A stretch of 64,000 bases of DNA from Acinetobacter portensis (GTDB lineage: Bacteria; Pseudomonadota; Gammaproteobacteria; Pseudomonadales; Moraxellaceae), in the NCBI RefSeq assembly GCF_023158935.1, contig NZ_CP096120.1:806001-870000 (forward strand). The letters are read 5' to 3'. The stretch's first letter is position 1. Each line of letters begins with the position of its first letter. Positions 1 through 64,000 of this stretch are shown one piece after another. The position numbers and the translations under genes are program-made. The notes beneath the pieces were generated by a model. It saw only the letters and a program-made list of their open reading frames with translations. It was not told where the DNA came from and ran no database searches.

Positions 1-1
1 A

Positions 2-616
2 GATTTAGCTTTAAGTTTTAATCAAGCAATCATGGCTTTGTATGCAGAAGGTTGCCGTTATATTCAAATTAATGATCAGTTTTTGGCATATTTATGCGAT
101 GAAAATTATCGTGCCAAAGAAATTGAGCAGGGATTGAATCCTGAAGATTTAGCAAAGTTGTGCGTAGAGGTTTTGAATAAAACTTTGCAAGATAAACCTG
201 AAGATTTATTTATTGCGTTGCATATTGACCGTGGGAATTTCAGTTCAAGCTGGCTTTATAGTGGTGGTTATGAATTTTTGGCAGATCATGTTTTTGAAAA
301 ACTAACGAATATTGATCGTTACTTATTAGAATTTGATACAGAACGATCAGGTAATTTTGAGCCTTTAGAAAAATTAAAAAACTCACAAGCAGATGTCTTT
401 TTAGGCTTAATTTCAAGTAAAAAAGAAATGCTTGAGACGAGTGATGAAATTATTGAACGTATTAACACTGCGACAAACTTTTTACCTTTAGAGCGCCTAG
501 GATTGTGTTTGCAAAGTGGCTTCGCTTCAATGGAAGAGGGCAATAAAATTTCCTACGATACGCAGTGGAAAAAAATTAAATTAATGAACCGTGTCGCGCA
601 AGAAATATGGGGCTAA
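2..616 (+). CDS. MetE-like (cobalamin-independent methionine synthase fold) protein, C-terminal part
   Basis: The reading frame is open from the first bases of the window, so this is the 3' end of a longer gene; the ATG at 32 is internal. The visible part resembles the C-terminal catalytic half of MetE/YxjG-like methyltransferases: IQINDQ, a LHIDRGNF segment where relatives have H-x-C-R-G-N, a LEFDTERSGNFEPL segment, and LQSGFASMEEGN where relatives have QCGFAS. Both cysteines that normally bind zinc are therefore replaced (Asp and Ser), while the His and the Glu region remain. It is followed by a methylenetetrahydrofolate reductase-like gene on the same strand, which suggests a shared one-carbon role. 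Family membership is fairly sure; methionine synthase activity is doubtful. Confidence 0.7.
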   Translation, partial: DLALSFNQAIMALYAEGCRYIQINDQFLAYLCDENYRAKEIEQGLNPEDLAKLCVEVLNKTLQDKPEDLFIALHIDRGNFSSSWLYSGGYEFLADHVFEKLTNIDRYLLEFDTERSGNFEPLEKLKNSQADVFLGLISSKKEMLETSDEIIERINTATNFLPLERLGLCLQSGFASMEEGNKISYDTQWKKIKLMNRVAQEIWG

Positions 617-734
617 TTTTGTTATGAGTTTTGTTTCTGATGCTGTCTATTCGGGCAGTGTCAGATGGCGTTTTAACAGAATTAATTTATAATTTGGAAC
701 TTTCATCTATTGATGATTGTAAAACTGCCTATTT

Positions 735-2126
735 ATGTCACAACTATCTTCCTATTTTCAGCAAAATCAATTTTGTGTACTCGTGGAATACCTCACGTCA
801 TTAACAGAGGTTTTTCCAACTAAAACTGTATTTGCAGGATATCCGGCTGTAATGACATTAGCAGATCGAGTGCATTCAGATCATGATATTTTGCCATTAG
901 AAGCGAGTGAAAACTATTCAAACTCAGTTGAAAAAGTGATTCATTTTTCAGGCAAAGGTCGAGATATTAAAGACTTTGAATTGTTTTTAAAGCAAGCGAA
1001 AACAGCACATATAAAAAATCTATTATTGCTTACGGGCGATAAATTAAAAGAACATGAAGATGGTAAAAATGGCGCTTTACGAAGCCGTTATTTAGAATCT
1101 GTAAATGCAGTGATGGCAGCCAAAAAGCAAGGTGATTTCAATATTGGCGTTGCATTTAATCCTTTTAAATATGCAGAAGCCGAGCGCGATGCACAATATT
1201 TGAAATTACATAAAAAAATAAAAGCAGGTGCAGATTTCATTATTACCCAATTGGGATATGACATTGCAGCATTAAAACAGGCGCAATTATTTTTAAAGAA
1301 ATATGATTATTCACAAAAAATACTTGCTTGTGTAATGCCACTCAATTTGGCACGTGCGAAGTTTATGGTAAAGCATAAAGTTGCAGGTATTGTTATTAGT
1401 CCGCACATGCTGAAAGTTTTAGAGCACGAGAAGCAACAAGGATTATCGAATAATGCTCATATGCGCTGCGCTTTACAAATTTTGATTTGTAAAAAAATAG
1501 GTTTTGCTGGTGTGCATTTATCTGCATGTCATAAGCCAGAAGAGCAAATATTGCTTGAACAATATATTGATGAATATCGTGATTTAGAGTTGTCTGAACT
1601 TGAATTACTTTGGAATGAACTTTGGCAAATAAAAACAGGTGATGAATTTAAACCTGAATTAGCTTACTTTTCACGTGCTGTGACATCTTCCGAAAGAATC
1701 AAATATCAACAATTACATTTAATGCATGCTGCTTTGTTCGAATCTAAAGTTGCCAAAGGATTTGGACGTTTTGTGTTTGATGCACCACTTTGGAAAAGTA
1801 GAACTGCAACCAAGGCTTTAATGAAAACAGAGTTTTTAACAAAGCATGGTGTAGTGGGCTGTGAAAGTTGTGGGCAGTGCAGACTAGGCGATACTTTATA
1901 TATTTGCCCTGAAACTTGTCCTAAAGGTTTGGCGAATGGACCTTGTGGTGGAACGAGTTTAGATAGATGTGAATTTGGTGATAGAGAGTGCATTCATTCT
2001 GTAAAGGCTCGATTAGCACAAGCAGTTGGGCAAACTAATATTTTAAAAGAGAAACTGATTCCAACAGTTGCTATTGAAGTTCGTGGAACCAGTTCTTGGA
2101 AAAATTGGTATGTAAATGGAAGCTAA
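735..2126 (+). CDS. Methylenetetrahydrofolate reductase-like protein with C-terminal Cys-rich (MTHFR_C) domain
   Basis: 463 residues. The N-terminal ~300 residues look like the MetF TIM barrel (LLLLTGD, GVAFNPFKYAE, GADFIITQLGYD), which in the family reduces methylene-THF to methyl-THF on FAD. The C-terminal ~130 residues carry a cysteine-rich module (CESCGQC, CPETCPKG, GPCGGT, then single Cys near CEFGDRECIH) as in the MTHFR_C/MetV domain that binds zinc in acetogen reductases. Ordinary E. coli MetF lacks this tail. It starts with ATG 118 bp after a MetE-like gene and converges on queH, whose stop is 2 bp away. The likely role is methyl-group handling with the upstream methyltransferase-like protein; the actual substrate is unknown. 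Confidence 0.75.
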   Translation: MSQLSSYFQQNQFCVLVEYLTSLTEVFPTKTVFAGYPAVMTLADRVHSDHDILPLEASENYSNSVEKVIHFSGKGRDIKDFELFLKQAKTAHIKNLLLLTGDKLKEHEDGKNGALRSRYLESVNAVMAAKKQGDFNIGVAFNPFKYAEAERDAQYLKLHKKIKAGADFIITQLGYDIAALKQAQLFLKKYDYSQKILACVMPLNLARAKFMVKHKVAGIVISPHMLKVLEHEKQQGLSNNAHMRCALQILICKKIGFAGVHLSACHKPEEQILLEQYIDEYRDLELSELELLWNELWQIKTGDEFKPELAYFSRAVTSSERIKYQQLHLMHAALFESKVAKGFGRFVFDAPLWKSRTATKALMKTEFLTKHGVVGCESCGQCRLGDTLYICPETCPKGLANGPCGGTSLDRCEFGDRECIHSVKARLAQAVGQTNILKEKLIPTVAIEVRGTSSWKNWYVNGS

Positions 2127-2128
2127 AT

Positions 2129-2803
2129 TTATTGCTCATCATCCATAGCATTTGAATAAAATTTAACGCCAAGTTTTATTCGGTCACGACCTTGGCTTTT
2201 ACGCCAACGGTTGGTATCTCGAAGTGAATATACGCAACCACAATATTCTTGTTGATAGAATTCTTCTTTCTTACTAATTTCTAGCATACGTACAGCGCCA
2301 CCGTGTTTACGCCAGTTATAATCCCAGTAGCGAATGCCTTCATAATGTGAAGCGGAACGATGTCCACAATCATTAATTTGCTGCATATTTTTCCAGCGTG
2401 AAATACCTAATGAGCTGCTAATTAAGCTAAAGCCATTTTCAGCTGCATATAATGCGGTACGTTCAAAGCGCATATCAAAACACATGGTGCACCGAATACC
2501 TTTTTCAGGTTCATTTTCCATGCCTTTAGCACGTTCAAACCAATTGTCTGTGTCGTAGTCACAATCAATAAATGGAATGTTATGTTTTTGCGCAAAGCGA
2601 ATATTTTCTTCTTTACGAATTTCATATTCTTTAACAGGATGAATATTGGGATTGTAGAAAAATATTGAAAAATCTATACCAGATTCTATTAATGTTTCCA
2701 TTACTTCACCCGAGCACGGAGCACAACATGAATGAAGTAAAAGTTTGTCATGACCTGTAGGAAGGCTTAGTTTTTGTCGTTCAAGCTTGTTAGACATAAT
2801 CAT
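2129..2803 (-). CDS. queH: Epoxyqueuosine reductase QueH
   Basis: 224 residues of the QueH (former DUF208) family, the non-cobalamin epoxyqueuosine reductase that finishes queuosine synthesis in tRNA. Visible signatures are [10 protein letters not shown] near residues 24-32, [16 protein letters not shown] near the middle, [10 protein letters not shown] and CGCVYSLRD near the end; these cysteines supply Fe-S and metal ligands in the family. The start could be ATG 2803 or the ATG two codons later. It converges tail-to-tail with the MTHFR-like gene and is divergent from mesX. Length is normal for the family. Confidence 0.92.
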
Positions 2804-2995
2804 AAAATTTATAAAAACAACGTATATTTTAGGACTATGAACGAGTGTAAAACCTGTGAATATGCTGATATTTTCTAAGTTTAAAATGAAGCAAATTCAT
2901 GATTGTTGATAATGATTGTTTCTTTTGAATAAATGACAATTAGTTTTCTACTTTATTTGAATGTTTGCTGAAAATATTGTTAGATTGAAATTTTT

Positions 2996-3068
2996 CTCAT
3001 GCTTAAAAATAGCGAACATGAATATCTCTCATGTTTTGTTGAATTTATATCGTTTTACTCATGTTTTG
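2996..3068. promoter_or_regulatory. Repeat-containing candidate operator upstream of mesX
   Basis: The 328-bp gap between queH and mesX is otherwise plain AT-rich DNA. It contains CTCATG three times at 2996, 3028 and 3058 (30-32 bp apart, about three helical turns); the last two extend to an 11-base direct repeat CTCATGTTTTG. A perfect inverted repeat, AACATGA (3015-3021) and TCATGTT (3029-3035) with a 7-bp spacer, overlaps the middle copy. The size and symmetry fit a dimeric regulator such as a LysR- or TetR-type protein. Which protein binds is not known. Confidence 0.45.
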
Positions 3069-3131
3069 AATCAAGCTTAAATACACCCATACAGAAATTT
3101 AGCTTTTTATAAAAATTTAGGGTGTATCTCC

Positions 3132-4130
3132 ATGAGTAATAAGTTTGAATGTTCAATTAAGCGTATTCGTTTTGATGAGAACTACGAGCCAGCAAACAAT
3201 ACGCGTTTAACCACGAACTTTGCCAATTTGGCGCGTGGTGAAAGCCGTGAGGAAAACCTTCGTCGCACAATTGCAATGATCAACAACCGCTTTAATTCTT
3301 TAGCAAGTGTAGATAATCCTAAAGCAGACCGTTATTCACTTGAAATTGATATTATTTCTGCGGAAATTGACATTGAAGGTAATGGCAAAACTTTCCCATT
3401 TATTGAAATGCTCAAAAGCACAATTACAGATCATAAAACCAATGAACGCATTGAAGGCATGATTGGTAATAGCTTTTCATCTTACGTACGTGATTATGAC
3501 TTTAGCGTTGTATTGCCTCAATTAGGCTGTGGCGTAGGTGAAAAACCTGAAGACTTTGGTGATTTACATGGCAAGCTTTATCAGCATTTAGTGAATTCTG
3601 AAGTATTTAAAGCTGAATTTAGCAAACAACCTGTAATTTGTTTAAGTGTTTCAACATCTAAAACGTATTTCCGTACTGCAAATGTGCATCCTGTGTTAGG
3701 TGTTGAATACACAAATGATGAATATTCACGAACAGATGAATACTTTGCAAAAATGGGCTTACGTGTACGTTACTTCAAGCCAGAAAATGGTAATGCACCT
3801 TTAGCATTCTACTTTGCTGGTGATTTATTACGTGATTACACAGATTTCGAATTAATTAGTGCAATTAGCACAATGGAAAGTTTCCAAAAAATTTATCGTC
3901 CAGAAATTTATAACACTAACTCTGCTGCAGGATTGGTTTATCAGCCAAGCTTAAACTACCAAGATTATTCATTAACACGAATTGTTTATGACCGTGTTGA
4001 ACGTGGTCAATTGGCAGTAAAACAAGGGAAGTGGACAGAAGAAAACTTCATTAAGCCTTATCAAGAAATTCTTGAAAAATGGGCTGCGAATTTTACTGTA
4101 AATAACACGAATCAAAGCGAAGCCGCTTAA
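3132..4130 (+). CDS. mesX: MesX, DUF1852 partner of the oxygen-dependent methionine synthase
   Basis: 332 residues matching the DUF1852 family from its start (MSNKFECSIKRIRFDENY, then NTRLTTNFANLARGE). Established knowledge: in Acinetobacter baylyi and other aerobes DUF1852 (MesX) is required, with oxygen, for MesD to make methionine without methyl-folate or cobalamin. The order mesX then mesD, 42 bp apart, is exactly that arrangement, and a flavin reductase gene follows. The start is the ATG at 3132, preceded by only a weak ribosome site. I see no signal peptide or membrane segment, so it should be cytoplasmic. The chemistry that MesX performs, presumably an oxidative step releasing a methyl group, is not deducible from the sequence. 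Confidence 0.88.
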   Translation: MSNKFECSIKRIRFDENYEPANNTRLTTNFANLARGESREENLRRTIAMINNRFNSLASVDNPKADRYSLEIDIISAEIDIEGNGKTFPFIEMLKSTITDHKTNERIEGMIGNSFSSYVRDYDFSVVLPQLGCGVGEKPEDFGDLHGKLYQHLVNSEVFKAEFSKQPVICLSVSTSKTYFRTANVHPVLGVEYTNDEYSRTDEYFAKMGLRVRYFKPENGNAPLAFYFAGDLLRDYTDFELISAISTMESFQKIYRPEIYNTNSAAGLVYQPSLNYQDYSLTRIVYDRVERGQLAVKQGKWTEENFIKPYQEILEKWAANFTVNNTNQSEAA

Positions 4131-4172
4131 TTTACCAAATATTGACTGAACACGAATATAGAAGATTTTTAA

Positions 4173-5201
4173 ATGGCAATTTTATTACCAACATCAACAG
4201 CGGGCAGCTTACCAAAACCATCTTGGCTTGCAGAACCAGAGAAACTTTGGTCGCCTTGGAAATTAGAAGGCGAGCAATTGCTCGAAGCGAAACAAGATGC
4301 TTTGCGCTTGTCATTACAAGAACAAGTGCATGCAGGCATTAATATTGTGAGCGATGGTGAGCAGACTCGTCAGCATTTCGTGACCACATTTATTGAGCAT
4401 TTAGATGGTGTGGATTTTCAAAAGCGCGAAACAGTTCGAATTCGTAATCGTTATGATGCAAGTGTGCCGTCTGTTGTGGGTGCTGTATCTCGTCAAAAGC
4501 CTGTATTTGTTGAAGATGCTAAGTTTTTACGTAGCCAAACAGATCAACCGATTAAATGGGCGCTCCCTGGTCCAATGACTATGATTGATACTTTGTACGA
4601 TGGTCATTATAAAAGTCGTGAGAAGCTGGCTTGGGAGTTTGCAAAAATTTTAAACCAAGAAGCGCGTGAACTTGAAGCGGCAGGTGTAGATATCATTCAG
4701 TTCGATGAGCCAGCATTTAACGTATTCTTTGATGAAGTAAATGATTGGGGTGTTGCTACTTTAGAGCGTGCGCTAGAAGGTCTTAAATGTGAAACTGCGG
4801 TTCATATTTGCTATGGCTACGGTATTAAAGCAAATACAGATTGGAAAAAGACTTTAGGTTCAGAGTGGCGTCAATATGAAGAGGCTTTTCCTAAGCTTCA
4901 ACAGTCTAAAATTGATATCATCTCACTCGAATGTCAAAACTCACGTGTACCGATGGATTTAATTGAATTAATTCGCGGTAAAAAAGTGATGGTGGGTGCA
5001 ATTGATGTTGCAACAAACCAAGTTGAAACACCTGAAGAGGTTGCAAATACACTTCGTAAAGCACTTCAATTTGTAGATGCAGATAAACTGTACCCATCAA
5101 CAAACTGTGGTATGGCACCATTAGCGCGTGAAGTTGCACGTGGCAAATTAAATGCTTTAAGTGCAGGCGCAGAAATTATTCGCAAAGAATTAACAGCTTA
5201 A
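4173..5201 (+). CDS. mesD: MesD, core methionine synthase (MetE-like, without folate domain)
   Basis: 342 residues corresponding to the catalytic half of MetE only; there is no N-terminal folate-binding barrel. The expected zinc ligands are visible: VHICYGYG (His and Cys near residues 211 and 213), ISLECQNS (Glu near 252) and STNCGMAPL (Cys near 312). DEPAFNVF matches the MetE DEPA motif. It lies 42 bp after mesX. Family knowledge: MesD methylates homocysteine to methionine, needing MesX and oxygen rather than 5-methyl-THF or B12. The ATG at 4173 gives the family-like start MAILLPTSTAGSLPKP. Contrast the MetE-like gene at 2-616, which lacks the two cysteines. Confidence 0.88.
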   Translation: MAILLPTSTAGSLPKPSWLAEPEKLWSPWKLEGEQLLEAKQDALRLSLQEQVHAGINIVSDGEQTRQHFVTTFIEHLDGVDFQKRETVRIRNRYDASVPSVVGAVSRQKPVFVEDAKFLRSQTDQPIKWALPGPMTMIDTLYDGHYKSREKLAWEFAKILNQEARELEAAGVDIIQFDEPAFNVFFDEVNDWGVATLERALEGLKCETAVHICYGYGIKANTDWKKTLGSEWRQYEEAFPKLQQSKIDIISLECQNSRVPMDLIELIRGKKVMVGAIDVATNQVETPEEVANTLRKALQFVDADKLYPSTNCGMAPLAREVARGKLNALSAGAEIIRKELTA

Positions 5202-5221
5202 TTCTGGCGGATCTCAAGAGG

Positions 5222-5261
5222 CATAAAGGTGGTTTGTTCTTTAACTAAAAACACCTTTATG
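5222..5261 (+). other. Intergenic stem-loop between mesD and the flavin reductase gene
   Basis: CATAAAGGTG (5222-5231) and CACCTTTATG (5252-5261) form a perfect 10-bp stem with a 20-base loop. No U run follows, so it is not a typical terminator. It could set mRNA processing or partial read-through between mesD and the next gene; this is inference. Confidence 0.4.
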
Positions 5262-5301
5262 TCATCTAGAGATAAGTGATCGTAAATTTAGGATAGTAGA
5301 G

Positions 5302-5796
5302 ATGATTGAAGCAACAGACTTTAGAAATGCAATGTCTTTGTTAACAACTGCGGTGAATGTGGTGACAACAGAAGGTGCATCGGGTCTTCATGGTTTTACT
5401 GCTTCTGCGGTATGTAGCGTTACAGATACACCACCGACATTATTGGTTTGTATGAATCAAGCATCTCGTTCGCATGCACATTTTATTGAAAATAAAACGT
5501 TGTGTGTCAATGTTCTAGGTACACAGCACGAACAAATTTCTAATGCATTTGCATCAAGTAAATTAAGTTCGGAAGATCGCTTTAAGTTAGGTGCATGGAC
5601 AACATTGGAAACAAGTTCACCTGTTTTAGAAGATGCTTTGGTTAGCTTCGATTGTGAGATTGAACAAATTCAAGAAGTTGGAACACATAGCGTTTTTATG
5701 TGTCGTGTTGTTGCAATTAAACAAAGTCAGCAAGATGAAAGTTTGGTTTATTTTAATCGGGCTTATCATCAAGTTGGTCAACTCGAAACCGCTTAA
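5302..5796 (+). CDS. Flavin reductase domain protein (HpaC/RutF-like)
   Basis: 164 residues of the flavin-reductase-like FMN-binding family that transfers electrons from NAD(P)H to free flavin. Visible hallmarks are FRNAMSLLTTAVNVVTTEG at the N terminus, GFTASAVCSVTDTPPTLLVC, the SHAHF stretch and a C-terminal FNRAYHQVG. The ATG at 5302 follows a purine-rich GGATAGTAGAG. It lies 100 bp after mesD on the same strand. Such enzymes usually serve an oxygen-using partner, so supplying reduced flavin to the oxygen-dependent MesX-MesD pair is an attractive inference. An unrelated monooxygenase partner cannot be excluded. Confidence 0.82.
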   Translation: MIEATDFRNAMSLLTTAVNVVTTEGASGLHGFTASAVCSVTDTPPTLLVCMNQASRSHAHFIENKTLCVNVLGTQHEQISNAFASSKLSSEDRFKLGAWTTLETSSPVLEDALVSFDCEIEQIQEVGTHSVFMCRVVAIKQSQQDESLVYFNRAYHQVGQLETA

Positions 5797-5862
5797 ATTT
5801 GTAGATGCATAATCATCTACAAAATCATTAAAACTCATCTTAAATCGTGAAGTTATTATTTC

Positions 5863-6663
5863 GTGGAACTTATTATTTTCTTAGCCATTGGTGCGCTTGC
5901 AGGATTTGCAGCAGGACTTTTTGGTGTTGGTGGTGGAACGATTATCGTACCGTTGTTATTTATTGTTTTTACCCAAATGGACTATAGCCCTGATGTTATT
6001 ATGCATTTGGCTTTAGGAACATCGTTAGCGACTATTGTGGTCACATCTATTAGTTCGTTAATGGCGCATCATAAAAATGGTGCAGTGATTTGGCCTGTAT
6101 TTAAAAATCTTGCTCTTCCAATGGCAATAGGCTGTTTTTTTGGAGCAGGACTTGCAGGTTGGCTTTCAGGAATTCATCTTCAACTAATTGTAGGCGTGTT
6201 TCTAATTTGGGTTGCATATACCATGTTTGTAGGTGCTAAAAAGGTAGTGGATTCCACAAATACATTACCTTCATCGGCTAAGCAAGTTATGGCGGGTTCG
6301 GTGATTGGTGGTGCTTCTGCAATATTTGGTATTGGTGGTGGTAGTTTAACTGTGCCTTATTTAACTCGTTATGGTGTGGTTATGCAAAAAGCAGTAGGCA
6401 CATCTGCTGCATGTGGTTTACCCATTGCGATTGCAGGCGCATTAGGCTTTATGATTTTTGGTATGAATCAGCAAGTAAATATTCCTAACACCATTGGCTT
6501 TGTACATATCTATGCCTTTTTCGGCATTAGTGTTATGAGCTTCTTTACTGCCAAATTAGGTGCGAAAGTAGCACATGCATTATCGCCACAAATACTCAAA
6601 AAATGCTTTGCTGTATTATTGGTGATTGTTGGAACTTTCTTTTTGGTTAAAGGTTTAATTTAA
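5863..6663 (+). CDS. TSUP-family sulfite/anion exporter (TauE/SafE)
   Basis: 266 residues and strongly hydrophobic, with about eight membrane segments. Two internally related halves each contain the TauE/SafE glycine motif (GLFGVGGGTIIVPLL near the start, AIFGIGGGSLTVPYL in the middle). The start is GTG at 5863. The family moves sulfite, sulfoacetate or other small anions across the inner membrane. It lies 66 bp after the flavin reductase and ends at a good terminator, so it may be the last gene of the mes block. A link to organosulfur metabolism is inference; the substrate is unknown. Confidence 0.85.
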   Translation: MELIIFLAIGALAGFAAGLFGVGGGTIIVPLLFIVFTQMDYSPDVIMHLALGTSLATIVVTSISSLMAHHKNGAVIWPVFKNLALPMAIGCFFGAGLAGWLSGIHLQLIVGVFLIWVAYTMFVGAKKVVDSTNTLPSSAKQVMAGSVIGGASAIFGIGGGSLTVPYLTRYGVVMQKAVGTSAACGLPIAIAGALGFMIFGMNQQVNIPNTIGFVHIYAFFGISVMSFFTAKLGAKVAHALSPQILKKCFAVLLVIVGTFFLVKGLI

Positions 6664-6690
6664 AGTAGATAGTCATTATTTTAAAAAATT

Positions 6691-6716
6691 AAAGCTCACG
6701 AAATGTGGGCTTTTTT
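6691..6716 (+). terminator. Terminator after the TauE/SafE gene
   Basis: AAGCTCAC pairs with GTGGGCTT (one G-T pair) around a short loop and is followed by six T's. Confidence 0.8.
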
Positions 6717-6825
6717 ATATTTAATAAAAAATAGACGTATAACAATAATTTAAATTTGGAATGAATTTAGGAATTTTAAAATGAAGGGAAATTAATTGAT
6801 ATGGAAATTTAGAATAATTATAAAA

Positions 6826-7007
6826 ATAAGGCTCCGAAAATGCCGCTGCATGTCGTTACCCTGAACCCGATGAGTTCAAGGTGGACAAGGCCATATACTT
6901 GCTGGGTTTCCTACACAAGGCAGGCATACACTCTAAATATATAGACCGTATCCGGAGATATAAGTATCGGCAGGGATATAGACTCACTGGCGAACATCTC
7001 AGAGTAA
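6826..7007 (-). ncRNA. ssrS: 6S RNA
   Basis: Read on the minus strand, the 5' end is CTCTGAGATGTTCGCCAG and the 3' part contains CACCTTGAACTCATCGGG, then GGGTAACGACATGCAGCGG. These match the conserved closing stem and 3' arm of gammaproteobacterial 6S RNA, which binds sigma70-RNA polymerase in stationary phase. Length is about 182 nt; the ends are estimated from the promoter and closing stem. It lies downstream of zapA on the same strand, the usual neighbour of ssrS. Confidence 0.9.
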
Positions 7008-7011
7008 ATCC

Positions 7012-7040
7012 ATTATAACGAATAAAGCCCGCTGATTAAA
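7012..7040 (-). promoter_or_regulatory. Probable 6S RNA promoter
   Basis: On the minus strand a perfect TATAAT (7017-7012) lies about 5-7 nt before the predicted 6S RNA start. At 17-bp spacing the -35 position (7040-7035) reads TTTAAT, a weak match. The -35 region lies in the loop of the upstream zapA terminator. Confidence 0.6.
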
Positions 7041-7056
7041 CTAAACGGGCTTTATT
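7021..7056 (-). terminator. zapA terminator
   Basis: AATAAAGCCCG and CGGGCTTTATT form a perfect 11-bp stem around a 14-base loop. It lies between zapA and 6S RNA and physically overlaps the 6S promoter. Confidence 0.75.
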
Positions 7057-7107
7057 CATGTAAACATACGTTTCAATTGCATAGTCTTTATGCAATAAAT
7101 CTATTTA

Positions 7108-7392
7108 TTAAGAAAATTCTTTAACATCTTCTAAAATAGTCGAAAGTAAACGTTCGCAATGTTCATATTCTTGAATAGATTTATTCATTGCTAAAACTTC
7201 TTGCATGAGTTCCAAAGCAACCATAATGGTGAGTTTACTTGGTTCCATACGTGGAGCTTTACGACGAAAATCATTATATTTTTCATTCAATAAATCAGCA
7301 GCACGTTCTAAATCAGCTTGTTGATCACTTGTCGTTGCTAAACGAAAACTATGACCTAAAACTTTAAGATCGATAGGAATTTGCTCGCTCAT
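7108..7392 (-). CDS. zapA: Cell division protein ZapA
   Basis: 94 residues with the ZapA fold: an N-terminal IDLKVLGHSFRLA strand region, DQQADLERAADLLNEKY, then a long coiled-coil C-terminal helix (LTIMVALELMQEVLAM). ZapA binds FtsZ and stabilises the Z ring. It starts immediately after the stop of the upstream coiled-coil gene, so the two are probably co-transcribed, and 6S RNA follows, as in many gammaproteobacteria. Confidence 0.92.
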   Translation of the reverse strand: MSEQIPIDLKVLGHSFRLATTSDQQADLERAADLLNEKYNDFRRKAPRMEPSKLTIMVALELMQEVLAMNKSIQEYEHCERLLSTILEDVKEFS

Positions 7393-7944
7393 TTATGCTT
7401 CCTCGCTTGCATCGGACGGGTGGGCAAGTTGCTGAATTTCTTGTGCGTGTTGATCTTGCGCTGTACCTAAAATAGAAAGACGTTGAATAATGGCTTCTAC
7501 TTTCGCTTTTGCATGTTCATTTTTTTGTAATAAACGATCACGTTCATTTTTCAAAGCTTGAATTTCTTGATTTGAATGACGTTGCTCATTTTGCAATTTC
7601 TCTTTCACAACACGTAATTCATTACGCTCAGCAAGAATTTCTTGAAAACGATTTTTTAAATCTGTGCAGCTTTTTTCCAAACGGCTATAACGATCTGCAA
7701 GCGTTATTGCATCATCATTCAACTGTTTTAATTGCGTTTGAGAAGAGCTTAATTGATCTGTAAGACTTTTTATCTCTTCTTCTTTGCTGTTTATAGTTTC
7801 ATTTTTTTGCTCAATTTGAGCCTGATGCTGTTGATTCGAAGTTAACTGAGCTTCAGATAAAGTCTGATTTTCAGATTCAAATTCAGCAAGTCGTGTTTTA
7901 AGAACACGAACATGCGCTTGTAGACGCTGTAATTCTTCTAACAT
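7393..7944 (-). CDS. Coiled-coil protein encoded upstream of zapA
   Basis: 183 residues from the ATG at 7944 (MLEELQRLQAHVRVLKTRL); a longer frame reaching 8049 would overlap the divergent ygfB start and begins with a non-coiled sequence, so the shorter start is preferred. The protein is almost entirely heptad-rich helix, dense in Gln, Glu, Lys and Leu, with no membrane segment. The position directly before zapA recalls the small ZapB-like coiled coils found near zapA in other gammaproteobacteria, but this one is much longer. A divisome role is inference. Confidence 0.75.
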   Translation of the reverse strand: MLEELQRLQAHVRVLKTRLAEFESENQTLSEAQLTSNQQHQAQIEQKNETINSKEEEIKSLTDQLSSSQTQLKQLNDDAITLADRYSRLEKSCTDLKNRFQEILAERNELRVVKEKLQNEQRHSNQEIQALKNERDRLLQKNEHAKAKVEAIIQRLSILGTAQDQHAQEIQQLAHPSDASEEA

Positions 7945-8008
7945 ATCGTAGTCGCACAGTGTTGCAAACAAAGGTAATATATAAGAAGTATAGAGATTGG
8001 ATAAACGA

Positions 8009-8638
8009 ATGCAAGACGATATTTCAGGTTGGTCAGATTGGGACCTCAATTTTAAGGGTATTGAAGAGATTTCTAGCCCAACTGAGTTACACGGTTTATT
8101 GACAGGAATTGTGTGTATTACACAAGCACCTACACGTGAAGAGTGGATTAAAATTCTTGAAACTTTAGAAGTTCCAGAGCTTAGTCCTGAAGCTTTAGAG
8201 TTACTTGAAACTGAAGGTGAAGATGTTTCGCATGCTTTATCTGAAGATGAACTCGACTATTTACCAATGCTACCAGATGATGAACATGCATTATCTGAGC
8301 GTGTGCAAGCTTTAGCAGACTGGTGTGCGGGCGTTGTACTCGGTTTTGGCTTGGCATCTGGGCATATTCGTACAGATGAACAAGAACTTATTGAAAACCT
8401 TCAAGACGTTGCTGCTGTTGAGTTTGAAGATTCAGACGACGATGATGAAGGTGAAGAAAGCTACCAAGAGTTATACGAATTTGTGCGTTTAATTCCTGTA
8501 AGTTTAGCAATGGGTCGTAAAAAAGTTGCAATTGATGAAACACCATTATTGCAAAACTTTCCTGCTAAAAAATCACAAGCGAAAGCAGCAGATATTACAA
8601 ATGCAGTTGAAATGTTTACGCCAAATCGTCCTAGTTAA
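8009..8638 (+). CDS. ygfB: UPF0149 family protein YgfB
   Basis: 209 residues from ATG 8009; an in-frame TTG four codons earlier is less likely. Family signatures are SSPTELHGLLTGIVC near the N terminus, WCAGVVLGFGLASG near the middle and YQELYEFVRLIPVSLAM. The protein is acidic, including EDSDDDDEGEE. Gene order ygfB-pepP-ubiH-ubiF is conserved in gammaproteobacteria. In Pseudomonas aeruginosa YgfB affects expression of the amidase AmpDh3; the role here is unknown. It is divergent from the coiled-coil/zapA pair. Confidence 0.88.
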   Translation: MQDDISGWSDWDLNFKGIEEISSPTELHGLLTGIVCITQAPTREEWIKILETLEVPELSPEALELLETEGEDVSHALSEDELDYLPMLPDDEHALSERVQALADWCAGVVLGFGLASGHIRTDEQELIENLQDVAAVEFEDSDDDDEGEESYQELYEFVRLIPVSLAMGRKKVAIDETPLLQNFPAKKSQAKAADITNAVEMFTPNRPS

Positions 8639-8755
8639 TTTAGTAAGTTTTTAATGTATTTTGTTGCATGATTATTCATATTTTTAGCACTATTTAAAGT
8701 GTGAATTTAATTGCAACAAAATATATCAACAATTCAAAAAAAGAAGTGACTGTAA

Positions 8756-10075
8756 ATGAAGAAATTGACTCAAGAACACTTTCAAGAGCGTCGTGACATT
8801 CTTGCAGGTGAAATGGGGTTGCGAAGTATTGCGATTATTGCAACAAGTCCCGTTGCTATGCGTAATAACGATGCCGATTATAAATACCGAGCAGACAGCA
8901 GTTTCTTTTATTTAACAGGTTTTGCTGAACCTGAAGCTGTTGCAGTTATTGAAACTTTTGATACAGAAGAAGAGGGTTATTGTTATAGCCTTTTTTGTCG
9001 CGAACGAAACCGTGAAATGGAAATTTGGAACGGTTACCGCGCAGGTATAGATGGCGCAATAGAAAATTATGAAGCAGATGAAGCTTTTGCTATTGAAAGC
9101 TTAGATGAAGAAATTATTGGAAAACTAACAGATAAAGATAAAGTTTTTTACCGTATAGGACACGATGCAGACTTTGATATTCGTGTTGCAAAATGGGTTA
9201 AAAAAGCTGAAGAACAACAGCGCGGTGGTTTTAATACACCTGCACGTTTAATTCAGTTAAACCGAATTGTTGATGAAATGCGCTTGCATAAATCTGCCGA
9301 TGAAATTGAGCTAATGCAAATTGCATCAGACATTAGCGCAGAAGCACATACACGTGCTATGAAAGCCGTTAAACCCGGCATGATGGAATATGCTTTAGAA
9401 GCAGAATTAAATTATGTATTTGGTAAAAATGGTTGCGTACCTGCATATAACAGCATAGTTGGTGGCGGTGAAAATGCATGTATTTTGCATTATGTAGAAA
9501 ATGATCAAGAACTCAAAGATGGTGATTTAGTGTTGATTGATGCGGCATGTGAATATCAACTTTATGCATCTGACATTACACGTACTTTTCCTGTAAATGG
9601 TAAATTTAGTCCAGAACAAAAAGCTTTATATAATATTATTTTAGATTCGCAAATTGCTGCAATTGATGCAGTCAGAATTGGTAATTCATATAAAGAGCCA
9701 CACAATGTTGCGGTAAAAATATTGGTTCAAGGTTTACTTGATTTGGGCATTATGCAAGGCGATTTAGAACAAATTATTGCAAGTGAAAGTTATCGTCAGT
9801 TTTATATGCATGGAACAGGGCATTGGTTAGGCATGGATGTGCATGATGTTGGTTCATATAAAATGAATAGTCACTGGCGTAATTATGCCGAAGGTATGGT
9901 GGTTACGATTGAACCTGGTCTTTATATTGCCCCTGATGATTCAACTGTAGATGAAAAATGGCGTGGCATTGGTATTCGTATTGAAGATGATGTTGTGGTA
10001 ACCAAAAATGGTCCACTCGTTTTAACAAAGAATGTGGTGAAGACTGTAGAAGAAATAGAAGCTTTGATGGCGTGA
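8756..10075 (+). CDS. pepP: Xaa-Pro aminopeptidase PepP
   Basis: 439 residues, a normal length for PepP. An N-terminal aminopeptidase-P domain (DADYKYRADSSFFYLTGF) precedes the pita-bread M24 domain. The five metal ligands are visible near D262 (LIDAACEY), D273 (SDITRTF), H352 (HGTGHWLG), E385 (EPGLYI) and E409 (RIEDDV). It removes N-terminal residues preceding proline. In the usual order ubiH follows; here a 5.7-kb arsenic/IS island starts right at the stop codon, whose last base is the first base of the ATATT target duplication. Its probable native terminator is now at 15754. Confidence 0.95.
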   Translation: MKKLTQEHFQERRDILAGEMGLRSIAIIATSPVAMRNNDADYKYRADSSFFYLTGFAEPEAVAVIETFDTEEEGYCYSLFCRERNREMEIWNGYRAGIDGAIENYEADEAFAIESLDEEIIGKLTDKDKVFYRIGHDADFDIRVAKWVKKAEEQQRGGFNTPARLIQLNRIVDEMRLHKSADEIELMQIASDISAEAHTRAMKAVKPGMMEYALEAELNYVFGKNGCVPAYNSIVGGGENACILHYVENDQELKDGDLVLIDAACEYQLYASDITRTFPVNGKFSPEQKALYNIILDSQIAAIDAVRIGNSYKEPHNVAVKILVQGLLDLGIMQGDLEQIIASESYRQFYMHGTGHWLGMDVHDVGSYKMNSHWRNYAEGMVVTIEPGLYIAPDDSTVDEKWRGIGIRIEDDVVVTKNGPLVLTKNVVKTVEEIEALMA

Positions 10076-10079
10076 TATT

Positions 10080-11561
10080 TGTTATTCCCAAGTAGAAATG
10101 TCCTACCTAATAACCAAATAGAAATGTCCTATACAGGACTTTCCAAGTCAAGCACAGGATTCAGATTTCGTTCTTTGATTGCTGTTTTCTGTGCACGTCT
10201 ACGTGGCATCTTTTGAGAACGATTACGTTTGTTTTGCTGTTCCAATTCTTCATGCTGTTGCTGGATATGAGCCAAGACTGAACCCAAACGTTTATTCTCA
10301 ACGATCTCTCGCTGGTTGAGCTGACTTAACTTATCGAAGATGCTGTAATTGATCTTCCGACCTTGATGCTCAATCGCTACCGTACCATCAGGGTATTCCA
10401 GAAATTCAAGATATTTACCGATTAGCCTCTGATTTTCCTCTGTATTCTCCAGGAGATATACGCATTTATCATAAGTAATGGTCAAGCTATTCGTGACTCT
10501 ACGGGGTTCACGCCAGGTAAAAACATCATCTAATTCCTCAGCTGTTTCAGTGACAGTCCGGTGTAGATCCTTGGGATTAAAAGCCATCTTGGCAAATTTA
10601 CGATTAAACTGCTCGATAAAGTAGGGTAACCACTTATTCGCATCTGCAATCGAATTGATACCCTCCAGGCGCATTTCCTTGATCAGACGGTCCTGAAGGG
10701 TTCTGTTGGCACGTTCTACGCGACCTTTGGCCTGGGGTGAGTTAGCGAAGATGATATCGATATTGAGGGTACTGAGTACGCGTCCAAACTGGGTAATCTT
10801 GCTGTCTTTCTTGCTGCTTTGATTCACCCTAAAGACTGAATGTTTGTCGCTGTAAAACGCTAAAGGCTTACCATGCTGTTCAACATACAAGCGTGTCGAA
10901 ATCATATAGTCAAAGGCTGATTCTGATTCACAGAAGCGTAAATGCTGCAATTTGCCTGTGGCATCATCGATAAAGACTAGCAGACAGCATTTAGCGGCTC
11001 TTCCTTCAAACCAGTCATGGTGTGAGCCATCGATTTGTACCAGTTCACCATAACAATCTCGGTTATATCGAGGCTGATATGGGCGTTTCAGGCGCTTGGA
11101 GCGAGGAATCCATAAATCGGCTGCAATCATCCAGCAACGCAGGGTTTCCACTGAAAGATCGAATCCATGAACGGTAGTGAGCTTTTCATGCGCTAAAGTG
11201 GGTCCGAAACCATGGAGTTGATCCGAAACAATATTGAGGCACTTGAGTCTGAGTTCTTCAGGAAGTTTGCAGTTGCTGGTTTGGCCACGACCAGCATGGG
11301 CTAATGCAGCTGGGCCTTGAGCTTTGTATTTCTGCAGTAAGCGTCTGATCTGACGTTCTGAAATATGAAGTAGCTGAGCAGCCTGGGATTGAGTTATGCG
11401 TTGATCGCAGATTTCCTGCAAGACCGACAATCGTTTAAGTTCTTTATCCGACATAGACACCAACATATCAAACCGTCCGCTTCAATAATCGCAAAAGTGC
11501 ATATTCTAAAAGCGGACATTTTTACTTTGGAGAAACCGGACATTTCTATTTTGGGCTTACA
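10080..11561 (-). mobile_element. ISNCY/IS1202-group insertion sequence, left copy
   Basis: A 1482-bp element. The outer end begins TGTTATTCCCAAG and the inner end, read inward, TGTAAGCCCAAAAT; both continue to TAGAAATGTCC. The 5-bp direct repeat ATATT flanks it (10075-10079 and 11562-11566). The inner end lies exactly 5 bp from the XerC arm of a pdif site at 11567. It is the same element, apparently without change, as the copy at 14227-15708 in opposite orientation. Base composition is visibly richer in GC than its surroundings. Confidence 0.93.
10129..11466 (-). CDS. ISNCY-family transposase (left copy)
   Basis: 445 residues. An N-terminal helix-turn-helix (ITQSQAAQLLHISERQIRRL) is followed by an RNase-H-type DDE core: IDGSHHDW (first Asp), FYSDKHSVFR (second Asp) and KGRVERANRTLQDRL (Glu). 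The basic C terminus has KRNRSQKMPRRRAQK. The translation is identical to that of the copy at 14322-15659. The family is known for elements that insert next to Xer/dif sites, which fits the 5-bp distance seen here. Confidence 0.93.
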   Translation of the reverse strand: MLVSMSDKELKRLSVLQEICDQRITQSQAAQLLHISERQIRRLLQKYKAQGPAALAHAGRGQTSNCKLPEELRLKCLNIVSDQLHGFGPTLAHEKLTTVHGFDLSVETLRCWMIAADLWIPRSKRLKRPYQPRYNRDCYGELVQIDGSHHDWFEGRAAKCCLLVFIDDATGKLQHLRFCESESAFDYMISTRLYVEQHGKPLAFYSDKHSVFRVNQSSKKDSKITQFGRVLSTLNIDIIFANSPQAKGRVERANRTLQDRLIKEMRLEGINSIADANKWLPYFIEQFNRKFAKMAFNPKDLHRTVTETAEELDDVFTWREPRRVTNSLTITYDKCVYLLENTEENQRLIGKYLEFLEYPDGTVAIEHQGRKINYSIFDKLSQLNQREIVENKRLGSVLAHIQQQHEELEQQNKRNRSQKMPRRRAQKTAIKERNLNPVLDLESPV

Positions 11562-11566
11562 ATATT

Positions 11567-11594
11567 ATTTTGTATAAGAAATTTTATGTTAAAT
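11567..11594 (+). other. pdif Xer recombination site (left, XerC to XerD)
   Basis: XerC arm ATTTTGTATAA (11567-11577), 6-base spacer GAAATT, XerD arm TTATGTTAAAT (11584-11594). The XerD arm equals that of E. coli dif. The arsC stop is only 12 bp away. Orientation is opposite to the site at 14194. Confidence 0.88.
11569..11580 (+). repeat. 12-bp direct repeat, left member (partner 15744-15755)
   Basis: TTTGTATAAGAA covers most of the left XerC arm plus three spacer bases and recurs at 15744-15755 just before the displaced terminator. The pair may mark the boundaries of the integrated island. A chance match in AT-rich DNA is possible. Confidence 0.55.
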
Positions 11595-11606
11595 GAAGCG
11601 GATTTA

Positions 11607-12032
11607 TTAAATCCGCTTGCCATCTTTATTAATGATGATCTCACCATCTTCTTTGATAAAAGCACCAAGTTGAGGTGCAGACAAAATATCTAAAACGAGT
11701 TCAGATGGTCGACATAGTCTTACGCCTAACTCAGTCACCACAAATGGACGATTAATCAAAATTGGATACTCAAGCATAAAATTAATGAGCTGTTCATCTG
11801 TCCAGTGTGGCTGATCCAATTTATGAGTTTCAAAAGGTTCTACATTTTTACGAATAGCTTCATGTACAGAAAGACCTGATTTTTCAATTAAATTAATCAG
11901 TTCTCTCTTGCTCGGAGGGTTGAGAAGATACTCAATAATTTCAGGTTCCTCTCCGGTATTTCGAATTAAAGCCAGTGTATTTCTTGATGTTCCGCAAGCA
12001 GGGTTGTGATAGATCTTAACTTTTGATGACAT
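11607..12032 (-). CDS. arsC: Arsenate reductase ArsC (glutaredoxin-coupled)
   Basis: 141 residues with the R773-type ArsC layout: catalytic Cys13 in YHNPACGTSRNTL, then INRPFVV and LCRPSE carrying the arginines that hold arsenate. It reduces arsenate to arsenite using glutathione and glutaredoxin, feeding the Acr3 exporter. It is divergent from arsR-acr3-arsH across an 82-bp shared promoter. Its stop lies 12 bp from the left pdif site, so the gene is an edge of the Xer module. Confidence 0.95.
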   Translation of the reverse strand: MSSKVKIYHNPACGTSRNTLALIRNTGEEPEIIEYLLNPPSKRELINLIEKSGLSVHEAIRKNVEPFETHKLDQPHWTDEQLINFMLEYPILINRPFVVTELGVRLCRPSELVLDILSAPQLGAFIKEDGEIIINKDGKRI

Positions 12033-12059
12033 TGGATTAACTCAGAACTTAATAATATT

Positions 12060-12105
12060 GCATTTATATATGGATATGCGTATATTCGCAATAGCATATA
12101 TTAGA
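12060..12105. promoter_or_regulatory. Shared ars promoter with candidate ArsR operator
   Basis: The 82-bp gap between arsC and arsR holds interrupted dyads: ATATATG (12066-12072) with CATATAT (12095-12101), and within them ATATGCG and CGCAATA. ArsR-type repressors bind such AT-rich imperfect dyads over divergent ars promoters and release on arsenite. Exact operator limits are not fixed by inspection. Confidence 0.5.
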
Positions 12106-12114
12106 GTGTAGATT

Positions 12115-12429
12115 ATGAATCAAGCAGATTTCTTTAAATGCCTATCTGACCCGACACGTCTAGATATTTTAAAAATTATTTTAGCAAGACAAAATGTATG
12201 TGTTTGTGAAATCACAGAGATCTTACAACTGAGCCAACCCAAAATTTCTCGTCACTTGGCTTTACTCCGTAACCTCTCAATTTTGCTAGATGAGCGTAAG
12301 GGACAATGGGTGTATTACCGTTTAAATCCAGATTTACCAGTATGGGCAACTTCTATCCTTAATGTTTTAAAGGATGAGGTATTGAATATACCTTCGAGCA
12401 ATTTATCTATTTCTATGCAATGTGAGTAA
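12115..12429 (+). CDS. arsR: Arsenic-responsive repressor ArsR
   Basis: 104 residues with an ArsR/SmtB winged helix: LSDPTRLDILKII, then metal-site NVCVCEI (Cys29 and Cys31) and recognition helix LSQPKISRHLALL. The CVC pair in the helix is the R773-type As(III)/Sb(III) sensor. It should repress both its own operon and divergent arsC until arsenite is present. acr3 starts 4 bp after its stop, so the genes are translationally close. Confidence 0.94.
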   Translation: MNQADFFKCLSDPTRLDILKIILARQNVCVCEITEILQLSQPKISRHLALLRNLSILLDERKGQWVYYRLNPDLPVWATSILNVLKDEVLNIPSSNLSISMQCE

Positions 12430-12433
12430 TTGA

Positions 12434-13468
12434 ATGTCCGCATCCAAACTCTCATTTTTAGATCGTAACCTTACGTTATGGATCTTTATTGCCATGGCAT
12501 TAGGCGTAGGTGTTGGGGTGTTTTTCCCTCAAATATCTGTGGTGCTCGATCAATTAAGCATTAATTCAGTAAATATCCCTATCGCTATAGGGCTTATTTT
12601 GATGATGTATCCACCACTTGCCAAAGTAGACTATGCGACCTTGCCTAAAGTCTTTGAGGACAAGCGAACCCTTACATTGTCTCTTATTCAAAACTGGCTA
12701 ATTGCACCTTGCTTAATGTTTGGTTTGGCAATTATTTTTTTGCACGCCTATCCCGAATACATGACTGGTCTCATTCTGATTGGTTTAGCCCGATGTATTG
12801 CGATGGTCTTGGTTTGGAATAACTTGGCAGGTGGGGATAATCAGTATGTGGCAGCCTTAGTGGCATTTAACAGTATCTTCCAAATTTTATTCTTTAGTAC
12901 CTATGCTTGGTTGTTCTTGACCTTCTTACCACCATTTTTTGGGGTAGAAGCACAAATTATTGATGTGGGTTTTTGGACAATCACCCAAGCTGTACTGATT
13001 TATCTCGGCATCCCGTTCTTACTCGGCTTTTTAACTCGATTAATTTTAGTTAAAAACAAAGGTTTGAATTGGTATCAAGATAAATTTATTCCAAAAATCA
13101 GCCCAATGAGTCTTATCGCCCTTTTATTCACCATTGTGGCGATGTTTAGCCTGAAAGGTAGCGAAGTCGTCAGCCTTCCTCTAGACGTGCTTAGAATTGC
13201 TATTCCTTTGACGATCTATTTTGTTGCAATGTTCTTCATCAGCTTCTTTATGAGTAAGTGGATGGGCAATGATTACCCTAAAACGACTGCTATTTCCTTT
13301 ACTGCGGCAGGCAACAATTTTGAATTAGCACTTGCTGTAGCCATTGCCACTTTTGGATTAGCTTCACCTGTCGCTTTCACTACCGTGATTGGCCCACTTG
13401 TAGAAGTACCTGTATTGATTGCTTTAGTGATCGTATCACTATGGCTGAGAAAAAAAGTATTTAAATAG
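12434..13468 (+). CDS. acr3: Acr3-family arsenite efflux permease
   Basis: 344 residues with about ten membrane segments. It has the Acr3-type [15 protein letters not shown] segment and the essential-cysteine segment [18 protein letters not shown] (Cys near residue 121), plus [17 protein letters not shown]. It exports arsenite across the inner membrane, driven by the proton gradient. It belongs to the Acr3 family, not to E. coli ArsB. It lies between arsR and arsH in a compact operon. Confidence 0.94.
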
Positions 13469-13479
13469 GCATGAGTTGA

Positions 13480-14184
13480 ATGAACTTACCCAATATTGAT
13501 CTTAGTCTTTTAGAAAAACCGAGTTTAGAAAAAGTTCAGGCAAAGAAGCTTGAACATCCACCAAGAATACTGCTTCTGTATGGCTCAAATCGTGAGAGAT
13601 CATATAGCCGTTTAGCTGTTCAGGAAGCTGGTCGAATCCTTGAGTATTTTGGTGCGGAAGTGAAAATTTTCCATCCTAAAGGGCTACCTCTCCCTGAAGA
13701 TGGTGATATGCAACATCCAAGGGTGAAAGAACTACATGAACTCTTAGCATGGTCAGAGGGCATGGTTTGGTGTTCTCCTGAGCGTCATGGCTCAATGAGT
13801 TCAATATTGAAAGCTCAAATTGATTGGATTCCATTAGCAGCAGGTGCAATACGTGCAACGCAAGGTAAAACTTTAGCTGTGATGCAAGTATGTGGCGGTT
13901 CACAGTCGTTTAATGCTGTAAATCAATTGCGTATTTTAGGACGTTGGATGCGTATGATTACGATACCCAATCAGTCCTCAGTTCCTAAAGCATTTCTTGA
14001 GTTTGAAGAAGATGGTCGTATGAAACCTTCTTCTTATTACCAAAGAATTGTAGATGTAATGGAAGAACTTTATAAATTTACGCTTTTAACCAGAGGGCAG
14101 TCAGCATATCTCACTGATCGTTACTCTGAACGTGTAGAAAGTGCGGAAGAGCTTTTAAAACGTGTGAATCAGAAGAGTATTTAG
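13480..14184 (+). CDS. arsH: ArsH, NADPH-dependent FMN reductase/organoarsenical oxidase
   Basis: 234 residues with a flavodoxin-like fold: [15 protein letters not shown] near residues 30-44 is the FMN-phosphate loop, and [20 protein letters not shown] is typical of ArsH. ArsH oxidises trivalent organoarsenicals and is a common last gene of ars operons. It starts 11 bp after acr3 and ends 9 bp before the right pdif site, so the cassette fills the module almost completely. Confidence 0.94.
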
Positions 14185-14193
14185 ATTTCCTAA

Positions 14194-14221
14194 AATTAAC
14201 ATAATACACCTTATACTAAAT
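14194..14221 (-). other. pdif Xer recombination site (right, inverse to the left site)
   Basis: On the plus strand: XerD arm AATTAACATAA (14194-14204), spacer TACACC, XerC arm TTATACTAAAT (14211-14221). Read on the minus strand this gives XerC arm ATTTAGTATAA, spacer GGTGTA, XerD arm TTATGTTAATT, very close to Acinetobacter plasmid pdif sites as I recall them. The IS copy begins 5 bp beyond the XerC arm. Confidence 0.9.
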
Positions 14222-14226
14222 GCTAT

Positions 14227-15708
14227 TGTAAGCCCAAAATAGAAATGTCCGGTTTCTCCAAAGTAAAAATGTCCGCTTTTAGAATATGCACTTTTGCGAT
14301 TATTGAAGCGGACGGTTTGATATGTTGGTGTCTATGTCGGATAAAGAACTTAAACGATTGTCGGTCTTGCAGGAAATCTGCGATCAACGCATAACTCAAT
14401 CCCAGGCTGCTCAGCTACTTCATATTTCAGAACGTCAGATCAGACGCTTACTGCAGAAATACAAAGCTCAAGGCCCAGCTGCATTAGCCCATGCTGGTCG
14501 TGGCCAAACCAGCAACTGCAAACTTCCTGAAGAACTCAGACTCAAGTGCCTCAATATTGTTTCGGATCAACTCCATGGTTTCGGACCCACTTTAGCGCAT
14601 GAAAAGCTCACTACCGTTCATGGATTCGATCTTTCAGTGGAAACCCTGCGTTGCTGGATGATTGCAGCCGATTTATGGATTCCTCGCTCCAAGCGCCTGA
14701 AACGCCCATATCAGCCTCGATATAACCGAGATTGTTATGGTGAACTGGTACAAATCGATGGCTCACACCATGACTGGTTTGAAGGAAGAGCCGCTAAATG
14801 CTGTCTGCTAGTCTTTATCGATGATGCCACAGGCAAATTGCAGCATTTACGCTTCTGTGAATCAGAATCAGCCTTTGACTATATGATTTCGACACGCTTG
14901 TATGTTGAACAGCATGGTAAGCCTTTAGCGTTTTACAGCGACAAACATTCAGTCTTTAGGGTGAATCAAAGCAGCAAGAAAGACAGCAAGATTACCCAGT
15001 TTGGACGCGTACTCAGTACCCTCAATATCGATATCATCTTCGCTAACTCACCCCAGGCCAAAGGTCGCGTAGAACGTGCCAACAGAACCCTTCAGGACCG
15101 TCTGATCAAGGAAATGCGCCTGGAGGGTATCAATTCGATTGCAGATGCGAATAAGTGGTTACCCTACTTTATCGAGCAGTTTAATCGTAAATTTGCCAAG
15201 ATGGCTTTTAATCCCAAGGATCTACACCGGACTGTCACTGAAACAGCTGAGGAATTAGATGATGTTTTTACCTGGCGTGAACCCCGTAGAGTCACGAATA
15301 GCTTGACCATTACTTATGATAAATGCGTATATCTCCTGGAGAATACAGAGGAAAATCAGAGGCTAATCGGTAAATATCTTGAATTTCTGGAATACCCTGA
15401 TGGTACGGTAGCGATTGAGCATCAAGGTCGGAAGATCAATTACAGCATCTTCGATAAGTTAAGTCAGCTCAACCAGCGAGAGATCGTTGAGAATAAACGT
15501 TTGGGTTCAGTCTTGGCTCATATCCAGCAACAGCATGAAGAATTGGAACAGCAAAACAAACGTAATCGTTCTCAAAAGATGCCACGTAGACGTGCACAGA
15601 AAACAGCAATCAAAGAACGAAATCTGAATCCTGTGCTTGACTTGGAAAGTCCTGTATAGGACATTTCTATTTGGTTATTAGGTAGGACATTTCTACTTGG
15701 GAATAACA
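14227..15708 (+). mobile_element. ISNCY/IS1202-group insertion sequence, right copy
   Basis: A 1482-bp copy of the element at 10080-11561 in inverted orientation. The direct repeat GCTAT flanks it (14222-14226 and 15709-15713). This differs from the left copy's ATATT, so each copy entered by its own insertion. The inner end is 5 bp from the right XerC arm, the same geometry as on the left. Confidence 0.93.
14322..15659 (+). CDS. ISNCY-family transposase (right copy)
   Basis: 445 residues, identical in translation to the left copy, with the same helix-turn-helix, DDE catalytic residues and basic tail. The frame is complete, so the element may still be active. The start MLVSMSDKELKRL lies about 95 bp inside the element end. 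Confidence 0.93.
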   Translation: MLVSMSDKELKRLSVLQEICDQRITQSQAAQLLHISERQIRRLLQKYKAQGPAALAHAGRGQTSNCKLPEELRLKCLNIVSDQLHGFGPTLAHEKLTTVHGFDLSVETLRCWMIAADLWIPRSKRLKRPYQPRYNRDCYGELVQIDGSHHDWFEGRAAKCCLLVFIDDATGKLQHLRFCESESAFDYMISTRLYVEQHGKPLAFYSDKHSVFRVNQSSKKDSKITQFGRVLSTLNIDIIFANSPQAKGRVERANRTLQDRLIKEMRLEGINSIADANKWLPYFIEQFNRKFAKMAFNPKDLHRTVTETAEELDDVFTWREPRRVTNSLTITYDKCVYLLENTEENQRLIGKYLEFLEYPDGTVAIEHQGRKINYSIFDKLSQLNQREIVENKRLGSVLAHIQQQHEELEQQNKRNRSQKMPRRRAQKTAIKERNLNPVLDLESPV

Positions 15709-15743
15709 GCTATTTTTTATTTTATATAAATCATATTGTTATG

Positions 15744-15755
15744 TTTGTATAAGAA
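15744..15755 (+). repeat. 12-bp direct repeat, right member (partner 11569-11580)
   Basis: TTTGTATAAGAA, identical to most of the left XerC arm plus three spacer bases. What follows (GTCCAGACC) is not an XerD arm but the displaced terminator, so this looks like half of a recombined site. Confidence 0.5.
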
Positions 15756-15784
15756 GTCCAGACCTATCGATCTGGGCTTTTTAT
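15754..15784 (+). terminator. Terminator between the ars island and ubiH, probably the native pepP terminator
   Basis: AAGTCCAGA pairs with TCTGGGCTT (one T-G pair) and is followed by T's. The nearest complete upstream gene today is a transposase, but without the island this hairpin would lie about 25-30 bases after pepP. The rest of the gap to ubiH (15785-15975) shows nothing further. Confidence 0.7.
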
Positions 15785-15975
15785 GGATTCATCATGTTTA
15801 ACGATCAATTGTTAAAGACGGTTCCACAATTTTTATAAAATATTTTAGAGAATCAAAAAATCTTCTTTGCAGGAACCATTATTAAAAACCTCATCTTTAA
15901 GGTAATATAAAATCCATTAAAGATTTTAGGTATTTCGAGCCAAAACCTCGAAAACAGCATAAGAAGGATACAGGC

Positions 15976-17184
15976 ATGCAACAAGAAGTAATCATTGTTG
16001 GTGGTGGTATGGTGGGGCTAAGTTTATCCCTAATGTTAGCTAAACAAAACATTGCAGTGAAGCTACTCGAAGCCATTAAATATCCAAATTATGACGATGC
16101 AAATCTTGCACCATATCATTCGAGTTTTGATGCACGAAACAGCGCACTTTCACGCCGTAGCGTACAAATTTATCAAGAACTTGGTTTATGGGATTCACTA
16201 CAAGAACATGCAACACCAATTTTACAAGTTCATATTACAGAACAAGGTAGCTTTGGTAAGGCACGTTTAAAAGCAGAACAAGAAAAAGTAGAAAGCTTTG
16301 GACAAGTCATTGAAAATGCATGGTTAGGTCGCGTGTTACTTACTCAAGTTCAAAAAGAAAAAAATATTGAACTGATTGATGGCGTAAAAGTGACATCCCT
16401 TACGCAAACTGAAAATGAAGCAAACATTGAAGCAGAGCGAGATGGCGAAAAACTATCGCTTACTGCAAAACTTGTTATAGCAGCAGATGGTCGAGATTCT
16501 TTCTGCCGTAAAGCACTAGGTGTTGGTGCATCTGTACATGATTATGATCAAGTTGCCATAGTGACAACTGTTCAAACATCAAAACCTCACGATCATGTTG
16601 GTTTTGAGCGTTTTAGCCATTTAGGACCTTTAGCATTACTTCCTTTACCAGGTGAATACCGTCGCTCAGTAGTTTGGCCTGTAAAAAAAGGTACAGAAGA
16701 TGAATGGTTGGGCGATGAAAATGATCAACACTTTTTAGATGCCTTACAAGAAACCTATGGCGACCGCGCGGGTAAATTTGAAAAAACAGGCAAACGTTTC
16801 TGCTTCCCACTTTCACAAGTACTTGCAGAAAAACAAGCGGTAGGGCGTGTTGTGCTAATGGGTAATGCTGCTCATACCATTCATCCTGTTGCAGGGCAAG
16901 GTTTTAACTTATGCATGCGTGATGCTTATGTATTGGTGCGTTATTTAACAGAGCAACTGGCTAAATCGGAAGATATTGGTGAACCATCAATGCTTTTAGA
17001 TTATGAGAAATCACGTTTAACAGATCAACAACGTGTGATTAAATTCTGTGATTCTGTTGTGCGTGGTTTTAGTAATCAAAATCCAATCTTAAAACTTATT
17101 CGCAATACCGGTTTGCTCGCTTTTGACCTTATTCCAGGTATTAAGCCATTAGTTGCAAACTACGCAATGGGGCTAAAAGCATGA
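15976..17184 (+). CDS. ubiH: 2-octaprenyl-6-methoxyphenol hydroxylase UbiH
   Basis: 402 residues of the UbiH/UbiF/VisC/Coq6 FAD monooxygenases of ubiquinone synthesis. It has the N-terminal FAD motif IIVGGGMVGLSLSLML, the middle motif VIAADGRDSFCRKAL and the C-terminal GNAAHTIHPVAGQGFNLCMRD. The HITEQGSFGKARL segment points to UbiH rather than UbiF or UbiI. It overlaps the next hydroxylase gene by 4 bp (ATGA), indicating coupled translation. Normally it follows pepP. Confidence 0.9.
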   Translation: MQQEVIIVGGGMVGLSLSLMLAKQNIAVKLLEAIKYPNYDDANLAPYHSSFDARNSALSRRSVQIYQELGLWDSLQEHATPILQVHITEQGSFGKARLKAEQEKVESFGQVIENAWLGRVLLTQVQKEKNIELIDGVKVTSLTQTENEANIEAERDGEKLSLTAKLVIAADGRDSFCRKALGVGASVHDYDQVAIVTTVQTSKPHDHVGFERFSHLGPLALLPLPGEYRRSVVWPVKKGTEDEWLGDENDQHFLDALQETYGDRAGKFEKTGKRFCFPLSQVLAEKQAVGRVVLMGNAAHTIHPVAGQGFNLCMRDAYVLVRYLTEQLAKSEDIGEPSMLLDYEKSRLTDQQRVIKFCDSVVRGFSNQNPILKLIRNTGLLAFDLIPGIKPLVANYAMGLKA

Positions 17185-18422
17185 GTAAAACCGAAAAAAT
17201 ACTAGATGTTGTCATTATTGGCGGTGGTTTAGTTGGTGGTTTAACCGCTTTATTACTTGCCAAAGGTGGCGTACAAGCCACGGTTTTAGATGCAGCCCCA
17301 ATTTTAGATACTGAAAAAACTTTGGCTGTAGCAAATCCACGTGTTTTGGCATTAAGCCAAGCAACCATTCATTTACTTAAAACAGCCGATGTTTGGGATA
17401 ATCTTGCACGCCAAATGCCTTATAGCGGTATGCAAGTTTGGAATAAAAATGGCTACGGCGAAATTAATTTTGGTGAACAATCTGAACAAGCGCCAAATGT
17501 AGAGCAAGCTTTAGGTTCAATGGTTGAACCAAGTATTTTGAATTTAGCCATTCAGAAAAAAATGTTAGAGCAAGTTCAAGATTATAGAACACAAGTGAAA
17601 GTTGCTCGTATTGAACAAGGTGTGGGTGTTTGGAATGTTCAACTTGCCGATGGTACAGAACTTCAAACCAAACTATTAATTGGCGCAGATGGTGCAAACT
17701 CATTTGTACGTGATCAGGCATTTATTGGTTTAGATATTTTAGATTACAAACAGGCGGGCGTAACTTGTGCAATTCGAACAACACAGCCACATCAGCATGT
17801 TGCGCGACAAATTTTCTTAGAAACTGGTCCTTTGGCATTTTTACCAATGGCAAGTTTAAAAGCAGAGCAAGACGGTTATTGGCAGTCAATTGTTTGGACA
17901 TTACCAGACGATTATGCAGATGAATATGCAGCCTTAAGTGATGATGATTTTAAAGCTTTATTAACACGTGAAAGCCATCATATGTTGGGTGAAATTTTAG
18001 AAGCAACACCACGCGCTAAATTCCCGCTTAAAGCACGTGCTGCTCAGCAATATGTGAAAGAAGGTTTAGCAATTATTGGTGATGCTGCACACGTGATTCA
18101 TCCGCTTGCAGGGCAAGGTGTAAATATTGGTTGTTTAGATGCAGCTATATTATGTGATGTTTTATTACATGATTATAAGCGTGGCGTTTGGGCACACGAG
18201 CAAACCCTAAAGCGTTATGAACATTTACGTAAAGGTCAAAATGACGCCATGATGCATGGAATGTCGGCAATTGGATGGTTGGAAACAACAACACTTTCCC
18301 CAATTGTTTGGGCGCGTAATTTCGGCTTAAAACAGGTAGAAAACCAAGCTGTCTTAAAAGATGTATTTATGGCACAAGCCAATGGTTTACAGCTTCTTAA
18401 AAACACACGTTATGCTGCATAA
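17181..18422 (+). CDS. ubiF: Ubiquinone biosynthesis FAD hydroxylase (UbiF/UbiI type)
   Basis: 413 residues of the same family as ubiH: VVIIGGGLVGGLTALLLAK, LIGADGANSFVRDQA and GDAAHVIHPLAGQGVNIGCLD. The MQVWNKNGYGEINF segment is typical of UbiF/UbiI-like proteins that hydroxylate other ring positions. Whether it acts at C5 or C6 cannot be fixed from the sequence, so the symbol is tentative. It overlaps ubiH by 4 bp. Confidence 0.82.
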   Translation: MSKTEKILDVVIIGGGLVGGLTALLLAKGGVQATVLDAAPILDTEKTLAVANPRVLALSQATIHLLKTADVWDNLARQMPYSGMQVWNKNGYGEINFGEQSEQAPNVEQALGSMVEPSILNLAIQKKMLEQVQDYRTQVKVARIEQGVGVWNVQLADGTELQTKLLIGADGANSFVRDQAFIGLDILDYKQAGVTCAIRTTQPHQHVARQIFLETGPLAFLPMASLKAEQDGYWQSIVWTLPDDYADEYAALSDDDFKALLTRESHHMLGEILEATPRAKFPLKARAAQQYVKEGLAIIGDAAHVIHPLAGQGVNIGCLDAAILCDVLLHDYKRGVWAHEQTLKRYEHLRKGQNDAMMHGMSAIGWLETTTLSPIVWARNFGLKQVENQAVLKDVFMAQANGLQLLKNTRYAA

Positions 18423-18596
18423 AAGCATTTAGCTATTTTTTAATCGGTTGTTAATAAAAAATTACCAATTTGATTATAAATTAGACTAATTTCCGACATT
18501 TGACACTATGCGAAATGCGAAGAGATTGCTAAATTTCTTCGTAAATCATCACCAATAAAACTGGTTGTGAAATGCACGCAATGTGGGGATACGAAA

Positions 18597-18845
18597 ATGA
18601 CTGATATGAATGATTATGATGATGTAGAAGATTCTACTGTCGATGATGATGAAGCTGCCGCTGCCGAAAAAGGTGCAGTGAGTGGTGATGAAAAAGCGAC
18701 AGATGTTGATGTAACTGAAGCTGAAACATTAACCATTACAGCGAAGTTAAAACAACGTCAGTCTTTGGAAGAAGAACTTGCGGCATTTTTTGCAAAAGGT
18801 GGAAAAATTACAGAAGTTCCGCCAGATGAATCTGCAAAAGACTAA
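18597..18845 (+). CDS. Small acidic protein similar to the RNA polymerase-binding regulator SutA
   Basis: 82 residues from ATG 18597, chosen because GTGGGGAT lies 7 bp upstream; an in-frame GTG at 18567 would add ten residues. The N-terminal half is very acidic and probably disordered (DDVEDSTVDDDE). The C-terminal part, LKQRQSLEEELAAFFAKGGKITEVPP, split here as LEEELAAFFAKGGKI plus EVPP, resembles P. aeruginosa SutA, a slow-growth transcription regulator that binds RNA polymerase. This is recognition of pattern only; a terminator follows directly. Confidence 0.6.
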   Translation: MTDMNDYDDVEDSTVDDDEAAAAEKGAVSGDEKATDVDVTEAETLTITAKLKQRQSLEEELAAFFAKGGKITEVPPDESAKD

Positions 18846-18852
18846 ATAAAAT

Positions 18853-18888
18853 AAACCCCATGAAATTGAAATTTTATGGGGTTTTGTT
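18853..18888. terminator. Bidirectional terminator between the SutA-like gene and rsmI
   Basis: AAACCCCAT (18853-18861) pairs with ATGGGGTTT (18876-18884) and has T runs on both strands, suiting two convergent genes. Confidence 0.85.
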
Positions 18889-18908
18889 TTGTGACTAAGC
18901 AAAAATAT

Positions 18909-19748
18909 TTAAGCTTTATCACTAAGTTCTAAAGCACGTTGATATGCAATTTTCTTTTTAATACCTGTTAAATCTGCTGCAAGTTGAGATGCTGCTTTCA
19001 CAGATAAATCTTGTAGTAGGCGAGTCAAAAGTTGATCGAGCTTTTCTTGCTCCATATCTTTTTCAACGCTTGCACCACCAATAACTAAAACAATTTCACC
19101 TTTTTGTTGGTTTGAGTCATTTGAAATAAATTCAACCAATTCGCCCAAAGTCATTTTCTTGATGGTTTCAAATGTTTTAGTAATTTCACGTGCAAAACCA
19201 ACAGGTCGATCTGCACCAAAAACATCCGCCATATCTTTCACACATTCTAAAATACGGTGAGGCGCTTCATAAATAATTAAAGTTTGAGTTTCATCTTTTA
19301 AACGATTCAAATGCAGTAAACGCTGAGATTGTTTAGAAGGTAAGAAACCTTCAAAACTGAAACGATCGCTTGGTAAACCTACAGCACTTAAAGCAGCAAT
19401 TGCAGCACATGCACCAGGTACAGGAATCACTTGAACACCTTTGGCTTGAGCCGCACGTACAAATTTGAAACCAGGGTCGCTAATCAGTGGCGTGCCAGCA
19501 TCACTAATGAGCGCCATGTTTTCGCCTGCTAATATGCGTTCAACAAGATGATTTACTTTGTCGCTTTCGTTATGGTCATGGCAGGCAGTTAAAGGCGTAT
19601 TGATACTAAAATGTTTAAGTAGTTTTGCAGATGTACGTGTGTCTTCGGCTGCAATAAGCTTTACCGATTTTAAAACTTCAATAGCACGGTAGGTAATGTC
19701 ATCTAAATGCCCAATTGGTGTGGCTACAACGTATAACTGAGCACTCAT
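18909..19748 (-). CDS. rsmI: 16S rRNA (cytidine1402-2'-O)-methyltransferase RsmI
   Basis: 279 residues from ATG 19748, which has GGAG 7 bases upstream; an in-frame TTG two codons earlier is less likely. Signatures are LYVVATPIGHLDDITYRA, EDTRTSAKLL, SDAGTPLISDPGF and PVPGACAAIAALSAVGLP, all typical of the tetrapyrrole-methylase fold of RsmI. It methylates C1402 in the decoding centre. It is divergent from yraN, as commonly seen for rsmI and yraN neighbours. Confidence 0.94.
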   Translation of the reverse strand: MSAQLYVVATPIGHLDDITYRAIEVLKSVKLIAAEDTRTSAKLLKHFSINTPLTACHDHNESDKVNHLVERILAGENMALISDAGTPLISDPGFKFVRAAQAKGVQVIPVPGACAAIAALSAVGLPSDRFSFEGFLPSKQSQRLLHLNRLKDETQTLIIYEAPHRILECVKDMADVFGADRPVGFAREITKTFETIKKMTLGELVEFISNDSNQQKGEIVLVIGGASVEKDMEQEKLDQLLTRLLQDLSVKAASQLAADLTGIKKKIAYQRALELSDKA

Positions 19749-19906
19749 TTTCAATCTCCAAAGGGTGTGCTGATGTCACGATAATTTTTTATCATCGTAA
19801 CGAATAATCCGCTATTCTACCCGAAATTAGCCTTTCAATGGCGATGTGAAGCTTATCTTTGGCTTTATTGCTTGAATCATAAACATATAAAAACAGCATA
19901 AATAAA

Positions 19907-20338
19907 ATGAAAAATATAAATAAAGATAAAACAAAATTAGGCGATTGGGCAGAACAACAAGCTGCTGTGTTTTTACAATCACATGGTTTTCAAATTTTGC
20001 ATCAGAACTATCACTCTAAATTTGGTGAAATAGATTTAATTGCAAAAAATGTACAAGACTTAGTTTTTGTTGAAGTTAAAGCGCGCTCTAAAACTCAATA
20101 TGGTCAATCTTCAGAGGTTGTATCTATAACTAAGCAACAGAAAATTATAAAAACTGCGCTAACATATTTATCGAAATATCCTGAAATGAATGATTTATAT
20201 TGTAGATTTGATGTAATTTGTTTTGATTTTCAACAACAATTTGCAAAAACTGTACAGCATGACTTTTCACAATTCCTTTATGATCTGAATTGGATAGAAA
20301 ATGCTTTTACTTTTGATCCAGAGTTTATTAATCTCTGA
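19907..20338 (+). CDS. yraN: UPF0102 family nuclease-like protein YraN
   Basis: 143 residues with the restriction-endonuclease-like core: GDWAEQQAAVFLQSHGF, FGEIDLIAKN and LVFVEVKARSKTQYG, then VITKQQK-type helix and CRFDVICF. The GEIDLI plus EVK residues are the family's presumed metal site. The family is linked to DNA repair or recombination, but the role is not settled. dolP follows, as in E. coli. Confidence 0.88.
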   Translation: MKNINKDKTKLGDWAEQQAAVFLQSHGFQILHQNYHSKFGEIDLIAKNVQDLVFVEVKARSKTQYGQSSEVVSITKQQKIIKTALTYLSKYPEMNDLYCRFDVICFDFQQQFAKTVQHDFSQFLYDLNWIENAFTFDPEFINL

Positions 20339-20410
20339 GCAATAAGTTAAACATGCTTAAATGTTTGAATACTAAATAAAGATAGAAAATTGAATAAGGA
20401 GTCTTGCCGA

Positions 20411-21076
20411 GTGTTGAACCGTATTGCAATTACCATGCTATGTGTCGCAAGCTTATCGGGCTGTGCAAGTTTTATTTCTGGTGGTACAGGTACTGCGCCT
20501 GTAGGTACTGAAAGTGGTGCAAGATCACTAGGGCAAGTTTTTATTGATAATTCAATTGAGCGCACAGCAAAAATTAATTTATATAAGCTCGATTCTAGAT
20601 TTAAACAATCTCGTGTGAATATTGAAAGTTTCCACAGTAATGTTTTATTGACAGGTCAAGTGCCTGATCAGAACTTAAAACAACTTGCAGAAGATAATGT
20701 TCGTGCAATGAGCGATGTGAAAACCGTACATAACTACATCACTGTAGGAAATCAAATTGGTTATTCAACCATTATGCAAGATACAACTGTAACAGCAAAC
20801 ACACGTGGGCTGATTATGAAAGCCCCTGTGGTTTCTGATAGCAAACTACGCATTCATACAGAAGATGGTGTTCTTTACGTAATGGGACGTTTGAATACAG
20901 CAGAATCGACAGATTTAAACCAAGTGCTACAACAAGTAGGTAATGTGACTAAAATCATTACGCTTATTGATAACACAGATACTGCAAATACAAATAACGT
21001 GAATCCTATGATTCAGCCTGCGGTACAAACTCCTGTTGCAATTGATCCAAATGCAGAGCCTGTAAATGCTCAATAA
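20411..21076 (+). CDS. dolP: Outer-membrane BON-domain lipoprotein DolP (YraP)
   Basis: 221 residues from GTG 20411, which has AAGGAG 9 bases upstream; a TTG at 20390 precedes the ribosome site and is rejected. A short signal peptide ends in the lipobox LSGC. Two BON domains follow (SFHSNVLLTGQVPDQ and DGVLYVMGRLNTAES), then a disordered tail. DolP is a lipoprotein at division-site outer membrane that supports envelope integrity. Its end overlaps the start of the esterase gene by 11 bp. Confidence 0.85.
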   Translation: MLNRIAITMLCVASLSGCASFISGGTGTAPVGTESGARSLGQVFIDNSIERTAKINLYKLDSRFKQSRVNIESFHSNVLLTGQVPDQNLKQLAEDNVRAMSDVKTVHNYITVGNQIGYSTIMQDTTVTANTRGLIMKAPVVSDSKLRIHTEDGVLYVMGRLNTAESTDLNQVLQQVGNVTKIITLIDNTDTANTNNVNPMIQPAVQTPVAIDPNAEPVNAQ

Positions 21077-21944
21077 TGCTAAACCTTTGCTTAAAAAGTT
21101 AAGTTTAAAGACGCAAAACCTAAAATATATTTACGAAGAATTTCGAATTTATGATTTTGGTAGTTATGCGCTAAATCGTTTAACGCCTAAAAAAGGTTAT
21201 TCGATTCTTGAAAATATTGCTTATGGTTTAGCAGCGCGTCATCGTTTTGATTTATATCGAACAGCATCACCAAGAGCAAACAGACCACTTATGGTGTTTG
21301 TTCATGGTGGTGCTTGGTCACATGGTGATAAAAAAGATTATCGCTTTGTGGGTGAGGCATTTGCTAAAGAAGGTTTTGATGTTGTCATTATTAACTATAA
21401 TTTAGCGCCACAACATATTTTCCCTAAGTATATTGATGATTTAAGTCTCGCTTTAAACTATTTAGATTTACATCAAAATAAGATCAATATTTCAACAGAA
21501 AATGTTGTGCTGATGGGGCATTCGGCAGGGGCATTTAATGTCATGTCTGCTGTTTATCATCCACAAACTTATGATATTCGTTGCAAAATGAATATTAAGG
21601 CGTTGGTTGGATTGGCAGGGCCATATCATTTCGATTACAAAGGTGATCCTTTATGTGCAGATGCATTTAATCAGGAAGAGCCTTATCAAAATGTAATGCC
21701 ATACTATTTTGTGGAACCCAACGAGATTCAGCATTATTTATTTATTGCTGAAAATGACAAAATTGTGCATTTAAATAACGCGATAGACTTTGACCAAAAA
21801 CTAAAAGAACTGGGTAATCATAGTGAAATGGTGATTATTCCTAAAACAGGTCATGTCACTTTAATGGGTTCTGTTTCTAGTATTTTTAGTCGCTTTTACC
21901 GTACTAAATCTGAAATTATGAAAGTATTAGATCAAGTTGTTTAA
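21066..21944 (+). CDS. Alpha/beta-hydrolase, carboxylesterase-like
   Basis: 292 residues. VFVHGGAW near residue 80 is the oxyanion-hole motif of the hormone-sensitive-lipase/esterase group, GHSAGAFN near residue 155 holds the nucleophile Ser, and the C-terminal KTGHVTLMG holds the probable catalytic His. No signal peptide is seen. It overlaps dolP by 11 bp, so the two may be translationally coupled. The substrate cannot be inferred. Confidence 0.82.
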   Translation: MLNNAKPLLKKLSLKTQNLKYIYEEFRIYDFGSYALNRLTPKKGYSILENIAYGLAARHRFDLYRTASPRANRPLMVFVHGGAWSHGDKKDYRFVGEAFAKEGFDVVIINYNLAPQHIFPKYIDDLSLALNYLDLHQNKINISTENVVLMGHSAGAFNVMSAVYHPQTYDIRCKMNIKALVGLAGPYHFDYKGDPLCADAFNQEEPYQNVMPYYFVEPNEIQHYLFIAENDKIVHLNNAIDFDQKLKELGNHSEMVIIPKTGHVTLMGSVSSIFSRFYRTKSEIMKVLDQVV

Positions 21945-21971
21945 GCAATTTTAGCCTTAATGTTAGCCTGC

Positions 21972-22745
21972 TTAAAGCCACGATTTAGTATCATCAGCAA
22001 CTTTTGAACCTTCAGTCACATGCATAATCATTGCATGTGCAATACTGCCTTTAAATGGAATTTCAGGCAGTGCATCAAATTTGAAAAATTGAGCATCACT
22101 AATTTCTTCTTCTTGTAATTTTAGATCGCCATCTGCATATTCTGCTTTAAATGCAATCATCAAATTACTTGGAAAAGGCCATGGTTGGCTTGCTAAATAT
22201 TGAATGTTTTTAACTTTTAAGCCAACTTCTTCTTCAGTTTCACGACGTACAGCTTCTTCAAGCGTTTCACCAACTTCAACAAATCCTGCAATTAAGCCGT
22301 ACATATTTCGGGTGTTTTTTGCATTCTTAGCAAGTAATATTTCATCATTTCCACGTGTAATAACTGTAATTACACAGGGCTGAACACGAGGATATTGATG
22401 ATAGTGACAAGCAGGACAAATCATGGCGAATTCAGTTGGATGAGATTCTGTTTTTCCACCACAATGACTGCAAAATTTATGATTGCGACGCCACTCTAAG
22501 AGCTGAATTGCTCGACTGGCTTGCTCAAATTGTTGAGTATTCCAATATTGAAGTAATTGGCGAATAGGGACGAGTTGTAAGCCATCTGGAATAGCTTCAC
22601 TGTTTTGAAGATCACGGGCAACCACTTGATCACCCGTGTTAAAACTTAAATCACTTGCTAGCTTTTCTACCTTGGGTAGTTGAAAGTTTTCATCTACAAG
22701 AAGTTGTTGTTGATGGAAAATATAAGCAAGTGATAATTCAGTCAT
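21972..22745 (-). CDS. nudC: NAD-capped RNA hydrolase / NADH pyrophosphatase NudC
   Basis: 257 residues. A zinc ribbon (FCSHCGGKTE and ICPACHYHQYPR) precedes the Nudix box (GFVEVGETLEEAVRRE then EEVGL) and the NADH-specific SQPWPFPSNLMIAF motif. It hydrolyses NAD(H) and removes NAD caps from RNA. It shares one base (TAATG) with the upstream fimL stop, so the two are an operon. The fimL-nudC pairing also occurs in P. aeruginosa. Confidence 0.94.
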   Translation of the reverse strand: MTELSLAYIFHQQQLLVDENFQLPKVEKLASDLSFNTGDQVVARDLQNSEAIPDGLQLVPIRQLLQYWNTQQFEQASRAIQLLEWRRNHKFCSHCGGKTESHPTEFAMICPACHYHQYPRVQPCVITVITRGNDEILLAKNAKNTRNMYGLIAGFVEVGETLEEAVRRETEEEVGLKVKNIQYLASQPWPFPSNLMIAFKAEYADGDLKLQEEEISDAQFFKFDALPEIPFKGSIAHAMIMHVTEGSKVADDTKSWL

Positions 22746-24388
22746 TAGGCTACAGATTTAAGTTTTTCGCTACTTACTAATGCTACATCAAACATTGACT
22801 GTAATACAGGTTGTTTGTTCTTTAAATTTTCAATCAGCATGTCTGCACTTGCTAATGTATCGAAAACACCATGCACTTGAGCTGTAGAAAGTGGTTTTTC
22901 AGCTTTAATTTGTTTTGCAACAAAATCCGCAGAATTTTTTAAAGCATTTTGACCAGTAACAACGTTCAAGAATAATAAAGCGCCAGCAACTTCTTCTAAT
23001 TTTGCTGGAATATTTGCAAGAGGTTCTAATTCTTGATCTTTTAGATGTTGTTCTAGCGTGAAGGTAATTAAATCAATCGTTAACTTCGCTTCATTTAATA
23101 AAGTTGCATGTGCATCATCTAAACGATCAAGCGCAATATTACGGTTATTCACACGAAGCTGTAAACGATTAGACGTATGATGACGCTCTAAAATACCAAT
23201 TGCATTCATCGCTGCAAGTAGTTCATTCATGAGTTTTTGAGCGAAGTTCTCATCTTTTAATACGTCAACATTATTGAGTTCTTGCGCTTGTGCAATTAAA
23301 GACGTGTGCGCTTCTGTTAGATTCAACACATGGAATATATTGGCAATATCCTTAATTTTCGCTTGTAACTCTTGCGTTTTTTCAGGACTCATTGTTTGGT
23401 AGTTGTATTCAATATCAACACGCAATTGTGCCATTTCAGTAGATAATAATTCACTGATTGTATGAATAGTATCGTGATCTGGGCCATACAAATGGCGGCT
23501 AAATACTTGAAGCTGTAAGTCTGTTAATAGCGTATCGCCAATATTAAGTTGCTCACGAATATGTTGAGAAGTGTTGTCTTCTTGGCGAATTGCTAAACTT
23601 AAAATATTCGATAAATTATTTAAGTTTGCTTTGAAGCATTCTGGATTTTCAAAATATTGACGAATATTACTTTCAATTTCAATGAATGTACGCAAACGCG
23701 GTTCATTAATAATAAGTTGTTCAATATTTTCAAAAACGTAGTAAACCAAATTCCAATATTGTTTACTTGGATTATCTTGTGAAAGACCTGCCAAATAAGC
23801 CCCAATAATTTTAAATGCTTGTAAATCTAAAGGGGTTTCTTCTTGCTTGAGAAGTTTGCTTAAAGCAAGTTTATATAAACGATGAATATATTGAGATTTC
23901 TCTAAAGAAGGCGCTTGAGGTAAATCAAAATTTGGGATGATATCACCAAGTAAACCATTAATTTGGTAACCTTCTTGAGTGATAGGTTTGCCCAAAGCAA
24001 TTTCTAAACGATTTAATGTATCAAGTAAAAATTCTGGAACTTCAACTTCACGTAAGCAAATAAATTCAATGTAGCGTTTCAACATATTTGTGCCTTCACT
24101 TAAGGCAATAATATCTTGTGTATTGATTTCGCTTGGGTTCCCCATGATTTTTCGCATTAACTGAGCAGAATATTCTGCTGTTTTTGCAAGATTACTCATT
24201 CCAATTAAATTCAATACTTGAGCGCATTGTTCTAACTGCAATAAAGAATCATCAATCCCAAAAGGTAAAGCTTGATCTTCTGCTAAGGTACTCACTGCAG
24301 TTTCAACTTGTGAAATTGAGTTATCAACCTCATTTTTAATTATAAGTAATGCAGTTGGATCAAAGTGTATTGAGGTTTGGTAAGACAT
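22745..24388 (-). CDS. fimL: FimL-like protein (degenerate Hpt scaffold for type IV pili/cAMP control)
   Basis: 547 residues with helical, Hpt-like repeats (DDSLLQLEQCAQVLNLIGM, TNMLKRYIEFICL, a middle TQELQAKIKDIANIFHVLNL and a C-terminal QVHGVFDTL). None shows a clear phospho-accepting His motif, as in P. aeruginosa FimL, which resembles the N terminus of ChpA and acts in twitching motility and cAMP signalling. Length (547 versus about 557) and position next to nudC support this. No membrane segment is seen. Confidence 0.75.
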   Translation of the reverse strand: MSYQTSIHFDPTALLIIKNEVDNSISQVETAVSTLAEDQALPFGIDDSLLQLEQCAQVLNLIGMSNLAKTAEYSAQLMRKIMGNPSEINTQDIIALSEGTNMLKRYIEFICLREVEVPEFLLDTLNRLEIALGKPITQEGYQINGLLGDIIPNFDLPQAPSLEKSQYIHRLYKLALSKLLKQEETPLDLQAFKIIGAYLAGLSQDNPSKQYWNLVYYVFENIEQLIINEPRLRTFIEIESNIRQYFENPECFKANLNNLSNILSLAIRQEDNTSQHIREQLNIGDTLLTDLQLQVFSRHLYGPDHDTIHTISELLSTEMAQLRVDIEYNYQTMSPEKTQELQAKIKDIANIFHVLNLTEAHTSLIAQAQELNNVDVLKDENFAQKLMNELLAAMNAIGILERHHTSNRLQLRVNNRNIALDRLDDAHATLLNEAKLTIDLITFTLEQHLKDQELEPLANIPAKLEEVAGALLFLNVVTGQNALKNSADFVAKQIKAEKPLSTAQVHGVFDTLASADMLIENLKNKQPVLQSMFDVALVSSEKLKSVA

Positions 24389-24511
24389 CTATCTGCACCT
24401 ATCCTAAGTTATAGCTGTATTTCGGATGCTCAAAATGAGCAAAATCTTTATTACTTACTATAACTTAACTATTCACAGTTTAAATATAAAAAACAGAAGT
24501 CTAGTCAAATA

Positions 24512-25867
24512 TTATTTGGCAAAAAGGCAAGGCTCGCCATGTTTTTCTTCAAATTCTTTGACCCAATTCTCATGTGCGGATAATTCTTCTTCTGAAGGTA
24601 ATATCGCAGCCAATTGAATATCAACATCACGACGTGTCGATTCGCCTTCTAAAACTTCAGTGTTAGAGAGGGCATCAATATCAAAAGATACTTGCCCACC
24701 TGTCATTGCTAAATAAACATCAGACAGAATTTCAGCATCGAGTAATGCACCGTGGAAGGTACGATCACGTGCAGGAATCTCATACCGACGAACTAAAGCA
24801 TCAAGCGAATTTTTCTGCCCAGGATGCTTATTTTTCGCCATGGCTAAAGTATCGGTAACTTCGCACACGGCAGAAAGCTTACCTAGACCAACACGCTCAA
24901 ACTCCATATTTAAGAAGTTCATATCGAACGTTGCGTTATGGGCAATAATTTCTGCACCCTTTAGGTAATCAAATAAAACATCTGCAATTTCTGCATATTT
25001 GGGTTTATCTTTTAAAAACTCATCTGAAATACCGTGAATATTTTCAGATTCGCCAACTTCTTTTTCAGGATTAATATAAATGTGAATTGAACTGCCCGTA
25101 AGTTTACGGTTAATCATTTCAATTGCACCAACTTCAATAATACGGTCTGTATCTTGGAAGTAAAAACCTGTGGTTTCTGTATCTAGAATAAGTTGGCGAG
25201 GGCCATGTGCTTCTATTGTTGCAGGTGTAATCACAATATGTGGATGGCTTTGTGTATTCGGTTTATTTTCTACAATTGATTCTTCAGCTTCATCGGCTAT
25301 TTCAGCTTCAAGCTCAAGCGGAGCATCTTCAATTATTTCTTCAGTCTCTTCTGAATCATCTTCGGCTAAATCGAACCCAAAGGGATCATCTAGAAGCCAG
25401 TCATTTTCAGCTTTTTTTTTATCTTGCATAGGATTATTCAGCTTCTTTTCAGTTTCATCTGCGCCTTGGTTTGCAAGTTGATCTGCCATTTCATTTCCTG
25501 CATGACCTGCGTGACCTTTAATCCAATTCCACTCAATTTCACGCCCTTGGCATGTTGCATCAAGTTCTTTCCATAAATCTGGGTTTTTAACATCTTTCCA
25601 GTTTTTCTTTTTCCAACCATGAATCCACTCTGTAATACCTTGTTTTACATAGTTAGAATCTGTCCAAATAATTAATTTGGCACTGCTTGGGCAAGCTTTA
25701 ATACCTTCAATTGCCGCAGTAAGTTCCATGCGGTTGTTTGTTGTATGTTCTTCGCCACCACAAATTTTACGCTCTTCATTGCCTTCAATAATATATGCTC
25801 CCCAACCACCTAAGCCAGGATTGCCACGACACGCGCCATCTACGTAAAGTGTGATTGATTGAGACAT
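24512..25867 (-). CDS. rnhA-dnaQ: RNase HI - DNA polymerase III epsilon fusion protein
   Basis: 451 residues. Residues 1-150 are RNase HI, with YVDGACRGNPG (Asp10), MELTAAIEG (Glu48), WTDSNYV and GHAGNEMADQLA. An acidic linker of about 60 residues follows (EDDSEETEEIIED). Residues from about 220 are the proofreading exonuclease: LILDTETTG (Exo I), IIAHNATFDMNF (Exo II) and FHGALLDAEIL (Exo III), with a tail that may carry clamp or polymerase contacts. In E. coli rnhA and dnaQ are separate neighbouring genes; a fused form is known in Acinetobacter. One protein thus combines primer/RNA removal and proofreading. Confidence 0.93.
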   Translation of the reverse strand: MSQSITLYVDGACRGNPGLGGWGAYIIEGNEERKICGGEEHTTNNRMELTAAIEGIKACPSSAKLIIWTDSNYVKQGITEWIHGWKKKNWKDVKNPDLWKELDATCQGREIEWNWIKGHAGHAGNEMADQLANQGADETEKKLNNPMQDKKKAENDWLLDDPFGFDLAEDDSEETEEIIEDAPLELEAEIADEAEESIVENKPNTQSHPHIVITPATIEAHGPRQLILDTETTGFYFQDTDRIIEVGAIEMINRKLTGSSIHIYINPEKEVGESENIHGISDEFLKDKPKYAEIADVLFDYLKGAEIIAHNATFDMNFLNMEFERVGLGKLSAVCEVTDTLAMAKNKHPGQKNSLDALVRRYEIPARDRTFHGALLDAEILSDVYLAMTGGQVSFDIDALSNTEVLEGESTRRDVDIQLAAILPSEEELSAHENWVKEFEEKHGEPCLFAK

Positions 25868-26067
25868 AAGTCATTTCCAAAATTTGAGTGAAACAAAAAC
25901 AGTGCTATTGTATATCGCAAATTGACCGATTAAGTCTTTTAAATCTTAATTTTTTAATTTCTTGTAACATTTATGCATAAATAGCATTAAATTATAGCCT
26001 TGTGTCGCAGAGATGCTTCACTACAATGTCTATATTAAAAATAATTTATACGATGTTTGGATTCCTT

Positions 26068-29000
26068 ATGTATAAACCAACCACGCAAATGTGGCAACCG
26101 ACAGTACCATCAATATTTAAAATTACAGCAGTAGGGGCTGCACTTGTTGCTTTAGGACTAATGACGGGGTGTGCTTCAACTCAAAGTACAACTGGTTCGT
26201 CTAAGTCAAAACAACTTGGTGGCGGTTATTTAGATGCAAATAGTTTAGATTCTTTAGAAGACTTATTATCTGCTACAGATATGCGTGCAGTAGAAGGGGA
26301 TCGTTTACTCATTTTAAAACACGGTGATGTGTGGAAGCGCATGAGCGTTGGTTTTAAAATGGATACAGATCAATGGAATCCACGAATTGATGCACAGCGT
26401 AGTTGGTTTATGTCGCGTCAACCGTATATCAACCGTTTAAGTGCGCGTGCTTCACGTTATTTATATCATACAGTAAAAGAAGCTGAACGCCGTGGAATGC
26501 CTACGGAATTAGCATTATTACCTATTATCGAAAGCTCGTATGACCCAGCTGCAACAAGTAGTGCAGCCGCAGCAGGTTTATGGCAGTTTATTCCAAGTAC
26601 AGGTCGTATTTACGGATTAAAGCAAACAAGTTTGTATGATGGTCGCCGTGATGTAGTTGAATCAACACGTGCTGCTTATGAGTTTTTAGGTGCGCTTTAT
26701 AATCAATTTGGTTCTTGGGAATTGGCATTGGCTGCATATAATGCAGGTCCTGGTCGTATTCAGCAGGCAATTAACCGTAATAAAGCAGCAGGATTACCAA
26801 CAGATTATTGGTCATTAAAATTACCGCAAGAAACAATGTACTATGTGCCACGCTTTATGGCTGTTGCACAAATTATTAAAAATCCGAGTAAATATGGCGT
26901 GCATTTACCGCCAATTGCAAACCGTCCTCACTTTAGAGAAATTACTGTTGGTACTGCAAATTTAAGTGATATTGCATCGTTAACAGGTTTAAGCCGTGCG
27001 GAGTTGTATGCATTAAATCCTGCACATCGTGGTGAAAAAATTGATAGCGCAAGTCCAATGCGTGTGTTAATTCCTGCCGATGTGAGCCCATCTATTGATG
27101 CAAAATTGAAAAAATTGGGTGGTGTGAGCGCATCGTCTGATACCTTGTTGGCAGCGTCAAATACTAAAACTTCAACAACGACTAAAACAACTTCTGCTGC
27201 TAAAACTACCGTAGCGCCAAAAACTGTAACAACACCTGTAGCAACGACTCCCGTCTTAACTGCAAGTAGTAAAAAACCTACACATTTAGCTGTTACACCT
27301 AGAGGCTCAAATGCTTTGGCATCATTTGCAAATAATGCAGATATTCCAAGTGCGCCACGTATTCCTGTTGCTGTAACACCTGCGGTAAATGTGAAGCAGG
27401 TAAGTGCAGAGCCACCAATTTCGGCTGCTGAACGTGAAAAAATTGCTGCTGCATTAAAAGCTGAAGATGCATCGAAAAATGTAGAAGATATTCTTCAGCC
27501 TGTCGCATCACAAGCAGAGCAAGACCAAGTCATTGCAGAGCTTAAGCGTCTTGCACCACAAGGTACTGAAATTGTCGATCCTTATGATGGCAAAATTAAG
27601 TTAACGGCAATTCAAACAAGTTTGTCGGTTGCTGAACAAGAAGGTAAAGAATTAACCAAAGGTTTCGCTTATCCTAAAGCTGTTGCAGATAATACAAAGC
27701 CAGATTCTGACGAAGCAAAGCGTAATGAAGGTAAAAACTTTATTAAGACAGAATCTGATGTAGTTGTTGTTGCACCAAAAGGTAAACGCAGTACTTACAA
27801 TGTTGTTTCGGGTGATACCTTAGCAACAATTGCTTTAAAAAATGGTGTGAACTGGCGTGATGTTGCGAAATGGAACCAAATTGATCCAAATGCAACGTTA
27901 TATGCAGGAACAACCATCTATTTATATGATGCAAAACCTATTGTAGCGGCTAAACCGAAAACTCAACCAGAAACTTACACAGTTCAACCGAATGATTCTT
28001 TAACCACAGTTGCTGCTGAGTTTGGCTTATCTGTGAAGCAACTTGCTGACTTTAATGATTTATCGACTACAAGTAATTTGCGTGTGGGTCAGAAGCTATC
28101 ACTTAAAGATAATTCAAGTAATAAGCGAGATACATCGACATCAAATAAAACAGCAAAAGTTCAAACAAAACCCTATGTTGTTAAACGTGGTGAATTTTTA
28201 AAACTCATTGCAGACCGTTATGCATTGTCTAATCAGGAGTTGGCAGATTTAACTCCTGGTTTAAATGCGGGTAGTAGCTTAATGGTAGGGCAAAAAATTA
28301 ATGTGCCTGTAAATGAAGTTTCTGCACTAAATGTAAAAGCAGATGCTAAAGAAGATAAAGCGTCTTCTTCACCAAGTTATAAAGTTGAGAATTACACTGT
28401 TCAACGTGGCGATACGCTATATAGCATTGCATCGCAATCTAAAATTAGCCTTTCTGAATTAGCAATTTTAAATAACATTGCAGTTAGCCGTGGTTTGCAA
28501 GTAGGGCAAACTCTAAAAGTGCCTGAGGGTTTGAATGTTCCAGATACTTATACAGTTCAATCTGGCGATTCTTTATCTGCAATCTCGAATAAGTACAACT
28601 TGGGTATGGACTACATTGCCAATATTAATGGCATGAGTCGTAATACAAATTTACGTGTAGGTCAAAAGCTTAAGCTAACAGGTGATGAGCCAAAATCGAC
28701 TTCTAGAAGTGAAGCTGTTGCAGATAAAACACTAGATACTCACGTAGTAAAATCGGGTGAAACTTTAAGTAGTATTGCGCGTAAATACGATTTACAAACT
28801 CGCCAATTGGCAGAATTTAATGATATTTCGTCTAATGCGAGCTTACGTGTAGGTCAGCGCTTAAAACTTCAAGAGTCTGGTTCATCTTCAAATACAGCAA
28901 CGAAAAAGCAAGATGCTGAAACTTCTAGAAAAAGTACAGTTAAATCGAGTAAAAATACCGAGAAATATAGCGTAAAATCGGGTGAGTCACTAAATGTAAT

Positions 29001-29253
29001 TGCGAGCCGTTTTGACATAAGTGTTGCCGAACTTGCTGCAATGAATGATTTAACACCACGTTCAGGTTTACAAGTTGGTCAGTCGATTAACGTGCCAAAA
29101 TTGGTTGTGTCGTATAAAGTGAAGCGAGGTGATACCTTAATTGGTTTGGCTAAGCGTTATGATACAGACACTAAAACACTTGCAGATATGAATGATATGC
29201 AACCAAGTGCTGCGCTTCGTATTGGTCAGGTGATTAAGGTGCCAAATTTGTAA
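26068..29253 (+). CDS. mltD: Membrane-bound lytic murein transglycosylase D with eight LysM domains
   Basis: 1061 residues from ATG 26068; in-frame GTG 26002 and ATG 26026 are possible earlier starts. A signal peptide ends in lipobox LMTGC, so it is a lipoprotein. The SLT domain has LLPIIESSYDPAATS with the catalytic Glu near residue 155, then AAAAGLWQFIPSTGR and ALAAYNAGPGRI. A long Thr/Ala/Pro-rich linker follows, then eight LysM repeats (each near YxVxxGDxLxxIA ... LxVGQxLxVP) between about residue 590 and the end. A degenerate ninth lies just after the SLT domain. E. coli MltD has far fewer LysM repeats. Confidence 0.92.
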   Translation: MYKPTTQMWQPTVPSIFKITAVGAALVALGLMTGCASTQSTTGSSKSKQLGGGYLDANSLDSLEDLLSATDMRAVEGDRLLILKHGDVWKRMSVGFKMDTDQWNPRIDAQRSWFMSRQPYINRLSARASRYLYHTVKEAERRGMPTELALLPIIESSYDPAATSSAAAAGLWQFIPSTGRIYGLKQTSLYDGRRDVVESTRAAYEFLGALYNQFGSWELALAAYNAGPGRIQQAINRNKAAGLPTDYWSLKLPQETMYYVPRFMAVAQIIKNPSKYGVHLPPIANRPHFREITVGTANLSDIASLTGLSRAELYALNPAHRGEKIDSASPMRVLIPADVSPSIDAKLKKLGGVSASSDTLLAASNTKTSTTTKTTSAAKTTVAPKTVTTPVATTPVLTASSKKPTHLAVTPRGSNALASFANNADIPSAPRIPVAVTPAVNVKQVSAEPPISAAEREKIAAALKAEDASKNVEDILQPVASQAEQDQVIAELKRLAPQGTEIVDPYDGKIKLTAIQTSLSVAEQEGKELTKGFAYPKAVADNTKPDSDEAKRNEGKNFIKTESDVVVVAPKGKRSTYNVVSGDTLATIALKNGVNWRDVAKWNQIDPNATLYAGTTIYLYDAKPIVAAKPKTQPETYTVQPNDSLTTVAAEFGLSVKQLADFNDLSTTSNLRVGQKLSLKDNSSNKRDTSTSNKTAKVQTKPYVVKRGEFLKLIADRYALSNQELADLTPGLNAGSSLMVGQKINVPVNEVSALNVKADAKEDKASSSPSYKVENYTVQRGDTLYSIASQSKISLSELAILNNIAVSRGLQVGQTLKVPEGLNVPDTYTVQSGDSLSAISNKYNLGMDYIANINGMSRNTNLRVGQKLKLTGDEPKSTSRSEAVADKTLDTHVVKSGETLSSIARKYDLQTRQLAEFNDISSNASLRVGQRLKLQESGSSSNTATKKQDAETSRKSTVKSSKNTEKYSVKSGESLNVIASRFDISVAELAAMNDLTPRSGLQVGQSINVPKLVVSYKVKRGDTLIGLAKRYDTDTKTLADMNDMQPSAALRIGQVIKVPNL

Positions 29254-29283
29254 AGATGAGACTGAAAAAGGAATGACTTTTTG

Positions 29284-31122
29284 ATGATGGATCGATTGGC
29301 AAAACTATTTTGTTTTGCCGCAAGTCTTTTACTTTCAACACAATATGGGTGGTCTGCATTGCAGACCACTTCTTATATTGCCATTCATAATACGCCTAAA
29401 TATGCAAATTTATCTGCCATGCCTTATGCAAATCCGCATGCGCCAAAAGGTGGATATATTAGTCTTTCAGGTAAAGATACATTTGATAATTTAAATGCAA
29501 TGAATGGCAAGGGAAGTGCTGTTGAAGGTATAGATTATATTTTCGATTCACTGATGAAAAATTCACTCGATGAACCGGGGGTGATGTATCCCTTAATTGC
29601 GGAAAAAGTCACATTCGATCCTGTCAAAACCAAGTTTGTAATTTATCATTTAAATAAAAAAGCACGTTTTAGTGATGGCAGTGCTTTAACTGCTGAAGAT
29701 GTAAAATTCACATTGGATACTTACCAAACCAAGTCAAATCCTGGTTTGCAAATGTATATTGCAGATTTGGAAAAGACGGAAGTTTTGTCTAAGCATCAAG
29801 TGAAAATGACTTTTAAATCTGACAGTAATTCAGAAATGCCATTAATTTTGGCAACCTTGCCTATTTATTCTAAAAAAGATTGGGAAAAACGTGATTTTAC
29901 TAAAGTTACGATGCAGCCCATTTTAGGTTCTGGCCCTTATACCATTGAACGTATAGATGCAGGACGAAGTATTACGTATAAGCGCAATCCAAATTATTGG
30001 GCAAAAGATATTCCTTTAAATAAAGGAAAATACAATTTTGACCGTATAAAATATGTGTACTACCGCAATTTAGATGTGGCATTTGAAGGATTTAAGTCTG
30101 GGCAATATACCTATCATGAAGAATATATGGCGCGTAAATGGGTAACGGGTTATAAATTTCCTGCAGTAAATTCAGGTTTGGTGATACAACAAAAATTTAA
30201 ACATCAAAACCCAGCAACCACACAAAGTTTTGTATTCAACACGCGTAAAAAACCATTTAATGATATTCATTTTCGTCAGGCTTTAAGTTATGCCTATGAC
30301 TTTGAATGGCAAAATAAAGCTCTGTTTTATAATCAATATCAACGTTTAAAAAGTTATTTTTCAAATAGTGAATTAGAAGCCAAAGGTGTGCCAAGTGCAG
30401 CCGAACTGCAAATCTTAAAGCCGCTATTATCCAAATTACATCCTATACAAAAGCAGGGTGTTTTAAGTTCTTGGAAATCCCCTGTCTCTGATGCAAGCGG
30501 TTTTAATCGGGAAAATTTATTGATTGCAAGACAGCTTTTATTAAAAGCAGGTTATCAATATAAAAATGGAAAATTATTGGGTTTAGATGGTCAACCCATC
30601 GAGTTTGAGTTTTTAATTTTTCAAGAAAGTTTGCAACGTACGCTGATGCCGTTTGTACGCAATTTAAAACGCTTAGGAATACAGGTGAATGTACGTCAAA
30701 TTGATGTGCCTCAATATATTGAGCGTATGCGTCGTGCAGACTTTGAAATGACTACAAATGCCTTGCCACAATCATTAAATCCGGGTAATGAACAAGCCCA
30801 ATTTTGGGGAAGTGCTGCGGCAGATCAAGCAGGGAATTATAATTATGCAGGAATTAAAAATCCTGCCATTGATGAGGCAATTAAGCTCGTGATTAATGCG
30901 CCAAATCGAGAGCAACTTGTGATTAGAACCAAAGTTTTAGATCGTTTATTGCGTTCGGGTTATTATCAAATTTTAACCTATGGCAAAGGTGAAAATTGGT
31001 TGGCATATTGGAATATGTATGAGCAACCTAAAGTAAAACCAAAGCTTTCAGTAGGCGTCGATTATTGGTGGAGTAATCCTGTAAAAGCCAATAAAGTGAC
31101 GCAATATTTGCGTAAGCAATAG
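29284..31122 (+). CDS. yejA: Peptide ABC transporter substrate-binding protein (YejA-like)
   Basis: 612 residues from ATG 29284 (AAGGA at 29268-29272). A signal peptide (KLFCFAASLLLSTQYGWSA) leads to a family-5 solute-binding domain: AMPYANPHAPKGGYISLSG, TAEDVKFTLDTYQ, LGSGPYTIERIDAGRSI and RQALSYAYDFEW. Length and motifs match YejA, the periplasmic receptor for oligopeptides and microcin C. It heads yejABEF, 30 bp after mltD, so read-through from mltD is possible. Confidence 0.9.
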   Translation: MMDRLAKLFCFAASLLLSTQYGWSALQTTSYIAIHNTPKYANLSAMPYANPHAPKGGYISLSGKDTFDNLNAMNGKGSAVEGIDYIFDSLMKNSLDEPGVMYPLIAEKVTFDPVKTKFVIYHLNKKARFSDGSALTAEDVKFTLDTYQTKSNPGLQMYIADLEKTEVLSKHQVKMTFKSDSNSEMPLILATLPIYSKKDWEKRDFTKVTMQPILGSGPYTIERIDAGRSITYKRNPNYWAKDIPLNKGKYNFDRIKYVYYRNLDVAFEGFKSGQYTYHEEYMARKWVTGYKFPAVNSGLVIQQKFKHQNPATTQSFVFNTRKKPFNDIHFRQALSYAYDFEWQNKALFYNQYQRLKSYFSNSELEAKGVPSAAELQILKPLLSKLHPIQKQGVLSSWKSPVSDASGFNRENLLIARQLLLKAGYQYKNGKLLGLDGQPIEFEFLIFQESLQRTLMPFVRNLKRLGIQVNVRQIDVPQYIERMRRADFEMTTNALPQSLNPGNEQAQFWGSAAADQAGNYNYAGIKNPAIDEAIKLVINAPNREQLVIRTKVLDRLLRSGYYQILTYGKGENWLAYWNMYEQPKVKPKLSVGVDYWWSNPVKANKVTQYLRKQ

Positions 31123-31146
31123 CATGTCATCATTTGGGGATTGAAC

Positions 31147-32217
31147 ATGGGCGCCTATATTTTTAAACGATTATTGCTGATTATTCCGACATTATTTTTT
31201 ATTTTGCTGATTAATTTCGTGGTCGTACAAATTGCACCAGGTGGTCCTGTAGAACAAGCAATTCAAAAGGCAGAGGCTTTTCAAGGTGTTGGACAATCTG
31301 CTTCTGTAGGCGAAACGGTAGATCAATCGAGTCAATATCAGGGTGCAAAAGGTTTAAGTGATGAAATGGTGAAAAAAATTGAAGCGCAATATGGCTTCGA
31401 TAAACCTGCACATGAACGCTTTTGGTTAATGTTAAAAAGTTATGCTCAGTTCGATTTTGGCACCAGTTTTTTTAAGGATAAACCCGTAACACAATTGCTT
31501 TGGGAAAAATTGCCTGTTTCATTGTCTTTAGGGCTTTGGAGTACGTTATTAATATATTTAATTTCAATTCCTTTAGGCATAAAAAAAGCAAAAAAGCATG
31601 GTTTAGCTTTCGATAAAGCAAGTTCAATGTTATTGGCAATTGGTTATGCAATTCCGGCCTTTGTTTTTGCACTTTTGCTCATTGTATTTTTTGCAGGTGG
31701 AAGTTATTTGCAATGGTTTCCGCTACAAGGCTTAGTGTCTGAAAATTTCCAAAGTTTAAGCTTTTGGGGACAAATTAAAGACTACTTTTGGCACATGACT
31801 TTGCCTTTGCTTGCCATGGTGATTGGTGGATTTGCAGGACTTACATATTTAACGAAATATTCCTTTATGGAAGAACTCAGTAAGCAATATGTACTGGCTG
31901 CGCGTGCAAAGGGTTTAACAGAAACTCGTGTTTTATATGGACATGTATTTCGTAATGCGATGCTCATTGTTATAGCAGGCTTACCCGAAGCGCTGATTGG
32001 TATTTTCTTTGTAGGAAATCTATTTATTGAAATTATTTTCAATTTAGATGGTTTGGGATTGTTAGGTTTTGAAGCGATTGTTCAGCGAGATTATCCTGTT
32101 ATTTTTGGTACATTATTTTTATTTACCTTGTTAGGATTATTACTTCGCTTACTCAGTGATGTGCTTTATCAAATAATTGATCCTAGAATTAATTTCGATT
32201 CGAGAGGTGCAAAATAA
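31147..32217 (+). CDS. yejB: Peptide ABC transporter permease YejB
   Basis: 356 residues from ATG 31147, which has GGGGA about 6 bases upstream; an in-frame TTG two codons earlier is rejected. About six membrane segments are present, with the N-terminal [20 protein letters not shown] typical of DppB/YejB permeases and the EAA loop [21 protein letters not shown] polar insert after the first helix (residues 40-85) is usual in YejB. Its stop overlaps the next start by one base (TAATG). Confidence 0.9.
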
Positions 32218-33230
32218 TGTCACCACTTATGCGAGCTCGAATTGATAAATTTAAAGCCAATAAATTGGGTTTTTCGTGTTTAATTATTTTTCTAGCAATT
32301 TTTATTTGCTCATTGTGTGCAGAATTTATTGCTAATGATAAGCCGTTGTTAGTGAAATACGATCAGTCTTATTATGTTCCTGTCTTAAAAGAATATCCTG
32401 AAACGACATTTGGTGGCGTATTTGAAACAGAAGCAGAATACAAAGACCCCGCAGTAATTCAGCTAATTGAAGAAAAAGGTTGGGCAATTTGGCCTTTTAT
32501 TGAGTTTTCATACCAATCTCCAAATTTAGATTTAGCCGTACCTGTACCATCTGCACCAACATCTCAAAATTGGCTAGGAACAGATGACCAAGGACGAGAT
32601 GTACTTGCACGCATTTTATATGGTCTTCGCTTGTCACTTTTATTTGGCTTTGCTTTAACGTTTGCTTCGGCTTTTTTTGGAATTATAGTAGGTGCAATTC
32701 AGGGCTATTATGGTGGTTGGATTGATTTACTTGGTCAGCGCATATTAGAAGTGTGGGGCGGTTTGCCTATGCTTTTTATGGTGATGATTCTGGTCAGTAT
32801 GTTTAGTCCAAGTATCTATTGGCTATTTCTCATTATGCTTATTTTTGGTTGGCCTACATTGGTTGGATTAGTTCGCGCAGAATTTCTAAGAGCGAGAAAT
32901 TTTGACTATGTTCGGGCTGCAAGAAGCTTAGGTGTGAATGACAGAACCATTATATTTCGTCATATTTTACCGAATGCAATGAGTTCAAGTTTGTCGCAAC
33001 TTCCACTAATGCTGACAGCGAATATTACAGCATTAACTGCGTTAGACTTTTTAGGTTATGGATTGCCACCCGGTACAGCATCTTTAGGTGAATTGTTATT
33101 ACAAGCAAAGAATAATTTAAATGCGCCTTGGCTTGCACTTTCAGGCTTTTTTACTTTAGCGATTGTTCTATCTTTACTTATTTATATTGGGGAGGCGACG
33201 CGTGATGCATTTGATCCAAGACGTCAATAA
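32217..33230 (+). CDS. yejE: Peptide ABC transporter permease YejE
   Basis: 337 residues. The N-terminal helix (LGFSCLIIFLAIFICSLCAEF) is followed by a periplasmic region with GTDDQGRDVLARILYGLRLS, the signature of the DppC/YejE group, and the EAA loop FLRARNFDYVRAARSLGVN. It pairs with YejB to form the inner-membrane channel. It overlaps yejB by one base and yejF by 26 bases. Confidence 0.9.
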   Translation: MSPLMRARIDKFKANKLGFSCLIIFLAIFICSLCAEFIANDKPLLVKYDQSYYVPVLKEYPETTFGGVFETEAEYKDPAVIQLIEEKGWAIWPFIEFSYQSPNLDLAVPVPSAPTSQNWLGTDDQGRDVLARILYGLRLSLLFGFALTFASAFFGIIVGAIQGYYGGWIDLLGQRILEVWGGLPMLFMVMILVSMFSPSIYWLFLIMLIFGWPTLVGLVRAEFLRARNFDYVRAARSLGVNDRTIIFRHILPNAMSSSLSQLPLMLTANITALTALDFLGYGLPPGTASLGELLLQAKNNLNAPWLALSGFFTLAIVLSLLIYIGEATRDAFDPRRQ

Positions 33231-34791
33231 TCTTCCAGTTTTATTAAGTGTTGAACATTTAAAAATTAAACATGATGAACAATATTTAGTTGAAGATTTA
33301 AGCTTTAAATTACATGAAGGTGAAACTGTTGCCATTGTAGGTGAAAGTGGTTCAGGCAAATCTATTAGCAGTTTGGCGATATTGGGTTTGTTGCCTCAAA
33401 ACTTAAAAACAGATGGACAAGTTTTTTTAAACGAACAAGAATTACTAAGTCTTTCTGAGGTAGAAAAACGACAAATTCGTGGACATAAAATTGCCATGAT
33501 TTTTCAAGAACCAATGACAGCATTGAATCCATTGCATTGTGTTGAAAAGATTGTTGGTGAAACTTTGTGGTTGGCAGGCTATTCGAAACAACAAACACGT
33601 GAGCGCGTTATAGCACTGTTAAATGATGTAGGTATACCTAAGCCAGAAGATAAGTTAAAACGCTATCCATACGAGCTCTCAGGCGGTCAGAGACAGCGTG
33701 TGATGATTGCAATGGCACTTGCCTTAGAACCAGATATTTTAATTGCAGATGAGCCAACTACGGCTTTAGATGTTACGTTACAAGCTCAAATTTTAAAACT
33801 GTTAAAGTCTTTGCAGAAAACCCGCAATATGGCGATGATTTTAATTAGCCATGATTTGAATTTGGTGCGCCAATATTCAGACCAAGTGATTGTGATGAAT
33901 AAAGGGAAAGTTGAAGAACAAAACACGGTAGCAAATATTTTTAAAAATCCACAAACGGATTATACGAAAAATTTGCTGAATCATAATTTTGGTAAAGCAC
34001 TTAAGTTAAATGAATCCGACACATTATTAAAACTAGAAGATGTTGTGGTACGTTTTCCTATTAAGAAGGGGTTGTTCAATAGAGTTAAAGATTATGTAAT
34101 TGCAGTTGAACCACTTCAATTACGGCTTGAGCAAGGACATTCGATAGGTATAGTAGGAGAAAGTGGCTCGGGTAAAAGCTCTTTGGCTTTAGCAATTGCG
34201 CGTTTAATACAATGTGACGGTAAAATTGAATTACTTGGGAAAGATTTAAATCAGCTATCAGAAAAAATACTTCGACCATTACGTCATGATTTTCAAATTG
34301 TATTCCAAGATCCTTTTAGTAGTTTGAATCCGCGCTTAACTGTAGAGCAAACAATTGCTGAAGGTTTGTATATTCAAAAAATATCTCAAGCTAAAATCAT
34401 AAGCTTAGTAGAGGAAGCTTTGGAAAAAGTAGATTTGCCAATTACTTTTAAAAACCGATATCCGCATGAGCTTTCAGGTGGGCAACGTCAACGTATTGCA
34501 TTGGCACGTGCTTTGGTTTTAAAGCCTAAATTATTAATTTTAGATGAACCTACGTCTGCTTTAGATAGAACAACACAACGATCTATTGTGAATTTATTGC
34601 GACGTTTACAGCAAGAAGATGGCATGAGTTATTTGTTTATTAGCCATGATTTACAAGTGGTGAAAGCATTGTGCCAAAAAGTATTGGTTTTACATCATGG
34701 GCGAGTTGTAGAAATACAAGAAACAGAACAATTATTCGAACATCCACAAAATGAATATACACGAGAATTAATTGCTGCAAGTCAGTATTAG
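33205..34791 (+). CDS. yejF: Peptide ABC transporter ATPase YejF (two ABC domains)
   Basis: 528 residues from ATG 33205, which has the strong ribosome site GGGGAGG at 33189-33195 inside yejE. Two complete ATPase domains are visible: Walker A GESGSGKS twice (near residues 45 and 325), signature LSGGQRQRV and LSGGQRQRI, Walker B DILIADEPTTALD and LLILDEPTSALD. One chain thus supplies both nucleotide-binding sites for YejBE. A terminator follows. Confidence 0.92.
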   Translation: MHLIQDVNNLPVLLSVEHLKIKHDEQYLVEDLSFKLHEGETVAIVGESGSGKSISSLAILGLLPQNLKTDGQVFLNEQELLSLSEVEKRQIRGHKIAMIFQEPMTALNPLHCVEKIVGETLWLAGYSKQQTRERVIALLNDVGIPKPEDKLKRYPYELSGGQRQRVMIAMALALEPDILIADEPTTALDVTLQAQILKLLKSLQKTRNMAMILISHDLNLVRQYSDQVIVMNKGKVEEQNTVANIFKNPQTDYTKNLLNHNFGKALKLNESDTLLKLEDVVVRFPIKKGLFNRVKDYVIAVEPLQLRLEQGHSIGIVGESGSGKSSLALAIARLIQCDGKIELLGKDLNQLSEKILRPLRHDFQIVFQDPFSSLNPRLTVEQTIAEGLYIQKISQAKIISLVEEALEKVDLPITFKNRYPHELSGGQRQRIALARALVLKPKLLILDEPTSALDRTTQRSIVNLLRRLQQEDGMSYLFISHDLQVVKALCQKVLVLHHGRVVEIQETEQLFEHPQNEYTRELIAASQY

Positions 34792-34813
34792 ATAATCATT
34801 AAATTTAAGATAA

Positions 34814-34847
34814 AAAAAAGCCCAAGTCGAAATGCTTGGGCTTTTTT
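34814..34847 (+). terminator. yejF terminator
   Basis: AAAAAAGCCCAAG and CTTGGGCTTTTTT form a perfect stem around TCGAAATG. It could also end transcripts from the tRNA-Glu genes on the other strand. Confidence 0.88.
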
Positions 34848-34881
34848 GTGAGAATATTAAATAAATTTAGCATCTCGAATA

Positions 34882-34957
34882 TGGCGTCCCTACGGGGATT
34901 CGAACCCCGGTTACCGCCGTGAAAGGGCGATGTCCTAGGCCTCTAGACGATAGGGAC
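34882..34957 (-). tRNA. tRNA-Glu (UUC), copy 1
   Basis: 76 nt including encoded CCA. The minus strand begins GTCCCTATCGTCTAGAGG, has anticodon loop CTTTCAC (TTC) and T arm GGTTCGAATCC. It is the last of three tandem copies on the minus strand. Confidence 0.97.
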
Positions 34958-35006
34958 AGTATGAAGTAATTATTTGTAAAACCATTCTCTTTCAAGTGAA
35001 AGTTTG

Positions 35007-35082
35007 TGGCGTCCCTACGGGGATTCGAACCCCGGTTACCGCCGTGAAAGGGCGATGTCCTAGGCCTCTAGACGATAGGGAC
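35007..35082 (-). tRNA. tRNA-Glu (UUC), copy 2
   Basis: 76 nt including CCA, same sequence as copy 1 by eye. The spacer to copy 1 is 49 bp and AT-rich. Confidence 0.97.
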
Positions 35083-35107
35083 TAAATACAAACATTACTT
35101 CTGAAAT

Positions 35108-35183
35108 TGGCGTCCCTACGGGGATTCGAACCCCGGTTACCGCCGTGAAAGGGCGATGTCCTAGGCCTCTAGACGATAGGGAC
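35108..35183 (-). tRNA. tRNA-Glu (UUC), copy 3
   Basis: 76 nt including CCA, same sequence as the other copies. It lies 25 bp from copy 2, so the three are likely processed from one transcript. The 35184-35390 stretch between it and the permease terminator shows no gene. Confidence 0.97.
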
Positions 35184-35392
35184 GTTTCAGAGGTGGGCGT
35201 ATATTAGGTCGAAATGATGGGGGTGTCAAACGCTTTTCAGCAAAAAAATAATGATATTGATTTGAATGGATAATTTATCAACATAATTTATAGAAATATT
35301 GAAAAAGTGCTGTGAATTGCATCAATAATGAAAAATTATCTTTAAATAAGTTGAAAACTACCAAAATAAAATTTTAAAAATAATGATGCAAA

Positions 35393-35420
35393 AAAAAGAG
35401 TAACCGAAGTTACTCTTTTT
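35393..35420. terminator. Terminator after the amino-acid permease
   Basis: AAAAAGAGTAAC and GTTACTCTTTTT form a perfect 12-bp stem with loop CGAA. Confidence 0.88.
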
Positions 35421-35425
35421 AGAGT

Positions 35426-36841
35426 TTATTCAGATTTATTGTGATACAGCCCGTAATAGCTTGCATAACAAATACCAATAAATGCTAAACAGCCAAAGAA
35501 GCTAATGCGTAATGATGGGTCGAAAACCATACTTACACAGGTAATAAAACAGAATAAGAAACCTAGAATTGGCACAATAGGGAAAAGTGGAGCAGCAAAG
35601 CCTAACTCTTCTTTTGTACGTCCTGCTTTATACCATTGGCGTCGGAAATTGAATTGGCTTAAGCAAATACTCATCCAAACAACAACCATGGTAAATGCAG
35701 CAATACCAAGTAAGTTACTGAAAATTGTTTCTGGTGCAAATTGCTCAGAAAGTAAACCTGGTAAACCACCAATCATTGTTACAGAAACTGCAACGTACGG
35801 AATACCGCGTTTGTTCAATTTAGAGAATACAGCAGGTAATTGTTTCGTATATGAAAGTGACCACATCATACGAGATGCAGCAAATAAACCAGAGTTTGCC
35901 GCAGATAATAATGCCGTGATAATTACAAAACGAATAATATCTTCAGCATAAGGAATACCAATGTGCTGAAATACCGTTACGAATGGACTGCTACTTACAC
36001 CTTCAGCATTTAGACCTGCTTCTTGATGTGGTAGAAGTGAAGTCACAACGATAATGGTACCTACAAAGAAAATTAATAAGCGGAAAATTGCAGTATTAAT
36101 TGCTTTGGGAACATTTTTAGCTGGATCTTTAGTTTCACCCGCAGCAACACCAATTAACTCTGTGCCTGAGAAGGCAAAGTTAACAATTAACATGGTTGCA
36201 AAAATAGGGAATAAACCCTCTGGGAACCAACCTTGAGCAGTTAAATTAGTGAAAAGTGGTGCAGATTCGAAGCCGCGATAACCAAGTACACCAAATATTG
36301 CAAGTAAACCTAAAAGAATAAAAGCAACAACGGTAATAACTTTAATTAATGCAAGCCAAAATTCAGATTCAGCAAACCATTTGGTTGAAATCATGTTTAA
36401 GGTAAACACGAAAGCACCAAAGATGAGCGTCCACATCCACATAGAGCTGTCTGGGAACCATTCCTGCATTAAAAGTGCGGCTGCAGTAAATTCTGTTCCA
36501 AGCGTAACTGACCATGTAAGCCAATATAACCATGTAATGGTATAACCAGTTCCTGGACCAATATAGCGTTTGGCATAAGCGCCAAATGAGCCAGATTCAG
36601 GCATGTGTACAGCAAGTTCTCCTAGGCATAGCATTACCATGTATGCGATAACACCACCTAAGAAGTAAGAGATTATGGCACCTACTGGCCCCGTTTGTGC
36701 AATGACTTCACCCGATCCTAAAAATAGGCCAGTTCCGATTGCGCCACCAAGCGAAATCATAACTAGATGTCGAGTACTCATAGCGCGTTTTAAAGGCGCA
36801 GAATTGCCCTGATGCGAAGCATCATTCGGAGATGAGTGCAT
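35426..36841 (-). CDS. Amino-acid permease of the APC/AAT family
   Basis: 471 residues with about twelve membrane segments. The N-terminal RHLVMISLGGAIGTGLFLGS and GPVGAIISYFLGG, plus a middle FSGTELIGVAAGETKDP, are AAT-family hallmarks (LysP, AroP, GabP, MmuP relatives). It imports an amino acid or amino-acid derivative by proton symport; the specificity is not clear from the sequence. It lies between one upstream and three downstream tRNA-Glu genes on the same strand, an unusual setting. Confidence 0.87.
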   Translation of the reverse strand: MHSSPNDASHQGNSAPLKRAMSTRHLVMISLGGAIGTGLFLGSGEVIAQTGPVGAIISYFLGGVIAYMVMLCLGELAVHMPESGSFGAYAKRYIGPGTGYTITWLYWLTWSVTLGTEFTAAALLMQEWFPDSSMWMWTLIFGAFVFTLNMISTKWFAESEFWLALIKVITVVAFILLGLLAIFGVLGYRGFESAPLFTNLTAQGWFPEGLFPIFATMLIVNFAFSGTELIGVAAGETKDPAKNVPKAINTAIFRLLIFFVGTIIVVTSLLPHQEAGLNAEGVSSSPFVTVFQHIGIPYAEDIIRFVIITALLSAANSGLFAASRMMWSLSYTKQLPAVFSKLNKRGIPYVAVSVTMIGGLPGLLSEQFAPETIFSNLLGIAAFTMVVVWMSICLSQFNFRRQWYKAGRTKEELGFAAPLFPIVPILGFLFCFITCVSMVFDPSLRISFFGCLAFIGICYASYYGLYHNKSE

Positions 36842-36953
36842 AGGATTGTTAAAAATAAATAATAAATGAAGCCGACCATTGTAGTGAAAAACTACAAATC
36901 TGCAATTAAATTATAATGATTTTGTTTAACGAGTGATCGCATGGTGCGATAAA

Positions 36954-37029
36954 TGGCGTCCCTACGGGGATTCGAACCCCGGTTACCGCCGTGAAAGGGC
37001 GATGTCCTAGGCCTCTAGACGATAGGGAC
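36954..37029 (-). tRNA. tRNA-Glu (UUC), copy 4
   Basis: 76 nt including CCA, same sequence as the three copies at 34882-35183, placed upstream of the permease on the same strand. Confidence 0.97.
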
Positions 37030-37321
37030 GTTTTGAGGTGATGCGTATGTTATTGGGTTTTTATAAAGCTGTCAAACTGCAAACTTAGTTATTTTTGTAT
37101 AAATGAACTGATTGTTTATTTTTTGGTAAATATATTAAACATAAATGAATTTATATATTTATTAAGACTGTAGCGAAGTAGATTGTGATGAGTAAAGGTG
37201 GGTGTGAGTTAAGCTATATTGATTAATTTTACTAATTTAAAAACTAACTAAAGAGTGCAGCCTTTTATACCTTGGTGATATTTGACGTTATTTAGATAAA
37301 AAAGAGTCCGGTAGGACTCTT
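37030..37321. other. Non-coding gap with the TonB receptor terminator
   Basis: No gene is seen. At 37302-37321 AAGAGTCC and GGACTCTT form a hairpin that on the minus strand is followed by a T run; it should end the receptor transcript. The rest is plain AT-rich DNA. Confidence 0.7.
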
Positions 37322-38203
37322 CTGTAGAACTTAAAATTTAAAAGTAATATCGGCAATAAATTGGCGACCTATTTCAGATTTTAAATAGTAGTCGGTATCT
37401 AAGTATTTATTGTGTCGATTCGTGACATTATTAATAGTTAGTCCCCAGATAGCATGAATATTTTGAGATATTTGGTGAGTATAGCTTGCTCGCATATCCC
37501 AACGAACGACACTAGGAATACTTGTGTCGTTATAACTATAAATTACGGGTAGATTGTTTATATGAGTGTATGGTTTAGCTATGCTGCTAGATTTAGTTAA
37601 TCCTTGGAAGGTTGGTTTGTAAACCAAGAAATTACTAATATTTAATCCAGCTAAAAAATTTGGTGTAAAGTCCCAACTTATACGAGCAGTTAAAGGGACA
37701 TTAAAATCACTGGCAGGTAGGTTATTCGGAGTGATGAGTTTTCCATTATATAAAACGTGGCTATATTCTTTAGTTTCAGAATCATTGGCATTATTATAGT
37801 CGCGCTTAGTATCTGAATAGCTCACAGCTAAACTCATGCGATGCTTAGTATTTAGAATGTCAAATGGTAAAATATTACCGACATCTAAAGTTATGTTTTC
37901 CGAGCTATAGCTTTTATTATTGCTATATTCACGAGTCCAAATATTATTTGGATCTGGATAAATTAAATGATATTGATCTTTATATTCACGGTTAACATAT
38001 TTGATTTGCGTGCGAATGTTTTTGAATTCACTGCTCAGTGCGAGCATCCATTCATCTGCATAAGGTAAATCTAAATCACTTCTTTTAATATTGTTTTTGT
38101 TTGGCGATACTTTGGGTGTCCAATCGCTATTTAAGTCTGTTCGAGTATATTGATTTTGAAAATTTAAAATTCCATCTTGTAAGTCGAAATTATATAAATA
38201 ACG

Positions 38204-38991
38204 GGTGGTGTTTCCAAAAGTATGCTGAAATTAAATGAAGCCATTATTGATATAAAAGAAGGTTAAGTCGAAGGCTTTAAAATGGTTTTCAAGCTTTTTC
38301 GAAAAATTACAACTTTTCCTAAAACTACGTCTAATTCGATGCCTTATTTTACAATTATTTCCTTCAATACCTACAGTAAAAAACTTACCAATACTTTGCT
38401 TACAGTTTTTAAAGGCAGTCACAAAACTATCCCAGTGATCACTTGAAATTCGGGTGTAGTGAACACCTAATTGCTTTAACTTTGCCTTCAATCGTTGGAC
38501 TGTCGCCAGATCTCGTTTACCCCAAACATAAGCAACAATTTCACCTGTTTCTCTATGGTATGCGTAAATAAGCCATTGTTTATTCTTTTTATTTCCTACA
38601 AAAGTCCAAAACTCATCAACCTCAATAGATTCATAATAATTTTGCTTAGGGCGAATTTTATAAGTGGATTTACTTAATGTTCGTAAAACCTTACCTATGC
38701 TGACACGCTCGGTTTCTGCAATATCTCTTATACCACCCCCTCTAACCATCAGGTGGAGTATTTTATTTGTTATACCAGAATGACAACCTCGGTAACTAAG
38801 AGCATGATCCCCAATAAACTGACGCTTGCAGTTTTTACATTGATAGTTTTGCTTACCATTTAGTTTGAAGCCATTTTTCTTTATACTGTCACTTCGACAG
38901 GTTGGACATTTGATTTCTAGTGTTATTTGCATCTCACTATTTTATCAAAAGCCAACCTGTTTTTTTTCAGCATACTTTTGGAAACACCACC
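38204..38991 (-). mobile_element. IS1-family insertion sequence
   Basis: A 788-bp element with near-perfect terminal inverted repeats starting GGTGGTGTTTCCAAAAGTAT, flanked by the 8-bp direct repeat AAATAACG (38196-38203 and 38992-38999). An 8-bp duplication is typical of IS1. It sits in the barrel part of the TonB receptor. Confidence 0.95.
38231..38932 (-). CDS. IS1-family transposase (single frame)
   Basis: 233 residues in one frame. The N-terminal zinc-finger-like CPTCRSDSIKKNG and YQCKNCKRQF match InsA; the catalytic part has VDEFWTFVGNKKNKQW, SSDHWDSF and RIRRSFRKSCNFSK as in InsB. Classical IS1 makes its transposase by frameshifting between insA and insB; here the fused protein is encoded directly. 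The frame is complete. Confidence 0.93.
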   Translation of the reverse strand: MQITLEIKCPTCRSDSIKKNGFKLNGKQNYQCKNCKRQFIGDHALSYRGCHSGITNKILHLMVRGGGIRDIAETERVSIGKVLRTLSKSTYKIRPKQNYYESIEVDEFWTFVGNKKNKQWLIYAYHRETGEIVAYVWGKRDLATVQRLKAKLKQLGVHYTRISSDHWDSFVTAFKNCKQSIGKFFTVGIEGNNCKIRHRIRRSFRKSCNFSKKLENHFKAFDLTFFYINNGFI

Positions 38992-39614
38992 AAATAACGA
39001 TCATAATAACGATTCCAGCCTGTGCTAAATTTTAAACTTTGATCACCGAAAGGCTTGTAGTGAAAAGCTGTTCTAGGTGCAATATTTTTATTTTTACTTA
39101 AACTGTCGTAATCGTAGCGTAGACCAAGAACAGCTTCAAATCTTTTATCCCATTGTAAGCGATCTTCTATAAATGCAAACCAACTGTCTTGTTGGACATC
39201 AATAGAGCCCATTCCATGAACAGTTTTTGTTTTGCTGTATTGTCCAGTTGCTTTTTTACTTGGAATATAATCGGGGTCGCAAGCAATATCTATCGATCCG
39301 TCATTTTTAATACAGTCTGTGTTAAATCCAGTTGGAAGAAAGTATTGGGTATAATCATTTGGACGATGCCAAGCAGCTTCATTATTAGTAAATCCAGCTC
39401 CAATATGAAAGTTATGCGTTGTTTTGAAAAATTCAAAAGGAATGAATTTTGCAGAAGTACTATATTCTAAGGTTTGTTGTTCATTGAATATGGTGCCAGT
39501 TGCTCCCTCTGATACAGAGGTTTTATCACTCCAGTTTTTATTTTCTGTTTTCCACCAAGTAAAGTTATCTCCATCAGTGCTTAGACGTTCGTTCTTTTTT
39601 TTCTGATAATTAAT

Positions 39615-40563
39615 AGACTTCCGTCATAAATCAAAAAACGTACAATTTATTTGATCTTAAATTAATCAGCAAAATTATTTAATCCAAGGGATAATCCTTG
39701 GATGAAATTCAAAGATATTCAAAAATTATCAGACGTTAAGTTTCGTAGGCTTACCGGTGTTAGTTGGGCTACATTTAACCTCATGTTGGCCGAGCTAAAT
39801 AAGGAGTTACCTTGTCATATTGGTAAAGGACGACCACATAAATTACCGTTGGAAGATCGTTTACTCTTATGTATAGAATATTGGAGAGAATATCGAACAT
39901 TTTTCCATCTTGGTATGAGTTACGGTGTATCTGAAACGAGTGCAATTCGTATCACACGCGTTATTGAAGATACCTTAATCCGTTCTGGAAAATTTAACTT
40001 GCCAAAACAACTTCCTAATCGAGATGAAGTGGATTGGGAAGTTGTTGTGATTGATGCAACTGAAATATTAGTTCAACGTCCAAAAAAAACAGAAGAAATG
40101 GTATAGCGGTAAAAAAAAGCGACATACCTTTAAATTTCAGCTATCTATGCACTATACAACAGGTGAAATACTGAGTGTATGTGGAAGTCATGGAAGCATG
40201 CATGATTTTAAAATATTTAAAAAAAGCATGAGGAAATTAAAATTTAAGCCCTTTTTTATCGTTGATAAGGGGTATTTAGGGATAAAGAAATTGGGTTTTG
40301 GATGCCTCATGCCATCTAAAGCAAAGAAAACTGAAAAACTAGATTCTGAATTAAAAAAGTTAAATAAAGAGATTGGTCGTAGACGAATTCAAGTAGAGCA
40401 TGTATTTGGAAGGATGAAATGTTTTAAGATTTTATCTTGTGTATATAGAAATCGTCGTAAACGATTAAACCTGCGGTTTAATTTACTTGCTGGCATATAC
40501 AATTTAGATTGGGTGAAAGATAAACAATTAAATTGGTTGAAAAATGATTTATGAAGGAAGTCT
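39615..40563 (+). mobile_element. IS5-family (IS427-group-like) insertion sequence
   Basis: A 949-bp element with terminal inverted repeats AGACTTCC(G/T)TCATAAATCA, flanked by AAT on both sides (39612-39614 and 40564-40566). The 3-bp duplication is confirmed by the restored receptor frame when one copy is removed. Confidence 0.9.
39702..40554 (+). CDS. IS5-family transposase encoded in two frames
   Basis: The first frame (39702-40106, 134 residues) carries the N-terminal helix-turn-helix region and a first Asp segment VVIDATEI. The second (to 40554) carries the rest of the DDE domain: GSHGSMHDFKIF, VDKGYLGIKK and RRIQVEHVFGRMKCF. The frames overlap near a run of eight A's at 40082-40089; shifting by +1 there gives a continuous protein of about 284 residues. 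This is the arrangement used by many IS427-group elements, so it is probably intact rather than mutated. Confidence 0.82.
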
Positions 40564-41658
40564 AATGTTGTTAGTTAATGAAAATAAAGGGAAGTCATTT
40601 CTAATGCTTAATTGTAATGATTGGTTGTCTGATTTTTGATTGTAACCGTTCGTTAAAATACTTTGATTGAAGCGGGTAGATTCATCACTGTAATTTTGTG
40701 CGGAAAATTTAATTTCCAAGTCATTGCTAGGATTATAAAATAGCTCAGCATTAATATTTGTAGACGTCCGATCCTCATTATAAGGGCGAGCATCTGATAG
40801 TTTTGATGTGGATCGTATGTCTGATTTACGTTGGCTTAGTCCTAAATTAAAGCCTAAACTTTCAGTTAATCGTCCATATGTATTCAGGCTTATACCTTTT
40901 TGATTAAAGTCTTTTTGTGCATTTGTTTGAGTTGTATCCTCAAAATCACTTTCTTCCGATGAGTCAATATAGTTGAATCGGTACCAATCTGAAGAGGTAT
41001 AGTCATAGTTTATATTGCCGTGAATTTTTCCTACTACTGTTTTGGGGGCGCAAGTTGTTGCACTAATTACACCACCAGTGAATTTTCCGTACTGTGCACT
41101 GACATTGCTGTCTAATACTTCTAAGTTGCAGAGAAGGTCAATATTCAGGGTTACTGCTTGTGAATTACCTTTTAGGGATGTTGGGTCACTAATACCAGAA
41201 TTACTTTCATATGGATTAATGTCATTATTAATACTCATTCCATTGAAAAGAAAGGCATTGTTATAAGGAAGTGCTCCATGGATTGAAATATCACTTGCAT
41301 GAATTTCAGCTTGACTACCTGCTGCTTTTTCTGAGTTTGTAAATTGAACATTCGAATTAACTTTCAGTAGTTCAGAAATTGTTTTTTTATTATTCGGCGT
41401 TTTTTCTAAATCTTCTTTTGTATATACAGTTATTCCGACATCTTTATCTTCAATTGCTTTGACAACAAGTGGGGATAATTGAATAGATGATTTCTCGCTT
41501 TTAATTTCTAGAGTATCAGTTTGATCATTTGCATACAGCGATGCACTAATAATAGAAAGAATGGCACAACTGATATAAGTACGAGTAAGAGTCATGAAGT
41601 GAAAGTTATAAAAATGAAAATAAAAGCGGTTATCATTTGAGTTGGCGTATTTTTCAAT

Positions 41659-41677
41659 ATAAATGATAATTATTTAC
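41659..41677. promoter_or_regulatory. Fur-box-like site upstream of the TonB receptor
   Basis: The 19-mer centred on TGATAATTATT matches the classic Fur consensus at about 13 of 19 positions. It lies about 65 bp before the receptor start. A shorter GGTTATCATTTG half-match lies nearer the start. Iron-dependent repression is inferred. Confidence 0.55.
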
Positions 41678-41733
41678 ATTTATTTGGTTGGTAAAAATAC
41701 AAGTTGTGTAGGTTGGGGAGTGTTTAGATGTAA

Positions 41734-41815
41734 AAAAGCACCCTCATTATTGAAATTAAATGACCATTTAAATGTGAAACACAAAAATGAGGGATTTAAT
41801 TTCTAGGGTGCTTTT
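41734..41815. terminator. Long nested stem-loop at the 3' end of rnt
   Basis: Outer stem AAAAGCACCCT (41734-41744) with AGGGTGCTTTT (41805-41815), inner stem GAAATTAAAT (41752-41761) with ATTTAATTTC (41794-41803), and an alternative stem CCCTCATT (41741-41748) with AATGAGGG (41786-41793) that excludes the inner one. A T run follows on the minus strand. It probably ends the rnt transcript, but is unusually elaborate and could be a small MITE-like repeat. Confidence 0.6.
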
Positions 41816-41828
41816 GTATCAAAAGAAC

Positions 41829-42491
41829 TTATTGTTCTACTGATAAAAGTGTTTCTACAAGATGCGGTGCAAGCTTATTCAAAATAAAGCAGAAAAGTTC
41901 TGCAGTTTTTTGAGTGTCATACAAAGCAGAATGTGCTTCTTTACCATCAAATTCGATACCAGCTTGAATACAAGATTTAGCTAGAACTGTTTGACCAAAC
42001 ATTACAGCACTTAAAGTTACAGTATCGAATACTGAAAAGCTGTGGAATGGGTTTTGATTTTTAGTGCCTGTACGCGCAATTGCTGCTTGTACAAAACCTA
42101 AATCGAAATGCGCATTATGTCCAACAAGAACCGCATGTGTGCAATTTTGTTGACGACGTACTTCATTTACTGCTTTGAAAATACGTTTTAAGGCAGATTT
42201 TTCATCTTCAGCCATTGCAACACGCATAGGGTTCGATGGATCAATACCAATAAAATCTAAAGATCTACGGTCTAAATTTGCACCTTCAAATGGGTTGATA
42301 TGCGCATGATACGCTTGCCCCGGAACAAATTGACCTTCCTCATTATAAATAATAGGAATAGCTGCGATTTCTAATAATGCATCGGTCTGTGAATTAAAAC
42401 CTGCTGTTTCAACATCAACAACAACAGGTAGGAAGCCACGGAAACGCTGACCAATGATTGGTAGAGTTTCGTCTGTCACAATTTTCTCCAT
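41829..42491 (-). CDS. rnt: Ribonuclease T
   Basis: 220 residues of the DEDDh exonuclease family: [15 protein letters not shown] (Exo I), [12 protein letters not shown] (Exo II) and [17 protein letters not shown] (Exo III). RNase T trims the 3' ends of tRNAs and other small RNAs; [14 protein letters not shown] and HAHINPFEG are typical of it rather than of DnaQ. Its start overlaps the end of pyrC by 16 bp, so the two are translationally linked. Confidence 0.94.
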
Positions 42492-43510
42492 TGGATCGTT
42501 TTGCCCGCATAAAGAGGGACAATTTTTTCACCATCCAAATAGTCTAAGCTTTCAGGAATAATTTGATCTTCTTTTACCAAAGTAATGGTACTGGTATTAC
42601 GTGGAAGACCATAGAAGTCTGCACCGAAGTGGCTTGCAAAACCTTCAAGGCGGTCAATTTTACCAACTTGATCGAAGGCTTGAGCATATAGTTCAATAGC
42701 AGTAGGCGCACTATAGCATCCAGCACAACCACATGCATTTTCTTTAGCATTTTTAGAGTGCGGAGCGCTGTCTGTTCCTAAGAAAAACTTAGGATTACCG
42801 CTTGTTGCTACTTCTAGTAGCGTTTGCTGATGTGTTTGGCGCTTTAAAATTGGTAAGCAATAGAAATGCGGTTTAACACCACCAACTAACATATCATTAC
42901 GGTTAAATAATAAATGCTGCGGTGTAATTGTTGCTGCAACATTGCGATCATGTTCTAAAACAAAATTCGCCGCTTCACTTGTTGTAATGTGTTCTAAAAC
43001 AAGTTTTAAGCCTGGGAATTGTTTCATCAGCGGTGAAAGTACTTCATCTAAGAAACGTTTTTCACGGTCAAAAATATCGACATGATTATGTGTAACTTCG
43101 CCATGCAATAACAATGGAACTTGATGTTTTTCAAGTTGCTCAATAACAGCATAAACTTTGCTAATGTCGCTAACACCATTGTCTGAATTGGTTGTTGCGC
43201 CAGCAGGGTAAAGTTTAATTGCATTTACATGTTCAGATTTCTTAATTTTTAAGATTTCTTTAGGAGATGTTTGGTCTGTGAAGTAAAGAACCATTCGAGG
43301 GTCGAATTCGATGCCTTCAGGCACATGCGCCATAATACGGCTACGATATGCTTCTGCTTCTTCCACAGTTTTCACAGGTGGAACTAAGTTCGGCATACAG
43401 ATTGCGCGAGAAAATTGTTTTGCAAGATCGGGTACTGTACGTTCTAGAGCGAGTCCATCACGTAAATGAGCGTGCCAATCATCAGGCTGAAGCAAGGTTA
43501 TCGTATTCAA
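42476..43510 (-). CDS. pyrC: Dihydroorotase PyrC
   Basis: 344 residues from TTG 43510, giving the family-like start [19 protein letters not shown]; no ATG fits, and a frame extending to 43573 adds an unrelated stretch. The metal site is visible: HAHLRD near residue 13-18, [11 protein letters not shown] with the carbamylated Lys, [15 protein letters not shown] and GTDSAPH. It makes dihydroorotate in pyrimidine synthesis (class II, E. coli type). It overlaps rnt by 16 bp. Confidence 0.93.
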
Positions 43511-43751
43511 AATAATTCTTACTAGAAAATAAAATAAATGATAATCGAATTGTGGTGAAATTGGTAACCGCAAAAATGAATAAAGAGATAGATTTACGTA
43601 AATATTTGCTAATTTCTTGAGTGTAATTTAAACGGTTAAAATTTCTCTCATTTTATGTGTGTAATTTTCACTTTAAAAAGTAAAATTAAGTGCTTTATAA
43701 CTTAATGATCATCTTTTTATTTTGATGGTTTTAATCATATTTAAAGGCAAT

Positions 43752-43779
43752 AAAAAACCGCTCATAAGAGCGGTTTTTT
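43752..43779. terminator. argG terminator
   Basis: AAAACCGCTC and GAGCGGTTTT pair around ATAA, with T runs on both strands. The remaining gap from here to pyrC (43511-43751) shows nothing else. Confidence 0.88.
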
Positions 43780-43793
43780 GACATTCAACAAAC

Positions 43794-45531
<1,738 letters not shown>

Positions 45532-45546
45532 ATTGGTATGACCAAT
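45532..45546. promoter_or_regulatory. LldR operator-like site 1
   Basis: ATTGGTATGACCAAT, a TTGGT-N5-ACCAA-type palindrome typical of GntR/FadR-class lactate regulators. It lies 104 bp upstream of a near-identical site. Confidence 0.75.
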
Positions 45547-45635
45547 AATTATATTTAAATTAAATATTGCGCTTAAAAGAAACAGAAACTATTATCTTGT
45601 GGTTATTTTGTGTATTTTTTTTTGCTTAATGCTTA

Positions 45636-45650
45636 ATTGGTAAGACCAAT
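45636..45650. promoter_or_regulatory. LldR operator-like site 2
   Basis: ATTGGTAAGACCAAT, differing from site 1 by one base in the centre, 50 bp before the lldP start. Paired operators about 100 bp apart recall the E. coli lldPRD O1/O2 looping arrangement. Confidence 0.78.
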
Positions 45651-45699
45651 AATATTTAAATAAGCCTAGAGTGAAAACAAGCATTTCAAGGAGTAGAAG

Positions 45700-47364
45700 A
45701 TGCTTCAAAATTGGCAACAGATTTATGACCCTATGGGCAATATTTGGCTTTCAAGTATTGTCGCATTAATTCCAATTGTATTTTTCTTTTTAGCTTTAGC
45801 TGTATTTCGTATGAAAGGCAGTGTCGCTGGAACAATCACGGTTGTTTTGGCATTACTTGTTTCTTTATTTGCTTATGGTATGCCAACTCAAATGGCTTTT
45901 GCTTCTTTGGGTTATGGTTTTCTATACGGTTTATGGCCAATCGCTTGGATTATTATTGGCGCATTGTTCCTTTATAAAATCTCTGTAAAAACAGGTCAGT
46001 TCGATGTTATTCGTTCTTCGATTTTGTCTATTACAGAAGATCAGCGTTTACAAATGCTTCTTGTAGGTTTCGCATTTGGTACTTTCTTAGAAGGTGCGGC
46101 AGGTTTTGGTGCACCTGTTGCTATTACAGCTGCTTTACTTGTTGGTTTAGGCTTTAAGCCTTTATATGCAGCTGGTTTATGCTTAATTGTAAATACAGCT
46201 CCAGTTGCCTTTGGTGCAATGGGTATTCCAATTATTGTTGCGGGTCAGGTTTCTGGCGTAGATACAATGGAAATTAGCCAGATGGTAGGTCGTCAGTTGC
46301 CATTTATGGTGCCAATTGTATTGATCTGGATTATGGCCATTATGGATGGTTGGCGCGGTGTTAAAGAAACTTGGCCAGCAATTTTTGTGGCGAGCTTTTC
46401 GTTCTCAATGGCGCAGTACTTAACATCTAACTTTGTTGGTCCTGAATTACCAGATATTACTGCTGCAATTGCATCTTTAGTAAGTTTGACTATTTTATTG
46501 AAATATTGGAAACCAAAACATATTTTCCGTTTCCAAGATGAAGATGTAAAAGTAGATGAAACGATTGTTGCAGAAGCACGTAAAAAATACACATTAGGTC
46601 AAATTGCGAAAGCATGGTCACCATTTGCTGTATTAACTGCAATGGTAACAATTTGGAGCATTAAGCCGTTTAAAGACTTATTTGCAAAAGATGGTCCTTT
46701 GAGCGATTTAGTATTTTCAATTAAGGTGCCGTATTTGCATCAAATGATTGAAAAAATGCCACCTGTTGTGCCTGAAATTACAGATTACGATGCGATCTAT
46801 AAATTTGATTGGTTATCTGCAACAGGTACAGCAATTATGATTGCTGCAATTATCACCATCATTTACTTAAAAATGAAACCCAAAGAAGCTGTAAATGCAT
46901 TTACAGAAACAGTTGGTGAGTTAAAAACACCAATTTATTCAATTGGTATGGTGTTGTCATTTGCCTTTATTGCGAACTACTCAGGTATGTCTGCAACGCT
47001 TGCATTAGCACTTGCACATACAGGTCATGCATTCACATTCTTCTCTCCGTTTTTAGGATGGATTGGCGTGTTCTTAACAGGTTCAGACACATCTGCAAAT
47101 GCATTGTTTGCTGCTCTTCAAGCAACAACAGCACAACAAATTGGTGTACCTGAGGTGTTATTGGTAGCTGCAAATACTAGTGGTGGTGTGACAGGTAAAA
47201 TGATTTCACCACAATCTATTGCAATTGCGTGTGCGGCTGTAGGTCTTGTAGGTAAAGAGTCCGACTTGTTCCGTTTTACTGTTAAACACAGTATAACGTT
47301 TACAGTAATGATCGGTATTATTATTACTCTACAAGCTTATGTGTTCCCTTGGATGATTCCATAA
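45700..47364 (+). CDS. lldP: L-lactate permease LldP
   Basis: 554 residues with twelve or more membrane segments. [20 protein letters not shown] and the C-terminal [36 protein letters not shown] are conserved in the LctP family of lactate/glycolate symporters. AAGGAG lies 7 bases before the ATG. It is the first gene of lldPRD-dld and follows two operator-like sites. Confidence 0.95.
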
Positions 47365-47386
47365 CACGCAATAAAGGATAGGTTAA

Positions 47387-48130
47387 ATGAAAGTCTCCGA
47401 CAAAGTTGTACAAAGTCTACGCATATTAATTGAACAGACGAATATGCAAGTCGGAGACCGTTTGCCTGCTGAAAGAAAACTGTGTGAACAACTTGGTGTT
47501 TCACGTTCATCCTTAAGAGAAGCAATTCAACAGTTGGTTAGCCAAGGATTGCTTTTGAGTAAAGTTGGCGCAGGTAATTACTTGCAGCAGCTACCTATAC
47601 ATTGGTCTGAGCACAAAATTGTACAGCCTTTAAGTAACTTAATAGATGTAGATCCTGAATATCGGTTCGATGTTCAAGAGTCTCGTTTAATACTTGAAGG
47701 TGGTACAGCTTGGTATGCAGCGCAACGTGCAACAGTAGAAGATATTATAAAAATTCGAGCTTGTTACGATGAAATTGCACACTGCCAAGCGCTTGGGAAA
47801 GATGATGAAGCTGCTCGTGCAGATGCCAAATTTCATTTAGCAATAGCTGAAGCATCACACAATGTTGTTCTTATTCAGTTAATGCGAAGCCTATTCGATT
47901 TATTGCAATTTAACGTGGTTTTAGGGCGACGCAAGGTCTACTCAGAATCACACCGTTTTGATCAATTGCAAGATCAGCATTTTAATGTCATGACTGCAAT
48001 TGAACGTCAAGATCCAGAAGCTGCACGAAATGCAGTTTGTGGACACATTGAGTTTGTCATTCAACAAGTACGCTCGATTGATGAAGAAGAAGCTCGTCAA
48101 CAGCGTGCGAGTCGATTAAATAGGATATAA
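47387..48130 (+). CDS. lldR: Lactate-responsive GntR-family regulator LldR
   Basis: 247 residues. The N-terminal winged helix has GDRLPAERKLCEQLGVSRSSLREAIQQL, typical of FadR-subfamily GntR proteins; the C-terminal FCD domain has ESRLILEGGTAWYAA and AKFHLAIAEASHN with metal/ligand residues. It should repress lldP and its own operon until L-lactate binds. It starts 22 bp after lldP and ends 3 bp before lldD. Confidence 0.94.
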   Translation: MKVSDKVVQSLRILIEQTNMQVGDRLPAERKLCEQLGVSRSSLREAIQQLVSQGLLLSKVGAGNYLQQLPIHWSEHKIVQPLSNLIDVDPEYRFDVQESRLILEGGTAWYAAQRATVEDIIKIRACYDEIAHCQALGKDDEAARADAKFHLAIAEASHNVVLIQLMRSLFDLLQFNVVLGRRKVYSESHRFDQLQDQHFNVMTAIERQDPEAARNAVCGHIEFVIQQVRSIDEEEARQQRASRLNRI

Positions 48131-48133
48131 ATT

Positions 48134-49288
48134 ATGATTATCTCTTCTGCGAACGATTACCGTGAAGCCGCAAAGCGACGTCTTCCACCATTCCTTTTTC
48201 ATTATATTGATGGTGGTGCTTATGCGGAATATACACTCAAGCGCAATGTAGAAGATTTATCAAAAATTGCACTTAGACAGCGTGTTCTCAATGACATGTC
48301 AGAACTAAGTCTTGAAACTAAATTGTTTGATGAAACTTTATCAATGCCAGTTGCATTATCACCTGTAGGTTTAACAGGAATGTACGCTCGCCGTGGTGAA
48401 GTTCAAGCAGCGGTTGCAGCAGATAAAAAAGGTATTCCATTTACTTTATCTACAGTTTCTGTTTGTCCAATTGAAGAAGTTGCACCTGCAATTCAACGTC
48501 CAATGTGGTTTCAACTTTATGTACTGCGTGACCGTGGTTTCATGAAAAATGCATTGGAACGTGCAAAAGCAGCAGGCTGTTCAACGCTTGTATTTACAGT
48601 AGATATGCCAGTTCCAGGCGCACGTTATCGTGATGCTCATTCAGGTATGAGTGGGCCAAATGCTGCAATGCGTCGTTATATGCAATCTTGTTTCCACCCA
48701 CATTGGGCGTGGGATGTGGGCATGATGGGGCGTCCGCATGATTTAGGTAATATTTCGAAATACTTAGGTAAACCAACAGGTTTAGAAGATTATATTGGTT
48801 GGTTAGGCAATAACTTTGATCCTTCTATTTCATGGAAAGACCTAGAGTGGATTCGTGAGTTTTGGGATGGCCCAATGGTCATCAAAGGTATTTTAGACCC
48901 TGAAGATGCCAAAGATGCTGTACGCTTTGGTGCCGATGGTATTGTGGTTTCAAACCACGGTGGTCGTCAGTTAGATGGTGTTTTATCTTCAGCTCGTGCA
49001 TTACCTCCAATTGCAGATGCTGTAAAAGGCGATATTAAAATTCTTGCAGATTCAGGTATTCGTAACGGTTTAGACGTTGTGCGTATGATCGCGATGGGCG
49101 CAGACACTTGTATGTTAGGTCGTGCATTTGTATATGCATTGGGCGCAGCAGGCGGTCAAGGCGTAAGTAATTTGCTTGATTTAATTGAGAAAGAAATGCG
49201 TGTTGCAATGACACTCACAGGTGCAAAAACGATTGCTGATATAACATCTGACTGTTTAGTGAAGTTAGAACGTGAATTAGCAGGTTAA
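48134..49288 (+). CDS. lldD: L-lactate dehydrogenase (FMN, quinone-linked) LldD
   Basis: 384 residues of the FMN-dependent alpha-hydroxy-acid dehydrogenases. [48 protein letters not shown] and the active-site [15 protein letters not shown] with catalytic His are visible. It oxidises L-lactate to pyruvate at the inner membrane, passing electrons to quinone. It lies 3 bp after lldR. Confidence 0.95.
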
Positions 49289-49316
49289 CACCGTACCTTA
49301 TTCAATTTACATAAAA

Positions 49317-49342
49317 GTTGCTTTTATTTAGGTAAAAGCAAC
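49317..49342 (+). other. Stem-loop between lldD and dld
   Basis: GTTGCTTTTA pairs with TAAAAGCAAC around a 6-base loop. No T run follows, so it is more likely an mRNA-stability or partial-termination element than a full terminator. Confidence 0.4.
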
Positions 49343-49455
49343 GCTGTATTTTCCTTTCACTTTCAATATTGTTCATCTTAAATGTTATTGAATGATTTAA
49401 AACATATCCCGTAAAAGCTTATTGCACTGTAAATAAGTTTAGTAGGAATCTAAAA

Positions 49456-51150
49456 ATGTCTGATATTAAAAATCAACAACAGTCACTGCAAAAACTTATA
49501 AATATTGTGGGTAAACAACACGTCTTAACTGATGATGGCGACACTAGATTATATCGTCAGGGGCGACGTTATGGTTCGGGCGAGGTTTTTGCAGTTGTAG
49601 CACCGGGCTCATTGGTAGAACAATGGAAAGTGCTTCAAATTGCAGTAGAAGCAGATTTTATTGTGATTATGCAGGCGGCAAATACAGGTTTAACAGGTGG
49701 TTCAACTCCATTTGGGGAATATGATCGCCCTGTATTGCTTTTAAGTACACGTCGTTTAGCAGGTATTCAAGTCATTCAAGAGGGTAAGCAAGTGGTTTGT
49801 TTGCCGGGTGCAACGCTAGATGCTTTAGAAAAAGAGCTTGCAACTTATAACCGTGAACCACATTCAGTGATTGGTTCATCATGTATTGGTGCTTCGGTAC
49901 TTGGTGGTGTGTGTAATAACTCGGGTGGTGCTTTAGTGCGTCGAGGTCCTGCTTATACAGAACTTGCCTTATATGCACGTGTTAATGATGATGGAAAATT
50001 AGAACTCATTAACCATTTAGGCATTCATTTAGGGGATACGCCTGAGGAAATTCTAGAAAACTTACAGCATCAAAAATACGCACCAACAGATGTAAAACAA
50101 GAAGAACATCGTTGTGCATCAGATCAACATTATTCACATGACGTGCGTCAGGTAGATGAAGACACGCCTGCACGTTTTAATGCAGACCCAACTCGTTTAT
50201 TTGAAGCTTCGGGTTCGGCAGGTAAAGTATGTGTATTCGCCGTTCGTTTAGATACCTTTGAGAAAATTCCGAGCCAAGTCTTTTATGTAGGTACAAATTC
50301 ACATGATGATTTGACTGAAATACGTCGTTTCTTATTGAAAGATTTACCGAATGTACCTATTGCAGGTGAGTATATTCATCGAGTTGCATACGATATTGGT
50401 GCTGAATACGGTAAAGATACTTTTATGTTCATTGAGAAATTTGGTACGGCAAAAGTGCCTGCTGCATTTGCAATGAAAGATAAAGTAGATGGTCATTTAC
50501 AGAAATTTGGTTTACGTGGTTTAAGCGATAAAATTTTGCAATTGGTGACGAAATTTTTACCATCTCATTTACCAAAACGTATGAATGAATTCCGTGATTT
50601 GTATGAGCACCATTTGGTACTTCGTATTGAAAATCAGGATGTTGAACAAGTTGAGCAATTTTTTGAAGATTACTTCAAACAACATACAACAGGCAGTTTT
50701 TTCCTTTGTGATGCAGATGAAGGACGTAAAGCATTTTTACATCGTTTTGCGGTGGCAGGTGCAGCAATTCGTTACCGTGATACGCATTTAAGCGAAGTTG
50801 AAGATATTGTTGCGCTAGATATTGCGTTACGTCGAAATGATCGCCAATGGGTTGAAACCTTACCGAAAGAGATGGATGAAAAAATACTTCATAAACTTTA
50901 TTACGGTCATTTTTTATGTCACGTATTCCATCAAGATTATATTGTGAAAAAAGGTGTTGATCCTTTAGCAATGGAACATGAAATGTGGAAGTTGTTGGAT
51001 GATCGTAGAGCGGAATACCCTGCTGAACATAATGTGGGACATTTATATGTGGCGAAGCCTGCGCTGAAAACGCATTACCAAAAGCTTGACCCTACAAACA
51101 GTTTTAATGTGGGGATTGGTCATACTTCAAAATTGAAAAATTGGAAATAA
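49456..51150 (+). CDS. dld: Quinone-dependent D-lactate dehydrogenase Dld
   Basis: 564 residues. An FAD-binding domain (VIMQAANTGLTGGSTPFGEYDRP, EPHSVIGSSCIGASVLGGVCNNSGGA) precedes the membrane-associated Dld region, including SGSAGKVCVFAVRLDTF and AGEYIHRVAYDIGAEYG. This matches E. coli Dld, which oxidises D-lactate to pyruvate and feeds the quinone pool. The 167-bp gap from lldD and its hairpin suggest a partly separate transcript. A terminator follows. Confidence 0.94.
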   Translation: MSDIKNQQQSLQKLINIVGKQHVLTDDGDTRLYRQGRRYGSGEVFAVVAPGSLVEQWKVLQIAVEADFIVIMQAANTGLTGGSTPFGEYDRPVLLLSTRRLAGIQVIQEGKQVVCLPGATLDALEKELATYNREPHSVIGSSCIGASVLGGVCNNSGGALVRRGPAYTELALYARVNDDGKLELINHLGIHLGDTPEEILENLQHQKYAPTDVKQEEHRCASDQHYSHDVRQVDEDTPARFNADPTRLFEASGSAGKVCVFAVRLDTFEKIPSQVFYVGTNSHDDLTEIRRFLLKDLPNVPIAGEYIHRVAYDIGAEYGKDTFMFIEKFGTAKVPAAFAMKDKVDGHLQKFGLRGLSDKILQLVTKFLPSHLPKRMNEFRDLYEHHLVLRIENQDVEQVEQFFEDYFKQHTTGSFFLCDADEGRKAFLHRFAVAGAAIRYRDTHLSEVEDIVALDIALRRNDRQWVETLPKEMDEKILHKLYYGHFLCHVFHQDYIVKKGVDPLAMEHEMWKLLDDRRAEYPAEHNVGHLYVAKPALKTHYQKLDPTNSFNVGIGHTSKLKNWK

Positions 51151-51193
51151 TGTAAAAGTTATAATAACGATAAAGCGGTAAAGCCCTATCTCT

Positions 51194-51219
51194 AGCGTAG
51201 CGAAAGCTACGCTTTTTTT
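51194..51219 (+). terminator. dld terminator
   Basis: AGCGTAGC and GCTACGCT pair around GAAA and are followed by a T run. Confidence 0.88.
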
Positions 51220-53500
<2,281 letters not shown>

Positions 53501-53597
53501 TTTTTTTAGCATTTTTGGTGAAACAATATTCATTTGAATGCTTTAGATGTTTTTTTCTCTTGTCATAATACGAAAAGCTCCGTATTATGGCGCACAT

Positions 53598-53687
53598 GGA
53601 AGCGTGGCAGAGCGGTTTAATGCACCGGTCTTGAAAACCGACGAGGGTTTACCCCCTCCGTGAGTTCGAATCTCACCGCTTCCGCCA
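53598..53687 (+). tRNA. tRNA-Ser (UGA), copy 1
   Basis: 90 nt including encoded CCA. Acceptor GGAAGCG with CGCTTCC, anticodon loop CTTGAAA (TGA), long variable arm CGAGGGTTTACCCCCTCC and T arm GTTCGAATC. The same sequence recurs at 60216. Confidence 0.97.
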
Positions 53688-53695
53688 AATTCGAA

Positions 53696-53727
53696 AAGAC
53701 CCTTGATAAATCAAGGGTCTTTTTTTA
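53696..53727 (+). terminator. Terminator after tRNA-Ser copy 1
   Basis: GACCCTTGA (53698-53706) pairs with TCAAGGGTC (53711-53719), followed by a T run. Confidence 0.88.
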
Positions 53728-53816
53728 TGTCTAGAATTTTATTAATTGTATAGATGTATTTTAGGTAGATATCATCAAGATTTATGAAAGCTATTTGATT
53801 CAAACAACAAGTAAAT

Positions 53817-53844
53817 AAAAAGGCTCCTTAATCGGAGCCTTTTT
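53817..53844. terminator. Terminator after the pirin gene
   Basis: AAAAAGGCTCC and GGAGCCTTTTT pair around a 6-base loop; a T run follows on both strands. Confidence 0.85.
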
Positions 53845-53855
53845 ATACATTAAGT

Positions 53856-54548
53856 TTATTGTTTTGGTAAATCGAACCAAATAAACTGACTTTCTTCATT
53901 TGCTACAATTTTTGCATCTTCTGAAAAAAGTAGAGCATCTCCAGCTTTTACCACATGCTCACCAATTAAAATTTCACCACGAATCACGTGAATGTAATTC
54001 AAAACTTGAGTGGCTTTTATATCCAAAGATAAACCTTGCTCCAATACCGCAGTTTTTACTTCTGCTTGTTGACGAATATGCATAGGGGCATTGTCATTTG
54101 GACCCGCAATTAAATGCCATTGGTTAGGTTGATCTTTAGGGTCTAGCTTAATTTGTTGATACGTAGGTTCAGCATTACGAATATCTGGATGAATCCAAAT
54201 CTGTAGTAAATGAACAGGGGTGTCACCGTCATTTACTTCGCTGTGTTGAACGCCAGTACCTGCACTCATTAATTGCCATTCACCTGCAGAAATTCCACCT
54301 GCATTTCCCATGCTGTCTTTGTGGGAAATTGTGCCATCAAGCACACAAGTTAAAATTTCCATGTTGTCATGCGGGTGTGTACCAAAACCTTTATGAGCAT
54401 CGATCTTATCATCATTGATAACACGTAATGCACTAACACCCATGTATTTAGGGTTGTGCCAGCTACCAAATGAAAAGCTATGTTTGGTGTCAAGCCAAGC
54501 CATTTTTACGTGCCCACGATCTTCGCTACGATGTAGATAAGCATTCAT
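53856..54548 (-). CDS. Pirin-family cupin protein (YhhW-like)
   Basis: 230 residues with the bicupin pirin layout: SFSFGSWHNPKYMGVSALRVIN, then metal ligands in GFGTHPHDNMEILTCVL (two His) and SAGTGVQHSEVN (His and Glu). E. coli YhhW of this family shows quercetin 2,3-dioxygenase activity, but physiological substrates are uncertain. It is a single gene with its own terminator. Confidence 0.9.
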   Translation of the reverse strand: MNAYLHRSEDRGHVKMAWLDTKHSFSFGSWHNPKYMGVSALRVINDDKIDAHKGFGTHPHDNMEILTCVLDGTISHKDSMGNAGGISAGEWQLMSAGTGVQHSEVNDGDTPVHLLQIWIHPDIRNAEPTYQQIKLDPKDQPNQWHLIAGPNDNAPMHIRQQAEVKTAVLEQGLSLDIKATQVLNYIHVIRGEILIGEHVVKAGDALLFSEDAKIVANEESQFIWFDLPKQ

Positions 54549-54715
54549 GTGAATACTCCATTATTATTTGAACTTGAGCTAATTTTAATGTTTTAAATTA
54601 TCTTTTAATATTCATAAAAAGCGACATATTGTTCCATGTTTGAAACGATGAATTTTAAACATAAAAAAAAGCCCACATAAATGTGAGCCTTTTTACAGCA
54701 CAAGTACTTAAGTGA

Positions 54716-55942
54716 TTATTCTAAGAACTTAACTGTTACGCCAGAACGCACTTTTTTACCTAAATCATTCGCATCCCAATTCGTTAAACGAATACAACCA
54801 TGAGAAGCTGTTTTAGAAATTGCTGAAGGATTTGGTGTGCCGTGAATACCAAATGATTTTTTGCTTAAACCAATCCAAATATTGCCTACAGGGCCATTAG
54901 GGCCAGGTGGTAAAGAAAGTGGTTTTAAGTTTTTACCTTGTACGAAGTTGCTTGGAGAGTAGCTGTACCAAGGGTTTGGTGCTACACCAGTCACTTTATA
55001 TGTACCCGTTGGCGAAGGGGTATCTGAGCTACCAATTGTCGCAGGGAAAGAAGCAATCATTTTATTGTTGCTGTTGAATAAATAAAGTTGTTTTGCACCC
55101 TTATGCGCAACAATTAAATGAATATCTTCAGGTAATTGGTTGCGAACGCTAGTCACAATAATTTTTTCGCCAACTTTATTAAAAGTCGCTTTTGGATTGA
55201 TCTTCTTTAAGAAGTTCTCATCCATATGGAACTTTTCACCAAGCATTTCTGATACACGTGTGTAATACAAACCAGGCATTTTTGCTTGAAGCGCATAGTC
55301 GCCAGGAATAGATTTCGCATATGGGCCTTTTAAATCGGCTGCTGTAATTGTGTATTCAACATAAGCTGGTTTAGAGCCTTGCTTTGCAATTAACGCATCC
55401 CAAGTTTCTTTGGTTAAAGTACCTGTTGGTTTTAAACCATTCATTTGTTGGAATGATGCGATTGCTTTTAGCGTATTTTTACCACTTGAACCATCAATTG
55501 CACCTGGTGATGCATGTGCATTATTTAGCATAACGTGCGCACGCGCATAAACAGGGAATTGACCACGGCCAATATTCTCAGACCACTGAGCGTTATTTAA
55601 GCTAGCTAATGACCAAGAGCCTTTAGAAGCAGTGCTAGGAGATTCAGTTGTTGTGGTTGAAGATGGTGCAGTGCCAATAGCTGCAGTTTCATCTTCTGTG
55701 TTTTGAAGATTATCAAGCGTTTCAGATGCTTGATTTAAATCTTGTTGTTCTTGTGGCGTTATTTTTGCTTCCGAAGATGCTTGTTCTGCTGAGTTATTAA
55801 CTGCTAAAGGATCGATAGGATCTTCAATAGCAATATCTTTAATCTGTTGAGGATTTAATGATTGTTCAGCAGTTGATGCCGCAATTGCAGAACCAGCAAA
55901 TATGCAGCTTAAACTCATTGCAAGTATTGAGCGAACGAACAT
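54716..55942 (-). CDS. L,D-transpeptidase with peptidoglycan-binding domain
   Basis: 408 residues from ATG 55942, which has AAGG upstream and gives the signal peptide FVRSILAMSLSCIFAGSAIA; a frame to 55990 is rejected. A low-complexity linker leads to a PG-binding helix bundle (GAIDGSSGKNTLKAIASFQQ, GTLTKETWDAL) and a C-terminal YkuD domain with KQLYLFNSNNKMIASFP, GIHGTPNPSAIS and the catalytic SHGCIRLTNWDANDL (Cys). It makes 3-3 peptide cross-links or attaches amino acids or lipoproteins in the periplasm. It resembles the periplasmic Ldt enzymes of Acinetobacter, but I cannot assign which one. Confidence 0.9.
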   Translation of the reverse strand: MFVRSILAMSLSCIFAGSAIAASTAEQSLNPQQIKDIAIEDPIDPLAVNNSAEQASSEAKITPQEQQDLNQASETLDNLQNTEDETAAIGTAPSSTTTTESPSTASKGSWSLASLNNAQWSENIGRGQFPVYARAHVMLNNAHASPGAIDGSSGKNTLKAIASFQQMNGLKPTGTLTKETWDALIAKQGSKPAYVEYTITAADLKGPYAKSIPGDYALQAKMPGLYYTRVSEMLGEKFHMDENFLKKINPKATFNKVGEKIIVTSVRNQLPEDIHLIVAHKGAKQLYLFNSNNKMIASFPATIGSSDTPSPTGTYKVTGVAPNPWYSYSPSNFVQGKNLKPLSLPPGPNGPVGNIWIGLSKKSFGIHGTPNPSAISKTASHGCIRLTNWDANDLGKKVRSGVTVKFLE

Positions 55943-56148
55943 GTAATTCAACCTTAAGAATAATTCATTAACATTGTGAAAAAACAACATAAGTATTACA
56001 GAAAAAAACAGCTCTTGCAGTAAATGTTTTGTCTAAATATTCGTTTTATCATTTAGTACAATCGAATTTAAACATACAGACAGATTATTAAATTCTAGAC
56101 CTTTTTGTTATGATGTTTAGAAGATTAAAAATTTAATTAGGAAAGTAA

Positions 56149-57219
56149 ATGACGACCTTAAAAAATGATCGTTTTCTGCGTGCTTTATTACGTGAACCCG
56201 TAGATACAACTCCAGTTTGGATGATGCGACAAGCAGGCCGTTACTTACCAGAATACCGCGAAACTCGTGCCAAAGCGGGCGATTTCCTTTCACTATGTAA
56301 AAATACAGAGTTCGCTTGTGAAGTTACGCTTCAGCCTTTACGTCGTTATGAGCTAGATGCTGCTATTTTATTTTCAGATATTTTAACTGTTCCAGATGCT
56401 TTGGGTTTAGGGCTGTATTTTGAAGCAGGCGAAGGTCCAAAATTTCATAAAACTGTTCGTACAGAGCAAGATGTCGCAAATTTGCCAAAATTCAACGCAA
56501 AATCTGACCTAGATTATGTGATGAATGCAGTATCTACCATTCGTTCTGCATTGGGCGGACAAGTTCCACTAATTGGTTTCTCAGGTAGCCCGTGGACACT
56601 TGCAACTTATATGGTTGAAGGTGGTTCAAGTAAGGACTTTCGTTTTACTAAACACATGATGTATTCACAACCTGAAGTTTTGCATGCACTATTAGACCGC
56701 TTAGCGGATGCAGTAATTGACTATTTAAATGCTCAAATTGACGCAGGTGCGCAAGCTGTTCAAATTTTTGACAGTTGGGGTGGTGCATTAGCGCATCGTG
56801 AATATTTAGAATTTTCACTGAAATATATGCAAAAAATTGTGGCAGGCTTACAACGTGAAAAAGATGGTCGTAAGATTCCTGTTATTTTGTTCACTAAAGG
56901 TGGCGGTCAATGGTTAGAACCAATGGTTGCAACAGGTGCAGATGCATTTGGCTTAGATTGGACAACGCCATTGAATGTTGCGCGTCAAACGGTAAATGGT
57001 CGTGCTGCATTGCAAGGTAACTTAGACCCTGCAACTTTATATGGCACACCTGAAAACATTGCCAAAGCAACAAAAGCAATGCTTGATGATGCTTATGCAA
57101 ATGGTGAAAAAACGGGTTATGTTGCTAATTTAGGACATGGTATTACGCAATGGGTAGATCCATCTCGTCCGAAAGCCTTTATTGATACAGTGCATGAATA
57201 TAGCGCTAAATATTTATAA
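56149..57219 (+). CDS. hemE: Uroporphyrinogen decarboxylase HemE
   Basis: 356 residues, normal for Hem[21 protein letters not shown] near residues 22-41 is the arginine-rich substrate motif; [36 protein letters not shown] and [13 protein letters not shown] are conserved. It decarboxylates uroporphyrinogen III to coproporphyrinogen III in haem synthesis. AGGAAAG precedes the ATG. The DUF817 gene follows after 9 bp. Confidence 0.95.
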
Positions 57220-57228
57220 GGATATTCC

Positions 57229-58026
57229 GTGATTCAAAATTTGGGTTTAATGATCCAATTTTCCTTTAAGGCAGCTTCGGCTGCCTTATTTGGTATCTTG
57301 TTACTCATTGCTTTTGCTGTAACAGCAAGCATGGGAAGCCAAGAGTATTTTGGATATTTTCGATACGACTATTTATTGTTTTATGCTTTAGCCATTCAAG
57401 CTTGTTTACTGTATTTAAAGCTAGAGTCTTGGGCGGAAGCCAAAGTGATAGCCTTATTTCATATTTTGGCAATGGGCATGGAAATCTTTCTTACCAGTCC
57501 ATATATTGCATCTTGGCAATATCCACAACCTGCGGTCTATAAAATTTTAACTGTGCCGTTATTTGCAGGTTTTATGTATTCGGCTGTAGGCAGTTTTTTT
57601 GCTCGTTCATTGCGTTTATATCAAGTGCATTTTCAGTACTTACCAAGCTTTGGCAATATGATGGCTTTGGCGGTGTTGTCTTATGCAAATTTCATGACCA
57701 AATTTTTTATTCCAGATATTCGCTATGCCTTATTTGCATGGAGCGCATTCATTTTTTGGAATACGAAAATTGGCTTTGAAATACAAGACCGAAAATTTAA
57801 AGTACCGATGTTACCAGTATTGCTACTTTTAGCTTTTATTATTTGGATTGCTGAAAATATTAGTACTTTTTATAAAATTTGGTTGTACCCAAGTCAGGTT
57901 GATGCATGGCATATGGTGGGTTGGGGGAAACTCGGTTCTTGGTATTTATTGCTGTTATTAAGTTTGGTTATTGTTCTTGGTATTTTAGGACAACGTAAGC
58001 CAAATGGTTTATGGAAGTTAAATTAA
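57229..58026 (+). CDS. DUF817 integral membrane protein
   Basis: 265 residues from GTG 57229 (AAGGAT upstream), with about eight membrane helices. YFRYDYLLFYALAIQ, ESWAEAKVIALFHILAMGMEIF, SWQYPQPA and VPLFAGFMYSAVGSFFARSL match my recollection of DUF817 (YoaT-like). No biochemical role is known to me. It lies 9 bp after hemE, so it is probably co-transcribed, but a haem role is not implied by its sequence. Confidence 0.8.
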   Translation: MIQNLGLMIQFSFKAASAALFGILLLIAFAVTASMGSQEYFGYFRYDYLLFYALAIQACLLYLKLESWAEAKVIALFHILAMGMEIFLTSPYIASWQYPQPAVYKILTVPLFAGFMYSAVGSFFARSLRLYQVHFQYLPSFGNMMALAVLSYANFMTKFFIPDIRYALFAWSAFIFWNTKIGFEIQDRKFKVPMLPVLLLLAFIIWIAENISTFYKIWLYPSQVDAWHMVGWGKLGSWYLLLLLSLVIVLGILGQRKPNGLWKLN

Positions 58027-58104
58027 AAATGAGTAAATTTTTAGATGATTTTTTCATCATTCCATATTTAAAAGTTTAATTTGAATAAGTCAAAGCAAAT
58101 GAAT

Positions 58105-58127
58105 AAACCCCGAATATTCGGGGTTTT
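58105..58127. terminator. Bidirectional terminator
   Basis: AACCCCGAATATTCGGGGTT is a perfect palindrome with T runs, between the DUF817 gene and the convergent cupin gene. Confidence 0.88.
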
Positions 58128-58133
58128 GTTTTT

Positions 58134-58493
58134 TTAGTTTTCAGTAAGTACATAATATTTTTTAACTTTTTCTAGCACTTCAAATGTACCTTTGAAAGAT
58201 GGTGGAATAATGCCTGCATTACCCGCATGAATTTCAACAAATTCATCTGTTTTAGCATCATGTAAACGTACAGAACCCTCAATCACTTGAAAGAATTCTT
58301 GTTTATTTGCTGCAAACTCAATATTCCAAGCACCAACTTCACATTCCCAAATACCACAATTCATATTTGGATGATCATATAATTCTGTCGTTAAACGTTT
58401 TGGATTGCCTTGAACAAGACGATCGGGGCGAGGGTAGTCAACAGTGGTTTCATTTTGAGTTAAACCATATCCTGCTAAAAATATTGATGGCAT
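58134..58493 (-). CDS. Small cupin-domain protein
   Basis: 119 residues with a single cupin barrel of the DUF861/ureidoglycine-aminohydrolase-like type: IWECEVGAWNIEFAANKQEFFQVIEGSVRL and EIHAGNAGIIPPSFKGTFEVLE (quoted in part). Metal-binding residues are partly atypical, with Glu in EFFQVIEG but few His. A sugar or nitrogen-compound role is possible, but nothing fixes it. Confidence 0.75.
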   Translation of the reverse strand: MPSIFLAGYGLTQNETTVDYPRPDRLVQGNPKRLTTELYDHPNMNCGIWECEVGAWNIEFAANKQEFFQVIEGSVRLHDAKTDEFVEIHAGNAGIIPPSFKGTFEVLEKVKKYYVLTEN

Positions 58494-58588
58494 TGTGTTT
58501 AATCCTTACAAGAAAGATGCTTTGGAATTTAAAGTTAAAATGTCAGCAAAAAAAAATGCCCCAACAGCAGTTGAGGCAGTTTTAAAAA

Positions 58589-59143
58589 TTAGTAGCTTTC
58601 TGGAACAGCACTTAAGAATTCACGACGATCTTCTCTATTGGTTTTGAAATCACCAACAAAAGATACTGTACGAGTCGTTGATTCTTGTTTGCCAACACCA
58701 CGCATCATCATACACATATGTGCAGAATCAATAACAACAGCAACGCCACGTGCGCCTGTGACTTCTTGAACTGCTTCTGCAATTTGCTGTGTTAAGTTTT
58801 CTTGAATTTGTAAGCGACGTGCAAACATTTCTGTAATACGTGCAAATTTAGATAAACCTAAAACATTGCCTTCTGGTAAATAAGCAATATGAACACGACC
58901 ATGAAAAGGAAGTAAGTGATGTTCACACAGAGAATAAAACTCGATGTTTTTCACTAAAACCATGTCACGGTTGTCTGAAGGGAAGACTGCATTATTAGTC
59001 ACTTCTTCAAGTGTTTTGCTATAACCAGACGTTAAATACGAAAAAGCTTTAGCAGCACGCGCAGGCGTATCTTTTAGACCCGGACGATCTAAGTCTTCGC
59101 CAATGGCGGTTAGGATATTTGCGTAGTTTTGCTGCATAGACAT
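58589..59143 (-). CDS. folE: GTP cyclohydrolase I FolE
   Basis: 184 residues. The zinc and catalytic residues are visible in [20 protein letters not shown] and [15 protein letters not shown], with [14 protein letters not shown] between. It opens GTP to dihydroneopterin triphosphate, the first step of folate synthesis. It could start at the ATG 59143 or two codons later. No zinc-independent (FolE2) features. Confidence 0.94.
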
Positions 59144-59231
59144 AAGACGTGTTCACTTACACTGATATTGAACAAGGTCGGCATTGTAGCAGAAAACTTT
59201 TGCAATGCCTCTGTTTCAAGGAGAAATAGGA

Positions 59232-59918
59232 TTAATCTTTAAATTTAGGGTTCTTTTCTGTACGTTTAAGTAAAACTAGAACCGCGCCTGTACCACCTTG
59301 CTTTTCGGGGGCACTAACAAAAGCTAAAACATCTCGATGTTGACGAAGCCAACTATTTACATAAGTTTTTAGAATTGCTTCTGGACCTTTGCCATGCACA
59401 ATTTTAAGTACGTTTTGGTTTTCATCTTTGGCAATTTGAATAATTTGCAAAACTGCAGAGCGAGCTTCTTCTACAGTACAACCATGTAAATCGACTGCTT
59501 CAAACCAACGTAAATTACCTGCTTTTAAATCTTCAAATACTTTGTGCTGTAATGTTGCAATGCGATAGCTTAAAGATGCTTGGCTAGCAACAGGATTAAG
59601 CATGGCTTGGGTATCAGAAAGTTCTGCACCATCTGTTTCCATTGCACCTTCTGCGGCAGCTCGTTTAGCAAGAATTTGAGCATTTGGCTTTTTGGTTTTC
59701 GATTTCTCAATTTTCGCAATATTGCTTGTATCCATTTTTCGGACACCTTGCATTTGTTTGCGAAATAACTCGAGATCATCTTCAGGCTCGGGTTTGGCTT
59801 GCACTTTTTCCTCAGCAGCTTTTTTAATTGCTGTTGAATGAGGATTGGTGATTTGCTTTTTAAAGGCTTTCAGTAAATTGAATTGGTCTTTAGAAAGGGA
59901 GGAATCATTTTTACTCAT
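59232..59918 (-). CDS. Smr-domain protein (SmrA/YfcN-like)
   Basis: 228 residues. The first ~130 are charged and probably flexible (KKAAEEKVQAKPEPEDDLE). The C-terminal Smr domain has VDLHGCTVEEARSAVLQII, VHGKGPEAILKTYVNSWL and APEKQGGTGAVLVLLKR. Smr proteins are nucleases; some act on collided ribosomes or mRNA. The DLHG and HGKG residues expected for activity are present. The E. coli paralogue it equals is uncertain. Confidence 0.88.
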   Translation of the reverse strand: MSKNDSSLSKDQFNLLKAFKKQITNPHSTAIKKAAEEKVQAKPEPEDDLELFRKQMQGVRKMDTSNIAKIEKSKTKKPNAQILAKRAAAEGAMETDGAELSDTQAMLNPVASQASLSYRIATLQHKVFEDLKAGNLRWFEAVDLHGCTVEEARSAVLQIIQIAKDENQNVLKIVHGKGPEAILKTYVNSWLRQHRDVLAFVSAPEKQGGTGAVLVLLKRTEKNPKFKD

Positions 59919-60215
59919 AGTATTAGGAAATAAGCAGATTAGCCAAGAGATAAGTGATTATAGTCGTTATTTGAGGGGATTTGAACAGAATTGAACTCTT
60001 AGCTTTCTTACTCTATATGAATACTTATTACTAAAGTAATGAGATTAAGGAACTTAGGTTTGAATGTGTAAAGGTGCTATTTTAAGTAAAGAATCATCTA
60101 ATAAGTGAATTTATAAGCAATAAATTGATTTTTGTTTTTATTTTGAACATATGAATTAAAAAACATAGAAAAGTATTTGCCAATTCGTCAAATTATTTAT
60201 ATGATAGCCGCCATT

Positions 60216-60305
60216 GGAAGCGTGGCAGAGCGGTTTAATGCACCGGTCTTGAAAACCGACGAGGGTTTACCCCCTCCGTGAGTTCGAATCTCACCGCTTC
60301 CGCCA
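60216..60305 (+). tRNA. tRNA-Ser (UGA), copy 2
   Basis: 90 nt including CCA, same sequence by eye as the copy at 53598-53687 with different flanks. The 59919-60215 stretch before it shows no gene. Confidence 0.97.
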
Positions 60306-60313
60306 AATACTTT

Positions 60314-60344
60314 AAAAAGCCCTTGTTTTTACAAGGGCTTTTTT
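60314..60344 (+). terminator. Terminator after tRNA-Ser copy 2
   Basis: AAAAAGCCCTTG pairs with CAAGGGCTTTTT around TTTTTA. Confidence 0.88.
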
Positions 60345-60832
60345 ATTACCTATGCTTTTGTCCCACATACCAGCCCACATAAAAATAAAGATAGTGTGAA
60401 ACACAATGAGTTGTCTTAATACATGTTCAGCAATTCTATTTTTCTTTCTCAGTATTTTAAACTGTTATTCAGTTTTACGATTTTTCATATTATTAAGATA
60501 GTCGTGAATATTTACCGTAAAAAAAACTGCATGATTTATGGTCATGCTGTTTTCATTAATATATGAGCCTATCTGTAATACTGAGATCGTCCTCATTCAA
60601 CGGTGAGCTTACAGACATCGTCACCTATTCTAAATAAATAGTTTGGAATTAAAAGCTGAGCTTTTAAGGTCTTGAGACGATTACCGACGAGTAGAAGGAC
60701 TTTAATTTTTAAATGTAAGTTAAAACTTCTAAAGTTGACATAACACACGCTATACGAGATTTGTTATTTTTCAATAATATAGCCTGCTTTTAAAAGCCCT
60801 AATTTACTGTTGGTGCTTTTTCTTTGGTTTTA
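60345..60832. other. Decayed accessory DNA without an intact gene
   Basis: No reading frame of useful length is seen. The stretch lies between the second tRNA-Ser and a CdiA/FhaB-like fragment. It holds a small palindrome near 60647 (TAAAAGCTGAGCTTTTA) and a dif-like site at 60733-60760. It looks like the remnant of a larger insertion. Confidence 0.5.
60733..60760 (-). other. Diverged dif/pdif-like site
   Basis: On the plus strand: AGTTGACATAA, spacer CACACG, CTATACGAGAT. Each arm differs from the pdif pattern (AATTAACATAA and TTATACGAAAT) at two positions, and spacing is exactly 11-6-11. Orientation equals the right ars site. Possibly a decayed or secondary Xer site. Confidence 0.5.
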
Positions 60833-61099
60833 ATGTATCGACTACAAATAGGAAAAACTACACAAGAAAAAGAGGGTCAGAAATCTAAATATCCAAATGG
60901 TTCAACGACGATTGGTGTTAATAGTAGTGGGTAAGAAACAGAACAATTGACTAAGGCAACAATAGGTCAGGGTACTGTTACGAATCCGAATATGACGAAC
61001 CAACAAGCTGCTAATAGTCTAAAGAAATTTACAAATGAGCTGAAAACTACACTCAGAAAAATGGATCAACCTAACACACGTTTAGATGGAGTAAAATAA
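60833..61099 (+). pseudogene. Remnant of a CdiA/filamentous-haemagglutinin-like protein
   Basis: The frame reads NGSTTIGVNSSG, an in-frame TAA at 60932, then ETEQLTKATIGQGTVT, NQQAANSLKKFTNELKTT and ends RLDGVK. The LTKATIGQGTV phrase is like the repeats near the C-terminal end of FhaB/CdiA proteins (LATLGxGTI). The fragment is far too short for such a protein and has an internal stop, so it is a relic. Its final TAA overlaps the ATG of the next frame (TAATG), like a coupled toxin-immunity pair. Confidence 0.5.
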
Positions 61100-61174
61100 T
61101 GGCTTTAAGAGAGTTAAATATACTTAATGATTGTATTGAGGCTATTTCAAATCAATCTTTAATATTGGATATTA

Positions 61175-62031
61175 GGGTCTGTTGACATTTTCTGTTCAAA
61201 AAAATAGCGAGAAAGTAAAATTTAATCGCCAAACCAAATTTACTTCTCGCTATGCCTCGTACAATGCTGAATGATCAACACTGGTCTAAGTTACTTTCTA
61301 TTTTCCGAAATTTTGATATCTATTTCAAATCTAATTTGAGAAATTTTGTCGAAGCAATACTTTATAGAATAAGAACAGGCTGCCCATGGCGTGATTTGCC
61401 TAAAGAATTTGGTTCGTATAACTCAATCTTTAAAAAATATAATCGTTGGTGTAAAAATGATAAGTTAATGAAAATATTTAAATTAATTTCTTCAAATGCT
61501 GATATGGAATGGGTTTTTATTGATGGTAGTCATGTTCGGGCACACCAACATTCTGCTGGAATAAAAGATCAGGATATTTCTAAAAGCATTGGTGGAAATA
61601 GTTCTAAAATACACTTAGCTGTTGATGCGGATGGCAATCCAATCGAAATTATTATCTCCGATGGAACGATACATGATGTCAAGATTGCTCCCAAAATGAT
61701 TGAAAAACTTGATTTGAGCGAAACGGAAGTATGTTGTGCAGACAAAGGATATGACTCTGAATCATTAAGAGAACAAATATCTGCGAAAAAAACTAAAGCG
61801 AATATTCCAAGAAAAGCAAATACTCAGTCAAATAATGATCATATGGATTGGCATTTCTATAAAATCAGACACTTAGTTGAGAATGCATTTTGTAGGTTAA
61901 AGCAGTTCAGAGGAATAGCAACACGATATGATAAGCTAAAGTGTAGCTATGAGGGGGCAGTTGCATTAGCTTGTATATTTATTTGGCTACCTTTATCGGG
62001 TAAATTCTATACTTGAAATGTCAACAGACCC
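61175..62031 (+). mobile_element. IS5-family insertion sequence, 857 bp
   Basis: Terminal inverted repeats GGGTCTGTTGACATTT and AAATGTCAACAGACCC. It is flanked by TA on both sides (61173-61174 and 62032-62033), and removing one TA restores the host frame. It is different from the IS5-family element at 39615. Confidence 0.92.
61252..62016 (+). CDS. IS5-family transposase (single frame)
   Basis: 254 residues. The N-terminal FRNFVEAILYRIRTGCPWRDLP-type DUF4096 segment (RTGCPWRDLPKEFG visible) is followed by a DDE domain: VFIDGSHVRAHQHSAG, CADKGYDSESLR and RHLVENAFCRLKQFRGIATRYD. The frame is complete, so the element is possibly active. The start MPRTMLNDQHW lies about 77 bp inside the element. 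Confidence 0.92.
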   Translation: MPRTMLNDQHWSKLLSIFRNFDIYFKSNLRNFVEAILYRIRTGCPWRDLPKEFGSYNSIFKKYNRWCKNDKLMKIFKLISSNADMEWVFIDGSHVRAHQHSAGIKDQDISKSIGGNSSKIHLAVDADGNPIEIIISDGTIHDVKIAPKMIEKLDLSETEVCCADKGYDSESLREQISAKKTKANIPRKANTQSNNDHMDWHFYKIRHLVENAFCRLKQFRGIATRYDKLKCSYEGAVALACIFIWLPLSGKFYT

Positions 62032-62368
62032 TAATAATAAAGCGTTTTTAGATGATATACAGACCCTTTTAGCGCAATATTTTGAAACGTTTAATAAAGT
62101 TTTAAATGAAATGGAATATGATAATTTTTCTGTGGATTTTTTTGTCGATTATGGAAAGTTGATCATTTATCCTGAAAAAAAAATGCCAGAAGATTTAATT
62201 TATATGTTTGATGCAGAAAGATTAGATCCATATTTTTATCTAGTTTTTGAAGAATACCTAAAATATTTCGAAAATCTAAATGTGAGTGAAGAAGTATTTG
62301 ATAGAGAATTTGAATCTAAAACCAATGCAAAAGCACTGAATAATTTTTTTAATCTTATAGTGACTTAA

Positions 62369-62765
62369 TTTACTGTTTTCTATCATGATTCTAGACTAAC
62401 ATATCTATTCTGCTAGTCTAGAGCCAAAATATAAATGAAAAAGATAAAATTCTAGAGATGCTCGGTAAACCTAACGTAGAAATAAGATACTTTGGTGTAG
62501 CGAAGGAAGAACTGTTAAAAAGTGAAATACTTTAAAAAAAAGTATTTTAAATAGCAAGATGAAGTAAAACGAGCTTATAGTGAATACTATTCAGTTTTAG
62601 ATGCATTGAACTTTTGAAGCTTATTTGCCATTTTTACACATGAAAGTTATATCCATACTGTATAAGAAAAGTAATGTAATTTTAATAATTCTAAATTGTC
62701 ATATTAAGGTCAAATGAAGTCCTTATTTTGCATGTGCTGAATTTATATATTTCAAGATTAATCAC
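62369..62765. other. Non-coding stretch with a short protein remnant and an inverted repeat
   Basis: TCTAGACTA (62390-62398) and TAGTCTAGA (62414-62422) form a 9-bp inverted repeat. From 62422 to 62535 one frame reads KDKILEMLGKPNVEIRYFG and AKEELLKSEIL then stops; it has no good start and looks like the end of a decayed gene. The remainder holds only the acid phosphatase upstream region. Confidence 0.45.
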
Positions 62766-63506
62766 ATGCAAAAAACATTTAAAGCTTCAATAATCGTCTC
62801 GCTAATTATTGGTTCAATTGCTATAACAGGGCTTAGCATAACTGCTAATGCAGCCGATGGCTATTTAACAGAAAGCCAAGTACCTAATAGTTTAAAAAAT
62901 TTACCTTTGCCACCACAAGAAAATAGTGCGGGGCAGGTTCGAGATAATGCAATTTTCCAAGATATGCAAGCTCAAAAGGGAACGGCACGTTGGGCACAAG
63001 CAGCAATAGATGCTGATTTAACAGATGAACATTTAGGGCGACCATTTTCAGAAGCATTTGGCTTAGAAATTAATGAAAAAAATACGCCTACACTTTTTTC
63101 AATGATGCAAAAGATTCGTTCAGATAGCAATGTCACAACAAAAAGTGCAAAACAACATTACAATCGTACACGCCCATTTATAAGTATGAAAGTTTCAACA
63201 TGTACGCCGCAAGATGAATCTACCCTGAAATCGAATGGTTCATATCCTTCAGGTCATACAACTATTGGTTGGACATATGCTTTACTACTTGCAGAATTAC
63301 GTCCAGATCGCCAAGATGAGATTATTCAACGTGGTTATGAATATGGTCAAAGCCGTGTTGTATGTAACATGCACTGGCAAAGTGATGTAGATGCGGGACG
63401 AGTGATTGCAGCGGCTCAATTTGCTCGTTTACAAGCAGATTCTCAATTTCAAAAAGATCTGAAAAGAGCGAAGCAGGAATTAGAGCGTTTAATAAAAGTG
63501 AAATAG
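62766..63506 (+). CDS. Class A non-specific acid phosphatase (PhoN-like)
   Basis: 246 residues. A signal peptide (VSLIIGSIAITGLSITANA) sends it to the periplasm. The PAP2/class A motif is complete: KQHYNRTRPF, then GSYPSGHTTIGW (the class A signature with the His nucleophile region) and SRVVCNMHWQSDVDAG. It releases phosphate from organic esters. Length fits the family (about 250). It lies at the edge of the accessory region; transfer is possible but not shown. Confidence 0.92.
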   Translation: MQKTFKASIIVSLIIGSIAITGLSITANAADGYLTESQVPNSLKNLPLPPQENSAGQVRDNAIFQDMQAQKGTARWAQAAIDADLTDEHLGRPFSEAFGLEINEKNTPTLFSMMQKIRSDSNVTTKSAKQHYNRTRPFISMKVSTCTPQDESTLKSNGSYPSGHTTIGWTYALLLAELRPDRQDEIIQRGYEYGQSRVVCNMHWQSDVDAGRVIAAAQFARLQADSQFQKDLKRAKQELERLIKVK

Positions 63507-63524
63507 TAAAAATAATTTGTAGTC

Positions 63525-63559
63525 GCTAATGCTAGTTGTATGGAGTGACTAGTATTAGC
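63525..63559 (+). terminator. Stem-loop after the acid phosphatase gene
   Basis: GCTAATGCTAGT and ACTAGTATTAGC form a 12-bp stem with one G-T pair around an 11-base loop. The T run is short, so termination is likely but weak. The next 300 bases (63560-63858) show no gene. Confidence 0.55.
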
Positions 63560-63858
63560 TTTACAGTAAACTTGACAAGTTTTATGTAATTAAAAAAACT
63601 TTATTTAAAATAAATTTATAAATATTAATGGTTAGTAGTGATTTATAAAACCAACTTAAATACAGAGTGAAATAATAAGTTACCTAATAACATGTAGATT
63701 AACAAAATCATGCATTTATTAATATAATGAAATAAAACTTAATATTAATTTTAGAAAAGCTTATACAATTATATTGTTTTTTAGTGATATAGCAGTCGAA
63801 TAAAATAGCCAAGTTTAGATTTCTAAACATATTTTTTATTTATTTTGGGACGTTCCCT

Positions 63859-64000
63859 TTGGACTGGCTTTATATACAAAGCGTTTGGCCGCAGTTTTAT
63901 GCTGCAACCCTGACCACGCTAGAAATTTCTGTCATTAGTATTTTCCTCTCAATTATTGTAGGTCTTATTTCAAGCATTATTTTGACCTATAAATTTTTTA
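63859..64000 (+). CDS. ABC transporter permease, N-terminal fragment (polar amino-acid type)
   Basis: The frame runs off the window. From TTG 63859 (GGGA about 9 bases upstream) it reads MDWLYIQSVWPQFYAA then TLTTLEISVISIFLSIIVGL, which looks like the start of HisM/GltK-type permeases (a short N terminus, then a TLxISxxS first helix). The start codon is uncertain because the upstream frame is also open. Only 47 residues are visible, so the substrate class is tentative. Confidence 0.55.
   Translation, partial: MDWLYIQSVWPQFYAATLTTLEISVISIFLSIIVGLISSIILTYKFF

Follow-up and report, generated by a model that had tools for sequence, protein, structure and literature searches.

An arsenic-resistance dif module in the pepP–ubiH gap of Acinetobacter portensis, probably mobilised by XerC/XerD and later tagged by insertion sequences

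The ars genes between pepP and ubiH probably form a D-type dif module that was mobilised by XerC/XerD, settled at a recurrent chromosomal landing locus and was later tagged by dif-hunting insertion sequences (ISs); we put the probability of this reading at about 0.7. We observed directly the structure of the module, the targeting of its sites by the ISs, its counterparts on plasmids, and differences at the same locus in other species that are bounded by dif-like sites. Positions are given in the window, that is, the whole 64-kb stretch of DNA that was analysed (Table 1).

Table 1. The ars module, its dif-like sites, the adjoining ISs and the chromosomal neighbours (window coordinates).
Feature	Position	Strand	Basis and remarks
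pepP, Xaa-Pro aminopeptidase, left chromosomal neighbour	8756..10075	+	NCBIfam NF008131 over cut-off
IS1202-family IS (ISNCY, ISAjo2-type), 1482 bp	10080..11561	-	transposase ORF 10129-11466 (-); duplication ATATT 10075-10079 + 11562-11566
Left dif-like site	11567-11594	+	XerC ATTTTGTATAA / spacer GAAATT / XerD TTATGTTAAAT; XerC arm 5 bp from left IS
arsC, glutaredoxin-type arsenate reductase	11607..12032	-	TIGR00014 over cut-off
Divergent arsC/arsR intergenic region	12033..12114		gene layout
arsR, ArsR/SmtB-family repressor	12115..12429	+	NF007528 and NF033788 over cut-off
acr3, arsenite efflux transporter	12434..13468	+	TIGR00832 over cut-off
arsH, arsenical resistance protein	13480..14184	+	TIGR02690 over cut-off
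Right dif-like site	14194-14221	-	XerC ATTTAGTATAA / spacer GGTGTA / XerD TTATGTTAATT (read on - strand); XerC arm 5 bp from right IS; counterpart of relatives' site before ubiH
IS1202-family IS, identical second copy, 1482 bp	14227..15708	+	transposase ORF 14322-15659 (+); duplication GCTAT 14222-14226 + 15709-15713
ubiH leader	15714..15975		first 150 bp resemble flank of ubiH-side site in 8/12 relatives (shuffle control)
ubiH, right chromosomal neighbour	15976..17184	+	NF004356 over cut-off; TIGR01984 1.7 bits under cut-off

Judged from the gene families, the cargo presumably provides arsenate reduction, arsenite efflux and organoarsenical detoxification, and from the gene layout the region between the divergent arsC and arsR genes is presumed to hold putative ArsR-controlled promoters. 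The original prediction had placed the module between pepP and ubiH; it does lie in that gap, on a chromosome-sized contig, but without direct contact with either gene, as ISs intervene. These two identical ISs, inverted relative to each other just outside both sites, had been overlooked.

A rescan returned the two inverse 28-bp Xer sites around arsC and arsR-acr3-arsH at the coordinates originally claimed, with the correct distances of 12 bp to the arsC stop and 9 bp to the arsH stop. Agreement of the arms with the XerC/XerD consensus, on which the original prediction had staked its case, was also borne out: the XerD arm is perfect in both sites and the 8-base XerC scanning core has one mismatch in each. 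Both sites are complete and point their XerD arms inward, towards the ars genes, which is the arrangement of a D module. With up to two mismatches allowed, the window holds just these two sites, while the reversed window and five shuffled versions hold none; with up to three, a third site appears at 60733 (-), and the reversed window also yields one. A profile search of this genome found XerD over its cut-off and a second Xer-like recombinase. Blackwell and Hall (2017) reportedly described dif (pdif) modules of Acinetobacter plasmids. In the available text of two further papers (PMC13141974, PMC6449649), such modules consist of cargo flanked by inverse 28-bp XerC-spacer-XerD sites on Acinetobacter plasmids. 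The ars module shares with these plasmid D-type modules its inverse sites, its internal XerD arms and its occurrence on plasmids; unlike those plasmid modules, it is chromosomal here and both of its sites are tagged by an IS (PMC13141974, PMC6449649).

The plasmid search proposed in the original prediction was successful. At least 80% of the length of the ars segment was present on 7 of 72,556 PLSDB plasmids, at 89.3–91.5% identity, and on Acinetobacter plasmids the same cargo, together with its sites, thus occurs as a separate unit in different surroundings. The comparisons turned up no donor more similar than 91.5%. In five of the seven plasmid copies the homology started exactly where the left XerD arm starts (query 23), in the other two at query 6, and in all seven it ended inside the right site or at its outer end. 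The arsC-side XerD arm was perfect in every plasmid copy, next to spacers that read CCGCCA, GAGATT, GAGTTT, CACCCA and, in three plasmids, CAACCA. One and the same XerC base is changed in all three CAACCA plasmids, of which two probably come from one strain. The GAGATT spacer, in A. variabilis XM9F202-2, is one base off the GAAATT of the window. At the arsH side, six of the seven copies kept both arms and the spacer (GGTGTA or CGTGTA); three A. lwoffii plasmids have a single altered XerD base there, and two A. variabilis plasmids a single altered base in the XerC core. In the remaining copy, H4, the site is cut within the spacer and an IS66-type element is annotated alongside. A spacer and XerC arm that vary beside a constant interior are expected if exchange falls inside the site. 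Among 14 copies in other genomes, six had both sites in register, and two more (L055 and L056) had both slightly shifted. Copies on chromosome-sized contigs (G163, G048 and G026) had one or both sites decayed and did not lie between pepP and ubiH.

We compared whole pepP–ubiH gaps in 97 genomes, leaving out G008 (gap of about 23 kb) and G071. Gap length ranged from 28 bp to 10.8 kb, with 16 gaps of 250 bp or less and 57 of more than 1.2 kb, long gaps having been fetched deliberately. Dif-like sites were present in 15 of the 97 gaps at up to three mismatches, in 12 at up to two and in 11 at up to one; the other 82 had no recognisable site. The intervals scanned for controls were those 59 of 60 stretches that gave a ubiH match, the long ones picked for their gap length. 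They held 31 sites in 201 kb, against one in reversed and zero to two in shuffled sequence. One of them, G008a, contains no site, and its ubiH match is probably false. A strict pattern gave nine sites in 0.201 Mb, where the rate in 58 of the genomes would predict 0.79, an expectation that is indicative only, given rounded genome sizes, the inclusion of plasmids and the non-independence of close species. A chance origin of the sites was ruled out by the reversed and shuffled controls and by this strict-pattern expectation.

A site in the same orientation as the right site of the window lay 304–388 bp before ubiH in 13 of 100 ubiH-upstream stretches, which were the upper part of a BLAST list rather than a random draw from 175 genomes. 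In the window the corresponding distance is 295 bp, the IS and one copy of its duplication left out. The stretch from site to ubiH was 57–67% identical between the window and 12 relatives. In eight of the 12 (G113, G040, G159, G137, G122, G125, G165 and G104), at most one of 200 shuffles aligned as well as its first part; the test failed in G108, G011, G088 and the closest relative, G071. A similar flank test, with at most 5 of 100 shuffles, was also passed by 8 of 62 genomes without a site. None of the 100 gap sequences of relatives yielded an ars module. The original prediction had named an ancestral arrangement across the genus as the finding that would count against it: this does not hold for the ars module, which turned up in none of these gap sequences, but in part it does for the dif-like site before ubiH, which is common to many species and has related flanks in eight of the 12.

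With the IS left out, the left site begins 4 bp past the pepP stop, with no hairpin between them. Sites on the pepP side in relatives lie about 45–50 bp past the stop (G040, G137 and G010) or about 120 bp past it (G108); the position of the left site is thus unlike theirs, and it is no more than a candidate orthologue of those sites. We dropped the idea that a hairpin to the right of the right IS is a displaced pepP terminator; it aligns with the hairpin that relatives have between the ubiH-side site and ubiH. G071 is 87% identical across ubiH and the gene that follows; its site before ubiH is no more than a three-mismatch relic, and it carries other sequence after pepP. It was unusable as an empty site, since its pepP and ubiH sit on separate contigs, each next to other sequence. 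On a tree of 41 rows, we compared 14 rows that have the right site with 4 that have only other sites, omitting 23. The site required four changes (shuffled mean 3.7), and all 500 shuffles were as low, so that it is no more clustered than shuffled labels.

Several pairs of relatives differ at the locus in segments bounded by dif-like sites; some genomes recur among these pairs, which are therefore not independent, and they are comparisons of assemblies rather than experiments. In G040 and G137 the ends of the gap are collinear (81 bp at pepP and 365 bp at ubiH, about 95% identity), and a 1.19-kb segment with a GNAT gene and a DinB-family gene is inverted between them. The inversion ends at or inside inverse dif sites, and the segment contains a further dif-like site. 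The outer spacers of the segment match at five of six positions in G040 and at two of six in G137, so a later change of the left site in G137 must be assumed if XerCD inverted the segment. Between G165 and G159, and between G159 and G125, collinearity breaks off no more than 2 bp from where the left site ends and returns 6–7 bp before the ubiH-side site, with different genes in between; the left site of G125 is a three-mismatch relic. The difference between G165 and G124 is less clean: the left end is the same, with an extra insertion before it in G124, collinearity returns 14 bp short of the G165 site, and G124 has a degenerate ubiH-side site. Two pairs gave no information, G159 and G122 having the same arrangement throughout, and G113 and G010 aligning nowhere but at the ubiH end and in a single short stretch. 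We are evenly divided on whether the pepP–ubiH gap is a widespread Acinetobacter landing and exchange locus, with a long-lived site before ubiH, often an inverse partner towards pepP, and XerCD swapping and occasionally inverting cargo in concert with plasmids.

The ars module itself would have come in by way of a plasmid cointegrate that XerCD formed and then resolved, with the right site probably an old resident. A plasmid carrying the module would recombine with the chromosome at one compatible dif pair, on either the GGTGTA side or the GAAATT/GAGATT side, to form a cointegrate. XerCD acting at the other dif pair would then resolve the cointegrate and leave the ars module in place of an earlier cargo. 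Afterwards, two copies of a dif-hunting IS1202-family IS landed 5 bp beyond the two XerC arms, in separate transpositions as their different 5-bp duplications show. The case for XerCD-dependent exchange of the module is a comparative one, and a larger fragment taken up by natural transformation, for example, could also have brought the module in by homologous recombination, in which case the dif sites would mark old module edges and XerCD would have been inactive here. Acinetobacter is often competent, the left junction is not at the position of the left site in relatives, and the closest relative has no similar flank at its right site, all of which fit such an event. Against it, five of the seven plasmid homologies start precisely where the left XerD arm does, the plasmid copies diverge from one another just outside that arm, and at the locus the cargo differences, like the one inversion, have their ends at dif sites or no more than a few base pairs away. 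We consider entry by homologous recombination unlikely, though it is the strongest competitor of entry by XerCD.

The original prediction had further proposed that the inverse sites would allow XerCD to flip the cassette. As an invertible switch, the cassette would have two inverse and well-formed sites in its favour, as well as the dif-bounded inversion seen at the same locus in G040 and G137. The two spacers, however, GAAATT and GGTGTA, match at only two of six positions, whereas published XerCD rearrangements and inversions between pdif sites involved spacers that were identical or had one mismatch, as far as the available text describes them (PMC13141974, PMC11705084). Because the spacers differ to this extent, a flip by XerCD in the present state is not expected, and we rejected it on the mismatch. 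Nor was a flipped state seen on plasmids, where the arsH-side spacer is GGTGTA or CGTGTA in the six of seven copies that retain the site. XerCD inversion between the present two sites thus seems unlikely, and a switch that flips the ars cassette is a far weaker candidate than homologous recombination.

Both ISs of the window encode identical 445-aa ISNCY-family transposases; the right copy scores 486 bits with NF033594 (cut-off 250). Each IS is about 1482 bp long, has TGT/ACA ends and imperfect terminal inverted repeats, is flanked by a 5-bp duplication and stands in a fixed orientation; the 5 bp between IS and XerC arm are occupied, on both sides, by one copy of the duplication. Insertion 5 bp from the XerC arm is the published targeting rule for the ISAjo2 type of the IS1202 family, according to the available text of Harmer, Pong & Hall 2023 (PMC10132070). 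Like that type, the window IS is 1482 bp long with TGT...ACA ends, makes a 5-bp duplication and faces the site with its left end; 19 of 26 outer bases match, and the transposase falls within the published range of 441–457 aa (PMC10132070). Unlike in the reports available there, identical copies here tag both sites of one module (PMC10132070). The genome contains ten full-length copies of the IS; in nine of them the 5-bp flanks match and a dif-like site lies 5 bp beyond the left end, whereas the exception, C1:2477781, has unmatched flanks and no adjacent dif-like site. One of the nine adjoins a site with the spacer TGTATA, presumably the terminus dif. The best full-length match on a PLSDB plasmid was 95.1% identical. 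Partial stretches of the IS occur at 99% identity or more in six PLSDB records.

Since the two ISs have 5-bp duplications of their own and each stands 5 bp from an XerC arm, the two inserted separately, at both sites of one module; they are separate insertions and not a composite transposon. The inverted ISs could turn the cassette round by homologous recombination, but an odd number of such events after the two insertions is excluded, as it would have mixed the duplications, which are unmixed. That the inverted pair brought in the ars genes as one unit, with the dif sites as passengers, is the least probable reading of all and we rejected it: identical inverted ISs do flank the ars segment, but we found two separate duplications (ATATT/ATATT and GCTAT/GCTAT) and not one around the whole unit, a unit move duplicating the outermost flanks only, the ISs lie 5 bp from XerC arms as they do elsewhere in the genome, and the homology of the seven plasmid copies stops at or within the dif sites.

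The original prediction had also treated dif modules as known mainly from plasmids, a view that published chromosomal modules do not support (PMC6449649; PMC12907356, in the text available). As in those reports, extra sites away from the terminus dif bound chromosomal modules; unlike in the portions available, a core-gene gap is here used by several species, whose comparison gives signs that cargo was exchanged and inverted (PMC6449649; PMC12907356). The accessible text of PMC6449649 also proposes additional chromosomal dif sites as donors or acceptors, and that of PMC12907356 lists a chromosomal arsH. We found no ars cargo named as a dif module in the Acinetobacter pdif literature, PMC9501444 included, as far as its text was available; subscription papers fell mostly outside this search, which makes it weak evidence of absence. 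Likewise, the mostly open-access text of that literature makes no mention of pepP–ubiH as a dif locus, the words 'ubiH' and 'pepP' being absent, which again is weak evidence. Dif modules, including chromosomal ones, are already known, as are dif-hunting ISs and this type of ars cassette; the pepP–ubiH gap as a chromosomal swapping place may be previously undescribed.

The recurrent locus is the most interesting part of the finding. Dif modules shuffle adaptive and resistance genes among Acinetobacter plasmids, and the role of the chromosome as donor or acceptor rests on few examples. To these the present case adds an ars module and an instance of both sites of one module being taken by the same dif-hunting IS. 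A defined gap between core genes, with swapped and inverted cargo, offers a fixed place for testing XerCD exchange between plasmid and chromosome. If the gap is indeed a widespread landing and exchange locus, the terminus dif would not be the sole chromosomal dif site in lasting use.

A pattern scan placed 27 of the 34 dif-like matches in the genome carrying the arsenic dif module on contigs C4, C5 and C6, which are presumably plasmids. Among the matches listed for the first genomes, many dif-like sites from across the genus carried the spacer GAGATT; a left-site spacer of this kind therefore does not by itself identify the pepP–ubiH locus. GAAATT, the left-site spacer of the arsenic module, occurred once among the same listed matches and once on C6. 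A third dif-like site in the window was weak, with three mismatches, and was no better than the reversed-sequence control.

Another inverse pair of dif-like sites (L004 and L005), spaced about 1.5 kb apart, was found on the chromosome. Small ORFs lie between the two sites, membrane-protein-like on inspection by eye, and an IS copy adjoins one site.

Coordinates of dif-like sites and IS-associated features in the same genome
Feature	Position	Strand
Third dif-like site	window 60733	-
GAAATT-spacer site	C6:69840	
Inverse dif-like pair	C1:968685-970173	
IS + second IS-like element	C1:970179-973082	
IS + second IS-like element	C1:1241028-1243954	
IS + second IS-like element	C1:2477781-2480579	
Full-length IS copy L023	C1:2477781-2479262	

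At three chromosomal places (loci L023–L025 and L034–L036), another IS-like element, 73–74% identical, comes after the ISAjo2-type IS, and the same 5 bp, GTTTT, separates the two at all three. Dif-like sites adjoin two of these places, and one of those sites is the presumed terminus dif. The full-length IS copy L023 has no dif-like site 5 bp away, although there is one at a distance of about 400 bp; its 5-bp flanks do not match, and this copy has probably been rearranged.

In the related Acinetobacter genome G088 (L288), the pepP–ubiH gap contains a low-complexity ORF that consists of a repeated NQSI unit. In G124, G159, G125 and G165 (L266, L267, L283 and L285), a conserved three-gene block near pepP is retained, while the cargo nearer ubiH varies.
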